Assembly (NCBI RefSeq): GCF_001542875.1
Contig: NZ_LMAF01000002.1
Span: 1,015,501-1,079,500, forward strand
DNA length: 64,000 bases
Direction of reading: 5' to 3'
Origin: Erythrobacter sp. YT30
Lineage (GTDB): Bacteria; Pseudomonadota; Alphaproteobacteria; Sphingomonadales; Sphingomonadaceae
How positions within the stretch are numbered: position 1 is the first letter of the stretch; the number at the start of each line of letters is the position of its first letter. Shown here in pieces: positions 1 through 64,000 of the stretch. Made by a program: the position numbers and the translations under genes. The notes beneath the pieces were generated by a model. It was not told where the DNA came from. It searched no databases and was given only the letters and a program-made list of their open reading frames with translations.

Positions 1-1
1 G

Positions 2-235
2 TATCGCGTGTCGCTCCCTCGGTTCGTAACTGCTCGCGGAGCCAACACCGGCGCGCAGCTTGTAGTTGATGAGCTTGAGGTGCGCAGCCTCAACTATCCT
101 GGCGCCGCAGATGGTGGCCGGCTGGATGCGGAGGGCCGCGATCTTTTCTTTGTTGGCGGGACTGTCAGTATTCCGGCGCGGACCGCGACAGACACGTTCC
201 GCGCCCAGCTTCCCATCACCGTTTCCTACAACTGA
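2..235 (+). CDS. DUF4402 domain protein, 3' end only
   Basis: The gene is cut by the left window edge; the frame is open from base 2 and only the last 77 residues are visible. The end ITVSYN matches the ends of the two following genes (VTVSYN and VTVIYN), which places it in the same DUF4402 family of exported, beta-rich, fimbrial-subunit-like proteins. It is the first visible member of a run of three such genes followed by a chaperone and an usher-like gene on the same strand. A 9-bp inverted repeat follows the stop codon. The role as a surface-fibre subunit is inferred from the cluster. Confidence 0.7.
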   Translation, partial: YRVSLPRFVTARGANTGAQLVVDELEVRSLNYPGAADGGRLDAEGRDLFFVGGTVSIPARTATDTFRAQLPITVSYN

Positions 236-270
236 TCAGCAGCCTCAAAGAGGGCTACCTGCAGCGCCTG

Positions 271-294
271 TAAGCCGCACGTTTCTGCGGCTTA
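271..294 (+). terminator. 9-bp hairpin after the first DUF4402 gene
   Basis: TAAGCCGCA and TGCGGCTTA form a perfect 9-bp stem with a 6-base loop, 36 bases after the stop codon. Only a weak T-rich stretch (TGGTTAATTTC) follows, so it may be a weak terminator or an mRNA-stabilising processing hairpin that separates subunit expression levels. Confidence 0.45.
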
Positions 295-444
295 TGGTTA
301 ATTTCGCGCCTACAGCGCATAAGGAAGATTTTAAGAGGCTAAGGGGTACTACCTAGGTCAACGGGGACGAATCGCTAACGCATTTCACCGTTGGTCCGCG
401 AAATCGGTGCGGGCTCGAATATTAAGAATCTCAGGAGACCAACC

Positions 445-942
445 TTGAAAAAACTTTTTGCTATCGCTGCTGTTGCAACAGCACTTTCATCGCCTGCCAT
501 GGCAGCGCCTGGCGACACCGCAACTGCACAGGGTGCAGCTACGGCTGAAGTCGTTGCTCCGATCACGCTGACACACGTTGCTGCAGCTGCTCTGAACTTC
601 GGCACCTTCACCACCGGTGACAATGGCGGTACCGTCACTGTTGACCAGGCTGGTAACGGCGTTGCTGCAACTGACGTTACGCTGATCGGCGGTTCGGTTG
701 AATCTGCAGACGCATTCACCGTTGCTGGCGATGCAAGCCGCAGCTTCTCGATCACAACCACGGCTGGTTCTGTGTCAAACGGCACCGACACCATGAACTT
801 CACCACTAGCGCACCTGGCACAGGCTCGCTCGACGCTTCTGGCGCAGCTGGCTTCTCTGTGGGCGGTGTTCTGACTGTTGCTGGCGGCGAATCTGCTGGC
901 GTTTACAGCGGCACTTACGACGTAACTGTCTCTTACAACTAA
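445..942 (+). CDS. DUF4402 domain protein, probable major fibre subunit
   Basis: The product is 165 residues. I chose the TTG at 445 because AGGAG lies 7 bases upstream and it gives a classic signal peptide: MKK, a hydrophobic stretch, and cleavage around AMA-APGDT. The next upstream start (391) would add an implausible N-terminal tail. The mature part is rich in Gly, Ala, Thr and Val with few charged residues, as in pilin-like beta-sandwich subunits, and ends in VTVSYN. Codons are strongly biased to GCT/GCA, GTT and AAC compared with neighbouring genes, which suggests high expression. DUF4402 proteins are uncharacterised surface or spore-coat-U-like proteins; a structural subunit role is inferred from the chaperone and usher genes downstream. 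Confidence 0.75.
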   Translation: MKKLFAIAAVATALSSPAMAAPGDTATAQGAATAEVVAPITLTHVAAAALNFGTFTTGDNGGTVTVDQAGNGVAATDVTLIGGSVESADAFTVAGDASRSFSITTTAGSVSNGTDTMNFTTSAPGTGSLDASGAAGFSVGGVLTVAGGESAGVYSGTYDVTVSYN

Positions 943-1017
943 GTTGATCAAATTGGGGCGCGGGGTCCGGTGAATGCCGCACTTCGCGCCCTAATTGTCA
1001 GCGTAAGGCCCTTCGTC

Positions 1018-1548
1018 ATGCCTATCAAACCTCTACATTGGTGTGGGATCACGCTTGCCCTGGCAAGTTTGAGCGCCCCAGCCGTTGCAGCACCGGGCGA
1101 CACCACGCAGGAATCCGGGGTGGCGTCGGCTACTGTGGCGGACCCAATTACCATTCAGCGCGTGTCTGATCTGCGTTTTGGCCGCTTTGCATCGCCTGGG
1201 ACGGCGAGCACGATCACGGTCAATGTCGACGGTTCGTTCAGCGCGGCAGGCGATGTCGCATCGTCGACGAATATGGCGCAACCTGCCAGTGGCAGAGGCC
1301 CTGCTCAATTCACCGTTGAGCAAGCAGGGAACCGGGGCGGGACTGTCTTCATCCCTGGAAACATCACTATCACAAGCGGCGCAAATTCCATGCTGATCAA
1401 CAGCATAACAGCGCGCTTGGTTGTTATCTCCGGCTTTGGTCGGAACCGTGTTTACCGCTTGGATCTTGGCGGGACACTGCGGGTCAACGCCAATCAGGCG
1501 CCCGGATCGTATCTCGGTGACTTTGACGTTACCGTTATTTACAACTGA
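1018..1548 (+). CDS. DUF4402 domain protein, minor subunit-like
   Basis: The product is 176 residues from the ATG at 1018, which has AAGG 9 bases upstream and gives a compact signal peptide ending near AVAAPGDT. A GTG at 970 in the same frame would give a 192-residue form with a longer N-terminus. After the signal, the start of the mature protein (APGDTTQESGVASATV) parallels the previous gene (APGDTATAQGAATAEV), and the C-terminus VTVIYN matches as well, so the two are paralogues. Codon use is less biased than in the preceding gene, consistent with lower expression. It is probably a second subunit, tip protein or anchor of the same fibre; that role is inferred from context. Confidence 0.7.
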   Translation: MPIKPLHWCGITLALASLSAPAVAAPGDTTQESGVASATVADPITIQRVSDLRFGRFASPGTASTITVNVDGSFSAAGDVASSTNMAQPASGRGPAQFTVEQAGNRGGTVFIPGNITITSGANSMLINSITARLVVISGFGRNRVYRLDLGGTLRVNANQAPGSYLGDFDVTVIYN

Positions 1549-1588
1549 TCCCCAACTTCCCTTACCACAAATTAACCATCGCAACGGT

Positions 1589-1604
1589 AGAACTACGTAG
1601 TTCT
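1589..1604. promoter_or_regulatory. Perfect 16-bp palindrome before the chaperone gene
   Basis: AGAACTACGTAGTTCT is its own reverse complement and ends 24 bases before the chaperone start codon. It could be a dimeric-regulator operator or, in RNA, a short hairpin just upstream of a start that has no good ribosome binding site. Either would set chaperone and usher levels apart from the subunits. Confidence 0.4.
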
Positions 1605-1628
1605 TTAACGTTGACCATGGTTTGAAAA

Positions 1629-2621
1629 ATGAAAAAATTCTCGGGGTTTCGCGCTCGCGCATTGACGGCGTCTGCCTGTCTGCTGGCATTTGGCTTTGCC
1701 AGCTCTGTGGCGGCCCAAAACCTCTCGCTTGAAGCCGCTCAAGAAGCTCCCGAAGATGAGGCTGAGCTGGTCGCACCTCCAATCCCCGAGGTTGAGGCGG
1801 GTGAAGTGCCCGACGGGTCTGTCGGCGGGATGGGAGACATCAACCTTTATCCGCGGCGTATTATCATGGACCGGCGTTCACGTATCGCGTCCGTTGGCAT
1901 TTACAACAAGACGGCCTTTGACGGCGACTACGAGATTTCGATCACCGATATGGTGATGCTGAATAGCGGTAATGTTGTGCCTTTGGACAATATTCCTGCT
2001 GGTGTAGAAGCCGGTGAGGTCAAAGTAGCGAGCCAGATGCTGCGCCACTCGCCGCGCCGCGTTGCTCTGCTGGGAAGTGAAGCGCAGACCGTTCGTATCA
2101 TGGCAAGGCCTTCGGCAGACTTGCCCGATGGCGAATATCGCGCTCACTTCATGGTCGTTTCCGTGCCCAAGAACCTCGATGAAGGCTTCTCCATTGAAGA
2201 TGCGGTGAGCGATAATGCCGCTGATACCGGCAATGTCGGCGTCACGATCCGCCCGCGTTTCGGCATCTCCATCCCCGTTATCGTGCGCGTGGGTGATACG
2301 ACGCTCGACGTGGGGCTGGAGAATATCGGCTTTGTGCAGGGCGAACGCGGCCCGCTTCTTTCGATGACGATTACGCGCAGCGGAACGCGTTCCGCCTATG
2401 GCGATGTCGTCGTAACCGCGCCCGGTCAGGACGAGCCTTTGGTGATTGCTCGCGGCATCGGCGTTTATCCCGAGATCGATTCACGCCAGGTGCAATTGGC
2501 ACTCAACCCGGAATTCGACCTCACCCAGTTGCGAGCAGGCATGCAGCTCACCGCAACATTCGTCGATGACGACGTAAATCCAGGCGAAACTCTTGCTAGG
2601 CAAGATTTTGTCGTCCGGTGA
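1629..2621 (+). CDS. PapD-like periplasmic fimbrial chaperone
   Basis: The product is 330 residues with a clear signal peptide (MKKFSGFRARALTAS..., cleavage near VAA-QNLS). After an acidic, Pro-rich linker of about 50 residues comes an Ig-like PapD fold: the first strand region YPRRIIMDRRSR, then SPRRVALLGSEAQTVRI and LPDGEYRAHF, which match the typical chaperone pattern of proline, a QTVR-like strand and G-E-Y-R. Such chaperones donate a strand to subunits in the periplasm. It is longer than the usual 230-250 residues because of the linker and an acidic insertion. The stop overlaps the start of the usher-like gene by 4 bases (GTGA), indicating translational coupling. Confidence 0.75.
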   Translation: MKKFSGFRARALTASACLLAFGFASSVAAQNLSLEAAQEAPEDEAELVAPPIPEVEAGEVPDGSVGGMGDINLYPRRIIMDRRSRIASVGIYNKTAFDGDYEISITDMVMLNSGNVVPLDNIPAGVEAGEVKVASQMLRHSPRRVALLGSEAQTVRIMARPSADLPDGEYRAHFMVVSVPKNLDEGFSIEDAVSDNAADTGNVGVTIRPRFGISIPVIVRVGDTTLDVGLENIGFVQGERGPLLSMTITRSGTRSAYGDVVVTAPGQDEPLVIARGIGVYPEIDSRQVQLALNPEFDLTQLRAGMQLTATFVDDDVNPGETLARQDFVVR

Positions 2622-5600
2622 CCTCGCTTCGCGCTATCGGTGTTCTAGCCGCGATTGCCGCTGTTCCGGCAATTGCGGGCGGATCGTTGCTTCCCTCCTC
2701 TGTCGGGCAGCTTGAGCTGGACAGACCGGGAGCGACGGCCGCTCACCCATCGATTTCGCTTTACGAAGACGTTGAAACAACTGCGAAACTTAAAGCATCT
2801 GACGTCACGACATCGCAGATCAAAGCAGGTCGGACTGCGCAATTAAGAGAGCAAGAGGGCGACCCGCAATCTGCGAGCGGCACCCCACGCCCCGGGTTCA
2901 CCGGGCTTTACCGCGCCCCTTACAATTTCAAGGCGATCGCCAGAGCCGCTGCAAAGCGGACAAACCCTAAGATCGCACCACTGCCGCTCATCAAGGAGGC
3001 GCCGCAGACGGTTGCTAAGTTGATTTCACCAAAGGAGCCGATGCTCGAGCCTGATACAACCGAATTGGCACAATCGAGACCCGGTCGTAGCGATTCGATT
3101 GATAACTCAGAGATCGCAGCTTTGTCCGAAGTGAAGATCGCCAATAGTGACAGTGAAAGCTATTCAGCCCAGGTCACCTTCAACTTCGATCCTCCTGCAC
3201 TCGCGCCCGCCACACCATTACAGAAACCGACGAAGGTTGTGGCAAAGGCAATTGAGCAGCCTGGAGCGCCGATAGGGCTGTCAGACATCCTGCAAGCGGC
3301 GAGACCTCCTGCAAAGATCGTGGAGAAAGTAGCGGCCAAACCGGCGATAGCGCCCGTCGCCGCAAATCGGGAGGCCCAAGGTGCGCCTCCGGTTCAAGCT
3401 TTCAGTCTTCTAACCCCACGGGTTCGCGAGAAGTCTCTCGAAAGCTCAAGGCCTGCAACTGGTCCTCCGCTTCCCGCCGATACGGTGGTAGCACTTCAGC
3501 CACAGCCATCGCTCGATCTGACGCCGGGGACAAGAACGTTCCCCCTGGACGAAGATGGCCCGATCTTCACCATAGATGACGAGCTGATCCTGCAGCTCAG
3601 AGTGAAGGGCATTGATGCCAGCGACACGATCATCGCCTATGGTACGCGCAACGGCATCTACCTGCCGGTGGGTGAGCTTACCCGTATTCTGGACTTAGCC
3701 ATAAAGGTTAGCGATGATGGCAATTACGCAAGTGGTTGGTTCCTGAGCGAAGATCGCACGGTTACGATCGACTTGAGGCAGCAACTCCTCACAACAAAGG
3801 GTGGGGTTCGGCCGCTGATGCCCGCGGAAGGCCAAGCCTTCGAAGGGGAAATGTTCGTTCTCAGCGATGTGCTCGCTGAGATTTTGCCGCTTGAGCTTGA
3901 TCCTAACCTCAGAACCCAATCGGTTCTGCTCACCACATTGGAGCCCTTTCCTTTCGAGGAGCGGATGCGCCGCGATGCTGAGCGGGCGAAATTGGGGGCA
4001 CGACAGGCTAGGGGCGAGCAAGAGCGTTGGCCGCGCCAGGAAACGCCTTGGTTGGCTGCATCGGTGCCCATTGGCGATGTCGAGCTTCGCGCGGTCTCGG
4101 ATTCTGCATTGGGCGAAAGGCTTGAAGGCGACCTTCGTCTTGCGGGCGATCTGGCATTTATGACCGCGCAGGCCTTTTTGACGACCACAACGCGAGATGG
4201 CCTTGTCGCTTCGCTGATACAACTGGGTCGCCGTGATCCTGACGCCGATCTGCTGGGTCCGTTAGGTGCGACCGATTTTCAATTCGGCGATGTTGCGACA
4301 TCATCCATGCCGGTTGGCCTGCGTGGCCGCGCCGGTCGCGGCGGATTCATAACCAATCGACCATTCGAGAGCGCCTCCGCCTTTGAACAGATCGATCTGC
4401 GTGGCATTCTGCCAAATGGATATGAGGTAGAACTTTATCGCAACGATATCCTGGTTGGCTCAATCGCCAATGCAGTGAACAGCCAATACGAGTTTCTTGA
4501 AGTCCCCGTAGATTATGGCTTGAACGTATTCCGGCTCGTTTTCTACGGGCCCCAAGGGCAAAGACGTGAGGAAGTGCGCAAGATCACTGTTGGTGATGGG
4601 CGTCTTGCGGCGGGCGATCTGGAATACGAAGTTGGCGCAATTCAGCGCGGAGTTAACCTACTTGGTGTTGAGGGGCCAAACTTTAATCCAACCGAAGGAT
4701 TTGGAAACTGGCAGGCTGCAGCTCGCCTTGCCTATGGTCTTAGTCCGGATATTACCGCTGTCTCAAGCCTGTCCTACTTCGAAAACGATGGCGAGAATGA
4801 CTTCGTCGGCACGGCTGGAATTCGCACTGGGATCGGTGGCCTGGCGCTGCGCGCTGACGGCGCGGTGTCTGACAAGGGCAGCTATGCCGCAGGTGTCGGC
4901 ACGGCGGGGCGTGCGCTAGGGGGCTCCTTCACACTGTCGCATTTTGAATATGGTGGCGGTTTTGTCGATGAATTGAGGAGCAACACGCGCGATCCGCTCA
5001 GACGTGCGACCGAGCTTGATTTCAACACGAATGTGAATTTCGGCGCGAAAACAAAGCATACATCGATCCCCATCGCCGCAAGGCTTCGACATATCGAATT
5101 TGCTGATGGCAGAGCCGATACTGATGCCATTTTCCGCGGCTCCTATCGTTTGCCCGGCATGGTCCTATCCAACACACTGGAATATTCGCGCGATGTGGGA
5201 CTGAACGGTTCCAACTTCTCCCAGCTCATAGGCAATTTCGACCTGGCCACATTTAGGCGATCACGTACGCAGCTTCGTGGATCTGTAGGTTATAGCCTTC
5301 TCCAAGGCCCAGAAATCACCAATGTTGCGGGGGAAATCGACTATCAGCTCGATGATCAAACGACAGTGAGCGGTCAAGCCTCGTACTCTTTTAATGGCGG
5401 CGGCCTGAATGTCGGTGCGTCAGCAATCCGCGACTTCGACAAGTTTTCGCTCGCGTTTGATGGCAATTACGCCTTTGAGCAAAAGGCCTTCTCGCTCGCT
5501 CTTAGACTTGGCTTTAGTTTCGGACGCGATCCATTGCGCCAGCGCTATTTCGTCGCGAAACCGGGGCAGGCATCATCAGGCGCTGCCAGTGTCCGGGCAT

Positions 5601-6157
5601 TTCAGGATATGGATGGCGACCGCCTATTCAGCGAAGGCGACGTACCGCTCAAAGATGTTGATTTTGTCGTGTTCAACGACACGTCGACCACGGATGAAGA
5701 CGGGATGGCGCGTTTGACCCAGCTGGGCAATGGCAACCGCGCGAGCATTCAGGTCGATCCGTCGACCTTGCCCGATATCTTGATGGCTCCCGTTGAAAGG
5801 GGAGTGGAAATCGTCCCTCGTGCAGGCCGATTCCACGTGATGGATTTCCCGATCGTTGCCCTGAGCGAGATTGAGGGAACGGTATCCTTCAAAGACGACG
5901 CGAGCGGACGCGGGGTTTCAGGTTTGCGGTTGCAGCTGATCGATGAGCGCGGCGAGATTGGCGGCACAGTGCGCTCCGAGCGCGGCGGCTACTTCTTCTT
6001 CGAGCTGATCAAGCCGGGCACCTACACACTCGTGATCGATCCATCGCAGGCAGAAAGGCTGGGCATCTGTATGCTGGGCGACCCGCAGATAACGGTCGAG
6101 CCAGTGGGCGGGATCTACTCGCTGGATGCGAACGTCACATCTTGCGGCGAAAGCTAA
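2618..6157 (+). CDS. Usher-like outer-membrane protein with long N-terminal linker
   Basis: The product is 1179 residues, starting at GTG in a 4-base overlap with the chaperone gene. A short signal peptide (MTSLRAIGVLAAIAAVPAIA) is followed by about 280 residues rich in Pro, Ala and Lys without obvious fold. A domain around residues 310-450 (IDDELILQLRVKG...) precedes a beta-rich region with usher-like sequence (GYEVELYRNDILVGSI and FLEVPVDYGLNVFRL) and a long alternating-strand barrel-like stretch. The last 230 residues look like Ig/carboxypeptidase-regulatory-like beta domains (SVRAFQDMDGDRLFSEGDVP, then YFFFELIKPGTYTL). It most likely exports and anchors the DUF4402 subunits across the outer membrane. 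It is larger than a classical usher (about 800-850 residues) and the overall similarity is distant. Confidence 0.65.
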   Translation: MTSLRAIGVLAAIAAVPAIAGGSLLPSSVGQLELDRPGATAAHPSISLYEDVETTAKLKASDVTTSQIKAGRTAQLREQEGDPQSASGTPRPGFTGLYRAPYNFKAIARAAAKRTNPKIAPLPLIKEAPQTVAKLISPKEPMLEPDTTELAQSRPGRSDSIDNSEIAALSEVKIANSDSESYSAQVTFNFDPPALAPATPLQKPTKVVAKAIEQPGAPIGLSDILQAARPPAKIVEKVAAKPAIAPVAANREAQGAPPVQAFSLLTPRVREKSLESSRPATGPPLPADTVVALQPQPSLDLTPGTRTFPLDEDGPIFTIDDELILQLRVKGIDASDTIIAYGTRNGIYLPVGELTRILDLAIKVSDDGNYASGWFLSEDRTVTIDLRQQLLTTKGGVRPLMPAEGQAFEGEMFVLSDVLAEILPLELDPNLRTQSVLLTTLEPFPFEERMRRDAERAKLGARQARGEQERWPRQETPWLAASVPIGDVELRAVSDSALGERLEGDLRLAGDLAFMTAQAFLTTTTRDGLVASLIQLGRRDPDADLLGPLGATDFQFGDVATSSMPVGLRGRAGRGGFITNRPFESASAFEQIDLRGILPNGYEVELYRNDILVGSIANAVNSQYEFLEVPVDYGLNVFRLVFYGPQGQRREEVRKITVGDGRLAAGDLEYEVGAIQRGVNLLGVEGPNFNPTEGFGNWQAAARLAYGLSPDITAVSSLSYFENDGENDFVGTAGIRTGIGGLALRADGAVSDKGSYAAGVGTAGRALGGSFTLSHFEYGGGFVDELRSNTRDPLRRATELDFNTNVNFGAKTKHTSIPIAARLRHIEFADGRADTDAIFRGSYRLPGMVLSNTLEYSRDVGLNGSNFSQLIGNFDLATFRRSRTQLRGSVGYSLLQGPEITNVAGEIDYQLDDQTTVSGQASYSFNGGGLNVGASAIRDFDKFSLAFDGNYAFEQKAFSLALRLGFSFGRDPLRQRYFVAKPGQASSGAASVRAFQDMDGDRLFSEGDVPLKDVDFVVFNDTSTTDEDGMARLTQLGNGNRASIQVDPSTLPDILMAPVERGVEIVPRAGRFHVMDFPIVALSEIEGTVSFKDDASGRGVSGLRLQLIDERGEIGGTVRSERGGYFFFELIKPGTYTLVIDPSQAERLGICMLGDPQITVEPVGGIYSLDANVTSCGES

Positions 6158-6200
6158 GGCTGCCGCGAAACTTGCAAGCAATTCTTCTGAAGCAGAATTA

Positions 6201-7277
6201 TTACCGGTTTCGTGGAGGGGCAGCGACGCTTTCTCTGTCGATTAGCGCGAAGCCGTCCTCTCGTGCATCCGTGTTCTTGTTATCGGTCATTGCCGAGGCG
6301 GATTTGGTGTTGGCTGTGATCAAACGTTCGCAGGCTTGTGAAAAATGCGCCGCATAGTCTTGGTGCAGCACGGTGAGTGCAGGCTCGCAATGGGAAAGGC
6401 CGGGTGCATCGTCGAGCACAAGTAACGATAAGTCATCTGGCACCGAAATTTTCAGGCTTTGTGCCGCGCGCAAGACGGCGCGTGCGGTCTCTTCGGTTTC
6501 AGCGATAATGGCGGTTGGCCTGATTGTCGGCGTGAGCCATGCGCGAGTGAGATCGAATGCTTCGTCGAATGCCAGAGGTGCATCAGAGATAAAATGACCA
6601 TGGGCGCGGCTACCGACTTTGATAAGAGCGCGGCGATAGCCGTCACGTCGCCGGGCCGATCGCACCGGATCATGATGGCCGCTGACAAAGCCCATTTGGC
6701 GGTGGCCCAGGGCAAGAAGGTGTTCGGCAGCTGCCTCTGCGAAAAAGCCATCGTCAAGGCCAGGGACAAGTCTTCCAAATTCGCTACGCTGACCAAGGTA
6801 ATCAGACGCCACACCGCGCTGATCGAGGACGCTGCGAATGCCGGGGTCTTCTTCGAGCGAGGGGCAAAGCACAACGCCATCAGGCTTGAGCGAGGTCAGA
6901 GCGCGGGCGATCTGCTCAGAAGGATCGCCAAGCGATTTCTGACCCGATGCATCGACTTCTTCAAAGAGCAAATGATAGCCACGCGGACCGCAAACGCGCA
7001 GACCTGCCAGCATCATTTGATCGAGTGGCAATCGTCCATCACTGCGGCCAACCGCGTCTTTTTCAAATATGGCGAGAATCTGATAGCTGCGCGAACCGCC
7101 CATCCTGCGGGCGGCCTGATTGGGAACGTAGCCAAGTTCCGCAATGGCCGCTTCGACCTTTTCGCGAACGCTTTGGCGGACGTTTGGCTGAAAGTTGATG
7201 ACGCGCGAAACGGTTTGGCGCGAAACGCCAGCAGCCTTGGCCACATCTTCGATCGTAATGCTGCCCGATTGCGTCAT
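6201..7277 (-). CDS. LacI-family transcriptional regulator
   Basis: The product is 358 residues. The N-terminal helix-turn-helix and hinge are clear (ITIEDVAKAAGVSRQTVSRV, then AAIAELGYVPNQAARRM), followed by a periplasmic-binding-protein-like sensor domain (DGVVLCPSLEED, HRQMGFVSGHHDP, PTAIIAETEETARAVLRAA). These proteins are cytoplasmic repressors that respond to sugars or nucleosides. I chose the ATG at 7277; a GTG at 7283 is also possible and GAGGA lies just upstream of both. It lies downstream of an M20 amidohydrolase on the same strand and convergent with the usher gene. No sugar-utilisation genes are adjacent, so its target is unknown. Confidence 0.85.
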   Translation of the reverse strand: MTQSGSITIEDVAKAAGVSRQTVSRVINFQPNVRQSVREKVEAAIAELGYVPNQAARRMGGSRSYQILAIFEKDAVGRSDGRLPLDQMMLAGLRVCGPRGYHLLFEEVDASGQKSLGDPSEQIARALTSLKPDGVVLCPSLEEDPGIRSVLDQRGVASDYLGQRSEFGRLVPGLDDGFFAEAAAEHLLALGHRQMGFVSGHHDPVRSARRRDGYRRALIKVGSRAHGHFISDAPLAFDEAFDLTRAWLTPTIRPTAIIAETEETARAVLRAAQSLKISVPDDLSLLVLDDAPGLSHCEPALTVLHQDYAAHFSQACERLITANTKSASAMTDNKNTDAREDGFALIDRESVAAPPRNR

Positions 7278-7412
7278 CGGCACTGTGTCCTCATCGCCCG
7301 GCCTATAACCACATGAGGATGGGGAATTGAATAATCGTTAGCGTTAGACCTCGGTTAACACGCGTTTTTCTGTGGATGCGTAGGCCAGTTGCACGCCGGC
7401 GCTCGCAATTGG

Positions 7413-8624
7413 TCAGCCCTCAAATCCATTCTCGAGGAATTCAAGCGCGCATCCGGCGAGCATGGCAGCGCCATGCGGCATCGCCCCTTCATCGACATGC
7501 ATGCGCGGATTGTGAAGCGAACAGGCGCATCGCCAGTCATCGTTGCCCTCTTTCGCGACGCCGAGGAAGAACATGGCGCCGGGCACTTTTTCAAGGACGT
7601 AGGAGAAATCTTCAGCGCCCATAATGGGATCGGCAAGATCGCTCCATCCGGTCCCATCGCCCATGGCGCGCGTCACTTTTTCGCCCAGTTTGACGGCGCG
7701 TGGATCGTTGAGCGTCACGGGGTAACCATGATCGATCTCGCACGTGGCCGAAACGCCGTGCCCTGCCGCGATAGCTTCGACGGTTTGGTTGATGAGTTCG
7801 TGCGCCTTGGCGCGGTGCTCAGCTGACAATGTCCGAATTGTGCCAGCGATCATCGCATCGTCGGGAATGATGTTGTGCGTTGTTCCCGTGTGGATTTGTG
7901 TCACCGTCACCACCACTGCGCTCGTCGCTTTGAAACGGCGTGTTACCATTGTCTGGAGAGCGGAAACGATTGCCGCCGCTGCCGGTATCGGATCGGCGCA
8001 ATCATGAGGCATAGATGCGTGGCCACCTTTGCCGGTGACGGTGATCGTGAACTGATCCGCTGCTGCCATTAATGGGCCGGGCCTTCCTGCGATCACGGCG
8101 TAAGGCGCATTGGGCATGATATGGAGCGCAAAGGCGGCATCGGGCACCGGATCGAGCAAGCCATCATCGATCATATAGCGCGCGCCGTGAAAACCTTCTT
8201 CGCCCGGCTGGAACATAAAATCGACAATGCCCTTCAACTCTTTGCGTCGTTCGCACAGTATGCGAGCTGCCCCTGTCAGCATGGCGGTGTGCGTGTCGTG
8301 TCCGCAGGCGTGCATGCGGCCCGGTATCGCGGACGCGAAATCGAGCCCCGTTTTCTCATCCATCGGCAGAGCGTCCATATCGCCGCGTAGCAGCACTCGT
8401 TTGGCATCTGAGCCTGCCTTGCCTCCGTTTAGTGTTGCGATCGCGCCAGTCGTTGAGGTGCCTTCGCGCCAGGTCAGCGGCAAATCGGCAAGCGCGGCGC
8501 GCACTTTCGCCATGGTGAGCGGGCACTGAAGCCCCAATTCCGGCTCCGCGTGAATAGCGCGGCGAAGGGAAGTGATCGCGTCGGAATGATTGCGAGCGGC
8601 ATCGAGCAGGTTCTTTGTCAGCAT
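7413..8624 (-). CDS. M20-family amidohydrolase (hippurate hydrolase/aminoacylase type)
   Basis: The product is 403 residues, the normal length. The family hallmarks are present: MHACGHDTHTAML for the metal-binding His and Asp, FMFQPGEEGFHGARYMI with the catalytic and metal-binding glutamates, a dimerisation lid domain around residues 190-300, and GAEDFSYVLEKVPGAMFFLG near the end. Members hydrolyse N-acyl amino acids, hippurate or similar amides with a divalent metal. No signal peptide is present, so it acts in the cytoplasm. The substrate cannot be told from sequence. It starts about 220 bases from the divergent lipid kinase gene. Confidence 0.9.
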   Translation of the reverse strand: MLTKNLLDAARNHSDAITSLRRAIHAEPELGLQCPLTMAKVRAALADLPLTWREGTSTTGAIATLNGGKAGSDAKRVLLRGDMDALPMDEKTGLDFASAIPGRMHACGHDTHTAMLTGAARILCERRKELKGIVDFMFQPGEEGFHGARYMIDDGLLDPVPDAAFALHIMPNAPYAVIAGRPGPLMAAADQFTITVTGKGGHASMPHDCADPIPAAAAIVSALQTMVTRRFKATSAVVVTVTQIHTGTTHNIIPDDAMIAGTIRTLSAEHRAKAHELINQTVEAIAAGHGVSATCEIDHGYPVTLNDPRAVKLGEKVTRAMGDGTGWSDLADPIMGAEDFSYVLEKVPGAMFFLGVAKEGNDDWRCACSLHNPRMHVDEGAMPHGAAMLAGCALEFLENGFEG

Positions 8625-8844
8625 GAAACGCAGACTATCGCGCTACGCAGTGTTCTGGAAGACAATATGGTAAACCGCGATAGTGCCAAGAAGCCACAAT
8701 GAGTGAGCGCAAAACTCAACAACACTCCATTTATCGCCAATTCGCTTGAACTTGCGGTTTCGCGCCCCACTACATGACAAGTTAATGCAATTGTGCCATG
8801 GCGCGCCTGCCTTGGTGATTAAGGCAGTCTGTAAAAGGACCGAT

Positions 8845-9933
8845 ATGGCCACCTCGATTTACGATTTTTCGCGACTGCCGGGATGGCAAGCGAACGGTCG
8901 TAATTCGGCCGAGAAGGAGCGCGTATCGGCCTCACCCGCCCAGCAAAGCGGGGGCGCGCCGCGCGTTGGAGTGATCCACAATCCGCGCAGCCATCACAAC
9001 AAATTGGCCGCTGCATCCGAAGCAGAACTCAGCCGCGATCTGGGTCCCAATATCTTCATTGCAGAGCCAGGCGATCGGTCTGCTCTACCCCGTGCACTGG
9101 CCACATTCGCCGAGCAGGACATCGATCTTCTCGCGATTGATGGCGGTGACGGGACCGTTCGCGACGTGTTGACATGCGGTCACAGCATTTTTGGGAATGA
9201 TTGGCCGGCTCTTGCGGTTCTGCCGCGCGGCAAGACCAATGCGTTGGCGCACGATCTTTCTATTGATGGCGATTGGGACCTCGACACGGCAATCCGCGCC
9301 TACAAGGCAGGCTCGCTGATTGAACGCAGGCCGCTCGCCCTGTCCAATGCCAAGGCTGACGCTCAACAAGGCGGGTTTCCTGTTTTTGGCTTCATTCTTG
9401 GAGCTGGGGCATTCACCAAGGCGACGCAAGCGGGGCAATCTGCGCACCGTTTGGGAGCGTTCAATTCGCTAGCCGTTTCCACCACCGCGCTGTGGGCTCT
9501 CGTCCAGTCGGTAACGGCAAGCCGGGCAAATGAATGGCGCCGCGGTGCGGCCATGCAGATTGGGATTGGTCCGCATTACGCTCCCCTTGAGCACAGCGGC
9601 CATGGGGAGCAGACACATCGCCAATTGCTGTTTGTGTCCAGCCTCGAAAAACTGCCCGCTGGGATCAATGCGTTCGGGGCTGTGCAGACCGCTGGTCCAA
9701 CGCAGTTCAAAGTGGTGGCCGTTGATCAGATTTCGCGCCGCACCACTGCCCTTATCCCGGCCATTCTAGCAGGATGGATAACCAAGGGTTTGCGAAAGCG
9801 CGGGGTGCATCAGTTTGCCGCGTCCAGCCTATTGCTCGCCTTGGATGAACCGTTCATCCTTGACGGAGAAGCCTTTCCAGGCGGCGAATATCTGCTGGAA
9901 ACGGGTCCTCAATTGCGGTTCGTTGTACCTTGA
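8845..9933 (+). CDS. Diacylglycerol-kinase-family lipid kinase
   Basis: The product is 362 residues from the ATG at 8845, preceded by AAAGGA. The DAGK catalytic domain shows GVIHNPRSHHNK, the nucleotide-binding motif DGGDGTVRDV and PRGKTNALAHDL; the canonical form of the last motif is PxGTxNxxA, so Lys replaces Thr here. The C-terminal part includes DEPFILDGEAFPGG, which matches the family's D-G-E strand. Family members phosphorylate diacylglycerol, sphingosine or related lipids at the inner membrane. The next gene, 27 bases downstream on the same strand, resembles the CDP-diacylglycerol synthase Tam41, so phosphatidate formation is an attractive role, though this is inference. Confidence 0.8.
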   Translation: MATSIYDFSRLPGWQANGRNSAEKERVSASPAQQSGGAPRVGVIHNPRSHHNKLAAASEAELSRDLGPNIFIAEPGDRSALPRALATFAEQDIDLLAIDGGDGTVRDVLTCGHSIFGNDWPALAVLPRGKTNALAHDLSIDGDWDLDTAIRAYKAGSLIERRPLALSNAKADAQQGGFPVFGFILGAGAFTKATQAGQSAHRLGAFNSLAVSTTALWALVQSVTASRANEWRRGAAMQIGIGPHYAPLEHSGHGEQTHRQLLFVSSLEKLPAGINAFGAVQTAGPTQFKVVAVDQISRRTTALIPAILAGWITKGLRKRGVHQFAASSLLLALDEPFILDGEAFPGGEYLLETGPQLRFVVP

Positions 9934-9960
9934 GGGCCTGAACCCAAGCCTCTTTTTCTT

Positions 9961-10866
9961 ATGGTAGAAAATGCTTCCCTTTTGACCCGGATTACGCGGC
10001 AACTGGCCGCGCCTGCGCGCGAGGAAGTCACCAAATTTGCGCAAGATTTGGCGCGCGAACGCGGTGCAGCGGCGGTGCTTTTCTACGGGTCGAACCTGCG
10101 CACTGGTGAACTCGACGGTGTGCTCGATTTCTACCTGCTGTTTGACCAAGGCGATGATCCGCGCATCTGGCCGCGCGTGAGCTATCATGAGCGCGAGCAG
10201 GACGGTGTACACCTTCGTGCCAAGGTTGCGGAGATGGCGCTCGAAACGTTTGCCAATGCGGCCAAAGGGGATCTGTTTGACACTACGATTTGGGCGCGCT
10301 TTGTACAGCCCAGCGCGCTTATCTGGGCGCGGGATGAGGCTGCGCGTTCCAGTGTAATTGAGGGGATCGAAGCTGCTTCGATTACTGCGGCGCGGCTTGC
10401 TGTGGCTCTTGGCCCGCCATCGGGGGAAGAGGCGGCTTATTGGCGTGCGCTTTTCCAAGCGACGTACAAAGCCGAATTGCGCGTAGAAAAACCGGGGCGT
10501 GAAGAGGATATCCTCTCAAAAAACGCGGCGCACTTCGATGGCCTTCTGCCTGACGCCTTGAAAGCCGCTGAGATTGAATTTGATACGGAGGGTGGGCGCA
10601 TCACACCGCGCCTCGACCCCGCCAAGCGGCGCGAGATCATCGCATGGTGGAAGCGGCGGCAGCGGCTCGGAAAACCGCTCAATCTCCTCCGTCTGGCAAA
10701 AGCCACCACCACGTTTGAAGGCGCAGCGCGTTATGCTGCGTGGAAGATCAAACGGCATACGGGGCGCGAGATGAAAGTCGGCCCCTTGTCAGAACGCTTT
10801 CCTTTGCTCGCAGCCCCCAGCGCGGCGCGAGCATTGTGGCTGCATCATCGCAGCCGGTCAGACTGA
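9961..10866 (+). CDS. Tam41-like nucleotidyltransferase, possible CDP-diacylglycerol synthase
   Basis: The product is 301 residues, soluble, without signal or membrane segment. From memory of mitochondrial Tam41, several parts line up in the same order: YGSNLRTGELDGVLDFYLLF (Tam41 YGSGVF...QIDIILGV), METF-like ALETFANAAKGDLFDTTIW, a region ATYKAELRVEKPGREEDIL (Tam41 has SYAGDIRYKLGGENPDKV) and a final FEGAARYAAWKIKRHTG (Tam41 FTAGITKSIKYAWAKKLK). The GS...D motif is typical of the nucleotidyltransferase fold. Tam41 makes CDP-diacylglycerol from phosphatidate and CTP. Placement right after a lipid kinase supports this. An alternative is another nucleotidyltransferase of unknown substrate. No good ribosome binding site is visible, which suggests coupling to the upstream gene. 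Confidence 0.55.
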   Translation: MVENASLLTRITRQLAAPAREEVTKFAQDLARERGAAAVLFYGSNLRTGELDGVLDFYLLFDQGDDPRIWPRVSYHEREQDGVHLRAKVAEMALETFANAAKGDLFDTTIWARFVQPSALIWARDEAARSSVIEGIEAASITAARLAVALGPPSGEEAAYWRALFQATYKAELRVEKPGREEDILSKNAAHFDGLLPDALKAAEIEFDTEGGRITPRLDPAKRREIIAWWKRRQRLGKPLNLLRLAKATTTFEGAARYAAWKIKRHTGREMKVGPLSERFPLLAAPSAARALWLHHRSRSD

Positions 10867-10869
10867 AAT

Positions 10870-11394
10870 TCAGCCCAGATAGAGCATATTGATCGTCATC
10901 CGCGAAACGCCGCTGCCAACGCTAAAGCGAGTTTTATCGACGCTGGGTTTGCCCAGATTGAAGATATTGATCGATGGATTGTTCGACATGGCACCGCCAT
11001 CCGTGCGGATATCTGTCTTGCTGTTGCCGTTCACATCGTGCCGCGCGGCAAAGGCGTAATTGCCTTCCTTGGGCACAGGCATGCAAATCGTCATCGTGCC
11101 CTTCTTTGCTGGCACTTCGATGCGATTGAGCCAGCGGCCCTTTTCCAGCCAATCTGATTTGGTGGCCTGATAGCTTTGCAGTCTGATCTTGCCCGAAGAG
11201 CTTTTGATCCCCTGAATGGTGACGCGCACCGCTGGACCGTTACCCGGCGCGCAGCTGCGCAGATTGTTGCTGATCTTCTTGCCATATTCGACCTCAGCGC
11301 TGGCCGGTGTGGCAAGCGCGAGGGGAGTAAGCGTGAACGTAGCAAGGCCCGCAAAAGTGCAAGCGCCCAAGCGGGCAGCAAAAGACATCATCAC
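10870..11394 (-). CDS. DUF2141 domain exported protein
   Basis: The product is 174 residues with an N-terminal signal peptide ending near PASA-EVEYG. The DUF2141 pattern is visible: GKIRLQSYQ, a central strand region, FAARHDVNGNSKTDIRTDGG with the D-x-N-x-N-x-x-D calcium-binding-like loop, then GAMSNNPS. The function of the family is unknown; proteins of this type are periplasmic or surface-associated. It ends 3 bases from the convergent stop of the Tam41-like gene. The start is one of three consecutive ATG codons, so the exact first residue is uncertain. Confidence 0.8.
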   Translation of the reverse strand: MMMSFAARLGACTFAGLATFTLTPLALATPASAEVEYGKKISNNLRSCAPGNGPAVRVTIQGIKSSSGKIRLQSYQATKSDWLEKGRWLNRIEVPAKKGTMTICMPVPKEGNYAFAARHDVNGNSKTDIRTDGGAMSNNPSINIFNLGKPSVDKTRFSVGSGVSRMTINMLYLG

Positions 11395-11647
11395 TCAAAT
11401 TCCGTCAGTTAAATTCCCGAAGATTCACGACGCATTGCGCGCCGGGCCCTTCCCAATATGCGCTCGCTATAGCGCAAGCATCAGTGAATTAACGCTGAAT
11501 TATATGTGAGAGCTTGTTAACAGACCCGGATAAGGGCTTTTCCGTAGGGTGCGTCGTGGAAAACCTACGAAAATCCGCCTGCTTACGCTTGTGAGGCGAA
11601 TCGGTGGTCCGGTATGACGCAGAGGCGCACGAAAGGGCGCTTTCGCC

Positions 11648-12313
11648 ATGCCATCCCAACCGCTGATCTCTCCCTCTATCCTCTCCGCCGATTTCGCACG
11701 TCTCGGCGAAGAAGTGCGCGCGATTGACGAAGCTGGCGCGGATTGGGTGCATATCGATGTGATGGATGGGCATTTTGTGCCCAATCTCACCATCGGCCCT
11801 GATGTGGTGAAGGCCCTGCGTCCGCACAGCGAAAAGCCATTTGATGTGCATCTCATGATTTCGCCGGTGGATCCGTACCTGGCGGCCTTTGCTGATGCGG
11901 GGGCGGATATCATCACCGTTCATCCCGAAGCTGGGCCGCATGTCCATCGCACGGTGCAGGCGATCAAAGGGTTGGGCTGCAAGGCGGGTGTGGTTTTGAA
12001 CCCGGGGACGCCGGTATCCGCGCTCGATAATCTGATGGATATGGCGGATCTCATCCTCGTGATGAGCGTCAATCCTGGCTTTGGCGGGCAAAGCTTTATT
12101 CCATCGCAGCTGGAAAAGATCGCCGCGATCCGCGCGATGATTGATCGAACTGGTCGCGACATTCATCTCGAGGTGGATGGCGGGGTGAACGCTGAAACCG
12201 CGAGGGATTGCGTGGCTGCGGGGGCAGATGTGCTGGTTGCGGGGTCGGCAACATTCAAAGGTGGGCCAGAGCATTACGCGGCGAATATCGCTGCGTTGAA
12301 GGGGAATGTATGA
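11648..12313 (+). CDS. rpe: Ribulose-phosphate 3-epimerase
   Basis: The product is 221 residues, the usual length. It interconverts D-ribulose 5-phosphate and D-xylulose 5-phosphate in the pentose phosphate pathway. All family motifs are present: [33 protein letters not shown] with the metal/catalytic Asp and His, [19 protein letters not shown] and LEVDGGV. A GAAAGGG lies upstream of the ATG. Its TGA overlaps the ATG of the heparinase-like gene by 4 bases, so the two are translationally coupled, and purH follows 7 bases after that. Confidence 0.97.
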
Positions 12314-14205
12314 CGCAAGAGCTGTTCCGCGAAAGAGAAGAGGCGACAACAGCGAGAGTTGACAGTGGTGAAAGCGCCGATGCCGATGGCCGCGCCCTGC
12401 CACTGAGCGAGGGCGATGATCCGCACGTTCTTTTTGATGATGCGGCCGCTGACAGCGCCGATGATGCAATTGAGCCATCACGCGCGCTTGCGCTCACCGA
12501 CATTGCGCCACCTCGGGCAAATCCGGGCGAAGCGCTGATCCGGCTTGCCTATCGCATGGGCGTACCGCGCCATGTTTTATCCGCGCCCTTTCGACGAGCT
12601 GCTCCGATCCGCCTTATGGCGACCGTATCGACTCCCAACACGGGCAATCGCGCATCGGGCGTGGCATTGCGGGCCGGGCACTTCCTCGTCCACTCGGTAA
12701 AAGCGCCGATTGGCCAAGTCGATTTTTCGGGCGTCACGCGCCAAAGCCCGGGTGTTGAGCGCTGTATCCATTCGTTCAGCTGGCTTGCCGATCTTGCCGC
12801 CAGCGCGCCGCGCGCGGATTGCGTTGGCGTGGCCGAGCGTATCACTGGGCTCTGGCTTGATGCCAATTCGCAGGTTGGCAAGGGGCAGGCTTGGGAAGTT
12901 GAAAAGACAGGGTTGAGGCTGATGGCCTGGCTCGTCCATGCGCCCATCATCCTAGGCGGAGGCAATGATCAGCTGCGGCGCCGGCTTCTCTCTGCGATCG
13001 AAGAAACAGCCAACTGGCTCGACCGAAAATCATCTCGCGCGAGTACCGGCTTTGGTGAAGTCGCGGGCTGGGCGGCTGTGACAGCGGCAGGTCTGCTGCT
13101 CCCCGATGGCAAACCGCGCAAGCTCTTTGGGGAAGCGGGTCTGATCCGCGCTCTTGGTGATTTGATTTGCGAAGATGGCGGGGTTCTGTCTCGCTGTCCT
13201 TCGGTGCAAATGGACACCGTCACTCTGCTCACTGATCTTATCGCCTGCTATGAAGCGGTCGATGAAGAAGTGCCGAACGCGCTTACGGTTATGCGCGAAC
13301 TGCTGATCCCGCCGCTGCTTGCGCTTCGTCATGGAGATGGCGGCCTCGGTTCTTGGCAGGGGCATCACGCTATCGGCGCAGACCAGGTTTCGCAGGTTAT
13401 CGCAGCAAGCGGCGTACGCACGCGGCCATTGGCTGAAGCTGAGCATTGGGGCTTCCAGCGCATGCGCGGCGGGGACACTCTGGTTCAGTTCGATGCCGCT
13501 CCACCGCCGCGCGCTCGCTTTGCTCGGGTCGGCTGCGCATCGACGCTTGCGTTTGAAATGTCGGACGGTCGAAGCCGCGTCATTGTCAACTGTGGAGGAT
13601 CAGCGCTTGCCGGCGGGCAAGTGCCCGCGCGCATCGGGCAAGGTCTACGCGCCAGCGCTGCACATTCCACCCTGGTGCTCGACAACGCCAATTCCACCGC
13701 CGTCCTGCTCCATGGCAAAATGGGCAAGGGTGTTGAGGCGGTGGATGTCGAGCACCGAAACCTTTCGGGAAGCGACCGCGATGCTACGAGGGTGTCGGGC
13801 GCGCATGATGGCTATGCTGCGCGCTTTGGCCTTTCGCACCGGCGCATCCTTTCGCTGCGCGCCGATGGGACTGAGCTCGCTGGCGAAGACATCCTGATCC
13901 CCGCATCGCGCAAGGGCAAGAATGGCAAGGTCGCATTTGCCATCCGCTTCCACCTTGGTGCCGGCATTGAAGTGCACATGTCCGAAGACGGCCGCGGGGC
14001 AAGCCTGCTGCTGCCTGACGGGAAGCTGTGGCATTTCCGTTTGCGCGGCGATCAGGCTGGCGTGGGCGATGTGCAATTGTCTTGCGAGGATAGCCTTTGG
14101 GTTGATAGCGCAGGTCGTCCGGTGGGAACCGAACAATTGGTGCTTGAAGGGCTGACATCGCGCGGCGGCGGGCAATTCTCCTGGCTGCTCAAGAAAATGG
14201 GATAA
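12310..14205 (+). CDS. Heparinase II/III-like protein
   Basis: The product is 631 residues from the ATG at 12310, which sits in an ATGA overlap with rpe. An in-frame start at 12208 would lie inside rpe and is rejected. The first 75 residues are acidic and look disordered. A helical toroid region follows ([56 protein letters not shown]), then a beta-sandwich heparinase II/III C-terminal domain with [17 protein letters not shown] and the substrate-site-like [15 protein letters not shown] see no signal peptide. Family members are polysaccharide lyases, but this cytosolic-looking version between rpe and purH has no known role that I can name. Confidence 0.8.
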
Positions 14206-14212
14206 AAAATAC

Positions 14213-15835
14213 GTGAGCGAGATTGTGATCAGGCGGGCGCTGCTTTCAGTGTCCGACAAGAGCGGTTTGGCAGAGCTGGGCGCGGCCCTTGCGGCGCGCG
14301 GTGTGGAATTGATCAGCACTGGCGGTACAGCGCGCACCCTGCGCGAGGCGGGACTGGAAGTGCGCGATGTGTCCGATCTCACCGGATTTCCAGAAATGAT
14401 GGATGGCAGGGTAAAGACTCTCCATCCCAAGGTTCACGGCGGCCTCCTCGCGCTTCGCGACAACGAAGAGCACGTCGCGGCAATGAAAGAGCACGATATC
14501 GGCGCGATCGATCTGGTTGTCGTCAACCTATACCCATTCGAAGCGACAGTGGCGAAAGGCGCTGCGCGCGAAGAGATCATCGAGAATATCGATATTGGCG
14601 GGCCGAGCATGGTGCGTTCGGCCGCCAAAAATCACGGTGCGGTGACAATTCTGACCGATCCATCAGATTACGACGCGCTTACTCAGGAACTTGAAGCCAA
14701 TGATGGCGGCACTTCGGAGGCCTTTCGCATTCGCATGGCGGGCAAAGCCTACGCTCGCACGGCCGCCTATGATGCAGCGATTGCGAACTGGTTTGCCTAT
14801 GGCGATGCCTTCACCCATCCACTGGGGACAGAGGCATTGGGCGCCACACCGTTTACGGAGACGATGCCGCTTGCATTCAAGCGCTCGGATGAGCTTCGCT
14901 ATGGCGAAAACCCGCACCAGTCAGCGGCCATTTACGTGCCACAAGTAACGGGTGCGAATGGCGTCCCGCAGGCTGACCAATTGCAGGGTAAAGCGCTCAG
15001 CTACAACAATCTCAACGATGCGGATGCCGCGCTTGAACTGGCAGCGGAATTCGCAGGGCAAGATCCGTCGGTTGTGATCGTCAAGCACGCGAACCCGTGC
15101 GGCGTTGCGCAAAGCGGCAGCCTGCTCGATGCGTGGACCGACGCGCTGCAATGCGACAGTGTTTCCGCCTTTGGCGGGATTGTAGCGGTGAACACCGAGC
15201 TTGATGGGGCGACCGCGCAAGCCATTGCGGAAATCTTCACCGAAGTCGTGATCGCGCCCAAGGTAAGCGAGGAAGCGCGAGCCATCTTCGCCAAGAAGAA
15301 AAACCTGCGATTGCTTGAATGCGGCGCTTTGCCCGATCCCCGCCGCGGCGGCTTTGCCATGAAGACGATCGCGGGCGGAATGCTCATTCAGGGACGCGAT
15401 AACGGCGCGGTTTCAGCTGATGATCTGAAAGTCGTGACCAAGCGCGAGCCGACAGAGCAAGAACTCAAAGACTGCCTGTTCGCCTGGACTGTCGCGCGGC
15501 ACGTCAAATCAAACGCAATCGTCTATGCGAAAGACGGCGCGACAGCGGGGATTGGCGCTGGCCAGATGAACCGGCGCGATTCGGTGCGCATTGCCGCGAT
15601 CAAAGCGGCGGAGGCAGCTGAAGCTTACGAATGGTCTGAGCCGCGCACAAAAGGCAGCGCTGTTGCCTCTGACGCATTCTTCCCCTTCGCCGACGGCTTG
15701 CTCGCAGCGGCAGAAGCGGGTGCCACGGCTGTCATCCAACCGGGCGGATCAATTCGTGATGATGAAGTGATCGAAGCGGCTGACAATGCAGGCCTTGCCA
15801 TGGTCTTCACAGGGATGCGCCACTTCCGCCATTGA
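14213..15835 (+). CDS. purH: Bifunctional AICAR transformylase/IMP cyclohydrolase
   Basis: The product is 540 residues and catalyses the last two steps of purine synthesis to IMP. The N-terminal IMP cyclohydrolase (MGS-like) domain shows [31 protein letters not shown] and [16 protein letters not shown]. The C-terminal transformylase shows [41 protein letters not shown] and [14 protein letters not shown]. The start is GTG, 7 bases after the heparinase-like stop, so it belongs to the rpe transcription unit. Confidence 0.97.
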
Positions 15836-16015
15836 GGCTGTTGCCACGTTCCAGAACGCCCTGAAACTTTTTTCGGGCGCCTTGCGTAACTTTTCACAGA
15901 TACGAAACGAAATGCTTCATGACCGACGCATTCAGTCTCGCGAAAGCAGGACGGGTGCAACGGCCTGTTAAGCATATTTGGACATAAGACGACTTCGAAC
16001 AGACCGAGCTGAACC

Positions 16016-16207
16016 ATGCAACTTTTCGCCCCCGATCTATACCGCCTTATTGGACTTGGCTTTATTGCCGGCACATTGATTGTTGCTGCAGCCAATGCGG
16101 ATGCGTGGGCTGATGAATTTGCGCCGCCAGCATCGGCAGCCGAGCCTTTGCAAGCGCCTCAGCCATCGGATGAGTTTCTGATCGTCGACGTCCCGACGGA
16201 GACATAA
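16016..16207 (+). CDS. Small exported or membrane-anchored protein before msrA
   Basis: The product is 63 residues. A hydrophobic stretch ([20 protein letters not shown]) is followed by an acidic, Pro/Ala-rich tail ending [14 protein letters not shown], so it is either cleaved and exported or a single-span membrane protein. Its TAA is directly followed by the msrA ATG without a gap, which suggests coupled expression. No family is recognised. The coding call rests on composition, the tight spacing and the open frame. Confidence 0.55.
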
Positions 16208-16891
16208 ATGCGCAAATCTGCGATGGCTCTTGCAGCCCTGTCGCTCGCAGTCACTGGCTGCGCCTCACCCGCCTTTGCTGCCGAAGAAGTTTTCGACGCG
16301 CCCGCTGCCAAGCGGATCGCCAAAGAAGGCACGGGCCTTAAGACCGCCATCTTTGCCGGCGGTTGTTTCTGGGGTGTCGAAGGTGTGTTCAGCCACGTCA
16401 AAGGCGTGAAATCCGCTGTTGCTGGATACCATGGCGGCGCTGCCGGCAATGCAAGCTATTCCAAAATCATCACCGGCACGACCAATCACGCCGAAGCGGT
16501 GAAGATCACGTATGATCCGTACGTCGTTCGCTATGATGAGCTGCTGCGCATTTTCTTTTCGGTTGTTGCCGACCCCACTTTGAAAAACCGCCAGGGCCCT
16601 GATGTGGGCGCGCATTATCGCTCAGCTTTGGTGCCGCTCAATGCCGAGCAAAAGGCAGTTGCAACAGCGTATCTCAAGCAAATGGGCCAATCGGGTGTCT
16701 GGAATAAGCCGATCGTCACCAAGATTGAGGCGCACCGCAAATTCTACCCGGCGGAAACCTATCATCAGGATTTCATGGCAAAGAACCCGCGCCACGGATA
16801 CATCATGCGCTGGGACAAGCCCAAAGTGAGCGCTCTTAAGGCGAAATTCCCCCGCGATTACCGTTCTAGTTTCCTTCGCGACGGGGCCTGA
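16208..16891 (+). CDS. msrA: Peptide methionine sulfoxide reductase MsrA, exported lipoprotein
   Basis: The product is 227 residues. The catalytic motif GGCFWGVEGVF carries the active Cys, followed by GYHGGAAGNASY, the substrate-site region TNHAEAVKITYDP and YHQDFMAKNP. It reduces methionine-S-sulfoxide in oxidised proteins. The N-terminus MRKSAMALAALSLAVTGC ends in a lipobox-like VTGC, so it is probably a lipoprotein acting outside the cytoplasm rather than the usual cytosolic enzyme. An msrB with the same kind of signal lies at 37089-37589. A small exported protein gene abuts it upstream. Confidence 0.95.
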   Translation: MRKSAMALAALSLAVTGCASPAFAAEEVFDAPAAKRIAKEGTGLKTAIFAGGCFWGVEGVFSHVKGVKSAVAGYHGGAAGNASYSKIITGTTNHAEAVKITYDPYVVRYDELLRIFFSVVADPTLKNRQGPDVGAHYRSALVPLNAEQKAVATAYLKQMGQSGVWNKPIVTKIEAHRKFYPAETYHQDFMAKNPRHGYIMRWDKPKVSALKAKFPRDYRSSFLRDGA

Positions 16892-16948
16892 TCGCTTTGC
16901 AATACTGCAAGCGCTGACAATCGGCAGCGTTATCGCTATATCAGCGAC

Positions 16949-17437
16949 ATGACATCGCAAACCGCATCGAACGATGATGCCCACGGGCATTCGCACCAAG
17001 ACCTCTCCGGCGCTGACCTGATTGCCGAGGCGAGCCGCGTTCTCACCGCACAAGGTGAGAAGTGGACGAGCATGCGCGAAGCGGTGTTCAGCGAGCTGGC
17101 GCAGTGCAAGCGGCCAACGTCGGCCTACGATATTGCCGACAACCTCTCGCAAAAGCGCGGCAAGCGCGTCGCGCCGAACAGCATTTACCGAATTCTGGAT
17201 GTGTTCGTGACGAACAATCTTGCAGCTCGCGTCGAAAGCTCGAATGCTTTCCTCGTCAACACGCATCCAGGCTGCGAGCACGATTGCATTTTCCTCGTCT
17301 GTGATGAATGTGGAGAAACGACTCACCTCGACGATGAAGATGTCAGCCGAACTTTGCGAAATCTCGCAAAAGCCCGCTCTTTCAAGGCGGAGCGCCCGGT
17401 GCTCGAAGTGCGAGGTCTGTGCCAGAGCTGCGCCTGA
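16949..17437 (+). CDS. Fur-family regulator, Zur-like
   Basis: The product is 162 residues. The winged-helix domain (TSMREAVFSELAQCKRPTSA, NSIYRILDVF) and C-terminal metal-sensing domain (HTHPGCEHDCIFLVCDECG, then LCQSCA) give two CxxC pairs for structural zinc. The His-rich N-terminus (DDAHGHSHQD) and overall pattern resemble Zur, the zinc-uptake repressor, more than Fur. No zinc transporter is nearby. The short leader holds several small inverted repeats (for example AGCG-TTAT-CGCT at 16926-16937) that could be its own operator, which is speculative. Confidence 0.85.
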   Translation: MTSQTASNDDAHGHSHQDLSGADLIAEASRVLTAQGEKWTSMREAVFSELAQCKRPTSAYDIADNLSQKRGKRVAPNSIYRILDVFVTNNLAARVESSNAFLVNTHPGCEHDCIFLVCDECGETTHLDDEDVSRTLRNLAKARSFKAERPVLEVRGLCQSCA

Positions 17438-17588
17438 GAGGTCTGACGCTACGGCTTCTGGGCTGTATGTCCAGTCATCCCAACACAGACAGTGTCAATC
17501 GAAACTGTCATTTCTTTGAAAAATGGTCTAACTGAATGGATTACCCGTTCATCGACAGGCACGGTTTGGCCGTGTAGGAGCCTGCCAT

Positions 17589-19511
17589 ATGACTCAAAAG
17601 CCTGAAACTCCACTGCTCGACAATGTGCCAACACCGGAAGAGCTTCGCCAGCTGACGCCTGATCAATTGCGGCAATTGTCCGATGAATTGCGCGCCGAAA
17701 TGATTGATGCGGTTAGCGTATCGGGCGGGCATTTGGGTTCAGGTCTGGGTGTGGTCGAACTGACTGTCGCCATCCATTATGTCTTCAACACTCCCGATGA
17801 TAAGCTGGTCTGGGACGTTGGCCACCAATGCTATCCGCACAAAATCCTGACAGGCAGGCGCGATCGCATCCGTACTCTGCGGCAGGGCGGCGGGCTTTCT
17901 GGATTTACCAAGCGTACCGAAAGCGAATACGATCCGTTTGGCGCTGCGCACTCTTCGACGTCTATCTCGGCAGCGCTTGGCTTTGCCATGGCGAACAAGC
18001 TGAATGACAAGCCGGGTCGTGGAATTGCCGTAATTGGCGATGGCGCGATGAGCGCAGGCATGGCCTATGAAGCGATGAACAACGCTGCACAGGCAGGCAA
18101 TCGCCTGGTTGTGATCCTCAATGACAATGACATGTCGATTGCACCGCCAGTGGGCGGGCTTTCCGCATATCTGGCGCGCATGGTTTCATCTTCCGAATAT
18201 CTCGGCCTGCGCAGCCTCGCTTCGAAAGCGGTCCAGAAAATGAGCCGCCGCCTGCACGATGCCATCGGCAAGGCTGAGGAATACACGCGCGGCATGGTGA
18301 CGGGCGGGACTTTGTTTGAAGAGCTCGGCTTTTATTATGTCGGCCCGATTGACGGGCACAATCTCGATCACCTCATCCCCGTGCTCGAAAATGTGCGCGA
18401 TACGTCAGAAGGCCCAGTGTTGATTCATGTCGTCACCACCAAGGGCAAGGGCTACAAGCCTGCGGAAGAAAGCGCCGACAAGTATCACGGCGTGCCCAAA
18501 TTCAACGTAGTGACGGGCGAAAAGCAGAAAGGCTCTGCCGGGCCGCCAGCCTATCAAAACGTGTTCGGCGATACGCTCGTGAAACTTGCCAACACAGATA
18601 AGCGCATCTGCGCAATCACCGCTGCGATGCCATCGGGCACAGGCGTTGATCGCTTCGCAAAAGCGCACCCGGACCGCAGTTTCGATGTTGGCATTGCCGA
18701 ACAGCACGGAGTGACCTTTGCCGCAGGATTGGCGGCGCAAGGCATGCGCCCGTTTGCAGCCATTTATTCGACATTCCTGCAGCGCGCCTACGATCAAGTT
18801 GTGCACGATGTCGCAATCCAGAATTTGCCAGTTCGGTTCGCAATTGATCGTGCTGGCCTCGTCGGTGCGGACGGATGCACCCATGCAGGCTCTTTTGACA
18901 TCACCTATTTGGCAACGTTGCCCAATATGGTGGTGATGGCGGCGGCAGACGAGGCTGAGCTCGTCCACATGACCTACACTGCTGCCGAATATGACGAAGG
19001 CCCGATCGCTTTCCGCTATCCACGTGGAAGCGGCACCGGGGTTCCGCTGCCGGAAACTCCAGAAAAGCTCGAGATCGGAAAGGGCCGCGTCGTGCGCGAA
19101 GGCTCAAAAGTTGCGATCCTGTCGCTCGGCGCGCGTCTGGAAGAAGCGAAAAAGGCCGCCGATCAGTTGGAGGCCAAAGGTCTTTCCACCACCGTCGCTG
19201 ATTTGCGCTTCGCCAAGCCATTGGATGAAGACCTGATCGAGCGTCTGATGCGTGAACACGAAGTTGTCGTGACCGTGGAAGAAGCAGCGATTGGCGGCCT
19301 CGGCGCGCATGTCCTCACCTTTGCCAGTGACGCAGGGCTCACTGATAACGGCCTGAAAGTGCGCACAATGCGCCTGCCCGATATCTTCCAGGATCAGGAT
19401 TCGCCTGACAAGCAGTACGATGAGGCGGGCCTAAACGCTCCGCATATCGTGGATACGGTCCTGAAAGCGCTGAAGCACAATTCAGCGGGTGTAGAGGAAG
19501 TGGCCGGGTAG
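17589..19511 (+). CDS. dxs: 1-deoxy-D-xylulose-5-phosphate synthase
   Basis: The product is 640 residues and carries out the first step of the MEP isoprenoid pathway, condensing pyruvate and glyceraldehyde 3-phosphate with thiamine diphosphate. Motifs seen in order: [34 protein letters not shown], the cofactor motif [17 protein letters not shown] with [32 protein letters not shown] with the catalytic Glu, and [15 protein letters not shown]. The N-terminus [20 protein letters not shown] is typical. It stands alone, converging on the MlaA-like gene. Confidence 0.97.
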
Positions 19512-19528
19512 ATCCCGAGCACTCTTAG

Positions 19529-20650
19529 TCACCGTATCTGATCATCGCTCATCTCGCCGCGTTCAAAATCGAGCTCGGCAGGCGGTGATTTGTTATCGAG
19601 AGCCTCGTCGATCACTTCATCTGACGGGCGTTCTTCGCCGGGCTCGATCACGCCTTCGACTTCCAAAAGGATAAGCGGCGGCTCGGGCGGTTCCTCGCCT
19701 CTTAGGAGAGCGATCTCGCGTTCGCGGCGGGCGAGGTACGTGTCGCGGCGGGCAGCATAGGGATCGACCGTCTGGTCGATTCGAGCAAGTTCCGCGTCCA
19801 CTTCCAGGCGGGCATCGAGCGAGCTCACGATGAAATAGGGAATTGTGTATTCAGGCGTGTTGAAAGGAGCGCCCACAGCCACGGGCAGCACAAGCTGATC
19901 AAGGCCGCTACCAATTACATCGCGAACGCTGGTTGCGCCTGTGAACGGAAGGTAGAGGTAGGCGCCTGAATCCACGCCATAAAACCCGAGCGTATTGGCA
20001 AATCCATTGCGCCTGTAAGGGAGGCCAATGCCGGGCTTTTCAGCAATATCGAACAGTCCGCCAATGCCCAGTGTCGAGTTGATCAGCAATCTTGTCAGCG
20101 TCTCAATCGTTTTGCCGATCTTGCCCTGCAAAAGGAAATTGAGCGCATTCACCGGTTCACCCAGATTGCGCACAATATTTCCCAATCCATCCCGGAAGGG
20201 CCCCGGCAGGCCGTCGCGGTAAGCATAGGCGACGGGTTCGACAACAGCATCGTCGACTGCCTGCGTAATACGATAACTTTCGTAATTCAGCGCCTCGACG
20301 GGATCATTTTCAGGTGGTCCGTATGAGCCATCGACAATGATCTCATTGCCATCCTCATCGGTGGCAGGAGTGGTTTCGGAAGCTTCCTCTTCCAGCTCTT
20401 GCTGCCCTTCTTCAGAGCCGCTTTGGGGCGTTGGTTCTTGCGCCTGGCCCGGGGTAAGTGACCAATTCACTGCAATCAGATTGGAGTAGGTGTCGACAGG
20501 TGGGGCTGGGCGTTTGGCTTGCGCTACGGCAAGGACTGCGGCTTGAGGCGCAACCAGCTCGCTCGTGAAGTCTACTGCATTTTCCGCTGCCAAAGGAGCT
20601 TGCGCGGTCAACGCCAAGCTCACTGCCATCACGGTGCGGAAATCAAGCAA
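19529..20650 (-). CDS. mlaA: MlaA/VacJ-family phospholipid-transport protein, no obvious lipobox
   Basis: The product is 373 residues from a TTG at 20650, chosen because AAGGA sits 7 bases upstream and it gives a signal-like start (MLDFRTVMAVSLALTAQ...). A start at 20740 would add about 30 residues. The MlaA core is at about residues 125-300: EALNYESYRITQAVDD, NLGEPVNALNFLLQGK, LINSTLGIGGLFDIAEKPGI, LGFYGVDSGAYLYLPFTGAT. MlaA removes misplaced phospholipids from the outer leaflet of the outer membrane. Unusual points: no lipobox cysteine after the signal, an acidic insert of about 40 residues before the core, and a Glu-rich tail. No other mla gene is nearby. Confidence 0.8.
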   Translation of the reverse strand: MLDFRTVMAVSLALTAQAPLAAENAVDFTSELVAPQAAVLAVAQAKRPAPPVDTYSNLIAVNWSLTPGQAQEPTPQSGSEEGQQELEEEASETTPATDEDGNEIIVDGSYGPPENDPVEALNYESYRITQAVDDAVVEPVAYAYRDGLPGPFRDGLGNIVRNLGEPVNALNFLLQGKIGKTIETLTRLLINSTLGIGGLFDIAEKPGIGLPYRRNGFANTLGFYGVDSGAYLYLPFTGATSVRDVIGSGLDQLVLPVAVGAPFNTPEYTIPYFIVSSLDARLEVDAELARIDQTVDPYAARRDTYLARREREIALLRGEEPPEPPLILLEVEGVIEPGEERPSDEVIDEALDNKSPPAELDFERGEMSDDQIR

Positions 20651-20882
20651 GCAAAATTCCTTTGTGGCAGGCGAGCGGGTAAAGCAGGCTTTGTAAAAGT
20701 GGTGTGTAGCCAGAACCTTAATGGCGGCGACTCGTTCCATAATTGATTAGCATATGAAGAACCCGCCGTGCAGAAGCAGGATTGTTCGACGAACGCTTAT
20801 CGTCATGGGTCAGACTGCCTTTCGCTTTTCTCCTGGTTAAAACTTGTTCGCCATACTGGCAGCTTTGCCCTAACACGCGCGC

Positions 20883-21680
20883 ATGCCTTTGCTTTCTGTT
20901 TCCCGCGACGGACCGATCACAACGCTTACGATTGATCGGGCCGATACTATGAACCCGCTGGGCGCGCCCGGTGATGGCGAAGAATTTCGCACCGCGTGCG
21001 ATGCCATCAATCGCGATATGGAGGTGCGCTGTGTCATCCTAACGGGCGCCGGCAGGGCCTTTTCCGCTGGCGGCGATGTAAAGGCGATGCGCGACAAGAC
21101 CGGAACCTTTGGCGGCTCCACCCCCGCGATCTCGGATGGATATCGCGACAACATCCATCAGATGCTGCGCGCGCTTTATGGCCTGCGCGTGCCGGTGATC
21201 GCAGCGGTGAATGGCCCGGCGATCGGCCTTGGCTGCGATGTCGCGTGCCTGGCTGACATCCGGATCGCCAGCGAGAAAGCGAAGTTTGGCGTGACCTTCC
21301 TCAAGCTCGGGATCATTCCGGGCGATGGCGGCACGTGGATCTTGCCCCGTGTCATAGGCGATGCGCGCGCCGCAGAATTGTTCTTCACTGGCGATGTGAT
21401 CGATGCGGCGACTGCGCTCGATTGGGGCTTGGTCAGCCGCGTAGTTGCGCCAGACGACTTATTGTCCCAAGCGAGCGCACTCGCGCACAAAGTAGCCGCC
21501 ATGCCGCCGCATTCCTTGAGGCAGGCAAAGATGTTGCTGCGGCAGGGGCGCGAGCTGAGCTATGATAGCGCGTTGGAAATGGCGGCGAACACGCAGGCAA
21601 TGATGCATACGACGAGAGATCATGCAGAGGGGATTGCTGCTCTGCTTGAAAAACGCACACCAACTTTCAAGGGTCAATAA
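20883..21680 (+). CDS. Crotonase-superfamily protein (enoyl-CoA hydratase-like)
   Basis: The product is 265 residues, full length. The CoA-binding and oxyanion elements are present (GRAFSAGGDVKAM and PVIAAVNGPAIGLGCDVACL). By alignment from memory with rat enoyl-CoA hydratase, the first catalytic Glu (GGGCE) is Asp here (GLGCD) and the second (PE in FGQPEILLG) is replaced within FGVTFLKLG, whereas an Asp appears in IIPGDGGTW. It may therefore be an isomerase, hydrolase or another crotonase activity rather than a plain hydratase. The alpha/beta hydrolase gene follows after 4 bases, suggesting one transcript. Confidence 0.85.
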   Translation: MPLLSVSRDGPITTLTIDRADTMNPLGAPGDGEEFRTACDAINRDMEVRCVILTGAGRAFSAGGDVKAMRDKTGTFGGSTPAISDGYRDNIHQMLRALYGLRVPVIAAVNGPAIGLGCDVACLADIRIASEKAKFGVTFLKLGIIPGDGGTWILPRVIGDARAAELFFTGDVIDAATALDWGLVSRVVAPDDLLSQASALAHKVAAMPPHSLRQAKMLLRQGRELSYDSALEMAANTQAMMHTTRDHAEGIAALLEKRTPTFKGQ

Positions 21681-21684
21681 CGCC

Positions 21685-22533
21685 ATGGGAGTTATCGCGT
21701 TTCGCATTCTGGTGGGCATTGCGGCCGCTTATCTGGCGACTTTGGCCATTCTTTTCACTCTGCAAGGGCGGTTTATTTATCCCGCTCCTGAAGTGCGCCA
21801 CGCGCCTGCGGCTGGTTTTGAGGAAGTGGAATTGCTCACGCCTGATGGCCTTGATCTGACGGTCCATTGGCGCGCGCCCGAAGTGGGAAAGCCGGTTGTG
21901 GTGTGGTTCCACGGCAATGCGAGTTCGCTTGCCGGCTCCGCGGTGGAAACGGCGGTGCTGGCAGACAAAGGCTACGGCGTCCTTCTTGCGAGCTACCGTG
22001 GATATGGCGGGAATGCGGGGGATCCATCGGAGCAGGGCTTCTACGACGATGGCCGCACTGCGATGGAGTTTCTGGCAGAGCAAGGCATAGCGCCAGAGGA
22101 GACCGTAATCGGCGGTACATCGATCGGGTCGGGCACGGCGACACAGATGGCCGAAGAATACTCTCCGGCCGCGCTCATCCTGGTGTCGCCATTCACGTCG
22201 CTCACTGATGCAGCGACTGATGCGCTCCCGATCTTCCCCGTAAAGCTGTTGCTGCGCGACACTTACGATAACGCTGCGAAGTTGTCCCAAATGGATGTTC
22301 CGGTGCTCATTCAGCATGGCACGGCCGATAATGTGGTCGCTTTTGGCTCAGGGAAAGCGCTGAGTGAGGCTGCGAAAAATGCCACCCTTCAGGCCTATGA
22401 GGATGCGGGGCACGATCTGTCTTTCACGCGTGAGGCGCAAGAAGCACAAGCGCTTTGGCTCGAAAGCAAGGGTTTGGGTGTTGAGCCGATAATCCAGCCG
22501 GAATTGCCAGAAGCTGTGTCGGAAGAGAGCTAA
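21685..22533 (+). CDS. Membrane-anchored alpha/beta hydrolase
   Basis: The product is 282 residues from the ATG at 21685, which has AAGGG upstream; the upstream in-frame ATG at 21622 lies inside the crotonase gene. An N-terminal hydrophobic segment (AFRILVGIAAAYLATLAILF) anchors it in the membrane. The hydrolase fold shows the oxyanion strand VVWFHGNASS, the nucleophile elbow GGTSIGSGTA, the acid in QHGTADNVV and the base in DAGHDLSF. It resembles the ABHD13/BEM46 group (RFIYPAPE). The substrate is unknown. The last 4 bases overlap the convergent NnrU gene. Confidence 0.85.
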   Translation: MGVIAFRILVGIAAAYLATLAILFTLQGRFIYPAPEVRHAPAAGFEEVELLTPDGLDLTVHWRAPEVGKPVVVWFHGNASSLAGSAVETAVLADKGYGVLLASYRGYGGNAGDPSEQGFYDDGRTAMEFLAEQGIAPEETVIGGTSIGSGTATQMAEEYSPAALILVSPFTSLTDAATDALPIFPVKLLLRDTYDNAAKLSQMDVPVLIQHGTADNVVAFGSGKALSEAAKNATLQAYEDAGHDLSFTREAQEAQALWLESKGLGVEPIIQPELPEAVSEES

Positions 22534-23210
22534 AGCGGGATCCAGCGCCAGATCCCGGCTGCAATGCCCCCAAGTGGGATGTGCGCCCAGCTGAGCGCGG
22601 CAAACAGCACCAGGCCTGCGATCCAGGGCGCTGCGCCTGCCTTTGCAAAGCCCGATAGTTGCGGCCAGAAACTCGTCTGGCTTTCCCAGGTCGCCCAGGC
22701 ATCGCCCATCAAGACCTCTTTCTTGCGGTCCTGCATATGCGCGCCGACCAGTGCGAGAAAACCCATCGCAAAGGCTGTGATCATGGTGCGCAGGCTCCAG
22801 AACAGGACAAGGTGAGACAGCGCCCATAGCGCAAAACCCCACATCATCGGGTGGCGCGTGATGTTGAAGACGCCTTTGGGTGCGGCGCGCGCCATTTTGT
22901 CGGATCCTGGCAGGCCAAGTGCAGGATTGCCCGCAAACGAACCTGCAAAAAGGATCATCGCCGGCAGTGTAAGCAGCGTTGCAATGATCCATCCGACTGT
23001 GCCAGATCCCGGTAAATCAGCCGAAGGGGCGGCGGTAAACGCGAAGTAGATCCAGATGAAGAACGCTAAGCTGATAACCGAATAGGCAATTTGTTGGCCC
23101 GTATCGCCCAGCACTTTCACCATACTGGCTCTTAATGGGTGCGACATCAGAAAATGCGTGCCCACAAAGCCAACATTGGCTGCGATCAATGGATAGAGGC
23201 TTTCGTCCAT
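22530..23210 (-). CDS. NnrU-family membrane protein
   Basis: The product is 226 residues from the ATG at 23210. It has about six hydrophobic segments and the family pattern FNITRHPMMWGFALWALSH with the conserved RHP and following His. NnrU-like proteins were first linked to nitric-oxide metabolism, and the family is related to the isoprenylcysteine methyltransferase-like membrane proteins; the biochemical role is not settled. No denitrification genes are nearby. The convergent end overlaps the alpha/beta hydrolase gene by 4 bases, and a PaaI thioesterase gene lies upstream on the same strand. Confidence 0.85.
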   Translation of the reverse strand: MDESLYPLIAANVGFVGTHFLMSHPLRASMVKVLGDTGQQIAYSVISLAFFIWIYFAFTAAPSADLPGSGTVGWIIATLLTLPAMILFAGSFAGNPALGLPGSDKMARAAPKGVFNITRHPMMWGFALWALSHLVLFWSLRTMITAFAMGFLALVGAHMQDRKKEVLMGDAWATWESQTSFWPQLSGFAKAGAAPWIAGLVLFAALSWAHIPLGGIAAGIWRWIPL

Positions 23211-23247
23211 GCCTTGTTCCCCCCTACAGCTTACGCCGCGATACGTA

Positions 23248-23691
23248 TCACCTCGAAAGGCCGGTGGGAATAATTGTTGCCTGCGCGGTCGCCACATGGA
23301 TGGGATCAGCGTCCTCGCTTTCCGCCCAGACATCGGCGCGTACGACGACCTGTCGTTTGCCGGGTTTGATGACTTCGCCTTTCGCATAAAGGCTTTTCCC
23401 CTGGGCGGGGCGCAGGAAATTGATCGTGTAAGATCCCGTCACCACGTCACCGACAGTGGAGGCCCCGGCCCATGCGCAGGCATTGTCCGCCATCAAGCCC
23501 ACAATCGCACCATGGGCAAACCCGTGATGCTGGGTCATCTCGGGGCGCAGTTTGAGCCGCAATTCGCTGATGCCTTCCCACACACGCAAGGGTTCGACAT
23601 CCAGCCAATTGGTGAAACCTGATCCCTTGACAGCAACTTTCCTCATGTACGCAAGAGAGGCTTCTGCACTGTCGAAACGTGAATTCGGCAT
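23248..23691 (-). CDS. PaaI-family hotdog thioesterase
   Basis: The product is 147 residues from the ATG at 23691, with AAAGG upstream. The hotdog fold signature is MTQHHGFAHGAIVGLMADNA, containing the H-G-x-x-x-G pattern and the Asp of the active site, followed by GDVVTGSYTINFLRPAQGKS. Such enzymes hydrolyse acyl-CoA thioesters, often aromatic. It is divergent from an HxlR-type regulator with only about 100 bases between starts, and two near-identical palindromic sites lie in that gap, so it is very probably the regulator's target. Confidence 0.9.
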   Translation of the reverse strand: MPNSRFDSAEASLAYMRKVAVKGSGFTNWLDVEPLRVWEGISELRLKLRPEMTQHHGFAHGAIVGLMADNACAWAGASTVGDVVTGSYTINFLRPAQGKSLYAKGEVIKPGKRQVVVRADVWAESEDADPIHVATAQATIIPTGLSR

Positions 23692-23708
23692 GGGTCGGCC
23701 TTTCAATA

Positions 23709-23724
23709 AGTCTGTAATGCAGAC
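23709..23724. promoter_or_regulatory. Operator-like site 1 between thioesterase and HxlR genes
   Basis: AGTCTGTAATGCAGAC is an inverted repeat (GTCTG, 5-base spacer, CAGAC) located 18 bases upstream of the thioesterase start. A second copy lies 45 bases further on. The pair fits binding by a dimeric winged-helix HxlR regulator. Confidence 0.55.
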
Positions 23725-23753
23725 GTAGATACCTCTTGCCAGCTGATCGCGCA

Positions 23754-23769
23754 AGTCTGATATGCAGAT
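23754..23769. promoter_or_regulatory. Operator-like site 2 overlapping the HxlR gene 5' end
   Basis: AGTCTGATATGCAGAT matches site 1 at 13 of 16 positions and is also an inverted repeat with the same spacing. It ends 19 bases before the preferred HxlR start (23789), a good position for autoregulation. Confidence 0.55.
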
Positions 23770-23788
23770 GAAACGGAGCTTTGCCGAT

Positions 23789-24142
23789 ATGAAGACCTAC
23801 CGCCCATCGCGTGCACCTTGCCCTATTGGCCGATCTGCCCGGCTGCTGGGCGATCGCTGGGTGCTTTTGATCTTGCGCGAGGCGTTTTTGGGTGTGGACC
23901 GTTTTGAGCAATTCATCGAGCGGCTCCAGATCAACCGTGCGGCTCTCACATCGCGGCTGGCGATCTTGCAGGAGGCTGGCCTCATGGAGCGCGATCCGCC
24001 AGAGGGCCGGCGCGCGCGATACATCCTCACCGAACGAGCGCACGCATTGACGCCGCTCTATCGCGAGATGGCGAAATGGGGATCAGAACATCTTTTTGAT
24101 GAAGCAGAGGCTCCGGCCAATTGGCGTGGCGGCGATGCCTAA
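23789..24142 (+). CDS. HxlR-family winged-helix regulator
   Basis: The product is 117 residues, usual for the family. The start at 23789 (MKTYRPSRAPCPIGRSARLL) is preferred because upstream ATGs at 23762 and 23768 lie in or beside an operator-like repeat; GGAG precedes it by 10 bases. The hallmark N-terminal Cys (APCPIG) and the DNA-binding domain (GDRWVLLILREAFLGVDRFE, LQINRAALTSRLAILQEAGL, wing YILTERAHALTPL) are clear. HxlR proteins often sense aldehydes, quinones or redox state through the Cys. It is divergent from the thioesterase gene and its end overlaps the convergent FKBP gene by 4 bases. Confidence 0.9.
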   Translation: MKTYRPSRAPCPIGRSARLLGDRWVLLILREAFLGVDRFEQFIERLQINRAALTSRLAILQEAGLMERDPPEGRRARYILTERAHALTPLYREMAKWGSEHLFDEAEAPANWRGGDA

Positions 24143-24639
24143 TCCTCAATCGCGAGCAGTTCGATCTTGAACACCAAAGTTGCTCCGCCCGGAATAGGCC
24201 CACTTCCGACCGGGCCATAGGCGAGGTCGGAGGGGATCGCGACTTCGATCGCTTCCCCAACACCGATTTGCGGAATTGCGAGCTGCCAGCCTTTGATCAG
24301 GCGTGAGAGCGGGAACGTGGCGGGCTCACCGCGCTCATACGAGCTGTCGAAGACCGTGCCATCGATCAGGCGGCCTTCGTAATGAACCGTCACAGTGTCT
24401 TCGACGGAGGGCTTTTTCGGTGAGGCGGTGTAGGTGAGATATTTCCACCGGATGCCGCCATCGATGAAGTACCAGCCATCCTGCGGCTCCAAGCCGAGCA
24501 AGTAGAGCTGCTGGCGCGAATGCCAAGCGCCATCGCGGACCGGAGCTTGCGACGCAGCATCCTCAACGGCGCCATTGTCCTGAGCGAAAACGGGCGCCGC
24601 AAAAAGGAGCGCGGCGATAGGGAGAATTGCGCCCCTCAC
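24139..24639 (-). CDS. FKBP-type peptidyl-prolyl cis-trans isomerase, exported
   Basis: The product is 166 residues. A signal peptide (MRGAILPIAALLFAAPVFAQ) directs it to the periplasm. The FKBP domain fills the C-terminal half: TVTVHYEGRLIDGTVFDSSY, LIKGWQLAIPQIGVGE, IPSDLAYG and FKIELLAIED. It assists folding of exported proteins. It is the last gene of an operon with two amidohydrolases; its start overlaps the end of the amidohydrolase gene by 4 bases, so it may help fold those secreted enzymes. Confidence 0.9.
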   Translation of the reverse strand: MRGAILPIAALLFAAPVFAQDNGAVEDAASQAPVRDGAWHSRQQLYLLGLEPQDGWYFIDGGIRWKYLTYTASPKKPSVEDTVTVHYEGRLIDGTVFDSSYERGEPATFPLSRLIKGWQLAIPQIGVGEAIEVAIPSDLAYGPVGSGPIPGGATLVFKIELLAIED

Positions 24640-25949
24640 CAGTCATACGCCTTTGGCAGATCGCTCTCATCGAGATCGCGGTACCGCTCTTTGAGGCGGC
24701 TTTGATGATTTTCGAGCGGCTGCTCAACGCCTGCAATGAACACCCTAGTGGGCGCGCTTCCCAGCTCAAGAGGATCACCATCCCAGATGACCAGATCACC
24801 CATGGCTCCCCCTTGCAGGACGCCAGCGCGTCCGCCCATTCCGCTAATCTCGGCAGGAACCGAACTGATCGCTGCGAAGGCCTGACCCCAGGAAAGCCCA
24901 CTAGCACGCGGCACACGCGTCAGGGCGACAAGGTTGCCCGCCGCCTGCGGCAAACGGCGCGGATTGCGCAGTCCCGAGGCGCTGATCGCAACCTTCACGC
25001 CCGCATTCGTCATGCGCCCGATATTGCTTTGCGTGGCGGCAAGTTCGGCAAAGCTGACGGGCAGATCATCAAGCCCATCGGCGATCACAGGCACTCCCGC
25101 TGCGGCGATCTCACTTGCAACTATCCAACCCTCATTCGCGCCAACCAGCACCATATCAAGCTGCGGGAAATCGGATTTCAGCGCGAGGACACTGCGAATA
25201 TCAGCAGCGCGCTCGACTGCGACGTAGAGTTGCTGCTGACCCGTCACGACAGGAACCAGCGCCTCCGCATCGAAGCGAGAGAGCATCACATTATCGCCCT
25301 TCGTGATCTCAGCTGTCTGCGGAGTGCCCCTAGCCCCAGACAAAGCTTGCGCCTCGCGAAGTGCGGACTTGAACAGGACATACGCCGAAGCCCTGCTGCC
25401 ACCTGCACGCCGGGCGCCACCTTCGCCAAGGTCAACCATCTGGAACGCTTTTGCCTTCGTGACAGGGTTCGCGTCACTGCCGAGATCGACAATTGCGCCT
25501 TGCCCGGCAAAGATCGAACCAGACGGCAGCGTCGTTACCGCCGCACGCGTAACGCCCGCCGCGCGGTAGATGGCGACATGCTGCGAGTTGGGATTGACGA
25601 TAGGCGCCGTGTCGAGCGCGGCGCTGAATGGCGATCCGCTGGCGCGAATGTCATTGGATTCGCTAACCGCGCCCACATCCCAAATGCCGATCGAAGTGAC
25701 CGTCGCAAAGAGGCCGGGCGTCACCCAGCGGCCGCCCACATCTTCGTAATTCATATCGGCAGGCACTGTCACATCGGCACCGGCCGCAACGACACTCCCG
25801 CCCCTTACGATGACCGTCCCATTTGAGATAGGCTCACTCCCATCACCAAGGACGACAGTCGCGTTGGTGAGCGCCACGTCTTGCGCTGCGCATGGTGCTG
25901 CGATGAGAGCGGCTGCGAGAGCAAGGCTTGATGCAAACTTGCGGATCAT
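24636..25949 (-). CDS. Secreted amidohydrolase-like protein with lost metal site
   Basis: The product is 437 residues with a signal peptide (MIRKFASSLALAAALIAAPCAAQ). The amidohydrolase outer beta-sandwich is clear at both ends (TNATVVLGDGSEPISNG and GDLVIWDGDPLELGS), as in imidazolonepropionase-like enzymes. The catalytic centre is missing: the usual HxH after GLID is GLFATVTSIG, and I find no equivalents of the Lys, His and Asp ligands that the upstream paralogue keeps. It is probably a non-catalytic partner or a pseudoenzyme. It overlaps both neighbours by 4 bases (4-gene operon POT transporter, amidohydrolase, this gene, FKBP). Confidence 0.8.
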   Translation of the reverse strand: MIRKFASSLALAAALIAAPCAAQDVALTNATVVLGDGSEPISNGTVIVRGGSVVAAGADVTVPADMNYEDVGGRWVTPGLFATVTSIGIWDVGAVSESNDIRASGSPFSAALDTAPIVNPNSQHVAIYRAAGVTRAAVTTLPSGSIFAGQGAIVDLGSDANPVTKAKAFQMVDLGEGGARRAGGSRASAYVLFKSALREAQALSGARGTPQTAEITKGDNVMLSRFDAEALVPVVTGQQQLYVAVERAADIRSVLALKSDFPQLDMVLVGANEGWIVASEIAAAGVPVIADGLDDLPVSFAELAATQSNIGRMTNAGVKVAISASGLRNPRRLPQAAGNLVALTRVPRASGLSWGQAFAAISSVPAEISGMGGRAGVLQGGAMGDLVIWDGDPLELGSAPTRVFIAGVEQPLENHQSRLKERYRDLDESDLPKAYDW

Positions 25950-27376
25950 TTGACATCTCCTTCACCGGGTTGGCCGAGCTCGAAATCGCTTACCGGGCGG
26001 CGTTTGGGGTCCATCGCATCGAACATCAGTGCGCCGTCTATCCAGACTTTCTCTGGCCGTGAATAAACGCTCAAGGGATCGCCATTCCACAAGACAACAT
26101 CCGCCATCTTTCCGGGCTCCAGAGAGCCGGTAACGTTATCAATCCCCATGGCCTTTGCTGCGTTGAGAGTGATCCACTGGATGGCAGTGCCTTCGGAGAT
26201 ATCGATCCCCATGCGAAGGCCAGCCTTGCGGGCTTTCGATGCTTCCTGATTGAGCCGCTGAATATCGTCCTGATCGTCCGAATGGATCACCACGCACGCG
26301 CCCGATCGCTGGAGCAAAGCGCCGTTTTCGGGGATCGCGTCATAGGCTTCCATCTTGAAGCCATACCAATCCGCCCAGATCGCGCTGCACACTTCGTTTT
26401 CGCGCAGCAAATCGCCTATCTTGTAGCTTTCAACCGCGTGGTGAAATGCGGTAACCTGGTAGCCAACCTCTTTCGCCATATCCATCACAAGCGCCATTTC
26501 ATCAGCCCGATAGCAGTGGTTATGGACCATGATATCGCCTTCGAGAACACCGACGAGTGTCTCCTTGGCAAGATCACGTTTGCGATCATCATCGTTGGCG
26601 TATTCGATCGCATCAAACCATGTCTGACGATTAACCGCGAAATTGCCCATCCGCGTGGACGGGGTGCGGCCCCTGTTGCCGTAAACCCGTTTGGGATTTT
26701 CACCGCAGGCCATTTTGAGGCCATAGGGCGCGCCAGGAAACTTCATGCCCTGAACCGTGCGGCTGGGCACGTTCTTCAACGTCACCGTGCGCCCGCCGAA
26801 AAGGTTGGCAGAGCCGGGCAGGATCATGAGCGAAGTTACCCCGCCATTTGCCAGCGCTCTCGAAAAACCCGGGTCTTGCGGCCACACCGAATGTTCTGCC
26901 CACACCTCAGGAGTGGTGGGATCGGTCGCCTCATTTCCGTCGGCGTGCGCATCGACATCGGGTGATGGATAATCGCCAAGGTGGCTGTGAATATCGATGA
27001 TGCCGGGCGTCACGAATTTGCCCGCGCCGTCAATAACGACATACTCATCGGGGACGGCTCCCCCGGTGGTCACTTCGACAACCTTGCCATCTTTGAAGAG
27101 GACATTTGCCCCTTCCATCTTTGCGCCGGTCCCATCGAAAACTGTCGCTCCGACAAGCGCGGTTGGCGCGCCGGGATAGCGGATATAGGTCGAAGGGTAT
27201 GGGGTATCGTCCACGCCGAGCGCGGCAAATTCGCCATCACTGCTCGCGCTGTCAGCCGAAGCATTGGCAGACCCTGTCGCCGCGCAAGCTGTCAGCGCAA
27301 GGGCGCTGAAACTCACTGCAAAGCGTGATCTCCAACCCGCTTGATTGAGGATCCGATGTCGCAGTCTGTCAGCCAT
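25946..27376 (-). CDS. Secreted amidohydrolase, imidazolonepropionase-like, intact metal site
   Basis: The product is 476 residues from the ATG at 27376, with GGAAGGGG upstream; the open frame extends to 27421. The N-terminus shows RSRFAVSFSALALTACAATG with a lipobox-like LTAC, so it is likely an envelope lipoprotein. The metal ligands are present: GIIDIHSHLGDYP (HxH), YGLKMACGENPKRVYG (Lys), MVHNHCYRADEM, TAFHHAVESY and VVIHSDDQDD (His, His, Asp). KMADVVLWNGDPLSVYS closes the fold. Such enzymes include prolidase-like and cyclic-amide hydrolases. With a POT peptide transporter upstream and a defective paralogue downstream, a peptide or cyclic dipeptide substrate is plausible but unproven. Confidence 0.85.
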   Translation of the reverse strand: MADRLRHRILNQAGWRSRFAVSFSALALTACAATGSANASADSASSDGEFAALGVDDTPYPSTYIRYPGAPTALVGATVFDGTGAKMEGANVLFKDGKVVEVTTGGAVPDEYVVIDGAGKFVTPGIIDIHSHLGDYPSPDVDAHADGNEATDPTTPEVWAEHSVWPQDPGFSRALANGGVTSLMILPGSANLFGGRTVTLKNVPSRTVQGMKFPGAPYGLKMACGENPKRVYGNRGRTPSTRMGNFAVNRQTWFDAIEYANDDDRKRDLAKETLVGVLEGDIMVHNHCYRADEMALVMDMAKEVGYQVTAFHHAVESYKIGDLLRENEVCSAIWADWYGFKMEAYDAIPENGALLQRSGACVVIHSDDQDDIQRLNQEASKARKAGLRMGIDISEGTAIQWITLNAAKAMGIDNVTGSLEPGKMADVVLWNGDPLSVYSRPEKVWIDGALMFDAMDPKRRPVSDFELGQPGEGDVK

Positions 27377-27469
27377 GTCCAGCCCCTTCCTTTGCCAAGA
27401 AGGGGCTGTATTGGCCTGCAAATCGCCCGCTGTCCAGAAGGCTGGACGGGGGCCCTTGTCCAGCCTGCT

Positions 27470-29044
27470 TTATTCAGCCGGCCGTGTGGCTGGATGGATG
27501 CCCGCTTCCTGAGCTTCGAACCCTGCTTCTGCAGCGCCTTCGAGCGCTTCGTCGTCCTTGAGCGTGTCGAGATGCATGAGCTTTTTGATGAGCGGGGAGA
27601 TTATCATCACGCCAACACCGATGACGACGGCATAAAGGCCCACAGTTGAATACACATCGAGTACGACTTGTTTGCCTGAAGCATCACCCACACCTTCGGC
27701 ACCTGTCGCAGCGGCGATCAGGCCGGCGGCGAAGTTGCCCGTGGCTGACGCAAAGAACCAGGTGCCCATGATCAGCGACGCCATGTGCGCGGGCGCAAGA
27801 CGGTTCATCGCCGATAGGCCCACTGGCGACAGGCAAAGCTCACCCGTCGTGTGCAGCAGATAGATAAGGAAGATGAAGATCACAGGGGTTGGCACATTTA
27901 TGCCAACGCTGTTTGCGCCCCAGACCAAGACAAGGAAGCCGAGGCCAACTTGCACCACGCCCAATCCGAACTTCATCGGAGTTGAAGGGTCCATCCCGCG
28001 CTGACCCAAGAAGGTCCAGAGAGTCGCGAAAACGGGTGCCAGCAAGATAATGTAGATCGCATTGATCGACTGGAAGGTCGATGCCGGGACGCCGCCGCGA
28101 TCAACATGGCGATCTGTGAAGAGGTTCAATGACGAACCAGCTTGTTCAAACAAGGCCCAAAATACGATGGATGTGACGATGAGGAACATCGCGGCAAAGA
28201 TGCGATCGCGATCCTCGGCGGGCAGTTTGATCACGGCTATTCCGATTACATAGCCTACCAGAATAAGGCCAAAGCCGCCAAGCAAGAAGCCGACAACAGA
28301 CTGATACTGGATCAGGACCCAGCATACCGCAACCAACCCAAATCCGATGGCGTACATGCTCCATTCGGTGCTTTTGCCGAGTGGCTTGGGTGGTTCGCCC
28401 CGGCCTAGGAGCAAGCCTTTGCCCAATGTGAAGACAATAAGGCCAGCGAGCATTCCGATGCCGGCGAGGCCAAACCCGTAAGCCCAGCCATAGGTCTCAC
28501 CAATGTAGCCGCACATCAGCGAACCGATCGCAGCGCCCAAGTTAATGCCCATATAGAAAATGGTGTAGGCACCATCACGGCGGACATCGGTTCGTGGGTA
28601 AAGCTGTCCGACGAGAACTGAGATGTTCGCCTTCAAAAAGCCAGAGCCGACAATGATCAAGGCAAGCGCAAGCCAGAACACATAGATGATGGGGTTGTCG
28701 GTGTTGCCGGCTCCCGGCTCACCTTCGAAAGCCATAAAGATATGGCCTAGTGTGAGCAGCACAGCGCCAAAGGCAACCGCCTTCCGCTGACCGAGAACTT
28801 TGTCAGCCATGTACCCGCCGACAGCAGGCGTGATGTAAACAAGCGCTGTGTAAGCGCCGTAGATGATCCCGGATTCGCTATCGGAAAACAGCCAGTGCTT
28901 TGTCAGGTAGAAAATGAGCAGCGCGCGCATCCCGTAATAGGAAAAACGCTCCCACATTTCGGCAAAGAAGAGCACAAACAGGCCCTTTGGGTGGCCCAGA
29001 ATGGTGCCTGCGCTATCGCCGTCTGGCAAAGCTTGAGTTGTCAT
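27470..29044 (-). CDS. POT-family proton-dependent oligopeptide transporter
   Basis: The product is 524 residues from the ATG at 29044 (MTTQALPDGDSAG). The family signature FAEMWERFSYYGMRALL (ExxER and the YYG motif) is in helix 1, and about 14 hydrophobic segments follow, including FYMGINLGAAIGSLMCGYIGE and LLHTTGELCLSPVGLSAMNR. POT proteins import di- and tripeptides with protons across the inner membrane. It starts an apparent operon with two secreted amidohydrolases and an FKBP isomerase, about 93 bases upstream of the next gene, and is divergent from a GntR-type regulator. Confidence 0.93.
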   Translation of the reverse strand: MTTQALPDGDSAGTILGHPKGLFVLFFAEMWERFSYYGMRALLIFYLTKHWLFSDSESGIIYGAYTALVYITPAVGGYMADKVLGQRKAVAFGAVLLTLGHIFMAFEGEPGAGNTDNPIIYVFWLALALIIVGSGFLKANISVLVGQLYPRTDVRRDGAYTIFYMGINLGAAIGSLMCGYIGETYGWAYGFGLAGIGMLAGLIVFTLGKGLLLGRGEPPKPLGKSTEWSMYAIGFGLVAVCWVLIQYQSVVGFLLGGFGLILVGYVIGIAVIKLPAEDRDRIFAAMFLIVTSIVFWALFEQAGSSLNLFTDRHVDRGGVPASTFQSINAIYIILLAPVFATLWTFLGQRGMDPSTPMKFGLGVVQVGLGFLVLVWGANSVGINVPTPVIFIFLIYLLHTTGELCLSPVGLSAMNRLAPAHMASLIMGTWFFASATGNFAAGLIAAATGAEGVGDASGKQVVLDVYSTVGLYAVVIGVGVMIISPLIKKLMHLDTLKDDEALEGAAEAGFEAQEAGIHPATRPAE

Positions 29045-29131
29045 GATTGCAAATAATCCCCGAAACACGCGGTCTTCGCCGCGCTCCAATGGCAAGCACA
29101 CTAGCGGCGAAATTCTAAGTGTGAAGGCTTA

Positions 29132-29204
29132 GTTACAATCGTAACCGCACTTCACCCAATGTGTCGCATCTGTGCACACCCCTATTTCTGTAACACGATG
29201 TAAC
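29132..29204. promoter_or_regulatory. Repeated GTAAC half-sites between POT and GntR genes
   Basis: GTTAC-AATC-GTAAC at 29132-29145 is a perfect inverted repeat, and TGTAAC-ACGA-TGTAAC at 29189-29204 is a direct repeat of the same half-site spaced by one helical turn. Together these give four TGTAAC-like half-sites in the divergent promoter region, a likely binding area for the adjacent GntR regulator. Confidence 0.5.
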
Positions 29205-29264
29205 CCTCGGCGCGCTTGACGCGAATGGCTGTATTATGTCACTGAGGCACCTAGAGAGGACGCC

Positions 29265-29603
29265 ATGACCCAATCAAGACCCGTCTACCTCAAACTGCGC
29301 GATCAGATCGCGGCGGCCATCATTCAGGGTGATTATCCTGAAGGGGCGATGCTGCCATCGGTGCGCGCGCTTGCTGCTGAACAGGGCGCCAATCCGCTGA
29401 CTGTCGCCAAGGCATATCAGCAATTCCAGAACGATGGGCTGGTCGAGGTGCAGCGCGGCGTTGGAATGTATGTCGTGAAAGGCGCGGCTGAACAGCTGCG
29501 AACGCGCGAACGCGATCAGTTCTTGCGCGAAGAATGGCCCGAAATTCGCTCTCGAATGAAACGCTTGGGACTGAGTCCGGCCGATCTGATTGAAGCGAAT
29601 TAA
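29265..29603 (+). CDS. Short GntR-family (YtrA-type) regulator
   Basis: The product is 112 residues with AGAGAGGA upstream of the start. The winged-helix domain is complete (PVYLKLRDQIAAAIIQGDYP, LPSVRALAAEQGANPLTVAK, AYQQFQNDGLVEVQRGVGMY) and is followed by only about 40 residues, with no effector-binding domain. This is the YtrA architecture, usually found beside transporter genes. It is divergent from the POT transporter with repeated GTAAC sites in between, so it probably controls that operon and itself. Confidence 0.9.
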   Translation: MTQSRPVYLKLRDQIAAAIIQGDYPEGAMLPSVRALAAEQGANPLTVAKAYQQFQNDGLVEVQRGVGMYVVKGAAEQLRTRERDQFLREEWPEIRSRMKRLGLSPADLIEAN

Positions 29604-29740
29604 TCGCTCAACAGCCCGTTTTCGCTCCAAAACGCTCCAAAATTGAACAATCGGTCCCGGTTTTCGTCCCAAACTGCAGCTATTCTACGGACGTCGCTTG
29701 CGAAATTAGCAATCGTCTGGCATCCCCGAATCTTCAGGGG

Positions 29741-29768
29741 GCGCCTTTCGGGTCAAGGCGCTAAGTTT
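29741..29768 (+). terminator. Hairpin with following T stretch after the GntR gene
   Basis: GCGCCTT (29741-29747) and AAGGCGC (29755-29761) form a 7-bp stem with a 7-base loop, followed by TAAGTTTT. A weaker CCCC/GGGG hairpin lies directly before it. This fits a terminator for the GntR transcript ahead of ihfB; the T tract is short. Confidence 0.4.
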
Positions 29769-29842
29769 TGCGGGGGCACGATGCATCCGCATACAAATTT
29801 GGCATGATGAAGGACAACTTTATATGCCATGGGGAGACCGAG

Positions 29843-30121
29843 ATGATCAGATCCGAGCTGCTGCAAGAGCTGCATAAGGACAATCCAGACCTTCGCGCGG
29901 AAGAAATCGAACAGGTGGTCGACATCTTTTTCGATGAGATCGCTGGCCGATTGGCGGAGGGAGGCCGCGTTGAATTGCGCGGATTTGGCGCATTTTCTAC
30001 ACGCGAGCGTGAGGCGCGCACGGGGCGCAATCCCCGCACAGGCGAAGCGGTGGAAGTTCCCGCAAAGCGTGTGCCTTACTTCAAGGCGGGCAAGGAAATC
30101 CGCAAGCGCCTCAACGAATAA
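29843..30121 (+). CDS. ihfB: Integration host factor beta subunit
   Basis: The product is 92 residues from the ATG at 29843 ([17 protein letters not shown]), preceded by GGGGAG. The HU/IHF fold shows [20 protein letters not shown] and the DNA-bending arm [20 protein letters not shown], with the conserved Pro at the tip. It pairs with the alpha subunit to bend DNA at specific sites in recombination and transcription. In many proteobacteria ihfB follows rpsA; here it follows a GntR gene instead, after about 240 bases that hold only the hairpins noted. Confidence 0.93.
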
Positions 30122-30196
30122 GCGACCGCGCATTTGCGCTATTGCCCTAGGCCATCAGCTGACCTGCGTGTGATGGCAAAGGGCTGTTGCGCCCTA

Positions 30197-31903
30197 TCAG
30201 GCTGCAACCAGCGTTGCTTCGTCATCATCCACTCGGTTGGGGATGGGATAGCGGCGTTCCTCATCGAGCGCTGAGAATACGGCATTGATGATCTGATCGA
30301 TGCCGCCCTGTGCTGTCACATCGACGGGCATCATCCCCAGCGTTGCAAATTCATCCATCGCGTCAGCGCCTGACAGCGCGATGACGCGGGCAATGCCCGG
30401 CAGGCGTTCCTGAACAAGCGGTGTAAGTTCGCGCGAGATCGCTACATTTCCGGTTGCGACCAAAACGACTTTGCGACGCTCCATCCCGAGCGCATCCCAG
30501 CTGCGCGGATCACCCGGATTGGCCTGATGCACATGGTATCCGTCTGCAAGCGAGCGCTCGAACCGCTCGGTATCAGACTCGACTGCGAGATATCCGATTT
30601 CATTGTAGGTCAGGGCATCGGCAACTGCTCTGCCAGCTGGCGCAAGACCGATGATAACCACCGGTGCATCGTCACCTGCAAGCTTTTGATCGGGTGGCCC
30701 TTGGCGAAGTTTGCCCGCAAGCGTGCGGCCCCAATTCGAAACAAGCGGCGTTACCGCGAGGCTGATCGCGATGGCGGTGACGAGGATCGAGACAAGGCGC
30801 GGCTCAACAAGGCCCGCCAATGCGGGGAGAGCCAAAAGGACGAGCGCGAATTCGCTGCCCTGTCCGAGAAGAAAGCCAAGCTGGATCGAGCCCGGTACGG
30901 ACCAGCGATTGGCCAATCCGGCGAGCACATTCATAGCGCATTTGATCGCGATAAGGCCGGCAGAGGCCCCGAGGATGATGAGCCAATCGCTGGCGAGCAC
31001 CGCAGGATCAATCGACAGGCCCACCGAGATGAAAAAGAAGCTCAGGAAAAGGCCGCGGAAAGCGTCGATCTCTGTCTGGACCATGATGCGATAGCGTGAA
31101 TCGGCAACCGCCATACCGCCCAGAAAAGCGCCAAGAGTGAGCGAAAGGCCAGCCATGCCAGCGGCCCATCCCGCCGCGAGCGCGATAAACAGCGCGGTGG
31201 CGGTGTAAACTTCGCTGCTGCCAACGCGTGCAATAGCGCGGAACAGCGGCTCGGTGAGATAGCGCGCGAAGAGCACTGCGATGCCGAACGCTGCCAGCGC
31301 CTTGACGCCTGCCATACCCAGCGCAGGTGCCATCGACCCTCCCGATCCCAGTGCGCCAACCGCGACGAGCAAAAGGATCGCGGCGATGTCCTGAAAAATG
31401 AGGATCGATTGGGCCGCGCGGCCTACGGGGCAGTCATCCTGTCCCCGCTCCTTCACAAGACCGATGACGACCGCGGTCGAAGAAAGGCCCATCGCAAGGC
31501 CCGCAATAATCGCAAACTCCAGCGGAATCTCGAGCCCGGTCGCCATATCGAGCAATACGAACAAGCCCGCAAATGCTCCGCCAGCCACCAGCATTTGCAA
31601 ACTGCCAAAGCCAAAGATGTTGCCCGCTTCAGCGCGAATCCGGCCGAGCGAGAAATGTAGGCCGAGATTGAACAGCAGGAACATGATGCCGACTTCGGCC
31701 ATCGCAATGACGATCGGGCCATCGGAAAGATCGCCATATCCCAAGATGGAAAGTCCAAGGCCAAGCCCGAGATAGCCGACAATTGGGTTCAGACGCGCAA
31801 TCCGCGCAAGCACGGCCGCGCCAATTCCGAGGCCCAGCAGAGTTATTGCGGGCTGGATGGTTGCGACCACTGAGTGGCCGTCGTGAAGCGCTTCACCTGC
31901 CAT
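30197..31903 (-). CDS. CPA2-family cation/proton antiporter (KefB/KefC-like)
   Basis: The product is 568 residues from the ATG at 31903 (MAGEALHDGHSVVATIQPA). About 12 membrane segments form the Na/H exchanger domain (PIVGYLGLGLGLSILGYGDL, MGLSSTAVVIGLVKERGQ with helix-break residues, LGQGSEFALVLLALPALAGL). A C-terminal RCK/TrkA-N-like domain follows (VVIIGLAPAGRAVADALTYN, YLAVESDTERFERSL), in which the usual GxGxxG nucleotide loop reads GLAPAG. It probably exports K or Na in exchange for protons. The region between its start and tRNA-Leu (about 190 bases) holds no gene I can support. Confidence 0.88.
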   Translation of the reverse strand: MAGEALHDGHSVVATIQPAITLLGLGIGAAVLARIARLNPIVGYLGLGLGLSILGYGDLSDGPIVIAMAEVGIMFLLFNLGLHFSLGRIRAEAGNIFGFGSLQMLVAGGAFAGLFVLLDMATGLEIPLEFAIIAGLAMGLSSTAVVIGLVKERGQDDCPVGRAAQSILIFQDIAAILLLVAVGALGSGGSMAPALGMAGVKALAAFGIAVLFARYLTEPLFRAIARVGSSEVYTATALFIALAAGWAAGMAGLSLTLGAFLGGMAVADSRYRIMVQTEIDAFRGLFLSFFFISVGLSIDPAVLASDWLIILGASAGLIAIKCAMNVLAGLANRWSVPGSIQLGFLLGQGSEFALVLLALPALAGLVEPRLVSILVTAIAISLAVTPLVSNWGRTLAGKLRQGPPDQKLAGDDAPVVIIGLAPAGRAVADALTYNEIGYLAVESDTERFERSLADGYHVHQANPGDPRSWDALGMERRKVVLVATGNVAISRELTPLVQERLPGIARVIALSGADAMDEFATLGMMPVDVTAQGGIDQIINAVFSALDEERRYPIPNRVDDDEATLVAA

Positions 31904-32095
31904 GTCTGCCTGTGTCCCGTTGCGGATGGCCAATTGGCCTGCCGATCTTCTTAGAATGGGTCGCAACAATGCGTATGACAAGAGGCTGCTTACTTGAGGT
32001 TGCCGCATCGCATTGTGCTGGCTATCGAGCACCGCGAATGCCATGGCCGACCTCCATGGCGCGAGGCGCGGGCAATAGCTGCCCATTTTGCGCAA

Positions 32096-32182
32096 GCGGG
32101 TGTGGCGGAATGGTAGACGCCGGGGACTTAAAATCCCCTGATCCTATAGATCGTGTGGGTTCGAGTCCCACCACCCGCACCA
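32096..32182 (+). tRNA. tRNA-Leu (anticodon UAA)
   Basis: The 87-base gene includes the encoded CCA end. The acceptor stem is GCGGGTG/CACCCGC, the anticodon stem GGGGA/TCCCC encloses loop CTTAAAA with anticodon TAA at 32129-32131, a long variable arm (TGATCCTATAGATCG region) marks a class II tRNA, and the T loop is GGTTCGAGTCC. The following 150 bases hold small GC-rich hairpins (GCCCC/GGGGC at 32291-32303) but no clear terminator. Confidence 0.97.
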
Positions 32183-32336
32183 ATCCTTTTCAAGACCTGA
32201 TCAGCATCCTCAGCCAAACTCCGTATTGCCGTTTATCCGGGGCTTAACCCCGTTTCGAATATCAATTTCGAACGGAGAGTTTTCCGGGCCGCCCCAACGG
32301 GGCTGGGCTTTTGTGGGACAATGTCAGGCAGTGTAG

Positions 32337-33011
32337 ATGGACCAACCGGCAGTTCCTTATCGATCAAGTGATCTTGACGATCGCTTAGACACTTCGCCTG
32401 TGGCTGAGACTGAGACGGCGAGCGTTTCATCGCGCAGAGCGCCGCGTATAAAGACTCTCATCCGATCGGCGAAGCTCATCACCAAACAGGGTGAATTTGT
32501 GTGCGTGGTCCGCGATGTCTCGCGAACGGGTGTGCGTGTTCGTCTGTTTCACGCCCTTCCCGATGAGCCGCAAATGGCTCTCCAGATGCCGAGCGGCAGC
32601 ACCTATGAATTGCGACCGGTCCGACAAATGGAGAATGAAGCGGGGTTCGAATTCATAAGCGATGTCGATGTTGAAACGCTCGTCCATGAGGCAAGCGATT
32701 ACCCCAAGCGTGCGTTGCGGTTCTCCATCTTCTTCCCAATCACAGTGAGCGCTCCAGATGGCCGCTGGGAAGCGGTGGTCGAAAATCTATCCCAGCAAGG
32801 AGCCCGGTTCGAGTGCGAAGGTTTGTTCGCGATCGATCAAACTCTCAAACTGGTTGGCCAAGAAGGCGCAGAAGGCTTTTCAGAGATCGATGCCAAGGTG
32901 CGCTGGCGCCGCGATAACGCGTATGGCGTGGTGTTCGATAACACCTTTTCGCTCAATGATTTTGCCACCCTTTGCATGCGCTTGCAGTCTCCGATGCTCG
33001 CGACTGACTGA
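32337..33011 (+). CDS. Tandem PilZ-domain protein, probable c-di-GMP receptor
   Basis: The product is 224 residues, soluble. Two PilZ domains can be recognised. The first has RRAPR (RxxxR) at about residue 27 and RDVSRTGVRVRL (D-x-S-x-x-G). The second has KRALR at about residue 128 and VENLSQQGARFE (N-x-S-x-x-G). These are the two c-di-GMP contact motifs of PilZ, and both look intact in domain one. It may link the second messenger to the surface polysaccharide cassette that starts 150 bases downstream on the same strand. The ribosome binding site is weak. Confidence 0.85.
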   Translation: MDQPAVPYRSSDLDDRLDTSPVAETETASVSSRRAPRIKTLIRSAKLITKQGEFVCVVRDVSRTGVRVRLFHALPDEPQMALQMPSGSTYELRPVRQMENEAGFEFISDVDVETLVHEASDYPKRALRFSIFFPITVSAPDGRWEAVVENLSQQGARFECEGLFAIDQTLKLVGQEGAEGFSEIDAKVRWRRDNAYGVVFDNTFSLNDFATLCMRLQSPMLATD

Positions 33012-33158
33012 GAGATTTTATACCGCTCACGCAAAATCACGTAAAAAGTGCGAGTTCGCGGGTCTGGTTTACAGTTCGCTAACCATTTTCCTTCACTCCC
33101 GATCGTGATCCAATGCGCGATACCGCGTGCATTGGGCGCTTTTTTACGGGGGCTTTCA

Positions 33159-34802
33159 ATGTCGCAGCACGATGCTGGTTTTAACGCAGGTACAAATGGC
33201 GGAATTCTTGATGTCGATGTCGCCATCATCGGTGCGGGGCCGGCTGGTCTTACCGCAGGGTATTTGCTGACCAAGCAGGGCAAGACCGTCGCCATCATCG
33301 AAAAAGACGAAACCTATGTCGGCGGGATCAGCCGCACGGTCGAACACGAAGGCTATCGCTTCGACATTGGCGGGCACCGCTTCTTCTCGAAAAGTCAGCA
33401 GGTTGTCGACCTGTGGAATGAAATCCTGCCTGATGACTTCATCCAGCGCCCCCGGATGAGCCGCATCTATTACGAAGGCAAATTCTACAGCTACCCGCTG
33501 CGCGCTTTTGAAGCATTGTCGAACCTCGGCATTTTGCGTTCGACCGCCTGCATGCTGAGCTATCTTCGCTACAAGCTGTTCCCGATCAAGGACGTCAAAA
33601 GCTTTGAGGACTGGACCACCAACCAGTTTGGCAAGAAACTCTATTCGATCTTCTTCAAGACCTACACCGAGAAGGTGTGGGGCATGCCGTGTGATGAGAT
33701 GAGCGCCGACTGGGCTGCTCAACGCATCAAGGGCCTGTCGCTGTGGAACGCGGTAACTGATGGCCTTAAACGCTCGCTTGGCCTCAACAAGAAACCCAAT
33801 GACGGGCAGGAAGTGAAAACTCTGCTCGAAACCTTCCGCTATCCACGACTTGGTCCCGGCATGATGTGGGATGCCGCGCGCGATCACATCCACGCGACTG
33901 GCAAAGGCCAGGTACTGATGGGCCACGCGCTGGAACAACTCGCCAGCGATGGTCAGGGCGGTTGGTCGATGACCGCGTCTGGGGATAGTGGCAAAGTGCA
34001 GGTCCGCGCCAAACACGCGATCAGTTCAGCACCCATGCGCGAGCTTGCAAAGCGCATCCACCCGCTGCCGCAGTCTTCGCTCGAAGCGAACAAGCTGCGC
34101 TATCGTGACTTCCTTACCGTCGCTTTGATGGTGAAATCGGAGGACCTTTTCCCCGATAACTGGATCTACATCCACGATGACCGGGTGCAGGTTGGCCGCG
34201 TGCAGAACTTCCGCAGCTGGTCACCAGAAATGGTGCCGGATGACGATATGGCGTGCGTTGGCCTCGAATATTTCTGTTTCGAAGGCGACGGTCTGTGGTC
34301 TTCCTCCGACGACGATTTGATCGCTCAGGCAACCAAGGAAATGGAAATCCTCGGCCTTTGTGATCCCAAGATGGTCGTAAGCGGCGCGGTTGTCCGCCAG
34401 AAAAAAGCGTATCCTGTCTACGATGATGATTACGAGGCCAACGTGCAGGCGATGCGCGAAGAGCTCGAAGAAAAGCATCCGACGCTGCACCTTGTCGGCC
34501 GCAACGGGATGCACCGCTACAACAACCAAGACCACGCGATGATGACGGCGATGTTGACGGTTGAGAACATCCTTGCAGGTAAGCGCATTTACGACACGTG
34601 GTGCGTCAACGAGGATGCGGAATACCACGAAGCGGGTGATGAGGGCGAAGAGACCAAAATTGCCGCGCGCGAAATGTCCGACGACACCGAAACAAAAACT
34701 CTGAGCGAAGATCAGGTTGCCGCTCTCACATCGCTGCGCGGTGTGCCCGAGCGGATAAAATCTGACGAGGGATCAGTGGAAGAAACTCGCAAGTCGGCCT
34801 GA
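33159..34802 (+). CDS. FAD-dependent oxidoreductase, UDP-galactopyranose-mutase-like
   Basis: The product is 547 residues from the ATG at 33159 (MSQHDAGFNAGTNGG), the first start close to the FAD-binding fold with a GGGGG-rich site upstream. The dinucleotide motif is VDVAIIGAGPAGLTAGYLL, followed by EHEGYRFDIGGHRFFSKSQQ, which matches UDP-galactopyranose mutase and amine-oxidase-type flavoproteins, and GRNGMHRYNNQDHAMMTAML near the C-terminus. A charged tail of about 60 residues follows. It likely rearranges or oxidises a nucleotide sugar for surface glycan synthesis. GtrA and a GT-C-like protein follow on the same strand. Confidence 0.75.
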   Translation: MSQHDAGFNAGTNGGILDVDVAIIGAGPAGLTAGYLLTKQGKTVAIIEKDETYVGGISRTVEHEGYRFDIGGHRFFSKSQQVVDLWNEILPDDFIQRPRMSRIYYEGKFYSYPLRAFEALSNLGILRSTACMLSYLRYKLFPIKDVKSFEDWTTNQFGKKLYSIFFKTYTEKVWGMPCDEMSADWAAQRIKGLSLWNAVTDGLKRSLGLNKKPNDGQEVKTLLETFRYPRLGPGMMWDAARDHIHATGKGQVLMGHALEQLASDGQGGWSMTASGDSGKVQVRAKHAISSAPMRELAKRIHPLPQSSLEANKLRYRDFLTVALMVKSEDLFPDNWIYIHDDRVQVGRVQNFRSWSPEMVPDDDMACVGLEYFCFEGDGLWSSSDDDLIAQATKEMEILGLCDPKMVVSGAVVRQKKAYPVYDDDYEANVQAMREELEEKHPTLHLVGRNGMHRYNNQDHAMMTAMLTVENILAGKRIYDTWCVNEDAEYHEAGDEGEETKIAAREMSDDTETKTLSEDQVAALTSLRGVPERIKSDEGSVEETRKSA

Positions 34803-34845
34803 TTTCACGATGCTAGTCGAAAGGTAGTTTGAACCGGCCTCGACC

Positions 34846-35283
34846 ATGAACGATCAGTTTTCATCCGTGATCGCAAGACTGCGCGATTTCCAGCTGGCGC
34901 GTTATCTGCTCGCCAGCGTTGGCGCGTTGGCGGTCGATGTGGGCGCGTTCCTGGGGCTGATGGCCATGGGCGTTGCGCCCGCGCCGGCCTCTGCCATCGG
35001 GTATTCGCTTGGCATTCTTGCGCATTGGCTGCTTTCAAGCCGGACGGTCTTTCAAGAAACGGTCGCAAGCGGAGGCGCGGCGCGAACACGGCAAAAAGCG
35101 CTGTTTGTAATCTCCGCCTTTATCGGCCTCGGCCTTACCACAGCCATCGTGGGCGTCGGCGATTGGGTGGGTATCGATCCGCGCCTTGCCAAAGCCGCCG
35201 CGATCATCGTCAGTTTCACAGCGACTTGGCTGATCCGCAGCCGCATCGTTTTTCGCGCTGAACAATCCGCCCCATCGACATGA
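34846..35283 (+). CDS. GtrA-family membrane protein
   Basis: The product is 145 residues with four hydrophobic segments (RYLLASVGALAVDVGAFLGL, IGYSLGILAHWLLSS, KALFVISAFIGLGLTTAIVG, AAAIIVSFTATWLIRSRIVF). The ending R-x-x-V-F is typical of GtrA. These proteins are thought to move or present polyprenyl-phosphate-linked sugars across the inner membrane. The stop overlaps the start of the next gene by 4 bases (ATGA), so the GtrA and GT-C-like proteins are made together and likely form one glycan-modification unit. Confidence 0.88.
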   Translation: MNDQFSSVIARLRDFQLARYLLASVGALAVDVGAFLGLMAMGVAPAPASAIGYSLGILAHWLLSSRTVFQETVASGGAARTRQKALFVISAFIGLGLTTAIVGVGDWVGIDPRLAKAAAIIVSFTATWLIRSRIVFRAEQSAPST

Positions 35284-37073
35284 TTATGGAGCGCCGCCTT
35301 GGAGCCTTTTCGGCTGAATTCCTGATTAAGGTCGCGCTTTGTTGGGCGGTCCTCTCCGCGGTGTTGCTGGGCTTCCATTTCAGCAAAATCGCAGGCTTTC
35401 TTTCGATGGGTCCGGACGATGTCCTGCGGCTCGTCCAGGTGCGCGATCTAATCGCTGGGCAAAGCTGGTTTGATGCGACGCAGCACCGGATCAATGCTGC
35501 TGATGGCGGGGTGCCGATGCACTGGTCGCGGCTTGTCGATTTGCCGCTCTATCTCACCATCATTGTGCTGACCCCGATTGTGGGAAGCGCGCTGGCCGAA
35601 ACAATCGCCGTTATCCTCGTCCCGCTCATCACCATGGGCCTTGCCATGATGCTGGCGGCGCGGATTGCGTGGCGGTTGCTGGGGCAGCAAGTCGCCAATT
35701 TGACCTGTCTGGTCTTCGCCTTTTCACTTCCTGTCATTTTCCAATTGGGACCGATGCGGATTGATCACCATGGCTGGCAGATTGTCTGCGCGCTCGCTGC
35801 CGTGAACGGATTGATGGCACGCTCTGAACGAATGGGCGCCTTCATCATTGGGGCATCGCTCGCGACCTGGCTTTCTATCTCTATCGAAGGGCTGCCGTTT
35901 GCAGCTGCGATGTTCGCACTGCTTGCATGGCGCTGGATACGTGATCGCAAAGAGCGTGTGTGGCTGGAAATGGCGATCCAGAGCCTTGCTGGCACCAGCA
36001 TCGCGCTGTTTCTGCTGACAAAGGGCGCGGGCAATCTTCAGATTTATTGCGATGCAATAGGGCCAGCGCATCTCGCCGTCTTTGGCTGGGGAGCGATTGT
36101 GCTCACGGTGTTCTCGCGCATAGAGCCAATTCCGCGCGGATTGCTTGTGGCAGGGTTCGGTATTGCCGGCGGCGGCGCGATTGGCGTCATGTTTTTGACC
36201 GCACCGCAATGCGTCACTGGCGGAGGATTTGGTGATCTTGATCCGCTCGTCGCCGAGTTTTGGCTTTCAAAAGTTGCCGAAGGTCAACCGATCTGGCGCC
36301 AGAAACTGGAAGTCGCGATGCAGTTCGCGGTCACGCCTGTCATTGCGCTGTTCGCGCTCGCCAATCTGATTGGGCAATCGCGCGACTGGTTGCGACGTTT
36401 CTGGACGGACTATGCTTTGCTTCTGGTCGCTGCATTCATCGTCTCGATGTTTGTTGCGCGCGCTGGAGCGGTGGCCTGCGTGCTCGCTGCGCCGCCACTG
36501 GCCTGGCAGATCCGCCAATGGCTTAGAGCAATCCGCAATATGAAGCGCCCGGTCTATCGTGTTTCGGCCATGATGGGCGTTGCCTGCGTGCTGCTGCCGA
36601 TCCTGCCGCTTTCCGTCTTCACGAGCGCTGAAAAGGCGCACGCTTCGATCCTTGGTGAAGAGCCAAAGGAAAAGAAAAAGCCTGCCGCCACCTGCAACAT
36701 TTCTGAGACCGCGCATTTGCTGAACGCGCTCCCGGCGAGCGAGCTGTATGCGCCGCTCGATATTGGCCCGCGAATTCTGCTTGATACGCATCACAGCGTT
36801 GTCGCGACCGCGCACCACCGCGGCGATGATGCGATGAAGTTCGTGATCGAGACTGCGCTCGCCGATCCAGACGACGCACTCACCAGATTGCGCGCGCGCG
36901 GCACCAATTATGTCGTGATATGCGATGGCCGCGGCGAACCTGTTACTTACAAAAAGGCGGCGCCGGATGGCTTTGTTGCCACGCTCCTAAGCGATGATGC
37001 GCCCGATTGGCTTGAGCCGATTGATCTGGGCGAGGCCGGATCGCTCAAGGCCTGGGCGATCAAGCCGGAATAA
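35280..37073 (+). CDS. Polytopic membrane protein, GT-C glycosyltransferase-like
   Basis: The product is 597 residues with about 11 to 13 hydrophobic segments and a C-terminal soluble part of about 130 residues. After the first membrane segment comes GPDDVLRLVQVRDLIAGQSW, an acidic DD followed by R-x-x-x-x-R-D, and then GVPMHWSRLVDLPL; this resembles the first periplasmic loop of GT-C enzymes such as STT3 or PMT, where acidic residues bind metal and lipid-linked sugar. The soluble end (YAPLDIGPRILLDTHHSVVA, GTNYVVICDG) also occurs in related GT-C proteins. Some databases label similar proteins AcrB-like, but I see no RND features. The start overlaps gtrA by 4 bases. Confidence 0.65.
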   Translation: MIMERRLGAFSAEFLIKVALCWAVLSAVLLGFHFSKIAGFLSMGPDDVLRLVQVRDLIAGQSWFDATQHRINAADGGVPMHWSRLVDLPLYLTIIVLTPIVGSALAETIAVILVPLITMGLAMMLAARIAWRLLGQQVANLTCLVFAFSLPVIFQLGPMRIDHHGWQIVCALAAVNGLMARSERMGAFIIGASLATWLSISIEGLPFAAAMFALLAWRWIRDRKERVWLEMAIQSLAGTSIALFLLTKGAGNLQIYCDAIGPAHLAVFGWGAIVLTVFSRIEPIPRGLLVAGFGIAGGGAIGVMFLTAPQCVTGGGFGDLDPLVAEFWLSKVAEGQPIWRQKLEVAMQFAVTPVIALFALANLIGQSRDWLRRFWTDYALLLVAAFIVSMFVARAGAVACVLAAPPLAWQIRQWLRAIRNMKRPVYRVSAMMGVACVLLPILPLSVFTSAEKAHASILGEEPKEKKKPAATCNISETAHLLNALPASELYAPLDIGPRILLDTHHSVVATAHHRGDDAMKFVIETALADPDDALTRLRARGTNYVVICDGRGEPVTYKKAAPDGFVATLLSDDAPDWLEPIDLGEAGSLKAWAIKPE

Positions 37074-37088
37074 AATCTCCAACCGGCG

Positions 37089-37589
37089 CTAGGCTGGGAT
37101 GAAGTCCAACGCCGCACCGTTGATGCAATGGCGCTTGCCCGTGGGCTTTGGCCCGTCACCAAAGATATGTCCCAAATGCCCGCCGCAATCGGCGCAGTGC
37201 ACTTCGGTGCGGGGGTATCCAATCTTGTAATCGGTGCTCGTGCCAACTGCGCCCTTGTCGATCGCTTTGTAGAAGCTCGGCCAGCCCGTCTTGCTGTCGT
37301 ATTTGTGCGCTGAGGAATACAGGCGATTGTTGCACCCTGCGCAAACGAACGTGCCCTTGCGGTTTTCCTTATTGAGGGGCGATGTGTAAGCGCGCTCTGT
37401 CCCGGCTTCGCGCAGGACATAGTATTCAGACTTGGTCAACTGCTTGCGCCATTGCGCTTCTGATTTGCTGATACGGAAATTGCCCTTGGCTTGAGCGGGG
37501 GATGCACCGCACGCGCTCAACAAAGGCAAAGAAACGCCGAGGCCCGCCGCCCCGAGCAGAAAGCGGCGACGCCAGATGCTGTCCGACAT
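37089..37589 (-). CDS. msrB: Peptide methionine sulfoxide reductase MsrB, Tat/lipoprotein
   Basis: The product is 166 residues from the ATG at 37589, which has AGGA 9 bases upstream; an alternative start at 37616 has a poor site. The twin-arginine region WRRRFLLGAAGLGVSLPLL ends in a lipobox-like LSAC, so it is probably a Tat-exported lipoprotein. The MsrB domain has the two zinc pairs (FVCAGCNNRL and HCADCGGHLGHIF) and the active site GKRHCINGAAL. It reduces methionine-R-sulfoxide and complements the exported MsrA at 16208-16891. It converges on the GT-C-like gene. Confidence 0.95.
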   Translation of the reverse strand: MSDSIWRRRFLLGAAGLGVSLPLLSACGASPAQAKGNFRISKSEAQWRKQLTKSEYYVLREAGTERAYTSPLNKENRKGTFVCAGCNNRLYSSAHKYDSKTGWPSFYKAIDKGAVGTSTDYKIGYPRTEVHCADCGGHLGHIFGDGPKPTGKRHCINGAALDFIPA

Positions 37590-37673
37590 GATTTTCGATC
37601 CTGATTTTTCGTCCATCTCGTTATGTTTTACGTGTTAAATGGCGAAAAAGTTTCACTTCGCGACCTGAAGCGC

Positions 37674-39014
37674 TCAGAATTCGGTGATTTCTACCTCCAG
37701 CTTGCGGAAACCGTGGACGAAGTTTGCGCGCACGCGCTCCACATCGCCTGCAACGTGAACGCGCATCCGGCGTTTGTGCATTTCTTCGAGCAAGACGCGC
37801 AATTGCAATTCGGCAAGCCGCGCACCCACACAGCGGTGGATACCGTAGCCAAACGCGATGTGCCGCTTTGCATTCTCGCGTGTGATATCGAGTTTGTGCG
37901 GGTCGGGGAAAATTGCTTCCTCGTGGTTTGCCGCGAGATACCACAGCACAACCTTGTCGCCCTTCTTGATCGTCTTGCCGAAGACTTCGGTGTCTTCGGT
38001 GCAGGTCCGCCGCATATGCGCAAGCGGTGTCTGCATCCGCAAACATTCCTGAACGGCATTCGGGATAAGCTCCGGATTTTCCTCAAACAGTTTTCGCTGA
38101 TCGGGGAACTTGTCGAGCAAGTGGATGATCCCGCTCATTGTGTTGCGCGTCGTGTCATTCCCTCCGACGATCAACAGCACCAGATTGCCGATGAATTCTT
38201 CAGGGCGCATCTGGTTCATCGCATCGGAATGAACCATCATGCTGATAAGGTCATTTCCGGGCTCTTTATCCATGGTGCGCTCGACCCAGAGCGATTGGAA
38301 ATAGGCCGCCATCTCATGAAGGAATTCCCAGCGCAGCTCGTCAAGCTCACGCACGCCTGCAATTTCGGTATCGCCTGACCAGTCAGACCAGAAAGTGAGC
38401 ATGCGACGATCTTCCCATGGGAAGCCGAACAGGATGGCGAGCATGCCCGTCGTCAGTTCAATCGAAACCGTGTCGACCCAGTCAAAGACTTCGCCGCGCG
38501 GAAGAGTGTCGAGCAATTCGCCCGTGCGCTGGCGGATTTCGTCTTCCATATCCTTCATGGCTGACGGGGTGAATTTGGGAGCGACTGTGCGGCGCTGGCC
38601 GGTGTGTTGTGGCCGGTCCATGGCGATGAACATGGGGAGTTCGCGGCGATCGGTCCCCTCTGCGGCGATCTGTTCGTCAGTCAGGCGTTCAAGGATGGTG
38701 ATCCCACCATATTCCCAGCTCGAAGAGAATGTTTCCGGCAATGCCTCGATATGCTGGATCGCCTTGTGCCCGACGACAGCCCAGTACGGGCCATAGGGGC
38801 TTTCGGGGATGTAATGCAGCGGGCCTGCATCCTGCATTTCCTTGAAAATCGGCTGCCATCTGTCTTCGAAATAGATATCCGACCGGCTCACATCCCATTT
38901 GTGAGGATGCTGCGGGCGTTCTTCCGGATGCTTTTCAAAGTGCGCCTTGAGCGCTTCATACGCCTGCGGTGAATTGCGCACCTTGGGCCGTGCAGGGGGT
39001 GCCATCGTCGCCAT
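37674..39014 (-). CDS. Cytochrome P450, CYP153-type alkane/fatty-acid hydroxylase
   Basis: The product is 446 residues. Key P450 elements are present: the I helix LLIVGGNDTTRNTMSG, the K helix ECLR (ExxR), and the heme-binding loop HIAFGYGIHRCVGARLAELQ with the axial Cys. The pattern MFIAMDRPQHTGQRRTV, DWVDTVSIELTTGMLAILFG and FPWEDRRMLTFWSDW matches the CYP153 family as I remember it, which hydroxylates the terminal carbon of medium-chain alkanes and related substrates. It needs a ferredoxin and a ferredoxin reductase. A reductase-like gene is at 42532-43773, but no ferredoxin gene is seen in this window. Confidence 0.85.
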   Translation of the reverse strand: MATMAPPARPKVRNSPQAYEALKAHFEKHPEERPQHPHKWDVSRSDIYFEDRWQPIFKEMQDAGPLHYIPESPYGPYWAVVGHKAIQHIEALPETFSSSWEYGGITILERLTDEQIAAEGTDRRELPMFIAMDRPQHTGQRRTVAPKFTPSAMKDMEDEIRQRTGELLDTLPRGEVFDWVDTVSIELTTGMLAILFGFPWEDRRMLTFWSDWSGDTEIAGVRELDELRWEFLHEMAAYFQSLWVERTMDKEPGNDLISMMVHSDAMNQMRPEEFIGNLVLLIVGGNDTTRNTMSGIIHLLDKFPDQRKLFEENPELIPNAVQECLRMQTPLAHMRRTCTEDTEVFGKTIKKGDKVVLWYLAANHEEAIFPDPHKLDITRENAKRHIAFGYGIHRCVGARLAELQLRVLLEEMHKRRMRVHVAGDVERVRANFVHGFRKLEVEITEF

Positions 39015-39107
39015 TGTTCTCTCCCGTCACCGAACTGTGTTGTTCGATCAACGAGAGACATCCTGCCCTAATTGACAGTGATGTCAATACCGGTTTCGAT
39101 TGACTAC

Positions 39108-40409
39108 TTACTCAGCCGGTTCAAGCGCAGGCTCAGCCTTGCGGCGCCCGAAGAGGGAGCGACGTTTCGATTTATCGCGCCCAGCACCGCCTGATTTCAT
39201 CACGCGTTTCTTGAACAGGATCGATCCACCTTTGACGAGCAGGGCAACCCAGATGCCTTGCCATAAGAGCGCGCCTGCGTGAATCCACACATTCTCATCC
39301 ATCGCCGCGCGCGCAAGCATGGCGAAAGGAGAAGAGAGCGGGAAGGCGATGGCGTAAGGCTCCATCCACGCACCGCCTGGCGTCAATGTGAAGGCAGCGA
39401 CGAAGAACACCATAAGCTGCATCATCGTCACCGGCATCGACATGGTCTGCACTTCGCGCACGGTGTTCGCCATTGCGCCAATGGTGAGGAACAGGGAGCC
39501 GAGCAGCAGATACGCCATCGAGAAATAGGCAATTCCGAAAACGATAAAGAGCGGCCATCCAACCGCAGGGCCGGGAAGGTTGCGGTAATTGGTTTGAGTG
39601 ACGGTTACGATCGCATCTTCGGCCACCGCCCAAAACGCCCAACCGACAGTGCCCCACACAGCGATGCCCACAAACGACACGCCCAGCATGGCAAACAGCT
39701 TGCCCATGAACACCGCGTCCATCGGGATCGCTGCGGCTAGGATTTCGATGATCTTGTTGCCCTTTTCCTCAGCGAGGTTGGACAGTACCATGCCTGCAAG
39801 CAGCATCGTCAAAAGGAACAGAACCATTTGCGAGGCTTGAGCGGTTTTGATCCGGCTGGATCGTTCAGACGCCGCGCTGCTGGTGACAGTGGCGGTCTGG
39901 ACGTTGGGGAAGGTCTGCGGTGATGCGCTTGCCCCGGTGGAGGCGATCAGGCTGATCGGGCCTTTCCACCGCGCAACTTGTCCCTTGGTGCCCACCAATT
40001 CAGGCGCAGCGATGCTGCCCGTCACAATCGCGACATAGCTGCCTTTTCGTTCTTCAAGGAACGCCCTCGCGTTGAAACTGGGATTGTCTTGGGCTTCAGG
40101 AATAACGGCAAGCGCAGGCACCGCACCGCCCAATTGCGGACGCAAGGTATCCGCGCCGCGTAACAGCGCCGCGGTATCATCCACGCTCATCGCGATACCG
40201 ATTTCGGCAGCGGAAGCTTGCTTCGAAACCTGTCCGCCAATGCTGCCGGCAAGGCCGCCAACGATGACGGGGAAGAGCGGCCCCAAAAGGAAGAACAGAA
40301 ACGCGCGGCTGAACAGCACAGCGACGAAATCACGCTGGGCGATGACCCAGGCGGCTTCGAGACGCGAAAGGCGGGGTTTGACAGCCATGTTGGCCATTTG
40401 GTCGCTCAT
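39108..40409 (-). CDS. ABC-2-type transporter permease
   Basis: The product is 433 residues. The first membrane segment follows a short cytoplasmic start (EAAWVIAQRDFVAVLFSRAF), a large extracytoplasmic domain spans about residues 55-190, and five more segments follow (MVLFLLTMLLAGMVLSNLAE, LFAMLGVSFVGIAVWGTVGW, YLLLGSLFLTIGAMANTV). EEKGNKIIEILAAAIP is the typical NatB-like motif. With the ATPase gene it forms an exporter of unknown substrate, possibly sodium, drugs or lipids. The ATPase stop overlaps its start by 4 bases. Confidence 0.88.
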   Translation of the reverse strand: MSDQMANMAVKPRLSRLEAAWVIAQRDFVAVLFSRAFLFFLLGPLFPVIVGGLAGSIGGQVSKQASAAEIGIAMSVDDTAALLRGADTLRPQLGGAVPALAVIPEAQDNPSFNARAFLEERKGSYVAIVTGSIAAPELVGTKGQVARWKGPISLIASTGASASPQTFPNVQTATVTSSAASERSSRIKTAQASQMVLFLLTMLLAGMVLSNLAEEKGNKIIEILAAAIPMDAVFMGKLFAMLGVSFVGIAVWGTVGWAFWAVAEDAIVTVTQTNYRNLPGPAVGWPLFIVFGIAYFSMAYLLLGSLFLTIGAMANTVREVQTMSMPVTMMQLMVFFVAAFTLTPGGAWMEPYAIAFPLSSPFAMLARAAMDENVWIHAGALLWQGIWVALLVKGGSILFKKRVMKSGGAGRDKSKRRSLFGRRKAEPALEPAE

Positions 40410-41428
40410 GATAGGTCTCCCGCCTGATCAGCCTCAAGCTGACGCGCAGCCGCTTCGCCTGCGATTGCGACGAAAGCATCGTGAAGCCCGGCGCGTTCGA
40501 TGGAAAGCGACAGAATGCCCGCTTCGCCTGCGATGAGGTCTTTGAGCAAAGGCTCAACCCCAGTTTCTGGAAGCGAGAAATAGAAGAAATCGCCTTCGCG
40601 CCGCGTGTCTTCGGGCAGAGCTTTGGTCCATGCTCCTTCGCGCGCGCGGGTTTCGAGGCGGACTTGTGCAGGGATTCGGTCACGTGCGGTTTCGACGCTG
40701 CCGGCATAGGGCACTTTGCCCCCTGCAATAATGGCGACGCCTTCGCAAAGCCGCTCGGCATGATGAATGACGTGGGTGGAGAAGATTACCGTCACCCCTT
40801 CTTCAGCCAAAGACCGGATCATCCGCTCCAACTTGCCCTGGTTAATTGCATCAAGGCCGGAGAATGGTTCATCAAGCACCACAAGGCGGGGCTGGTGAAC
40901 CAGAGTGCCGAGCAATTGGACGGTTTGCGCCATCCCTTTGGAAAGCTGGCGAATCTGGCGATCGGCTGCATGGGAAAGATCGTGCCGTTTCAGCAGTTCA
41001 AGCCCGCGCCTGCGTCCTTCCGGCTTTGGCAGACCGCGCAGCGCGCCCATGAACGCGATGGCATCAATTGCCTTCATGGCGGGGTAGAGACCTCGCTCTT
41101 CGGGCAGATATCCGATCAGGCGACCCACATCGTGCGGGCGATCATGGCCAAAGACACGGCGCACGCCTTCATCGGGATCAATGATGCCCAAAAGCATCCG
41201 CAAGGTCGTCGTCTTTCCAGCGCCATTGGGGCCCAGAATGCCGTAAATCGCGCCTTCAGGCACAGCGATATCGACGCCATCGACAGCGCGCGTCCCGTCA
41301 AAGCTTTTGACCAGCCCGCGCGCTTCAATCGCGAGAGGGCGCGTATCGATGATCGGCTCAAGGTCAGAGCTGTCAAACGGGGCTGTGTGATTGTGCGAAG
41401 CCACAAGTTCGCTTACCGGCATATCCAT
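40406..41428 (-). CDS. ABC transporter ATP-binding protein
   Basis: The product is 340 residues. Walker A is GPNGAGKTTTLRML, the signature is LSKGMAQTVQLLG, Walker B is RLVVLDEPFSGLDAI, and the switch His is in VIFSTHVIHHAERLC. A C-terminal region of about 100 residues (VRLETRAREGAWTKALPEDT) extends beyond the core, as in ABC-2 ATPases of the NatA/DrrA type. It partners the permease gene it overlaps. Only 46 bases separate it from the divergent queG gene, so the two share a compact promoter region. Confidence 0.93.
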   Translation of the reverse strand: MDMPVSELVASHNHTAPFDSSDLEPIIDTRPLAIEARGLVKSFDGTRAVDGVDIAVPEGAIYGILGPNGAGKTTTLRMLLGIIDPDEGVRRVFGHDRPHDVGRLIGYLPEERGLYPAMKAIDAIAFMGALRGLPKPEGRRRGLELLKRHDLSHAADRQIRQLSKGMAQTVQLLGTLVHQPRLVVLDEPFSGLDAINQGKLERMIRSLAEEGVTVIFSTHVIHHAERLCEGVAIIAGGKVPYAGSVETARDRIPAQVRLETRAREGAWTKALPEDTRREGDFFYFSLPETGVEPLLKDLIAGEAGILSLSIERAGLHDAFVAIAGEAAARQLEADQAGDLS

Positions 41429-41474
41429 GGGAATGCGAGTTAACGCGCGAGACTAAACGGGAGTAACCCTAAAC

Positions 41475-42548
41475 ATGGTTAATTCCGGGCTAACCAACGG
41501 AGTTGAGGAAACGCTTGAAACGCGTATTTCCAAGGCTGCGCTGGATCTCGGATTTGTATCTTGCGGCATTACCAGCGCCCGCGAAGACCCGGTCCGCGCT
41601 GAGCGGCTCGAACAATGGCTCGGCGATAATCATCACGGCACAATGGAATGGATGGAGACAAGGGCCCATCATCGCCGTTCTCCGCAAGCCCTATGGCCTG
41701 AGGCGCGATCGGTGATTGCTCTCGGTATGAGTTATGCCCCCTCTGCCGATCCGATGCGGCTGGAGGATTATCCTGCCCATGCGCGCATCTCCGTTTATGC
41801 GCAGGGCAAGGATTATCACGATACCGTCAAAAAGAGACTGAAGGCGCTCGCGCGTTGGCTGGTGGCTGAAGAACTGGGCGCTGAGGTGAAAGTCTTCGTC
41901 GATACAGCGCCCGTGATGGAAAAGCCTTTGGGAGAGGCGGCGGGCATTGGCTGGCAGGGCAAGCACACCAACCTCGTCAGCCCAGATCACGGCAGCTGGC
42001 TGTTTCTGGGAGCGATCTACACAACTCTGGAACTTGAGCCGAGCGATCCTCAACGCGATCAATGCGGGACTTGCCGTGCATGTCTGGATAGTTGCCCCAC
42101 CGACGCGTTCCCCAGCGCCTACCGGCTCGATGCGCGGCGCTGCATTTCGTATCTGACGATTGAGCATAAGGGGCCGATAGCTGAAGAGTTTCGCACCGCT
42201 CTCGGCAATCGGATCTATGGCTGCGATGATTGTCTGGCGGTTTGCCCATGGAACAAGTTTGCATCCACCGCCCACGCCATGCGCGAATTTCTACCCCGCG
42301 CCGAACTCGCAAGTCCGCGACTTGGCGAATTGCTCGCGCTTGATGATGCAGGCTTTCGCGAGGTTTTTTCAGGCTCGCCCATCAAACGGATCGGGCGGGG
42401 CAGGTTTGTCAGGAACTGCCTTTATGCGGCTGGGAATAGCGGGGATGCGGCGCTGCTCGGCGCATGCGAGAAGTTGAAGAACGATCCCGACACAGTCGTC
42501 GCAGATGCGGCGCATTGGGCCGCAGCGCGCCTTACATCATCTCTTTAA
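41475..42548 (+). CDS. queG: Epoxyqueuosine reductase
   Basis: The product is 357 residues and reduces epoxyqueuosine to queuosine in tRNA wobble positions, using cobalamin and two [4Fe-4S] clusters. The cluster motifs are [16 protein letters not shown] and [15 protein letters not shown]; the N-terminal domain shows FVSCGITSA and HHGTMEWM, and HEAT-like repeats close the protein ([19 protein letters not shown]). GGGAG precedes the ATG. The last 17 bases overlap the convergent flavoprotein gene. Confidence 0.96.
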
Positions 42549-43773
42549 GCTGCACGTTCGCATCGGCCAGCAATTCAGGATCAATCCGCTCAGCGCCCGC
42601 TTTCAGCATTTTTGATCCCTGCACGTAATCCTTCATGGTGTTCACGCAGTCGAATGCGATCGGTTTGCCTTCTTTGAGATAGACGACTGTGAATTTGCGA
42701 GTGGCAGGATCGCCGCGCAATACGGTGGCATCGTAATCGAGGTTGAGGCCAGCGGTCTGCAGTTTCAGATCATACTGGTTCGACCAGAACCACGGCAAAG
42801 CATCATAGGGCTCTTTTTCGCCCATGATCGCTTTTGCCACCGTGTTTGCCATGTCGTGCGCGTTCTGGACGGATTCCAGACGGATCACGGCGTTTTCGGC
42901 ATAGGGATTGGCGTGCGCTGCGCAGTCACCAATCGCGTAGATATCATCGAGAGTGGTGCGGCAGCAGAAATCGACATCGACGCCGTTGGACCCGGCAGCG
43001 CCCGCGGCGATGAGCGGCCCGACAGCCGGGACAATGCCAACGCCGACAACCACCATATCGCAGGCCAGAAAATCCCCGGTATCAAGCTGCACACCCGTCG
43101 CATGGCCATTGTCGTGCGCGATTGCGGTGACGGATTGGCCAAGTCGCACATCGACGCCCTGATTGCGGTGTTCAGTCGCGAAGAATTCGGACAGTTCTGG
43201 TCCGGCAACACGCGCGAGCAGGCGCTCCTGCGTTTCGATGAGAGTGACCTCGCAGCCCATTTTGCGTAGGACCGCTGCGGCCTCTAGCCCAATATACCCG
43301 CCGCCAATCACCACTGCGCGGCGCGCGCCTGCTTCAAGAGCGGCCATCATCGCATCTGCATCACGCTTGTCACGGACGTAGAAGACGCCTTTCTGGTTTG
43401 CGCCGGGGGTAGGCAGACGGCGCGGATCGCCGCCGCCTGACCAGATGAGCTTGCGATATCCTACCACGCTGCCGTCAGACAAAGTCACCGTGTGCGCAAT
43501 CGGATCGATATCGGTGACTGCGTGCCCCAGTGACAGATCAATGCCCTTGTCCGCCCAGAATTTTTCCGGCCGGATCATGATGCGTTCAAAGCCCTTGTCG
43601 CCTGCAAGGTATTCCTTGGACAGTGGCGGGCGTTCATACGGGGGCGCCGCATCGCGCCCGATCATCAGGATTGGGGCCTCGTGTCCTTGTTGGCGCAGCG
43701 CAATTGCAGCCTGCGCCCCGCCATGGCCTGTGCCGACAATAACGACATCAGCTTCGCGTGCCTGTGGTGCCAA
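42532..43773 (-). CDS. Ferredoxin/rubredoxin-reductase-type flavoprotein
   Basis: The product is 413 residues. It has two dinucleotide folds: FAD at the N-terminus ([34 protein letters not shown]) and NAD(P)H in the middle ([19 protein letters not shown]), then [15 protein letters not shown] for FAD. This is the putidaredoxin-reductase/AlkT architecture with a C-terminal reductase domain ([18 protein letters not shown]). It passes electrons from NAD(P)H to a ferredoxin. It could serve the CYP153 gene 3.5 kb away, although the two are not in one operon. It overlaps the end of queG by 17 bases. Confidence 0.88.
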
Positions 43774-43838
43774 GTTCGTTACCCTCTCTCGCCCCTGAGG
43801 CGCGCATGCCTTGCGCCAATCGTGCGCAAGGTCAAGGC

Positions 43839-46800
43839 TTAAGCCTCAAGCACCCCGCGCGCCTGACTGGCGATTTGGGCCAAGACGGCAGGCGCGACCG
43901 GCGTCTGGTTTTGCGCGCGCGCGACGACATTCCTGAACTGCCGGATCGAAGCTGAATTATCGTCCGCCCATTTGTCGACAGCAGATTTGGGTTCGGCGTC
44001 TTTCTTCTTAAGCAGAGCCCGCAAAAGATCGAGCCGCATCTGCTGAAAATCGCGCGCGAGCCCGGCAACCAGCATCCGCTCCCACACATCGGATGGCTCC
44101 ATCAAGGCGGCGGTGCGCTGCGCCCAATCGAGACCAAGCCGCGCGCCAAGGTCGGTAAATGCGCTGGTTAGATCGGTGATTGGCAGGCCGGAGGTTTGCG
44201 CAAGACGGGCAAGACCCGCTGCGCCATCCATTTCGAACAGGCGGACAATTTGGCCGGCAAGTTCTTTTGGTGTGCCGGCATCAGTCAATTCGCCGCGCAT
44301 GTTGTCGGATTGCTGGCGCGCATCGCCCGAAATGAGCGTTTCCGTCGCCTTGGTCAGTTCATTGATGCCCGGTGCGAGTTCCTCGGCCAGTTCGCTTGCC
44401 CGCTGTCGTGCAGCGCCCGCGCGCAAGAGATCGCCCATATGCGCGCCAAGAGCTTGCCCGGTGCGTTCGAACAGCTCGATCCGCGTTGCCTCGCTGACTT
44501 TCGCATCGTCAATCTGCGTCCAAAGCCCGCGCATGTCGAACAGGGTATCCACCGCGACAAATGTTTTCGCGATTGCTTCAAGCATCGCGCCCTCTTCTTC
44601 GGCGAGCTCGAAAACGGCGAGCGGCCCCATCGAATTGACGATGCGATTGGCGAGTTCGGTTGCGATCAGTTCGCGGCGCAGGCGGTGATCGGTGATCGCG
44701 CCTTTGAAATCCTTGCGCATCGGTTCGGGGAACATGTTGATGAGATCATCTTCAAGCGAAGGATCATCAGGCAGATCGCTTTCCTCGATCGCGTCTTGCA
44801 GCACCAGCTTTGTTGTCGACAGCAGCACGGCAAGTTCGGGCCGGGTCAGCCCCTTGCCATCGTTCGCGCGGCGTTTGAGCATTTCATTGTCGGCAATGCC
44901 CTGGTTCTCCCGGTCGAGAACGCCCATCTCTTCGAGCCGCTCGATCAGGCGGATATACGAATCCATCGCCTTTGCGCCCGCAGCCTCTGCGATGGACAGC
45001 GCGAGTGCCTGCAAGCGATTGTCTTCAAGGACAATCTCGGCGACCTCATCGGTCATTTTCTGGAGCAGGTTGTTGCGTTTCTTCTCAGTGAGATCACCGC
45101 CGCGCACCGCCGATGCGAGCGCGATTTTTATGTTCACCTCGTTATCCGAACAGTCCACACCCGCCGAATTGTCGATAAAGTCGGCATTGAGCCGCCCGCC
45201 ATTCAATGCAAATTCGATGCGGCCTGCTTGAGTAATCCCGAGGTTCGCACCTTCGCCGATAACCTTTGCCCCAACCTGCCGGGCATTGATGCGCAAGGCG
45301 TCATTCGCCCTGTCGCCGACATCGGAATTGCTCTCGTCTTCAGACTTGATGTAGGTTCCGATGCCGCCGAACCAGATCAGGTCAACAGGTGCGCGCAAAA
45401 TAGCACTGACGAGATTATCAGGCGTGATTTCCTCGCATTCCAACCCGAGCATGCTGGCAGCGGTTTTGGAAAGCGTGATGTTTTTTGCATCGCGCGAATA
45501 CACCCCGCCCCCGCGCGAAATCAGATCCTTGTCGTATTCATCCCAGCTTGAGCTTGATTTTTCGAACAGGCGCTTGCGCTCTTTCCAGCTTGCGGCCGGA
45601 TCGGGCGAAGGATCGATAAAGATGTGCCGGTGATCGTAAGCGGCGACCAGCTTGATCGCTTTCGACAACAGCATGCCGTTCCCGAACACATCGCCCGACA
45701 TATCGCCGCAGCCGACGACTTCGATCGTGTCTTCCTGAACATCGATGCCCATTTCAAGGAAGTGCCGCTGCACGCTGACCCATGCACCGCGCGCGGTGAT
45801 ACCCATGGCCTTATGGTCATAGCCGTTGGAGCCGCCGCTCGCGAAAGCATCGCCGAGCCAGAAATTCTTGTCTTCCGCAATGCCATTGGCGACATCGGAA
45901 AAGCTCGCAGTACCCTTGTCGGCAGCGACTACGAAATAGGGGTCTTCGCCATCATGAATGACGACATCTTCGGGGTGAACGACTTTGTTGCCTTTGAGAT
46001 TGTCGGTAACGGAGAGCAGGCTGCGGATGAAGACCTTGTAGCTTTCCTTGCCCTCTTTCGCCCACGCGTCGCGATCTTGCGAGGGGTTGGGCAATTGCTT
46101 GGGATAGAAACCGCCTTTCGCACCTGTCGGAACGATCACCGCGTTCTTGACGCGCTGCGCTTTCATGAGGCCCAGGACTTCGGTGCGGAAATCGTCGCGG
46201 CGGTCCGACCAGCGAAGGCCGCCGCGCGCAATCACGCCCGAGCGCAGGTGAATGCCTTCGACCCGGCGCGAATAAACGAAGATTTCGCGCCATGGCACAG
46301 GCTTTGGAAGGTAGGGTACTTTCTCGGATTCGATCTTGAAGGCGAGCGCTTCGTTTGCTGCTTCGGCAAAGGCGTTGGTGCGTAAAACCGCCTCGATCAC
46401 CGCGCGATAAAGCCGCAGCAAACGATCATCGTTGATGGCCGAGACTTTGGTGAGCCCTTTGCCAAAGGCATCCTTAGCCTCCTCGAGAGCCTTGTCCCTG
46501 TCGCCGTCAAATTCAGGATCATGGCAAGCGGTGAACATGTCGATCATCGCTCTTGTTACAGATGGCGCAGCGCTCAACGCATCGACGACCGTGTAGATCG
46601 TGAAGCTCATGCCCGTCTGGCGCAAATAGCGATAGATCGCGCGCAGCCACACAGCCTCGCGCACGCCCAATTCGGCTTCGACGACAAGGCGGTTGAAGGG
46701 ATCATCCTCTGAACCGCCGTTCAAAACTTCGGCAATGGCGCATTCGATTATGCTTGATCGATCCAGCAGCGCATCGATCTTGGCTTCATTGGCTAGCTTC

Positions 46801-48575
46801 AATGTGAAATCGTGGATGGTGCCGAGCGATCCGCCATCCAAAGCGATGTTGCGTTCTGTGATGACCCGAAAGCCGAAATTCTCGAATGCGGGCACGGCAT
46901 CGGACAGCGAGAGGCTGCCGCCAATATGTGCGATCTTCAGGCGGAAGACATCATCCTTGTCGGTATCCAGCCGATAAAGCCGCGCATCGCGCTGATCGCT
47001 TTGTTCATCGCCTGACGATGCAAGAGCGCGCAATCGCGAGATGTCCCGTGCTGCTTCTTTCGCGCCATAATCGGACCGATAAGCGGGCGGGAAGGCATCG
47101 GCATAGCGGGTGGCAATCGCATTTGCTCGGCCGTTGTCTTCAATCTTTGACAGTTCATTTTCTACTGCATCGCCCCATCCGCGCAGCAATTCTTCAAGCT
47201 GCGCCTCGATCTTGTCAGCATCCGGGACGGTATCGGTTTCGCGGGTGTCGAGCAGGAATTGCAGCATGGCGAGCGTGCTGCCTTCAACCTCGAGGCTCCA
47301 GCTAAGGACGCTTGCTCCGGACTCGTCCGTCAGAAGGTCCTCGATTTGCAGCCGCGTTTCGGTGTTGAGCATATCGCGCGGGAGCCACACGAACGCGAAG
47401 ACGTGCCGTCCCAGCGCCGAATTCACGAGGACCAACCGCGGGCGTGGCCGATCAACAAGGCTCATCATCGCCGTGGTCAGTCGCTGGATATCATCGGGAC
47501 CGAACGCAACGAGCAGGTCGTGCGGAAGCGCTGTGAAGGCGTGGACCAACGCCTTGCCAGCGTGGCCCGTGCGATCAAAGCCAAGATTGGTTGTCAACTG
47601 CGCGAGCGAGGCGCGCAGAACCGGCACATCTTGTGGCCGGGTGGCCAGGGCTGCGCTCGTCCAAACGCCTGCGTGAACAGAAAGGCTGCTCGTCTTCCCG
47701 TCCTCGCGCACTGGAACGATAAACAGATCGAGCGGAATACGGCGATGAACCGTCGATTGGCGGTTCGACTTGATGACCAGAAGATCGCGGGCAGGCGCGT
47801 CCTTGGGGCTGTCATCAAACCATTGAAACGCGCGATCGAATGAGGTTTCCGACAGAATCGGCTGCGCGCTCTTGCGGCAGATACCGCGCGCTTTGGCAGT
47901 GGAGCCGTCGCGGTTCTGGGTCACATGGCCAAGCTGGGTGAGCATTCCGTTGTTAAGCCAGGTGAGCAGCGCCGCTGCTTCCGGGCTCGACCCGCCAATT
48001 GCCGAGATATCGCGCTGCATCGCCTTTTGCACTTTGGGCCAGTCGCTTACTGCGGCGCGCACATCGCCCAATGTGGTCTTCAAATCGCTCAGCAATTCGC
48101 TGCGTTGCCGCGCATCAACGCGCGGTGTTTCGATATAGATGAAACTTTCAGGAAGGCTGCCGTCTGCATCTTCGCGCGGCTTGGCGAGCGCGGTGAGTTG
48201 ACCTTCATCATTGCGCGTCGTCTCGATGACCGGGTGGACCAGCCGATCAATGCTGAGGCCGTGAGCGGTGATCGTGCTCGCAATGGAATCGACCAAAAAC
48301 GGCATGTCGTCATTGATGACGGCGATCTTCAGACGGCGACGCTCCCCTGTGGTCGATTGCAGTTTTAGCGTTGAGCGCGCAGGCGTGCGTTTTTCGCCGG
48401 CGAGAAGAAGGTAATGCGCGACATCTTCCAGCTCATCGCCTTCGAGCGGGGTATCGCCGGGTAGAACAGAGGCCGCAAGATGCTGTTTGAGCGGTTTCAG
48501 GAGCGCTTGATCAGCAGCGCTACTGTTGATCTTTGCTGCTTTCTCAGAGCTTGAAGCGGCCTGTTTCTTCGCCAT
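43839..48575 (-). CDS. gdhB: NAD-specific glutamate dehydrogenase, large 180-kDa class
   Basis: The product is 1578 residues from the ATG at 48575, with AGGA 9 bases upstream ([20 protein letters not shown]); a GTG start at 48608 is less likely. Length and architecture match the 180-kDa NAD-GDH class. An N-terminal regulatory region with ACT-like parts is followed by the catalytic core ([95 protein letters not shown]) and a helical C-terminus. It converts glutamate to 2-oxoglutarate and ammonium. It stands alone, and long antisense open frames inside it are composition shadows. Confidence 0.95.
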
Positions 48576-48739
48576 AAGTGCGGTTCCTGGCTTCCTGCGC
48601 GCGGGCAATATTGTTGTCCCGCCTTGTTGTTATCCTGCCGCCAATAGGCCCGTTGATATGGCAAGTGCAAGCACCTTCGGGCCCTTACGGAAGGCCGTGT
48701 TTGGAGGTCGTTTAGATTGGAGCTTTGGACCGCCCGAAA

Positions 48740-49735
48740 CTAGGCAGCGATAGGTGCGCGGACGGCGTTCATCGTCATTTCAAGCGAGCGTATCCGCGCG
48801 TCAGGATCAAAGGTTGATCCGCAGAGCAGGATTTCATTCGCGCCGGTGCGTTCGACAAATGCGGCAATGTGCTCGCTCACCATTCCAGGGGTTCCCACAG
48901 CGCTCGCTTGGCCCACATGGGCGAGCATGGCTTGGTGCGGGGCGGGAAGCTGGCTCGTATAGTCGCGGATGGGCGGGGGCAGTTTGCCGGGTTTGCCAGA
49001 TCGAAGCTGGACAAAGCTTTGCTGCTGGCTCGACGCGAGCGTGCGCGCTTCCTCTTCGTCTTCGGCTGCAAACACATTCATCGCGACCATGACATGCGGT
49101 GTATCGAGCGCATCGGATGGCTGGAAATCGCGGCGATAGAGCTCAAGCGCTGCATCGAGATGATCGGGGGCAAAGTGCGCTGCAAAAGCGTAGGGCATTC
49201 CCAATTGTGCCGCGAGCTGGGCGCCGAAAAGGCTGGAGCCCAGCATCCATAACTCAGGCCCCGCGCCAAAGCCCGGCGTTGCCTTGACCGGCAAATCGAT
49301 ATCGCCAGTAAGCAGAGCGCGAAGCTCAACAACGTCGTTGGGAAAGTATTCAGAGGCTTGAGCCAGATCCTTTCGCAGAGCGCGCTGCAATTCCGGCCCG
49401 GCCCCCGGCGCGCGGCCCAGTCCGAGATCAATGCGGCCGGGAAACAATGCATCCAGTGTCCCGAACTGTTCTGCAATCTGGAAAGGGGTGTGGTTGGGCA
49501 GCATGATCCCGCCTGACCCGATGCGAATGCGGCTGGTCGCATTGCCGATATGCGCGAGCACCACCGAAGTCGCGCCGCCCGCAATTCCCTCCATCGCGTG
49601 ATGTTCTGCAACCCAGAACCGTTTGCATCCCAAATCCTCGGCCGCTTTTGCAAGCGCAGTGCTGGCCGCAAAAGCTTCACTCACTGTGCCGCCTTCGCGA
49701 ACGGGCACGAGATCGAGGACAGAGAATTCGGTCAT
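48740..49735 (-). CDS. Luciferase-like (LLM class) flavin-dependent monooxygenase
   Basis: The product is 331 residues. The N-terminus FSVLDLVPVREGGTVSEAFA and FWVAEHHAMEGIAGGATSVV are typical of the luciferase-like group, as are RIRIGSGGIMLPNHTPFQIA, LGRAPGAGP and the late IAAFVERTGANEILLCGST. These enzymes use reduced flavin and oxygen; the substrate is unknown. Its ATG overlaps the stop of the TPR gene by 4 bases, so it is the last gene in a hydrolase, TPR, monooxygenase operon. Confidence 0.92.
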   Translation of the reverse strand: MTEFSVLDLVPVREGGTVSEAFAASTALAKAAEDLGCKRFWVAEHHAMEGIAGGATSVVLAHIGNATSRIRIGSGGIMLPNHTPFQIAEQFGTLDALFPGRIDLGLGRAPGAGPELQRALRKDLAQASEYFPNDVVELRALLTGDIDLPVKATPGFGAGPELWMLGSSLFGAQLAAQLGMPYAFAAHFAPDHLDAALELYRRDFQPSDALDTPHVMVAMNVFAAEDEEEARTLASSQQQSFVQLRSGKPGKLPPPIRDYTSQLPAPHQAMLAHVGQASAVGTPGMVSEHIAAFVERTGANEILLCGSTFDPDARIRSLEMTMNAVRAPIAA

Positions 49736-50631
49736 GGGTTGGTTTCCTCGGCAGCCTCCGGCCCTGCAATTGATTGCGCTGGCGTTTGCGCGGGGCCGAT
49801 CTGATCAAGATATCCTTTTGCCTTTTCAGCGGCAAGGCTGTCAGGCTGGGTGTCGATCACCGATTGCCAGCTTTGCCGCGCTGCATCCTCGCGTCCTGAA
49901 AGGATAGCGATGACGCCCGCTTCGAGTCCGATCTCGCTGTCGAGCGGGGCGAGAGCCACGGCCTTTTCAATCGCGGCTTGCGCGTCGGCCAACCGATCGA
50001 GACGCCGGAGCAAGGTGGCTTTGAGAAGCCAACCTTCGCTCAATTGTGGTTCAAGCTGCGTCGCGCTTTCGAGCGATGCCAGACCCTCTTCCTCCCGCTC
50101 AAGCGCAACCAGCGCGCGCGCTCTGTCGATTGCTGCAAGTGCTTCCAACGTCGCCGATTGGGCAGCGCGCGCGTCTTCGACAGCGTAATTCAAGAGCCAC
50201 AGAGCGTGTTCGGTATTGCCATCCGCCAGCGCAGCATTGCCGGCCATCGTGCCGAACCGGGCACGGGCGCGCTTGTCATCAACGGGCGACCCATTTTTTG
50301 CAGCTTGAAATGCCGTCCACGCATCTTGCCATAATTCGAGCTCCGCCGCAGCCAATCCGAGGCAGTGATTGGCGACGACATAATTGGCCGAGATATCTTG
50401 CTCGACCTCTTCGGTAAGTCTGATCTGTGCCTTGGTGTGCGCGCGCGCTGGATCTGTTTCGAGAATGGTAAGGCATTCAGCAAGCCATTGGCTTGTGGGA
50501 TTGGAAGGATCGATCTCAGCATCCCGTGGCGGCCGATTGCGAAGCTCATCATGCGGATTGAGATCATAGGGGAGCGTCGGATTGGGGCCGACCTGCAGGG
50601 CCACAGCGACAAGGGAGGTAGTGAGAAGCAC
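49732..50631 (-). CDS. TPR-repeat protein, probably exported
   Basis: The product is 299 residues. A short hydrophobic start (MLLTTSLVAVALQVGPNP) may be a signal or anchor. Helical TPR-like repeats fill residues 90-280 (NHCLGLAAAELELWQDAWTA, EALAAIDRARALVALEREEE, ATLLRRLDRLADAQAAIEKA), followed by a Pro/Glu-rich tail. TPR proteins act as scaffolds for partner proteins; the partner here is unknown. It lies 14 bases after the alpha/beta hydrolase gene and overlaps the monooxygenase gene. Confidence 0.8.
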   Translation of the reverse strand: MLLTTSLVAVALQVGPNPTLPYDLNPHDELRNRPPRDAEIDPSNPTSQWLAECLTILETDPARAHTKAQIRLTEEVEQDISANYVVANHCLGLAAAELELWQDAWTAFQAAKNGSPVDDKRARARFGTMAGNAALADGNTEHALWLLNYAVEDARAAQSATLEALAAIDRARALVALEREEEGLASLESATQLEPQLSEGWLLKATLLRRLDRLADAQAAIEKAVALAPLDSEIGLEAGVIAILSGREDAARQSWQSVIDTQPDSLAAEKAKGYLDQIGPAQTPAQSIAGPEAAEETNP

Positions 50632-50645
50632 GGTGCAATTTCCCG

Positions 50646-51377
50646 TCAGTAAAATGTGCCAACAACCGATTTCAGTTGAGCGATATCCTGCTCGCGCGAA
50701 AACCGGTGCGTCCCATCCTTTATCAAGGTCACCTGTACATCATCCGAACGCAAAGCGGCGGCCAATTTCAGGCTGACTTCCCAGGGCACATCGTCATCGC
50801 ATTGACCGTGAAGCAGGCGCACCGGGCAGGTGATCGGTATCTCTTTGTCGAGCTGCAATTGCGCCTCACCATCGGCGAAAAAGCCGGGATGCGTGGGCGT
50901 TGGATCGGGCCCGTAGGGGTTTTCTTCGTAAAGCACTTCGCCTGCCGCAAGGTGCGCGCGCTGCTTTTCATCAAAGCCCCAGCGGGTAAAATCGGGCGCG
51001 GCGGCGATACCGATCATGCCTTTCAGTCTGTCCTCCAAAGCGGCGCCGACAAGCAGCATCAGCCACCCACCCATCGATGATCCGACAAGCACGATGGGAC
51101 CATCAGCATACGCATCAATTAAGGTAACCACTTCATCGCGCCACCGGCTCAAGGTGCCATCGCCAAAGTCGCCTTCGCTTTCCCCGCAGCCCGAATAATC
51201 GAGCAGTAGCGCGGATCGCCCCTTGGCTTTTGCCTCTTCAAACAAGGCCGTCGCCTTGCCGCCAGCCATGTCGGACATATAGCCGGGCAGGAAAACAAGC
51301 GTGGGCCCAGAGCCCGGGGTTCGGCGATAGGCGATCCGGCGCCCATCTGGCATTTCGTGAAAGTGGATATCGGTCAT
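50646..51377 (-). CDS. Alpha/beta hydrolase
   Basis: The product is 243 residues without a signal peptide. The catalytic triad is visible: nucleophile elbow VLVGSSMGGWLML, acid in LLHGQCDDDVPW and base in IKDGTHRFSR. VFLPGYMSDMAGGKA gives the oxyanion loop, and YSGCGESEGDF follows it. This resembles the ABHD10/palmitoyl-thioesterase-like and carboxylesterase group. It is the first gene of an operon with a TPR protein and a luciferase-like monooxygenase, and it is divergent from the PhoD-type phosphatase gene. Confidence 0.88.
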   Translation of the reverse strand: MTDIHFHEMPDGRRIAYRRTPGSGPTLVFLPGYMSDMAGGKATALFEEAKAKGRSALLLDYSGCGESEGDFGDGTLSRWRDEVVTLIDAYADGPIVLVGSSMGGWLMLLVGAALEDRLKGMIGIAAAPDFTRWGFDEKQRAHLAAGEVLYEENPYGPDPTPTHPGFFADGEAQLQLDKEIPITCPVRLLHGQCDDDVPWEVSLKLAAALRSDDVQVTLIKDGTHRFSREQDIAQLKSVVGTFY

Positions 51378-51457
51378 GGCGCGCTATGTGCCCTTGTCCG
51401 CCAATCGAAGGCAAGACTTGTCACGTTACTGCAACCGGTGCCATCTATCGCGCCACC

Positions 51458-53137
51458 ATGTTCAAGACTGACAGCGCACCGCAGCCCGACCGTCCCGACA
51501 ACCAATCGAAAGCCGCCATTTCAAGACGCGGCCTGTTCGGCCTAGCTGGCGCCGGCGCAGCCTTGGCAGCGGCGCCGATCCATGCGCAGAGTTTCGGCAA
51601 GGGCTTCACGCACAATGTCGCGAGCGGTGAGCCGGGGCCGGACAAAGTGCTCTTGTGGACGCGCTATGTGGCGGACGCTGACACCAGGCTCGAATGGCAG
51701 GTGAGCGACACCGAAGACTTCGCGCAAGTCTTGTCCGGAGGCGAGGCCACCGCGACACCGGCACGTGACTGGTGCGTCAAGAGCGTCGCCAGCGGGCTAA
51801 GACCTGACAGCTGGTATTTCTTCCGGTTTGTCGCACCCGATGGCACCATGTCGCCCATTGGCCGCACGCGCACTTTGCCTCAAGGCCCCACCGACACTTT
51901 CAAGTTGGCGGTCTTTTCCTGCTCCAATTACGGCTTTGGCTGGTTCAACGCGTATGCGCACGCGGCAGCTGCAAACGATGCTGATCTTGCGGTCCACCTG
52001 GGCGATTACATCTACGAATACGGCATCGGCACGTATCCGTCGCGCGATCAGATCAACACGGCGCGCGGCACCCTTGCGCCTGATACCGAGATTGTCGCTC
52101 TCACCGATTATCGCCTTCGCTATGCGACCTATCGCGCGGACCCTGATCTGCAACGGCTTCACCAGGTCCTCCCGATGATCGCGGTGTGGGACGATCACGA
52201 AAGCACGAATGACAGCTGGAAAGACGGCGCGCAAAATCATCAACCCGAAACCGAAGGCGAATGGTCGGTGCGCAAAGCCATCGCCAAACAAGTCTACCGC
52301 GAATGGATGCCGGTGTCTGATGAACCTTACGCGTCCTACGATGTGGGCGACCTTGCCACCCTGTTCCGGCTCGACACTCGGCTGGAGGGTCGCGAGGAGC
52401 AATTCAATCTGGCGAAGATCCTGGAAGGCAAGGATAATCCGCAAGCGATGCTGGCAGCGCTCGCCGCGTTCCGGGATGGCGATTGGGCCGATCCGGAACG
52501 GCAATTGCTCGGAGCTGCGCAAGACCAATGGCTAGCAGAAGGTCTGAGCGCTTCAAGCTCTCGCGGAGCCCAATGGCAGGTGCTCGTGCAGCAAGTGCTG
52601 ATGGGTAAGCTCGCCGCTCCAAAAGGCATGGTCGATCTGATGGGCGATGATATTCCGGACTTTGCTCGCATCCGGCTGACCGCTGCGACAATGGCGAGCG
52701 AGGCAGGCCTGCCACAAAACATGGATGCGTGGGACGGCTATCCCGCTGCGCGAGACCGCGTTTTTGAAGCGGCTTTGGAAGCCGATGCCAATCTGCTCGT
52801 CCTTGCAGGCGACACGCACAATGGCTGGGGTTTTGAGCTCACGCATGAAGGCGCAAATGTGGGCGTTGAGCTCGGCGTGTGTTCGGTGAGCTCGCCCGGT
52901 CTCGAGGGATATCTCTCAGCCATTCCTTCTGACCAGATGGCCGCAGCATTGGTGGGCGAGAACAGCGAACTCATCTGGGCCGACACATCGCAGCGCGGCT
53001 ATATGCTGGTCGAACTGACGCCCGAGCGCGCGGTGACGGAATACCGTTTCGTGAGCGGCATCAAATCCCGCTCAACCGCGCTCGCCGGAACAAAGCGGAT
53101 CGTGAGCGAGGCGGGATCCGGGAAGCTTGAGGTTTAG
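51458..53137 (+). CDS. PhoD-type alkaline phosphatase, Tat-exported
   Basis: The product is 559 residues from the ATG at 51458 (MFKTDSAPQPDRPD). A twin-arginine signal (SRRGLFGLAGAGAALAAAPI) is followed by the PhoD N-terminal domain (FTHNVASGEPGPDKVLLWTR, WYFFRFVAPDGTMSP) and the metallophosphatase core (VHLGDYIYEYGIGTYP, IAVWDDHESTNDSWKDGA, VLAGDTHNGWGFEL). PhoD enzymes hydrolyse phosphodiesters and monoesters with Ca and Fe in the periplasm. A signal for phosphate-dependent control is not evident in the short upstream gap. Confidence 0.93.
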   Translation: MFKTDSAPQPDRPDNQSKAAISRRGLFGLAGAGAALAAAPIHAQSFGKGFTHNVASGEPGPDKVLLWTRYVADADTRLEWQVSDTEDFAQVLSGGEATATPARDWCVKSVASGLRPDSWYFFRFVAPDGTMSPIGRTRTLPQGPTDTFKLAVFSCSNYGFGWFNAYAHAAAANDADLAVHLGDYIYEYGIGTYPSRDQINTARGTLAPDTEIVALTDYRLRYATYRADPDLQRLHQVLPMIAVWDDHESTNDSWKDGAQNHQPETEGEWSVRKAIAKQVYREWMPVSDEPYASYDVGDLATLFRLDTRLEGREEQFNLAKILEGKDNPQAMLAALAAFRDGDWADPERQLLGAAQDQWLAEGLSASSSRGAQWQVLVQQVLMGKLAAPKGMVDLMGDDIPDFARIRLTAATMASEAGLPQNMDAWDGYPAARDRVFEAALEADANLLVLAGDTHNGWGFELTHEGANVGVELGVCSVSSPGLEGYLSAIPSDQMAAALVGENSELIWADTSQRGYMLVELTPERAVTEYRFVSGIKSRSTALAGTKRIVSEAGSGKLEV

Positions 53138-53178
53138 GCGCCTTGGTCTTTTTTCGTGCGCTTCAGTCTGAGATGATC

Positions 53179-53370
53179 TCAATCGCGGCTGAAAATCTCT
53201 TCGATTGGCAGCTCAAAAACCTCGGCAATGCTGAATGCCAGCGGGAGGGAGGGGTCATAGCGACCCTTCTCAATCGCATTTACTGACTGGCGCGAAACGC
53301 CGAGGCGTTCGGCGAGATCCTGCTGCGACCAGTCGCATTCTGCGCGCAGGACTTTGAGGCGGTTTTTCAT
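53179..53370 (-). CDS. Small XRE-family helix-turn-helix regulator
   Basis: The product is 63 residues from the ATG at 53370 (MKNRLKVLRAECDWSQQDLA). The helix-turn-helix is complete (QQDLAERLGVSRQSVNAIEK) and is followed by GRYDPSLPLAFSIAEVFELP, the pattern of YozG/SinR-like minimal regulators found beside membrane proteins. Its ATG overlaps the stop of the upstream membrane protein gene (ATGA), making it the fourth and last gene of a coupled module. An inverted repeat at the module promoter (54678-54705) is a candidate target. Confidence 0.9.
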   Translation of the reverse strand: MKNRLKVLRAECDWSQQDLAERLGVSRQSVNAIEKGRYDPSLPLAFSIAEVFELPIEEIFSRD

Positions 53371-53786
53371 TCGTCGTCTGCTTGCTGGCGCAGAACCATG
53401 GTGTTCCAGATCGCGCCAACGCCAAGGCCCACGAACCATACGAATGCCGTGCCAAACCCGCCTGTCTCCCGGCTCAACACTTCGTAGTTTTGGAGGAATT
53501 CCCAGATCGTCATGACGCAAAGGCAGAATGCGGTCGCAATCAAGACCTGGCGCACAAACATCATGCGCATGAATTCATCGCTCTCCTCTGCGAGCAGGCG
53601 GAAGATGGTCCAAAACACACCGATTATGGGAAGCGCCGGAAGGATCGCTGCGGCCCATGCAAGCGCTCCTGTTGGAGGGGCGGTGCGGAAGAGTGTGCCG
53701 ACAGCGAAGATGAGGACCACGAAAATGGCCATGAATACGGCCAATCGTTTCACATAACGCCCAATGGCGGATGAACGGTAGCTCAT
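53367..53786 (-). CDS. Four-span membrane protein, paralogue of the upstream gene
   Basis: The product is 139 residues from the ATG at 53786 (MSYRSSAIGRYVKRLAVFMA). It has four hydrophobic segments. The central stretch EESDEFMRMMFVRQVLIATA matches EEADEFMRMLVIRQALIASG in the upstream membrane protein, and FLQNYEVL matches FLEWAEVV, so the two are paralogues. No known family is recognised with certainty. The conserved E-x-x-D-E-F-M-R-M...R-Q motif probably faces the cytoplasm between two membrane helices. It overlaps the XRE gene by 4 bases. Confidence 0.75.
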   Translation of the reverse strand: MSYRSSAIGRYVKRLAVFMAIFVVLIFAVGTLFRTAPPTGALAWAAAILPALPIIGVFWTIFRLLAEESDEFMRMMFVRQVLIATAFCLCVMTIWEFLQNYEVLSRETGGFGTAFVWFVGLGVGAIWNTMVLRQQADDE

Positions 53787-53838
53787 CGAATTTCTCCAGA
53801 AATGCTGGAATTGCTCATGGGAAAAGAGGTGCCTTGGC

Positions 53839-54471
53839 TCATAACGCGCCCCATGCTTCGTATTGAATGCGATTGGCGACACCGCCTGCAAACAGGCCAA
53901 GAAAGAAAGCGACCGACCACCAAAAAGCATCGACGTGGGGCACAACCTCGGCCCACTCAAGAAAACCCCAGACCGTCGCCGCGCTCAAAGCAAATCCCGA
54001 GGCAATCAGCGCTTGGCGAATAACCAGCATGCGCATGAATTCATCGGCTTCTTCGATAATCAGCCGTGCAAGCGCCCAGAAAATGCCGATGATCGCAAGT
54101 CCCGGTAACAGGGCTAGACCGAATTTCGCCTCGGGGGCGCCTGCCAGCTCTCTTTCGCTGAAGATCAACAGGGCGAAGGTTGCCACATATAGAGAAGTGA
54201 AAATCGCCGTCCGCTTGATATAGCGTTTTTGTGCTTCGCCTTTGCCCACGCACGCCCCGCCATCGCCGTCTGCCAGATTATAGGCTGATCGAAACATGAT
54301 GAGCGCCAAAATGCACGGCACCATTGTCAGCAAGATAAGCGGCGTCCTCTGCTCAATTGCGCCCGTTACAGCGAGAGCGACGATGAGGGTGGTCGAGAGG
54401 AACACCATGACACCCCAGAAAGCGGGTCCGCGTCCAAAGACGCCCCGGCGCTTTTCGATTTGCCCGTTCAT
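53839..54471 (-). CDS. Six-span membrane protein with DEFMRM motif
   Basis: The product is 210 residues from the ATG at 54471, which overlaps the stop of the 58-residue gene in ATGA, so coupling supports this start over 54483 or 54492. Six hydrophobic segments are seen (FWGVMVFLSTTLIVALAVTG, LILLTMVPCILALIMF, TSLYVATFALLIFS, LALLPGLAIIGIFWALAR, and two more). The EEADEFMRMLVIRQALIASG motif is shared with the downstream gene. The function is unknown; small integral membrane proteins encoded with a minimal XRE regulator are often part of stress or toxin-immunity-like modules, which is only an analogy. Confidence 0.75.
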   Translation of the reverse strand: MNGQIEKRRGVFGRGPAFWGVMVFLSTTLIVALAVTGAIEQRTPLILLTMVPCILALIMFRSAYNLADGDGGACVGKGEAQKRYIKRTAIFTSLYVATFALLIFSERELAGAPEAKFGLALLPGLAIIGIFWALARLIIEEADEFMRMLVIRQALIASGFALSAATVWGFLEWAEVVPHVDAFWWSVAFFLGLFAGGVANRIQYEAWGAL

Positions 54472-54644
54472 TGAAGGCACCATTTCGCGCACCCCAGGTC
54501 GGAATAGATAAAGCCCACAGCCGTGCCCGACAGCCCGCTAATCACGCCGAAAGTGGCAGCGTCGCCAGCCTCTAACCACGTGCAGAGAAAGGCAGCCCCG
54601 ATGATGATAAGAGCCCAGACCAGGGCAATTCTACGTTGGGTCAT
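54468..54644 (-). CDS. 58-residue single- or two-span membrane protein
   Basis: This small gene is 58 codons plus stop. The ATG at 54644 has a near-perfect AAAGGAGG ribosome binding site 8 bases upstream, the strongest in the region. The product starts MTQRRIALVWALIIIGAAFL and continues with ATFGVISGLSGTAVGFIY, so it has one or two membrane spans and ends DLGCAKWCLQ with two Cys. The stop overlaps the ATG of the next membrane protein, so it is the first gene of the XRE module. No family is recognised. Confidence 0.7.
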   Translation of the reverse strand: MTQRRIALVWALIIIGAAFLCTWLEAGDAATFGVISGLSGTAVGFIYSDLGCAKWCLQ

Positions 54645-54677
54645 AAGTAAAGCCTCCTTTCAACTATGGAAAGGACA

Positions 54678-54705
54678 CTTGTCATTGATTCGAGCAAATG
54701 TCAAG
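54678..54705. promoter_or_regulatory. Imperfect inverted repeat at the module promoter
   Basis: CTTGTCATTG (54678-54687) and CAAATGTCAAG (54695-54705) form an imperfect inverted repeat with a 7-base spacer, 34 bases upstream of the 58-residue gene. On the minus strand it contains TTGACA, a candidate -35 box, so the XRE protein could repress its own operon here. Confidence 0.4.
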
Positions 54706-54801
54706 CAAGCTTTCCATTGCCCGCTCCCCAATCGCGCTCTCGGATGGGTTTTGCGAACTAAGGGGTGGCGGGGCGCGCTTTCGCCGCTATATGCTTGGGC
54801 G

Positions 54802-54873
54802 ATGGCAAACGCGCTCACTACCACCACGACTACCACAACCTCGGATGTTCCGGGGCGGTCGTCTGCGCGTTAA
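54802..54873 (+). CDS. Threonine-rich leader peptide of thrS
   Basis: This 23-codon frame runs MANAL, then eight consecutive threonine codons (54817-54840), then SDVPGRSSAR and TAA. It lies 137 bases before thrS on the same strand. A run of codons for the amino acid that the downstream enzyme loads is the hallmark of a transcription-attenuation leader peptide: ribosome stalling at Thr codons when charged tRNA-Thr is low would favour readthrough. A -10-like CTATAT at 54787-54792 would place transcription start almost at the ATG, so it may be leaderless, which would fit the lack of a clear ribosome binding site. Function is inferred from layout. Confidence 0.7.
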   Translation: MANALTTTTTTTTSDVPGRSSAR

Positions 54874-54878
54874 ACGCT

Positions 54879-54915
54879 GACACATGCCGCCCGACCCGAA
54901 GGGCGGCGCGGTGTC
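54879..54915 (+). promoter_or_regulatory. Putative antiterminator hairpin of the thrS leader
   Basis: GACAC...GCCGCCC (54879-54892) can pair with GGGCGGC...GTGTC (54901-54915) around an 8-base loop, giving 7 plus 5 base pairs with a small internal loop. Its 3' arm includes bases needed for the downstream terminator stem, so the two structures exclude each other. Confidence 0.55.
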
Positions 54916-54958
54916 CCTCTTCGAAATCGGTTCCAAACCCCCACACCGCTCTTTTTCT
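54908..54958 (+). terminator. Putative attenuator terminator before thrS
   Basis: GCGGTGT (54908-54914) pairs with ACACCGC (54943-54949), followed at once by TCTTTTTCT. The 28-base loop contains a small GGTT/AACC hairpin. A GC-rich stem plus T tract inside a leader, ahead of the gene and after a Thr-codon peptide, fits a conditional terminator. Confidence 0.5.
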
Positions 54959-55010
54959 GCGCGCGCCCCTGTGGCAGAGCGCGCCCAAGGACAGACGGAA
55001 TGATTAGCCA

Positions 55011-57026
55011 ATGACCGAACTTCTCAAGATCAGCCTCCCCGATGGATCGGTGCGCGAAATGAAGCCGGGCAGCACGCCGTATGATGTCGCAGCCGCCATT
55101 GGGCCAGGGCTTGCCAAGGCTGCGCTTGCCGCGCGCGTCGATGGGGAAGTGCGCGACATCAACCGTCCGTTTGAAGGCGATAGCGAATTGGCGCTCATCA
55201 CGTCGAAGGATGAGGCTGACGCGCTCGAACTCGTGCGCCATGACTATGCGCATATCCTCGCAGAGGCGGTGCAGGCGCTTTATCCCGGCACGCAGATCAC
55301 CTTTGGCCCGGCGACCGATGATGGCTTTTATTATGACGTAAAAGCGCCCGACAGCCGCGAACCATTCAGCAGCGAAGATCTGCCAGCAATCGAAGAGAAA
55401 ATGCGCGAGATCATCAAGGCGGATAAACCGCTGCGCCGAGAGGTGTGGAGCCGCGAGCAGCTGATCGAGAAATGGGAAGCAGAAGGCGAGAAGTTCAAGG
55501 CGGAATGGGCCAAGGAACTGCCCGAAAACGAAGAGCTGACGGTCTATTGGTCAGGGGATGACTGGCTCGATATGTGCCGCGGCCCGCATCTTGCCTCAAC
55601 CGGCAAGCTCGATCCCGACGCGTTCAAACTGATGCGCGTCGCTGGTGCCTATTGGCGCGGTGACCAACGCAATGCGCAATTGACGCGCATTTACGGCACG
55701 GGCTGGCTCAACAAAAAACAGCTTAAGCAGCATCTTCACAATCTCGAGGAAGCCGCCAAGCGCGATCACCGCAAGCTGGGCCGCGAGATGGACCTGTTTC
55801 ACCTGCAGGAAGAGGCGCACGGCTCTGTCTTCTGGCATCCCAAAGGCTATCGCATCTGGCGCGAACTTGAAGCCTATATGCGGCGCAAGATGGACGGCGC
55901 TGGCTACCGCGAAATCAAGACGCCGCAGCTGATGGACGTGCGCCAGTGGGAGCAATCAGGCCACTGGGGCAAATACGCTGAGAACATGTTTGCCGTCCCC
56001 GACATGGTCCCCGAAGTCGAGGAAGGCGGGGATGGCCCGGCCAAGCCGACGGTCGAAGCCGATGCCGACTGGATGGCGATCAAGCCGATGAATTGCCCCG
56101 CGCACGTGCTAGTCTTTAAACAAGGCATCACGTCCTATCGTGATCTGCCGATCCGCCTTGGCGAAATGGGCTGCTGCCACCGCAACGAACCGCACGGCGC
56201 GCTCCATGGCTTGATGCGCGTGCGCCAATTTACGCAGGATGATGCCCACATCTTCTGCACCGAGGAGCAAGTCGTCGAAGAGGTCCGCGCCTTCTGCCAA
56301 CTGGCCGATAGCGTCTACAAGGATTTCGGTTTCACCTATCACGTGAAGCTCGCCCTGCGTCCGGAAAAGCGCTTTGGTTCTGAAGCTGATTGGGACAAGG
56401 CCGAACAGGAATTGCGCGATGCCGTGGCCGAGGCTGGCATGGCGAATGACGAATATGGCTGGGAAGAGCTGCCGGGCGAAGGGGCATTCTATGCGCCAAA
56501 ACTCGAATGGCATTTGACCGATGCCATCGGGCGCACCTGGCAGGTTGGCACGATCCAGGGTGATCGTGTTCTGCCCGAACGTCTTGATGCGACTTATGTG
56601 GGTGAAGATGGCGGACGCCATCGCCCCGTCATGCTGCACCGCGCGATCTTCGGTTCGTATGAGCGCTTTATAGGCATTCTGATCGAGCACTTTGCCGGAC
56701 GCCTGCCCGCGTGGCTTTCGCCCGTGCAGGCGGTGGTCGCACCGATCGTGTCCGACATCGATGATTATGCGAACGAGACGCTCGCCAAGCTGGAGGCTGC
56801 CGGGCTGCGCGCAGACGCTGACCTTCGCAACGAGAAGATCAATTACAAGGTGCGCGAACACAGCCTCGCGAAAGTCCCTTACATGCTCGTTGTCGGTAAG
56901 CGCGAACAAGAAGAAGGCACCGTCGCGCTGCGGACGCTCGGCGAAAAAGAGCAACGCGTGCTGCCGGTTGAAGAAGCAATCACGATGCTGAAAGAGGCAG
57001 CAACGCCGCCTGATTTGCGGGACTAG
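55011..57026 (+). CDS. thrS: Threonyl-tRNA synthetase
   Basis: The product is 671 residues and attaches threonine to tRNA-Thr. The N-terminal TGS domain ([20 protein letters not shown]) is followed by the editing domain ([20 protein letters not shown]), the class II core ([44 protein letters not shown] with the zinc Cys, [39 protein letters not shown]) and the anticodon domain ([20 protein letters not shown]). Expression is probably controlled by the Thr-codon leader and hairpins 55-210 bases upstream. It ends 1 base before the convergent DUF1223 gene. Confidence 0.97.
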
Positions 57027-57027
57027 A

Positions 57028-57768
57028 TCACTCGACCCAGCGCGCGGCCAATACCGGGCCGCCATCAGGTTCGCGCAGGACAAGTGCGTAGCGGTCCGCT
57101 CCTGCCATTCGCATTTGCGACGATTTCAAGGCGTGGCTCGCTGTGCCGCCTGACCATGTGGCGATGCGTTTTTCGTCGATCAGGACATTGGTGTAGGTGA
57201 CGGTGCGCCCGCCGTTTTCTCCGCGACCTATCTTTACATCCTCGCGGCTCGACACGCCGACCAGCACGAGATCGGCGGCCCTGTCCGTGGTTCCGCCAAG
57301 CCCAACGCCAAACCCGCCAGTGGTGGGTTTAAGGCGGATGACCGCGCGATTGGTGGAGCGTGCGCGGCTGGTCAGATCGCGCAATGCGGCTTCCTTTGAT
57401 CCGACTTCGCCGTATCGTCCTGCAACCACGCTTTGCGGGGTGTAAACGCCATTATATCCGCCAAGTCCGCGCCGGGCGTATACGCGCTGAAGATCGGAAT
57501 TGGATGGTTTGGCGTATGTGTCTTTCCACCCGAGCCTGTCCCAGTAATCGACCGGCTTTGAAATGACGACGAGATCGGGTTCGCGATCAAGCTTTTGCGC
57601 CAGACGATCAGCAGGTGGGCACGAGGAGCAACCCTGGCTGGTGAACAGCTCGATGAGGACGGGTTCTTCGGTGAGGACTGAGGCGTTCGTTTGTGATTGG
57701 CCAAAAGCGTTGGGGCCCAGCAATATGCCAGCACTTGCGGCAAGCGCGCCAAAGATCATCCGCTTCAT
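57028..57768 (-). CDS. DUF1223 thioredoxin-like exported protein
   Basis: The product is 246 residues from the ATG at 57768, with GAGGTG upstream. A signal peptide (MKRMIFGALAASAGILLGPN) is followed by the thioredoxin-like start PVLIELFTSQGCSSCPPADR with a CxxC pair, then KPVDYWDRLGWKDTYA and YTPQSVVAGR, which are diagnostic of DUF1223. The CSSC pair suggests thiol-disulfide chemistry in the periplasm, but the function of the family is not established. Confidence 0.9.
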   Translation of the reverse strand: MKRMIFGALAASAGILLGPNAFGQSQTNASVLTEEPVLIELFTSQGCSSCPPADRLAQKLDREPDLVVISKPVDYWDRLGWKDTYAKPSNSDLQRVYARRGLGGYNGVYTPQSVVAGRYGEVGSKEAALRDLTSRARSTNRAVIRLKPTTGGFGVGLGGTTDRAADLVLVGVSSREDVKIGRGENGGRTVTYTNVLIDEKRIATWSGGTASHALKSSQMRMAGADRYALVLREPDGGPVLAARWVE

Positions 57769-57855
57769 AAAACACCTCATGTCCATAGGGCGCAATCGTC
57801 CCATGTTAGGAGGTTCGGCGTTTCAGTGAGTTTGGTTACGCGAGCGCGCGCTCGA

Positions 57856-57990
57856 TCAGAATGGCAGGACAGGGCCTGCGAAAATGAGCGCGAGGCCGCA
57901 GGCCAGTACGATTACGCTGCTTGCGATATCGGCTGGCTTGATCGGGGCGGCTGTGATGGCCGCGCGTGATAGGGCGATGGCTTTGCTCAT
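57856..57990 (-). CDS. Possible 44-residue hydrophobic protein
   Basis: An open frame of 44 codons plus stop begins at ATG 57990. The product starts MSKAIALSRAAITAAPIKPA and its second half is a membrane span (SSVIVLACGLALIFAGPVLP). The ribosome binding site is weak (GGA 4 bases upstream of a poor context). It lies in the 264-base gap between the DUF1223 and agmatine deiminase genes, which holds nothing else. Composition and a single clean membrane span support it, but it could be chance. Confidence 0.35.
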   Translation of the reverse strand: MSKAIALSRAAITAAPIKPADIASSVIVLACGLALIFAGPVLPF

Positions 57991-58032
57991 TACGTCCAAA
58001 AATGGGCCGCAAATCCTAACGAAGCGTTAAGT

Positions 58033-59031
58033 TTAAGGCTTTGAGGGCATTTGCTGGCTCGCGCAGTGAAAGCCGCCTCCGCCTGCAAGAACAGCGTCGG
58101 CTGGCAAGCCCTGGCAGGCGCGATCGGGGAATAGCGCGGCGATGGCTTCCACTCCTGCCTCATCATGGGGAGAGCCGAATGTGGGCACGACGACGAGGTT
58201 CGAAGTGATCGCGAAATTCACATAGCTTGCAGGTTCAATCGCGACGTCTCTGGTGATGAGACCGGGCGAGGGAATGCGGATCACCTGAACACCGAAATCC
58301 TGCGCGCGCCTTGCAGCATCTTCGTAGATGGCGGCGTTGGGATCATCGTCGCCCGTTGCTTCGGGAACAACCAATTTGCCCGGCGCGATGAACCGGGCGA
58401 GATTATCGACATGGCCATCGGTGTGATCGTTGATCAGCCCTTCGCCCAGCCACAAAACGCGCTCAAACCCGAGGTGCTGATGTAGCTCGCACTCGATCTC
58501 TGCCCGGTTCATATGCGGGTTGCGATTGGGGTTGAGCAGGCATTGCTCGGTTGTCGTGACAAGGCCGGTGCCATCGCCATCAATCGCGCCCCCCTCAAGG
58601 ATCATCGGCGATGTCTCGATGGGAAGACCGGCATCGCAAGCAATCTCTTTGCCGATGCTCTCATCACCGGGCATTTCATATTTCCCGCCCCAGCCATTGA
58701 AGGCAAAGCGAATGGCCTTGCGCGTCTCGCCATCGGTCACGATCAGAGGCCCGGTATCGCGCAGCCAGATATCGCCATAGACGCGCCGTTCGAGAGTCAC
58801 GGCATCGCTCACCAGGCTGCGCGCGCGCGCTTCGTTTGCCTCGTCGCGGACTAGCAGCCGCACTTCTTGCCCGCTTTCGGCAACCGCATTGGCAAAGCCC
58901 GCGATTTGCTGCTGCGCCTCCTCGAGATAGCCCGGCCATTCCTCGGTGAGATGAGGGAAGCCGATCCAAAGCCAGTCCTGCGGAGCCCATTCAGGCGGCA
59001 TTGTGCAGGGTGTGGCAGCGGATTGCGTCAT
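58033..59031 (-). CDS. aguA: Agmatine deiminase
   Basis: The product is 332 residues from the ATG at 59031; a start at 59001 is possible. The guanidino-group-modifying fold is clear: MPPEWAPQDWLWIGFPH, VYGDIWLRDTGPLIVTD, FNGWGGKYEMPGDESIGKEI, MILEGGAIDGDGTGLVTTTE, LIND-HTDGHVDNLARFIAPG with the catalytic His, and GGGGFHCASQQMP with the catalytic Cys. It converts agmatine to N-carbamoylputrescine in polyamine synthesis. The usual partner aguB is not in the window. It is divergent from glnE with starts about 50 bases apart. Confidence 0.95.
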   Translation of the reverse strand: MTQSAATPCTMPPEWAPQDWLWIGFPHLTEEWPGYLEEAQQQIAGFANAVAESGQEVRLLVRDEANEARARSLVSDAVTLERRVYGDIWLRDTGPLIVTDGETRKAIRFAFNGWGGKYEMPGDESIGKEIACDAGLPIETSPMILEGGAIDGDGTGLVTTTEQCLLNPNRNPHMNRAEIECELHQHLGFERVLWLGEGLINDHTDGHVDNLARFIAPGKLVVPEATGDDDPNAAIYEDAARRAQDFGVQVIRIPSPGLITRDVAIEPASYVNFAITSNLVVVPTFGSPHDEAGVEAIAALFPDRACQGLPADAVLAGGGGFHCASQQMPSKP

Positions 59032-59080
59032 AATCGCGCCGCTCTTGCAGAAGCGTGCGAGCACCGTCAATGAAGCGGGC

Positions 59081-61855
59081 ATGGACGAGGCGGAGAAAGG
59101 CGATTTGGCCGAGGACTGGGGAGGCGCTCTGGAGCGCGCCAAAGTGCACTCGCCCTTCCTCTGCCGCGCGCTCGAAAGACAGCCTGACCTTGAGGCCTTG
59201 CTGGCAGCAGGTGATGGAGAAGCAGCGCTTGAATGGGCGCGCGCGCAGGGCGAGCACGATGATACGGCAATCGCGCTGAGGAGAGAGCGGCTGGGCATCG
59301 CGACTGCCATCGCAATCGGCGATTTGGCAGGTGCATTCCCGCTTTCGCGCGTGGTGGCCGAACTCACCGATTTTGCGGACCGGGCCGTTGATCGCGCGAT
59401 CCGCGCTGTGATCAACGAGCGAATGGGCGAGGCTGATCCTTCCGGCTTCATCGCGCTTGCGCTGGGCAAACAGGGCGCGGGTGAGCTCAACTACTCCTCC
59501 GACATCGATCCCATCTGGCTCTACGATCCCGCGACACTCGCCCATCGCGGAAGGGATGACGCGGGTGAGGCGGCGCAGCGTTACGCGCGCAAGATTGTCG
59601 CCATGCTGTCTGATACGACCGATGAAGGCTATGTTCTGAGAGTCGATCTTCGGCTGAGGCCGGCTTCGGAGACAAGCCCGCTGGTGGTGAGGCGCGGTGT
59701 CGCGCTGACCCATTACCAAAGCCAAGCGCTTGCCTGGGAGCGTGCGGCTTTGACAAAGGCTCGCGCGGCATCGGGCGATATCGCTGCGGGTGAGAGGTTC
59801 CTTGACGAGATCAGCCCGTTCGTCTGGCAGCACCGGCTCGATTTTGGAGCAGTCGATGCGATCAATGCCCTCACCCAGCGGATCCGCGACAATCAGAAAG
59901 GGGCGCAGAAACCCGGCCCCGGATTTGATGTAAAGAAAGGGCGCGGCGGCATTCGCGAGATCGAGTTTTATGCCCAGACGCACCAGTTGATCCACGGCGG
60001 GCGCGATCCTTCGCTGCGGGTTCGCGGCACGCGTGCAGCGCTTGATGCGCTTGTGGCTGCTGGCCAGATCGATCCGTCAACTGCCACGACGCTTGGCGAG
60101 AGTTATGACCGGCTGCGTGTGATCGAGCACCGTCTGCAAATGGTCCACGATCGCCAGACGCATTCGCTTCCCGAAGGCCATGCGCTCGACAATGTCGCAC
60201 GGCTTGACGGGTTGGCCGATGGAGCCGAATTGATCGCCGATCTGGAAGCAGTGACAGGCCGGGTTCGCGCGATTTACGATTCCCTCGTCGAAAGCAAATC
60301 GGCACCCGCAGCCCCGCCGGTTGAGGCGCAAAGTGAGCTTTCCGAAATGCTCGCGGAGATCGGATTTGATGAAGCTGCATCGCTCGCGCGCAGGATAGAA
60401 GGCTGGCATGATGGCCGGTACGCCTGCCTGCGCACCGATCAGGCGCGGGAGGCATTTGAACGCGTCCTGCCGCGTCTTTTGACAGCGTTTAGCAAGAGCG
60501 ATGACCCCATGCGAGCGATGGCCCGGTGGGAGGCTATACTTGAGCATGCCACGTCCGCCATTCATCTTTTCCGTCTGCTCGATGCGCGGCCCGCATTGCT
60601 CGAACGTCTTGTCGCCGCGCTCACTCTTGCGCCGCGATTGGCAGATGAGCTTGCCCGCAGGCCTGAACTTCTCGACACGCTGCTCGATCGAAGCGCGCGC
60701 GAGTTGCCGGGCACGCCCGAGGAGATAGCAGCGCGCATCGAAGAAGCCGCAGTCCGTCCCGATTTTGAAGCGCTGCTTGATGCCATACGCCTCGTTACGG
60801 GAGAGATCCGGTTTGCTCTCGGCCTGCGGATGATCGAAGGCGAGGCCGATCCGCTTATGGTTGGCGCAGCGCTTTCGCGCGCGGCGGAAGCGGCGATCCA
60901 TCTCGCTGTGCGCGATGTGAGCCGCGAATTCGCAGCAAAGCACGGGGTAATCGCAGAAAGCGAGCTTCTGCTCCTGGGGCTGGGGCGATTTGGTGGAGGT
61001 GCGCTCACGCATTCGAGCGATCTTGATGTGGTGTTCCTGTTCACAGGCTCCTTCTCCGATCAGTCCGATGGAGACAGGCCGCTGGGCGCAACGCACTATT
61101 ACAATCGTCTGGCAAGCCGCATCATTTCCGCTCTGTCAGTTCCGACGGCGCAAGGCGCGCTTTACGAGGTCGACACGCGCTTAAGGCCCCAGGGCGCGCA
61201 AGGACCACTGGCCGTCAGCACGGAGGCTTTTGCCAAGTATCAGGAAGAGACGGCATGGACGTGGGAGCACATGGCGCTTGCCCGTGCGCGGGTTCTGGTG
61301 GGGTCTGACACAGCGCGAGCCGAGCTCGAAGCAACGATGCGCGGTGTGCTCGCCCGGCAGCGCGATGCGCACGAATTGGCCGATGCGGTGACGTCAATGC
61401 GCCGCGAAATGGCAAAGCATAAACAGGCGACAGGCCCGCTCGATGCGAAACTATCGCGCGGGGGGCTGGTTGACTGCGAATTCCTCGTCCATTTCTTGCA
61501 GCTGCGCGGGACTGACGCCAGCGGGGCGCCGCTTTATGAGACACACCCCAATGCCTATTCGCCCGATTTGGCCGACGCCATTCCAGCGCTGATTGCGGCC
61601 GGGCATTTGCCGACACATTTCCTTCCCGATTACGATTTGATGAGCCGGATGCTGGTGGCGGGCAGGTTGCTTGCCCCGGGCAACGAACAGCCCCCGCCCT
61701 ATGCTGCAGCGGCGCTTGCGGCGGCGTGTCAGCAGCCAACTTACAATGATCTCTTGCAAGCCTTTGGTGAGGCAAGGCAAAGGGTGATCGGGGTCTGGTC
61801 AACGATTCTTGGTGAAGCCATTTCTGATACCGATACGGAGCCAAATGATGAGTGA
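59081..61855 (+). CDS. glnE: Glutamine synthetase adenylyltransferase/adenylyl-removing enzyme
   Basis: The product is 924 residues from the ATG at 59081; a GTG at 59003 would run back into aguA. It has two nucleotidyltransferase domains: the N-terminal adenylyl-removing one (ALGKQGAGELNYSSDIDPIW) and the C-terminal adenylylating one (GLGRFGGGALTHSSDLDVVF), each with the G-G-x-L-x-x-x-SDxD motif, plus helical regulatory parts (KKGRGGIREIEFYAQTHQLI, LSRGGLVDCEFLVHFLQLRG). It controls glutamine synthetase activity in response to nitrogen. It overlaps the peroxiredoxin gene by 8 bases. Confidence 0.95.
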   Translation: MDEAEKGDLAEDWGGALERAKVHSPFLCRALERQPDLEALLAAGDGEAALEWARAQGEHDDTAIALRRERLGIATAIAIGDLAGAFPLSRVVAELTDFADRAVDRAIRAVINERMGEADPSGFIALALGKQGAGELNYSSDIDPIWLYDPATLAHRGRDDAGEAAQRYARKIVAMLSDTTDEGYVLRVDLRLRPASETSPLVVRRGVALTHYQSQALAWERAALTKARAASGDIAAGERFLDEISPFVWQHRLDFGAVDAINALTQRIRDNQKGAQKPGPGFDVKKGRGGIREIEFYAQTHQLIHGGRDPSLRVRGTRAALDALVAAGQIDPSTATTLGESYDRLRVIEHRLQMVHDRQTHSLPEGHALDNVARLDGLADGAELIADLEAVTGRVRAIYDSLVESKSAPAAPPVEAQSELSEMLAEIGFDEAASLARRIEGWHDGRYACLRTDQAREAFERVLPRLLTAFSKSDDPMRAMARWEAILEHATSAIHLFRLLDARPALLERLVAALTLAPRLADELARRPELLDTLLDRSARELPGTPEEIAARIEEAAVRPDFEALLDAIRLVTGEIRFALGLRMIEGEADPLMVGAALSRAAEAAIHLAVRDVSREFAAKHGVIAESELLLLGLGRFGGGALTHSSDLDVVFLFTGSFSDQSDGDRPLGATHYYNRLASRIISALSVPTAQGALYEVDTRLRPQGAQGPLAVSTEAFAKYQEETAWTWEHMALARARVLVGSDTARAELEATMRGVLARQRDAHELADAVTSMRREMAKHKQATGPLDAKLSRGGLVDCEFLVHFLQLRGTDASGAPLYETHPNAYSPDLADAIPALIAAGHLPTHFLPDYDLMSRMLVAGRLLAPGNEQPPPYAAAALAAACQQPTYNDLLQAFGEARQRVIGVWSTILGEAISDTDTEPNDE

Positions 61856-62321
61856 TTTTCCAGGAGTGGGCGATGCGATGCCCGATATTGCCATGGGCAC
61901 GCCCGATGGCGGCGAAGTGAAGCCTTCGGAGTTCGAGGGCAAGAAACTGGTCATCTTCTTCTATCCCAAGGACAACACGCCGGGCTGCACCACCGAGGCC
62001 AAGGATTTCACCGCGCTCAAACCAGATTTTGACGCCGCTGGTGTCGAATTGCTTGGCGTTTCAAAGGACTCGGCGAAAAAGCACCAGAACTTTATCGCAA
62101 AGCACGATCTCACAACGCCGCTTGCAACGGATAGCGAAGAGGACGGACTGTCTGATGCGCTGGGCGTATGGGCTGAAAAGCAGATGTACGGCAAAACCTA
62201 TATGGGCATGGTCCGCAGCACCTATCTTGTCGGCTCGGATGGCAAGATCGCGCAAATCTGGCCCAAGGTGAAAGTCAAAGGCCATGCAGAAGAAGTGCTG
62301 GCTGCAGCCAAGGCATTGTAG
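61848..62321 (+). CDS. bcp: Thiol peroxidase of the BCP/PrxQ type
   Basis: The product is 157 residues from the ATG at 61848 (an ATG at 61845 precedes it), with ACGGAG 7 bases upstream. The peroxidatic motif FYPKDNTPGCTTEAKDF carries the active Cys with no close second Cys (T replaces it at the +5 position), so it may be a 1-Cys or distal 2-Cys form. LLGVSKDSAKKHQNFIAKHD follows. It reduces hydroperoxides in the cytoplasm. Its start overlaps the end of glnE, so it is co-transcribed. Confidence 0.95.
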   Translation: MSDFPGVGDAMPDIAMGTPDGGEVKPSEFEGKKLVIFFYPKDNTPGCTTEAKDFTALKPDFDAAGVELLGVSKDSAKKHQNFIAKHDLTTPLATDSEEDGLSDALGVWAEKQMYGKTYMGMVRSTYLVGSDGKIAQIWPKVKVKGHAEEVLAAAKAL

Positions 62322-62323
62322 CT

Positions 62324-63130
62324 TTGTTGCAAAACGTCCGCTCAAGTGTTGCAGGGGCCATTCGCGGTGCTCTGGTTACAGGTGACCCGCGCGCCAAATG
62401 CATGGCGGCACGCGAAGTTGCGCGCAATTGGCGGCTGGGAAAGCTCGAATGGCGTTTTGACGTCACGATGCCTGATGAACCCGCATGGCCAGCCGAGCCC
62501 GAGCTTCTCCCGCCCAATAAAATGCCCAAACGCGGCAAGTTCGGCTCGCAGCGAGCACGAATCGCACTCTGGCACAGTCTCGCGCACATTGAATTCGTCG
62601 CGATTGATCTCGCGCTCGATATGGCGGGGCGATTCGGCGCAGAGATGGGCGAGGAATTCGTCAGCGACTTTTTGAGCGTCGCTGCAGATGAAGCGATGCA
62701 TTTCGCGCTGCTAGCCCGGAAGCTGGAAAGTCTGGGAAGCCATTATGGCGCGCTGCCTGCGCATGCCGGATTGTGGGAAGCAGCGCACGCAACCCGGCAT
62801 GATGTCGCGGCACGTCTTGCCATTGTCCCGATGGTGCTGGAGGCGCGCGGACTTGACGTCACTCCGGCAACTTTGGAGCGGGTTCAGGCAGCGGGCGATG
62901 CCAATGGCGTCAAGATTCTTTCCCGCATCCTTGACGATGAAATTCGCCATGTCGGATTTGGAACCAAGCATTTTCTTCGTTGTACAGAATCATGCGGCGA
63001 AGCGCCCGAATCCGTGTGGCAAAACCTGGTTTCGACGTATTTTCGGGGCTCGGTTAAGCCGCCATTCAACGACTCAGCGCGTCTTGCAGCCGGTTTATCG
63101 CGCGGTTTCTACGAAGAGATTGCTTGTTAA
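62324..63130 (+). CDS. DUF455 ferritin-like protein
   Basis: The product is 268 residues, starting at TTG 62324 or 62327, just after the bcp stop, with AAGG about 10 bases upstream. The helical DUF455 domain carries the metal-site pattern of ferritin-like proteins: HSLAHIEFVAIDLALDMA (E and H), VAADEAMHFALLARKLES (E..H) and ILDDEIRHVGFGTKHF (E..H). The function is unknown; a di-iron oxidase role is suggested by the ligands. It completes the glnE-bcp-DUF455 run, an order I remember from related genomes. Confidence 0.85.
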   Translation: MLQNVRSSVAGAIRGALVTGDPRAKCMAAREVARNWRLGKLEWRFDVTMPDEPAWPAEPELLPPNKMPKRGKFGSQRARIALWHSLAHIEFVAIDLALDMAGRFGAEMGEEFVSDFLSVAADEAMHFALLARKLESLGSHYGALPAHAGLWEAAHATRHDVAARLAIVPMVLEARGLDVTPATLERVQAAGDANGVKILSRILDDEIRHVGFGTKHFLRCTESCGEAPESVWQNLVSTYFRGSVKPPFNDSARLAAGLSRGFYEEIAC

Positions 63131-63309
63131 CGACTCGGACGGATACGTCACTCTTCGACAAGTCAGAGGCCGCTTTTTGGTGTCTGGCAGCACTTCAGGG
63201 TCTATCCGCATCACAAGAATGCAGAAGACTGGGCGAAGTTGCTTGGAATAATGAGCACGCTGATGAAGCGTGCCGGCGCAAGACGCCAACACACGAGGAA
63301 CGGGTCTAA

Positions 63310-64000
63310 ATGCTAACGCTCGCAAAGCGTAACATCGCTCAAATATGTGGTGCCATCAGTGCATCCGTATTACTCGCCGCAGCCAATCCCGCCATGGCCA
63401 ATACGAACGCTTCAACAGCAGCCGACGTGACAGAGCCTGTGCGCGAGGCGCAAGCCGAAAAAATTACGAAGGGCGATCAGCGCTTCCGTCAGCTGTTTGC
63501 AAGCTGGCGTTCGCTCGACAAGACGGGGCCTGGCGCACCGGTTGAGCTGCCCGCCGTTGCCATTCCTTCGCGAATGCCAGTGAATTCCGGCCGGATGAGC
63601 AGCGGATACGGCATGCGCAATCATCCTGTTCTCAAGCGCCGCAAGAAACATAACGGCGTCGATATCGCAGCGCCCACGGGCACGCCTGTCTACGCAACCG
63701 CAGATGGCCTTGTTGGCCGCGCGGACTGGTTCTCCAGCTACGGTCTTTATATCAGCATTGATCACGGCGCTGACCTTGAAACGCGTTACGCTCACCTGTC
63801 CCGCCTGGCTGTTGCTGCCGGCGACACGGTGCGCAAAGGCGACATCATTGGTTACGTAGGGTCCACCGGACGTTCGACTGGGCCGCACCTTCATTACGAA
63901 GTGCGCGTAGATGGGCTTGCGGTTAACCCAATTCCCTATATGGTAGAGACCGACGCGCAGGCCCAATTGGCCTCAAACGCACAGCTTGACGGTCGCGGAG
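63310..64000 (+). CDS. M23-family murein endopeptidase, cut by the window end
   Basis: The visible part is 230 residues and runs off the right edge. The ATG at 63310 has AGGA upstream and gives a signal peptide (KRNIAQICGAISASVLLAAA, cleavage near AMA-NTN). The LytM/M23 domain starts at about residue 95: SGYGMRNHPVLKRRKKHNGV with zinc ligands H...D in HNGVDIAAP, VYATADGLVGRADWF, and GPHLHYEVRVDG with the HxH motif. Complete metal ligands suggest an active peptidoglycan cross-link hydrolase in the periplasm. The 179 bases before it hold no supported gene. Confidence 0.93.
   Translation, partial: MLTLAKRNIAQICGAISASVLLAAANPAMANTNASTAADVTEPVREAQAEKITKGDQRFRQLFASWRSLDKTGPGAPVELPAVAIPSRMPVNSGRMSSGYGMRNHPVLKRRKKHNGVDIAAPTGTPVYATADGLVGRADWFSSYGLYISIDHGADLETRYAHLSRLAVAAGDTVRKGDIIGYVGSTGRSTGPHLHYEVRVDGLAVNPIPYMVETDAQAQLASNAQLDGRG

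Follow-up and report, generated by a model that had tools for sequence, protein, structure and literature searches.

The stretch of DNA analysed here, hereafter the window, comprises 64,000 nucleotides of the Erythrobacter sp. YT30 genome, and the features described lie on its plus strand unless otherwise indicated. The gene proposed to be controlled is thrS (positions 55011 to 57026), which encodes a threonine--tRNA ligase and was identified by its open reading frame and by the NCBI equivalog model TIGR00418 (E 6e-193). Since its 3' neighbour, a DUF1223 gene (positions 57028 to 57804), is on the minus strand, the transcript in the host genome probably carries thrS alone. Upstream of thrS, a thrL-like leader ORF of 23 codons, MANALTTTTTTTTSDVPGRSSAR, recognised from the sequence and from its relatives, extends from an ATG at 54802 to a TAA stop codon at 54871-54873, and 137 bases separate this stop codon from the thrS start at 55011. 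Eight consecutive Thr codons (positions 54817 to 54840) follow one another in the order ACT ACC ACC ACG ACT ACC ACA ACC, all four synonyms being present. This frame had been reported in an earlier note on this DNA, whose coordinates are exact to the base. In a genome-wide pattern scan, ACN runs of at least six codons were found at two places in the 3.2-Mb genome, that is, in the leader and at the N-terminus of an unrelated long ORF, and the reversed pattern, which served as control, gave one match. An imperfect palindrome, TGGAAAGGACACTTGTCA...TGTCAAGCAAGCTTTCCA (positions 54667 to 54716), separates the leader from minus-strand genes, one of which encodes a small HTH_3 regulator (positions 53179 to 53520). 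It is possibly the operator of this regulator, and palindrome-like sequences were also seen upstream of thrS in L031, L099, L057, L052 and L079.

We compared this region with the 80 best named ThrS relatives and with 30 loci of the same GTDB family. As judged by a short-ORF search together with an RNA model, 54 of the 80 named loci carry a Thr leader before thrS; as these loci were picked by similarity, this proportion is not a family frequency. The RNA model matched 51 of the 54 at E 2.2e-10 or better, 47 of these 51 matches belonging to its own training set; for the Thr leaders of L062, L079 and L088 the match is weak or absent. When the distinct upstream regions of these two samples were counted with the window included, at least 67 of 107 contained a Thr leader, namely 64 after removal of three false hits plus L041, L048 and L080, whose leaders were confirmed by reading the sequence. 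The false hits (L040, L103, L025) were seen by eye to be parts of upstream genes, and the automatic hits L139, L146, L182 and L283, L293, L304 of later samples were also removed. A further 53 stretches of the family yielded eight Thr leaders by eye at a threshold of five Thr codons in nine, at least two of the further family leaders resembling genomes of named loci (L140/L038 and L149/L096); under this threshold, L144 has a leader with four Thr codons in a row. At the genome level, one strong copy of the RNA model (E 5e-6 or better) per genome was found in 50 of 149 genomes of the family, a count that includes genomes used in training the model, and about two thirds of the 149 showed no strong copy. 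The copy lies upstream of thrS in all five genomes compared (G033, G105, G162, G006 and G166). In G006 and G166 an intervening gene separates it from thrS, the distances being 564 and 549 bases, respectively. No convincing leader was found among 27 genomes from other families of the order, one automatic hit being discarded.

The leaders use a mixture of Thr codons. Their 460 Thr codons are 59% ACC, 20% ACT, 15% ACG and 6% ACA, three or four synonyms are used in 52 of 64 leaders, and ACT is commoner in the leaders than in the thrS genes (20% versus 6%). Such a mix offers a direct test of how synonymous codons set the sensitivity of a leader.

The region has also been lost or rearranged in places. 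The closest named ThrS relative, L031 (91% identity), and L099 (89%) have both lost the Thr run, and the 200 bases before their thrS genes look like decayed attenuators in which promoter and/or terminator scraps are left. In L079 the Thr leader is retained just 50 bases before thrS and the terminator region is absent. In L049 (positions 1244-1500 of that locus), an inserted inverted repeat, GC-rich and roughly 80 bases long, interrupts the loop of the terminator. In L041, L048 and L080, as well as in L143, an ORF of about 168 amino acids (MRYYIDTEFNGT...), for which no Pfam match was found, lies between the Thr leader and thrS; it is situated about 560 bases upstream of thrS, and the hairpin region reaches its start codon.

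In a class-wide sample, Thr-rich short frames before thrS were found in three stretches among the 60 genomes examined. In family f72, a Thr leader precedes thrS in eight of ten loci, one of the two others (L254) being cut near a contig end, and in seven of the leaders a GC-rich hairpin is present together with a run of six T. In family f73 (L287-L310), each of the 24 loci examined has a short frame ending in the motif CGAACTTGA..CGGCCGG, and in eight of them four or five Thr codons are near it; this motif could represent a second type of leader. The f73 frames that we read end with the residues Arg-Thr, and a CCGGCC arm follows, and the motif is present even where few Thr codons are left. Family f58 gave a Thr leader in one of 24 loci examined, among which the match for L286 begins inside the gene. 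Because the sequences look unrelated by eye, the f72, f73 and f58 leaders are provisionally taken as separate origins.

Five helices can be drawn from the end of the Thr run to the region before thrS. The Z:A hairpin (positions 54839-54845 with 54849-54855) lies at the end of the Thr run. Helix A:B joins A (54853-54865), which is still in the leader ORF, to B (54881-54892). The B:C hairpin (positions 54879 to 54915) has a core in which GCCGCCC (54886-54892) pairs with GGGCGGC (54901-54907), and in the host it can be extended by pairing GACAC (54879-54883) with GUGUC (54911-54915). Helix C:D joins C (54891-54906) to D (54915-54930). Finally, a terminator-like hairpin, T, is annotated at positions 54908 to 54957 with a 28-nt loop and a following TCTTTTTC; its arms are GCGGTGT (54908-54914) and ACACCGC (54943-54949), after which comes TCTTTTTCTG. 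Overlapping hairpins and a T-rich stretch after the leader stop had been described in the earlier note and are indeed present. The loop of T contains segment D, and the 5' arm of T falls within the region enclosed by C:D. Since the five helices overlap in a chain, they form two sets, {Z:A, B:C, T} and {A:B, C:D}, that exclude each other as nested folds.

We used an alignment of 59 sequences, from 33 nt before the leader stop to about 105 nt after it (L049, L011, L062, L088 and L079 being left out), to ask, by duplex energies, whether segments of one sequence pair better with each other than after exchange between species, a comparison that depends less on exact alignment columns. All five helices were favoured in their own context, with z values of -7.5 for A:B, -2.9 for B:C, -11.6 for C:D, -9.6 for T and -2.6 for Z:A. 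In contrast, no signal (z within -1.3 to +2.4) was obtained for A:D, B:D and A:C, nor for three pairings with the arms of T (A or C with the 3' arm, B with the 5' arm). In the set {A:B, C:D}, 84.8% of cells are paired and 14 of 20 pairs changed on both sides (eight of the nine counted pairs for A:B alone), with a covariation of 0.291 versus 0.190 after shuffling (0/500). In the set {Z:A, B:C, T}, the corresponding values are 83.4% and nine of 19 pairs, with a covariation of 0.155 versus 0.118 after shuffling (0/500). Shared ancestry inflates both the swap and the shuffle tests, a worry that the slid versions (0.057-0.127 for the first set and 0.028-0.079 for the second) and the silence of the other combinations limit and do not remove. 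T is just 67% paired in columns: five of its seven pairs are missing from 22 to 28 rows each, which is due, in part at least, to misalignment of rows in this stretch. The RNAalifold consensus contained B:C and neither T nor C:D. Taken together, the alignment shows compensatory change in five helices belonging to two mutually exclusive sets, an arrangement laid out as in the his attenuator.

ACN runs can come from repeat expansion, and the whole arrangement might in principle be a functionless low-complexity accident. The comparative data contradict this: the run recurs beside thrS with mixed synonyms, and the five helices covary. Its recurrence among relatives, accompanied by compensatory base changes, shows that it is not due to chance, and we regard an accident as practically negligible.

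The assignment of B:C to one of the two states differs in part from that of the earlier note, which saw it as an antiterminator. As B:C competes with both A:B and C:D, it goes with termination on comparative grounds; the antiterminator role holds for the fold predicted for the host itself under stalling, which uses the extended B:C. In the relatives this extension, that is, B with the 5' arm of T, has no covariation support (z -1.3), some complementary 5-mer, mostly GC-rich, being found in 23 of the 59 sequences.

The effect of ribosome position was studied by placing a ribosome on each codon in turn and predicting the fold of the RNA beyond it, an equilibrium calculation with an assumed ribosome edge, not a kinetic one. 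In the host, the predicted probability of T is 0.92 with the ribosomal A site at Thr codons 1 and 2, 0.71 at codon 3 and 0.41 at codon 4; it falls to 0.00 at codons 5 to 8, is 0.04 at the next codon, and then lies between 0.81 and 0.99 from there to the stop. Averaged over the 59 sequences, T drops to its lowest value (0.12) with the ribosome at the last Thr codon, where C:D peaks (0.40), the mean for T being 0.18-0.39 over the rest of the Thr run and 0.20-0.35 over the next eight codons, and reaching 0.60 for the first time 11 codons after the run (n=41), near the stop. The predicted contrast is thus modest across the 59 sequences, and weaker than in the host. With another masking rule, and with helices taken from the alignment and the RNA ended 8 nt after T, T was higher at the stop than under stalling by more than 0.2 in 37 of 59 sequences, with the reverse in four, and it was likelier in free RNA than under stalling in 22 of 59, with the reverse in one. 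A first thermodynamic test of 62 sequences had given no contrast (T higher at the stop in 11, under stalling in 12), because the hairpin finder often chose other stems and the RNA ran further past the terminator. In the host fold model C:D stays at 0.00 and A:B at no more than 0.03 at every ribosome position tested; under stalling, B:C extends into the 5' arm of T and A pairs with the 3' arm of T. The comparative route and the route predicted for the host would nevertheless end alike, with no T while the ribosome is stalled.

The position of the Thr codons relative to this switch also bears on autogenous control. In the E. coli-type thrS operator, tRNA-Thr-like domains that overlap the ribosome site are bound by ThrS, and ThrS might likewise bind the leader RNA here and repress its own synthesis. 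Such repression is the known biology of thrS in enterics (mentioned in PMC2965389); it leaves the Thr codons and their placement relative to the switch unexplained, and we consider it highly improbable.

Looking upstream of the leader, we found a promoter-like element, P1 (positions 54765 to 54793), with a −35 sequence GTGGCG (54765-54770) that is a poor match, a 17-nt spacer and a −10 sequence TATATG (54788-54793). This −10 ends 8 nt before the leader ATG, and an alternative, TATGCT (54790-54795), ends 6 nt before it. Among 64 leaders, 40 have their best −35/−10 pair ending 6-7 nt ahead of the ATG and 49 have a 17-nt spacer, the relatives' best pairs often being TGAC or TTGA, then TAT. In shuffled upstream DNA, the 6-7 nt distance was seen in 3.2% of cases and the mean score was 7.5, versus 9.7 for the real sequences; in some of the leaders off this distance another ATG lies a few codons upstream in the same frame. 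A promoter-like pair 6-7 nt before the ATG, with the usual spacing, places the predicted transcript 5' end at the ATG, and suggests that the leader mRNA is leaderless, its 5' end being at or next to the ATG. A predicted leaderless start and a short attenuated RNA resemble Sinorhizobium rnTrpL (PMC7298713), and one could imagine that the short RNA and its peptide act in trans, like rnTrpL/peTrpL, with the control of thrS being secondary. The peptide tail RGRxxA/R does recur among the leaders; the codons of this tail, however, make up arm A, and RNA pairing accounts for them, and the one strong copy per genome stands before thrS wherever its position was compared. A role in trans therefore appears very unlikely to us.

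Across relatives the loop of T measures 22-37 nt (median 25), and in 55 of 63 sequences no more than three T occur among the 8 nt that follow the hairpin, a survey in which the script picked another stem in a few rows. The U tract of the host is the best of the 63, with six T in the 8 nt after the hairpin. A terminator scan of the window, which allows loops of 3-8 nt, did not list T with its 28-nt loop. Given the long loop and the few T in most relatives, termination at T may be inefficient or assisted by additional factors.

A second promoter-like element, P2 (positions 54951 to 54979), was recognised as a profile motif consisting of CTT (54951-54953) and TGTGGCAGAG (54970-54979). An iterative profile found the corresponding motif (CTT then TGTGCCATGG) in 80 of 107 thrS upstream regions, an optimistic figure since the profile was trained on the same regions, shuffled regions giving 9.5 of 107. 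Of the 64 regions that have a leader, 61 contain the motif, as do 19 of the 43 counted as having none (L041, L048 and L080 being among the 43), and it lies 32-43 nt before thrS in 62 of the 80 regions that have it. Within thrS itself, 281 of 2889 windows satisfy the profile too, and a strict regular expression found the motif in eight of 107 regions. By its sequence, P2 resembles a promoter and may give a basal, unattenuated thrS start; P2-like DNA downstream of the terminator would bypass the attenuator.

These features raise the question of what the switch acts upon. The leader and hairpins might sense Thr-tRNA with an output other than intrinsic termination, namely Rho-dependent termination, pausing, translation or control of P2. 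The short U tracts of most relatives, the start of the P2-like element directly after the 3' arm of T, and the reach of the hairpin region to the start codon of the inserted gene in L041, L048 and L080 would all fit such an output. On the other hand, the host's own U tract is good, the thrS start is 62 nt past T and covered by none of the arms described, and the Thr leader hairpin of family f72 is followed by six T. We hold a non-intrinsic output to be unlikely.

We thus propose ribosome-mediated transcription attenuation of thrS that senses charged tRNA-Thr, a reading to which we give a probability of roughly 0.8. It combines the computational results on the leader and its codon run, their conservation, the covariation of the helices and the predicted dependence of T on ribosome position; the short ORF has control codons cognate to the regulated gene, and the mutually exclusive RNA structures are linked to the codon run. 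Transcription would begin from P1, approximately at the leader ATG, and ribosomes would read the leader on an essentially leaderless transcript. When Thr-tRNA is ample, the ribosome would reach the stop codon or leave, Z:A and/or B:C would form and tie up C, and T would then fold ahead of the U-rich stretch and stop transcription. When Thr-tRNA is scarce, the ribosome would stall on the last Thr codons and cover Z; A, being freed, would pair with B, and C, freed in turn, with D. As C:D encloses the 5' arm of T, T would not form and the polymerase would enter thrS, the increased ThrS then restoring tRNA charging. P2 may supply basal thrS expression. The reading of the earlier note as attenuation by a Thr-codon leader appears right in substance, both sequence tests that it had named, conservation of the Thr run and compensatory change in the stems, having been favourable. 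A wider picture is tentative, and doubtful when all its parts are taken together: attenuation of thrS by Thr leaders would have arisen several times in Alphaproteobacteria, and the Erythrobacter-group version would be a leaderless, his-like five-helix switch that halts transcription without a classical U-tract terminator in most species and places a starvation-driven P1 atop an unregulated P2. With their varied copies, decayed remnants and unrelated-looking occurrences, these loci make a good system for studying the origin and loss of attenuators and the function of weak U tracts.

The control of thrS is known as autogenous repression in enterics and as a T-box in Firmicutes. A tRNA was the sole Rfam match at gathering score in the 64-kb window, no T-box was among the three Rfam matches at E up to 10 in positions 54740-55030, and no Rfam family reached gathering score in seven relative loci. 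The thr operon leader (Rfam RF00506, Thr_leader), a gammaproteobacterial family, has a Thr-rich peptide and a terminator, comparable to the Thr-rich peptide and terminator-like hairpin of the thrS leader, but precedes biosynthetic thr genes; the host region scored 19.3 bits against this model (E 0.21), versus a gathering score of 55. In the his leader, whose segments are designated by letters, stalling of the ribosome switches successive hairpins. The his attenuator of E. coli and Salmonella shares with our leader the run of control codons and, according to PMC1183508, an extra hairpin between pause hairpin and terminator, which there keeps read-through low when the ribosome leaves. The thrS leader differs from it by its Thr codons, the synthetase gene and the predicted leaderless start, and no sequence relation was seen.

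Leader peptides have precedents in front of synthetase genes. Cognate leader peptides are described before pheST in gammaproteobacteria and trpS and leuS in Streptomyces (PMC1262725), and before hisS in bacilli (PMC2965389); like the thrS case, these are cognate leaders, for other synthetases and in other lineages. The earlier note called a Thr leader controlling a threonyl-tRNA synthetase in an alphaproteobacterium unusual; given these precedents for synthetases, it is thrS alone that looks new as a target. Within the Alphaproteobacteria, the trpL/rnTrpL leader ORF of S. meliloti begins at the transcript 5' end, as stated in PMC7298713 and PMC10117765, such a start being a prediction for thrS, and it differs by its Trp codons and its trpE(G) operon. 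Sinorhizobium SEP5, a proposed leader peptide (PMC10117765), is a short ORF in a 5' UTR with six Thr codons; it has Lys codons too and precedes an aspartate dehydrogenase gene, not thrS. No recognisable report of a Thr leader at thrS was found in full-text searches of open-licence papers in PubMed Central. Altogether, the type of switch is known and thrS as its target looks new. If the proposal is true, thrS joins the few synthetase genes with leader-peptide control and gains a third mode of regulation in addition to autogenous repression and the T-box.
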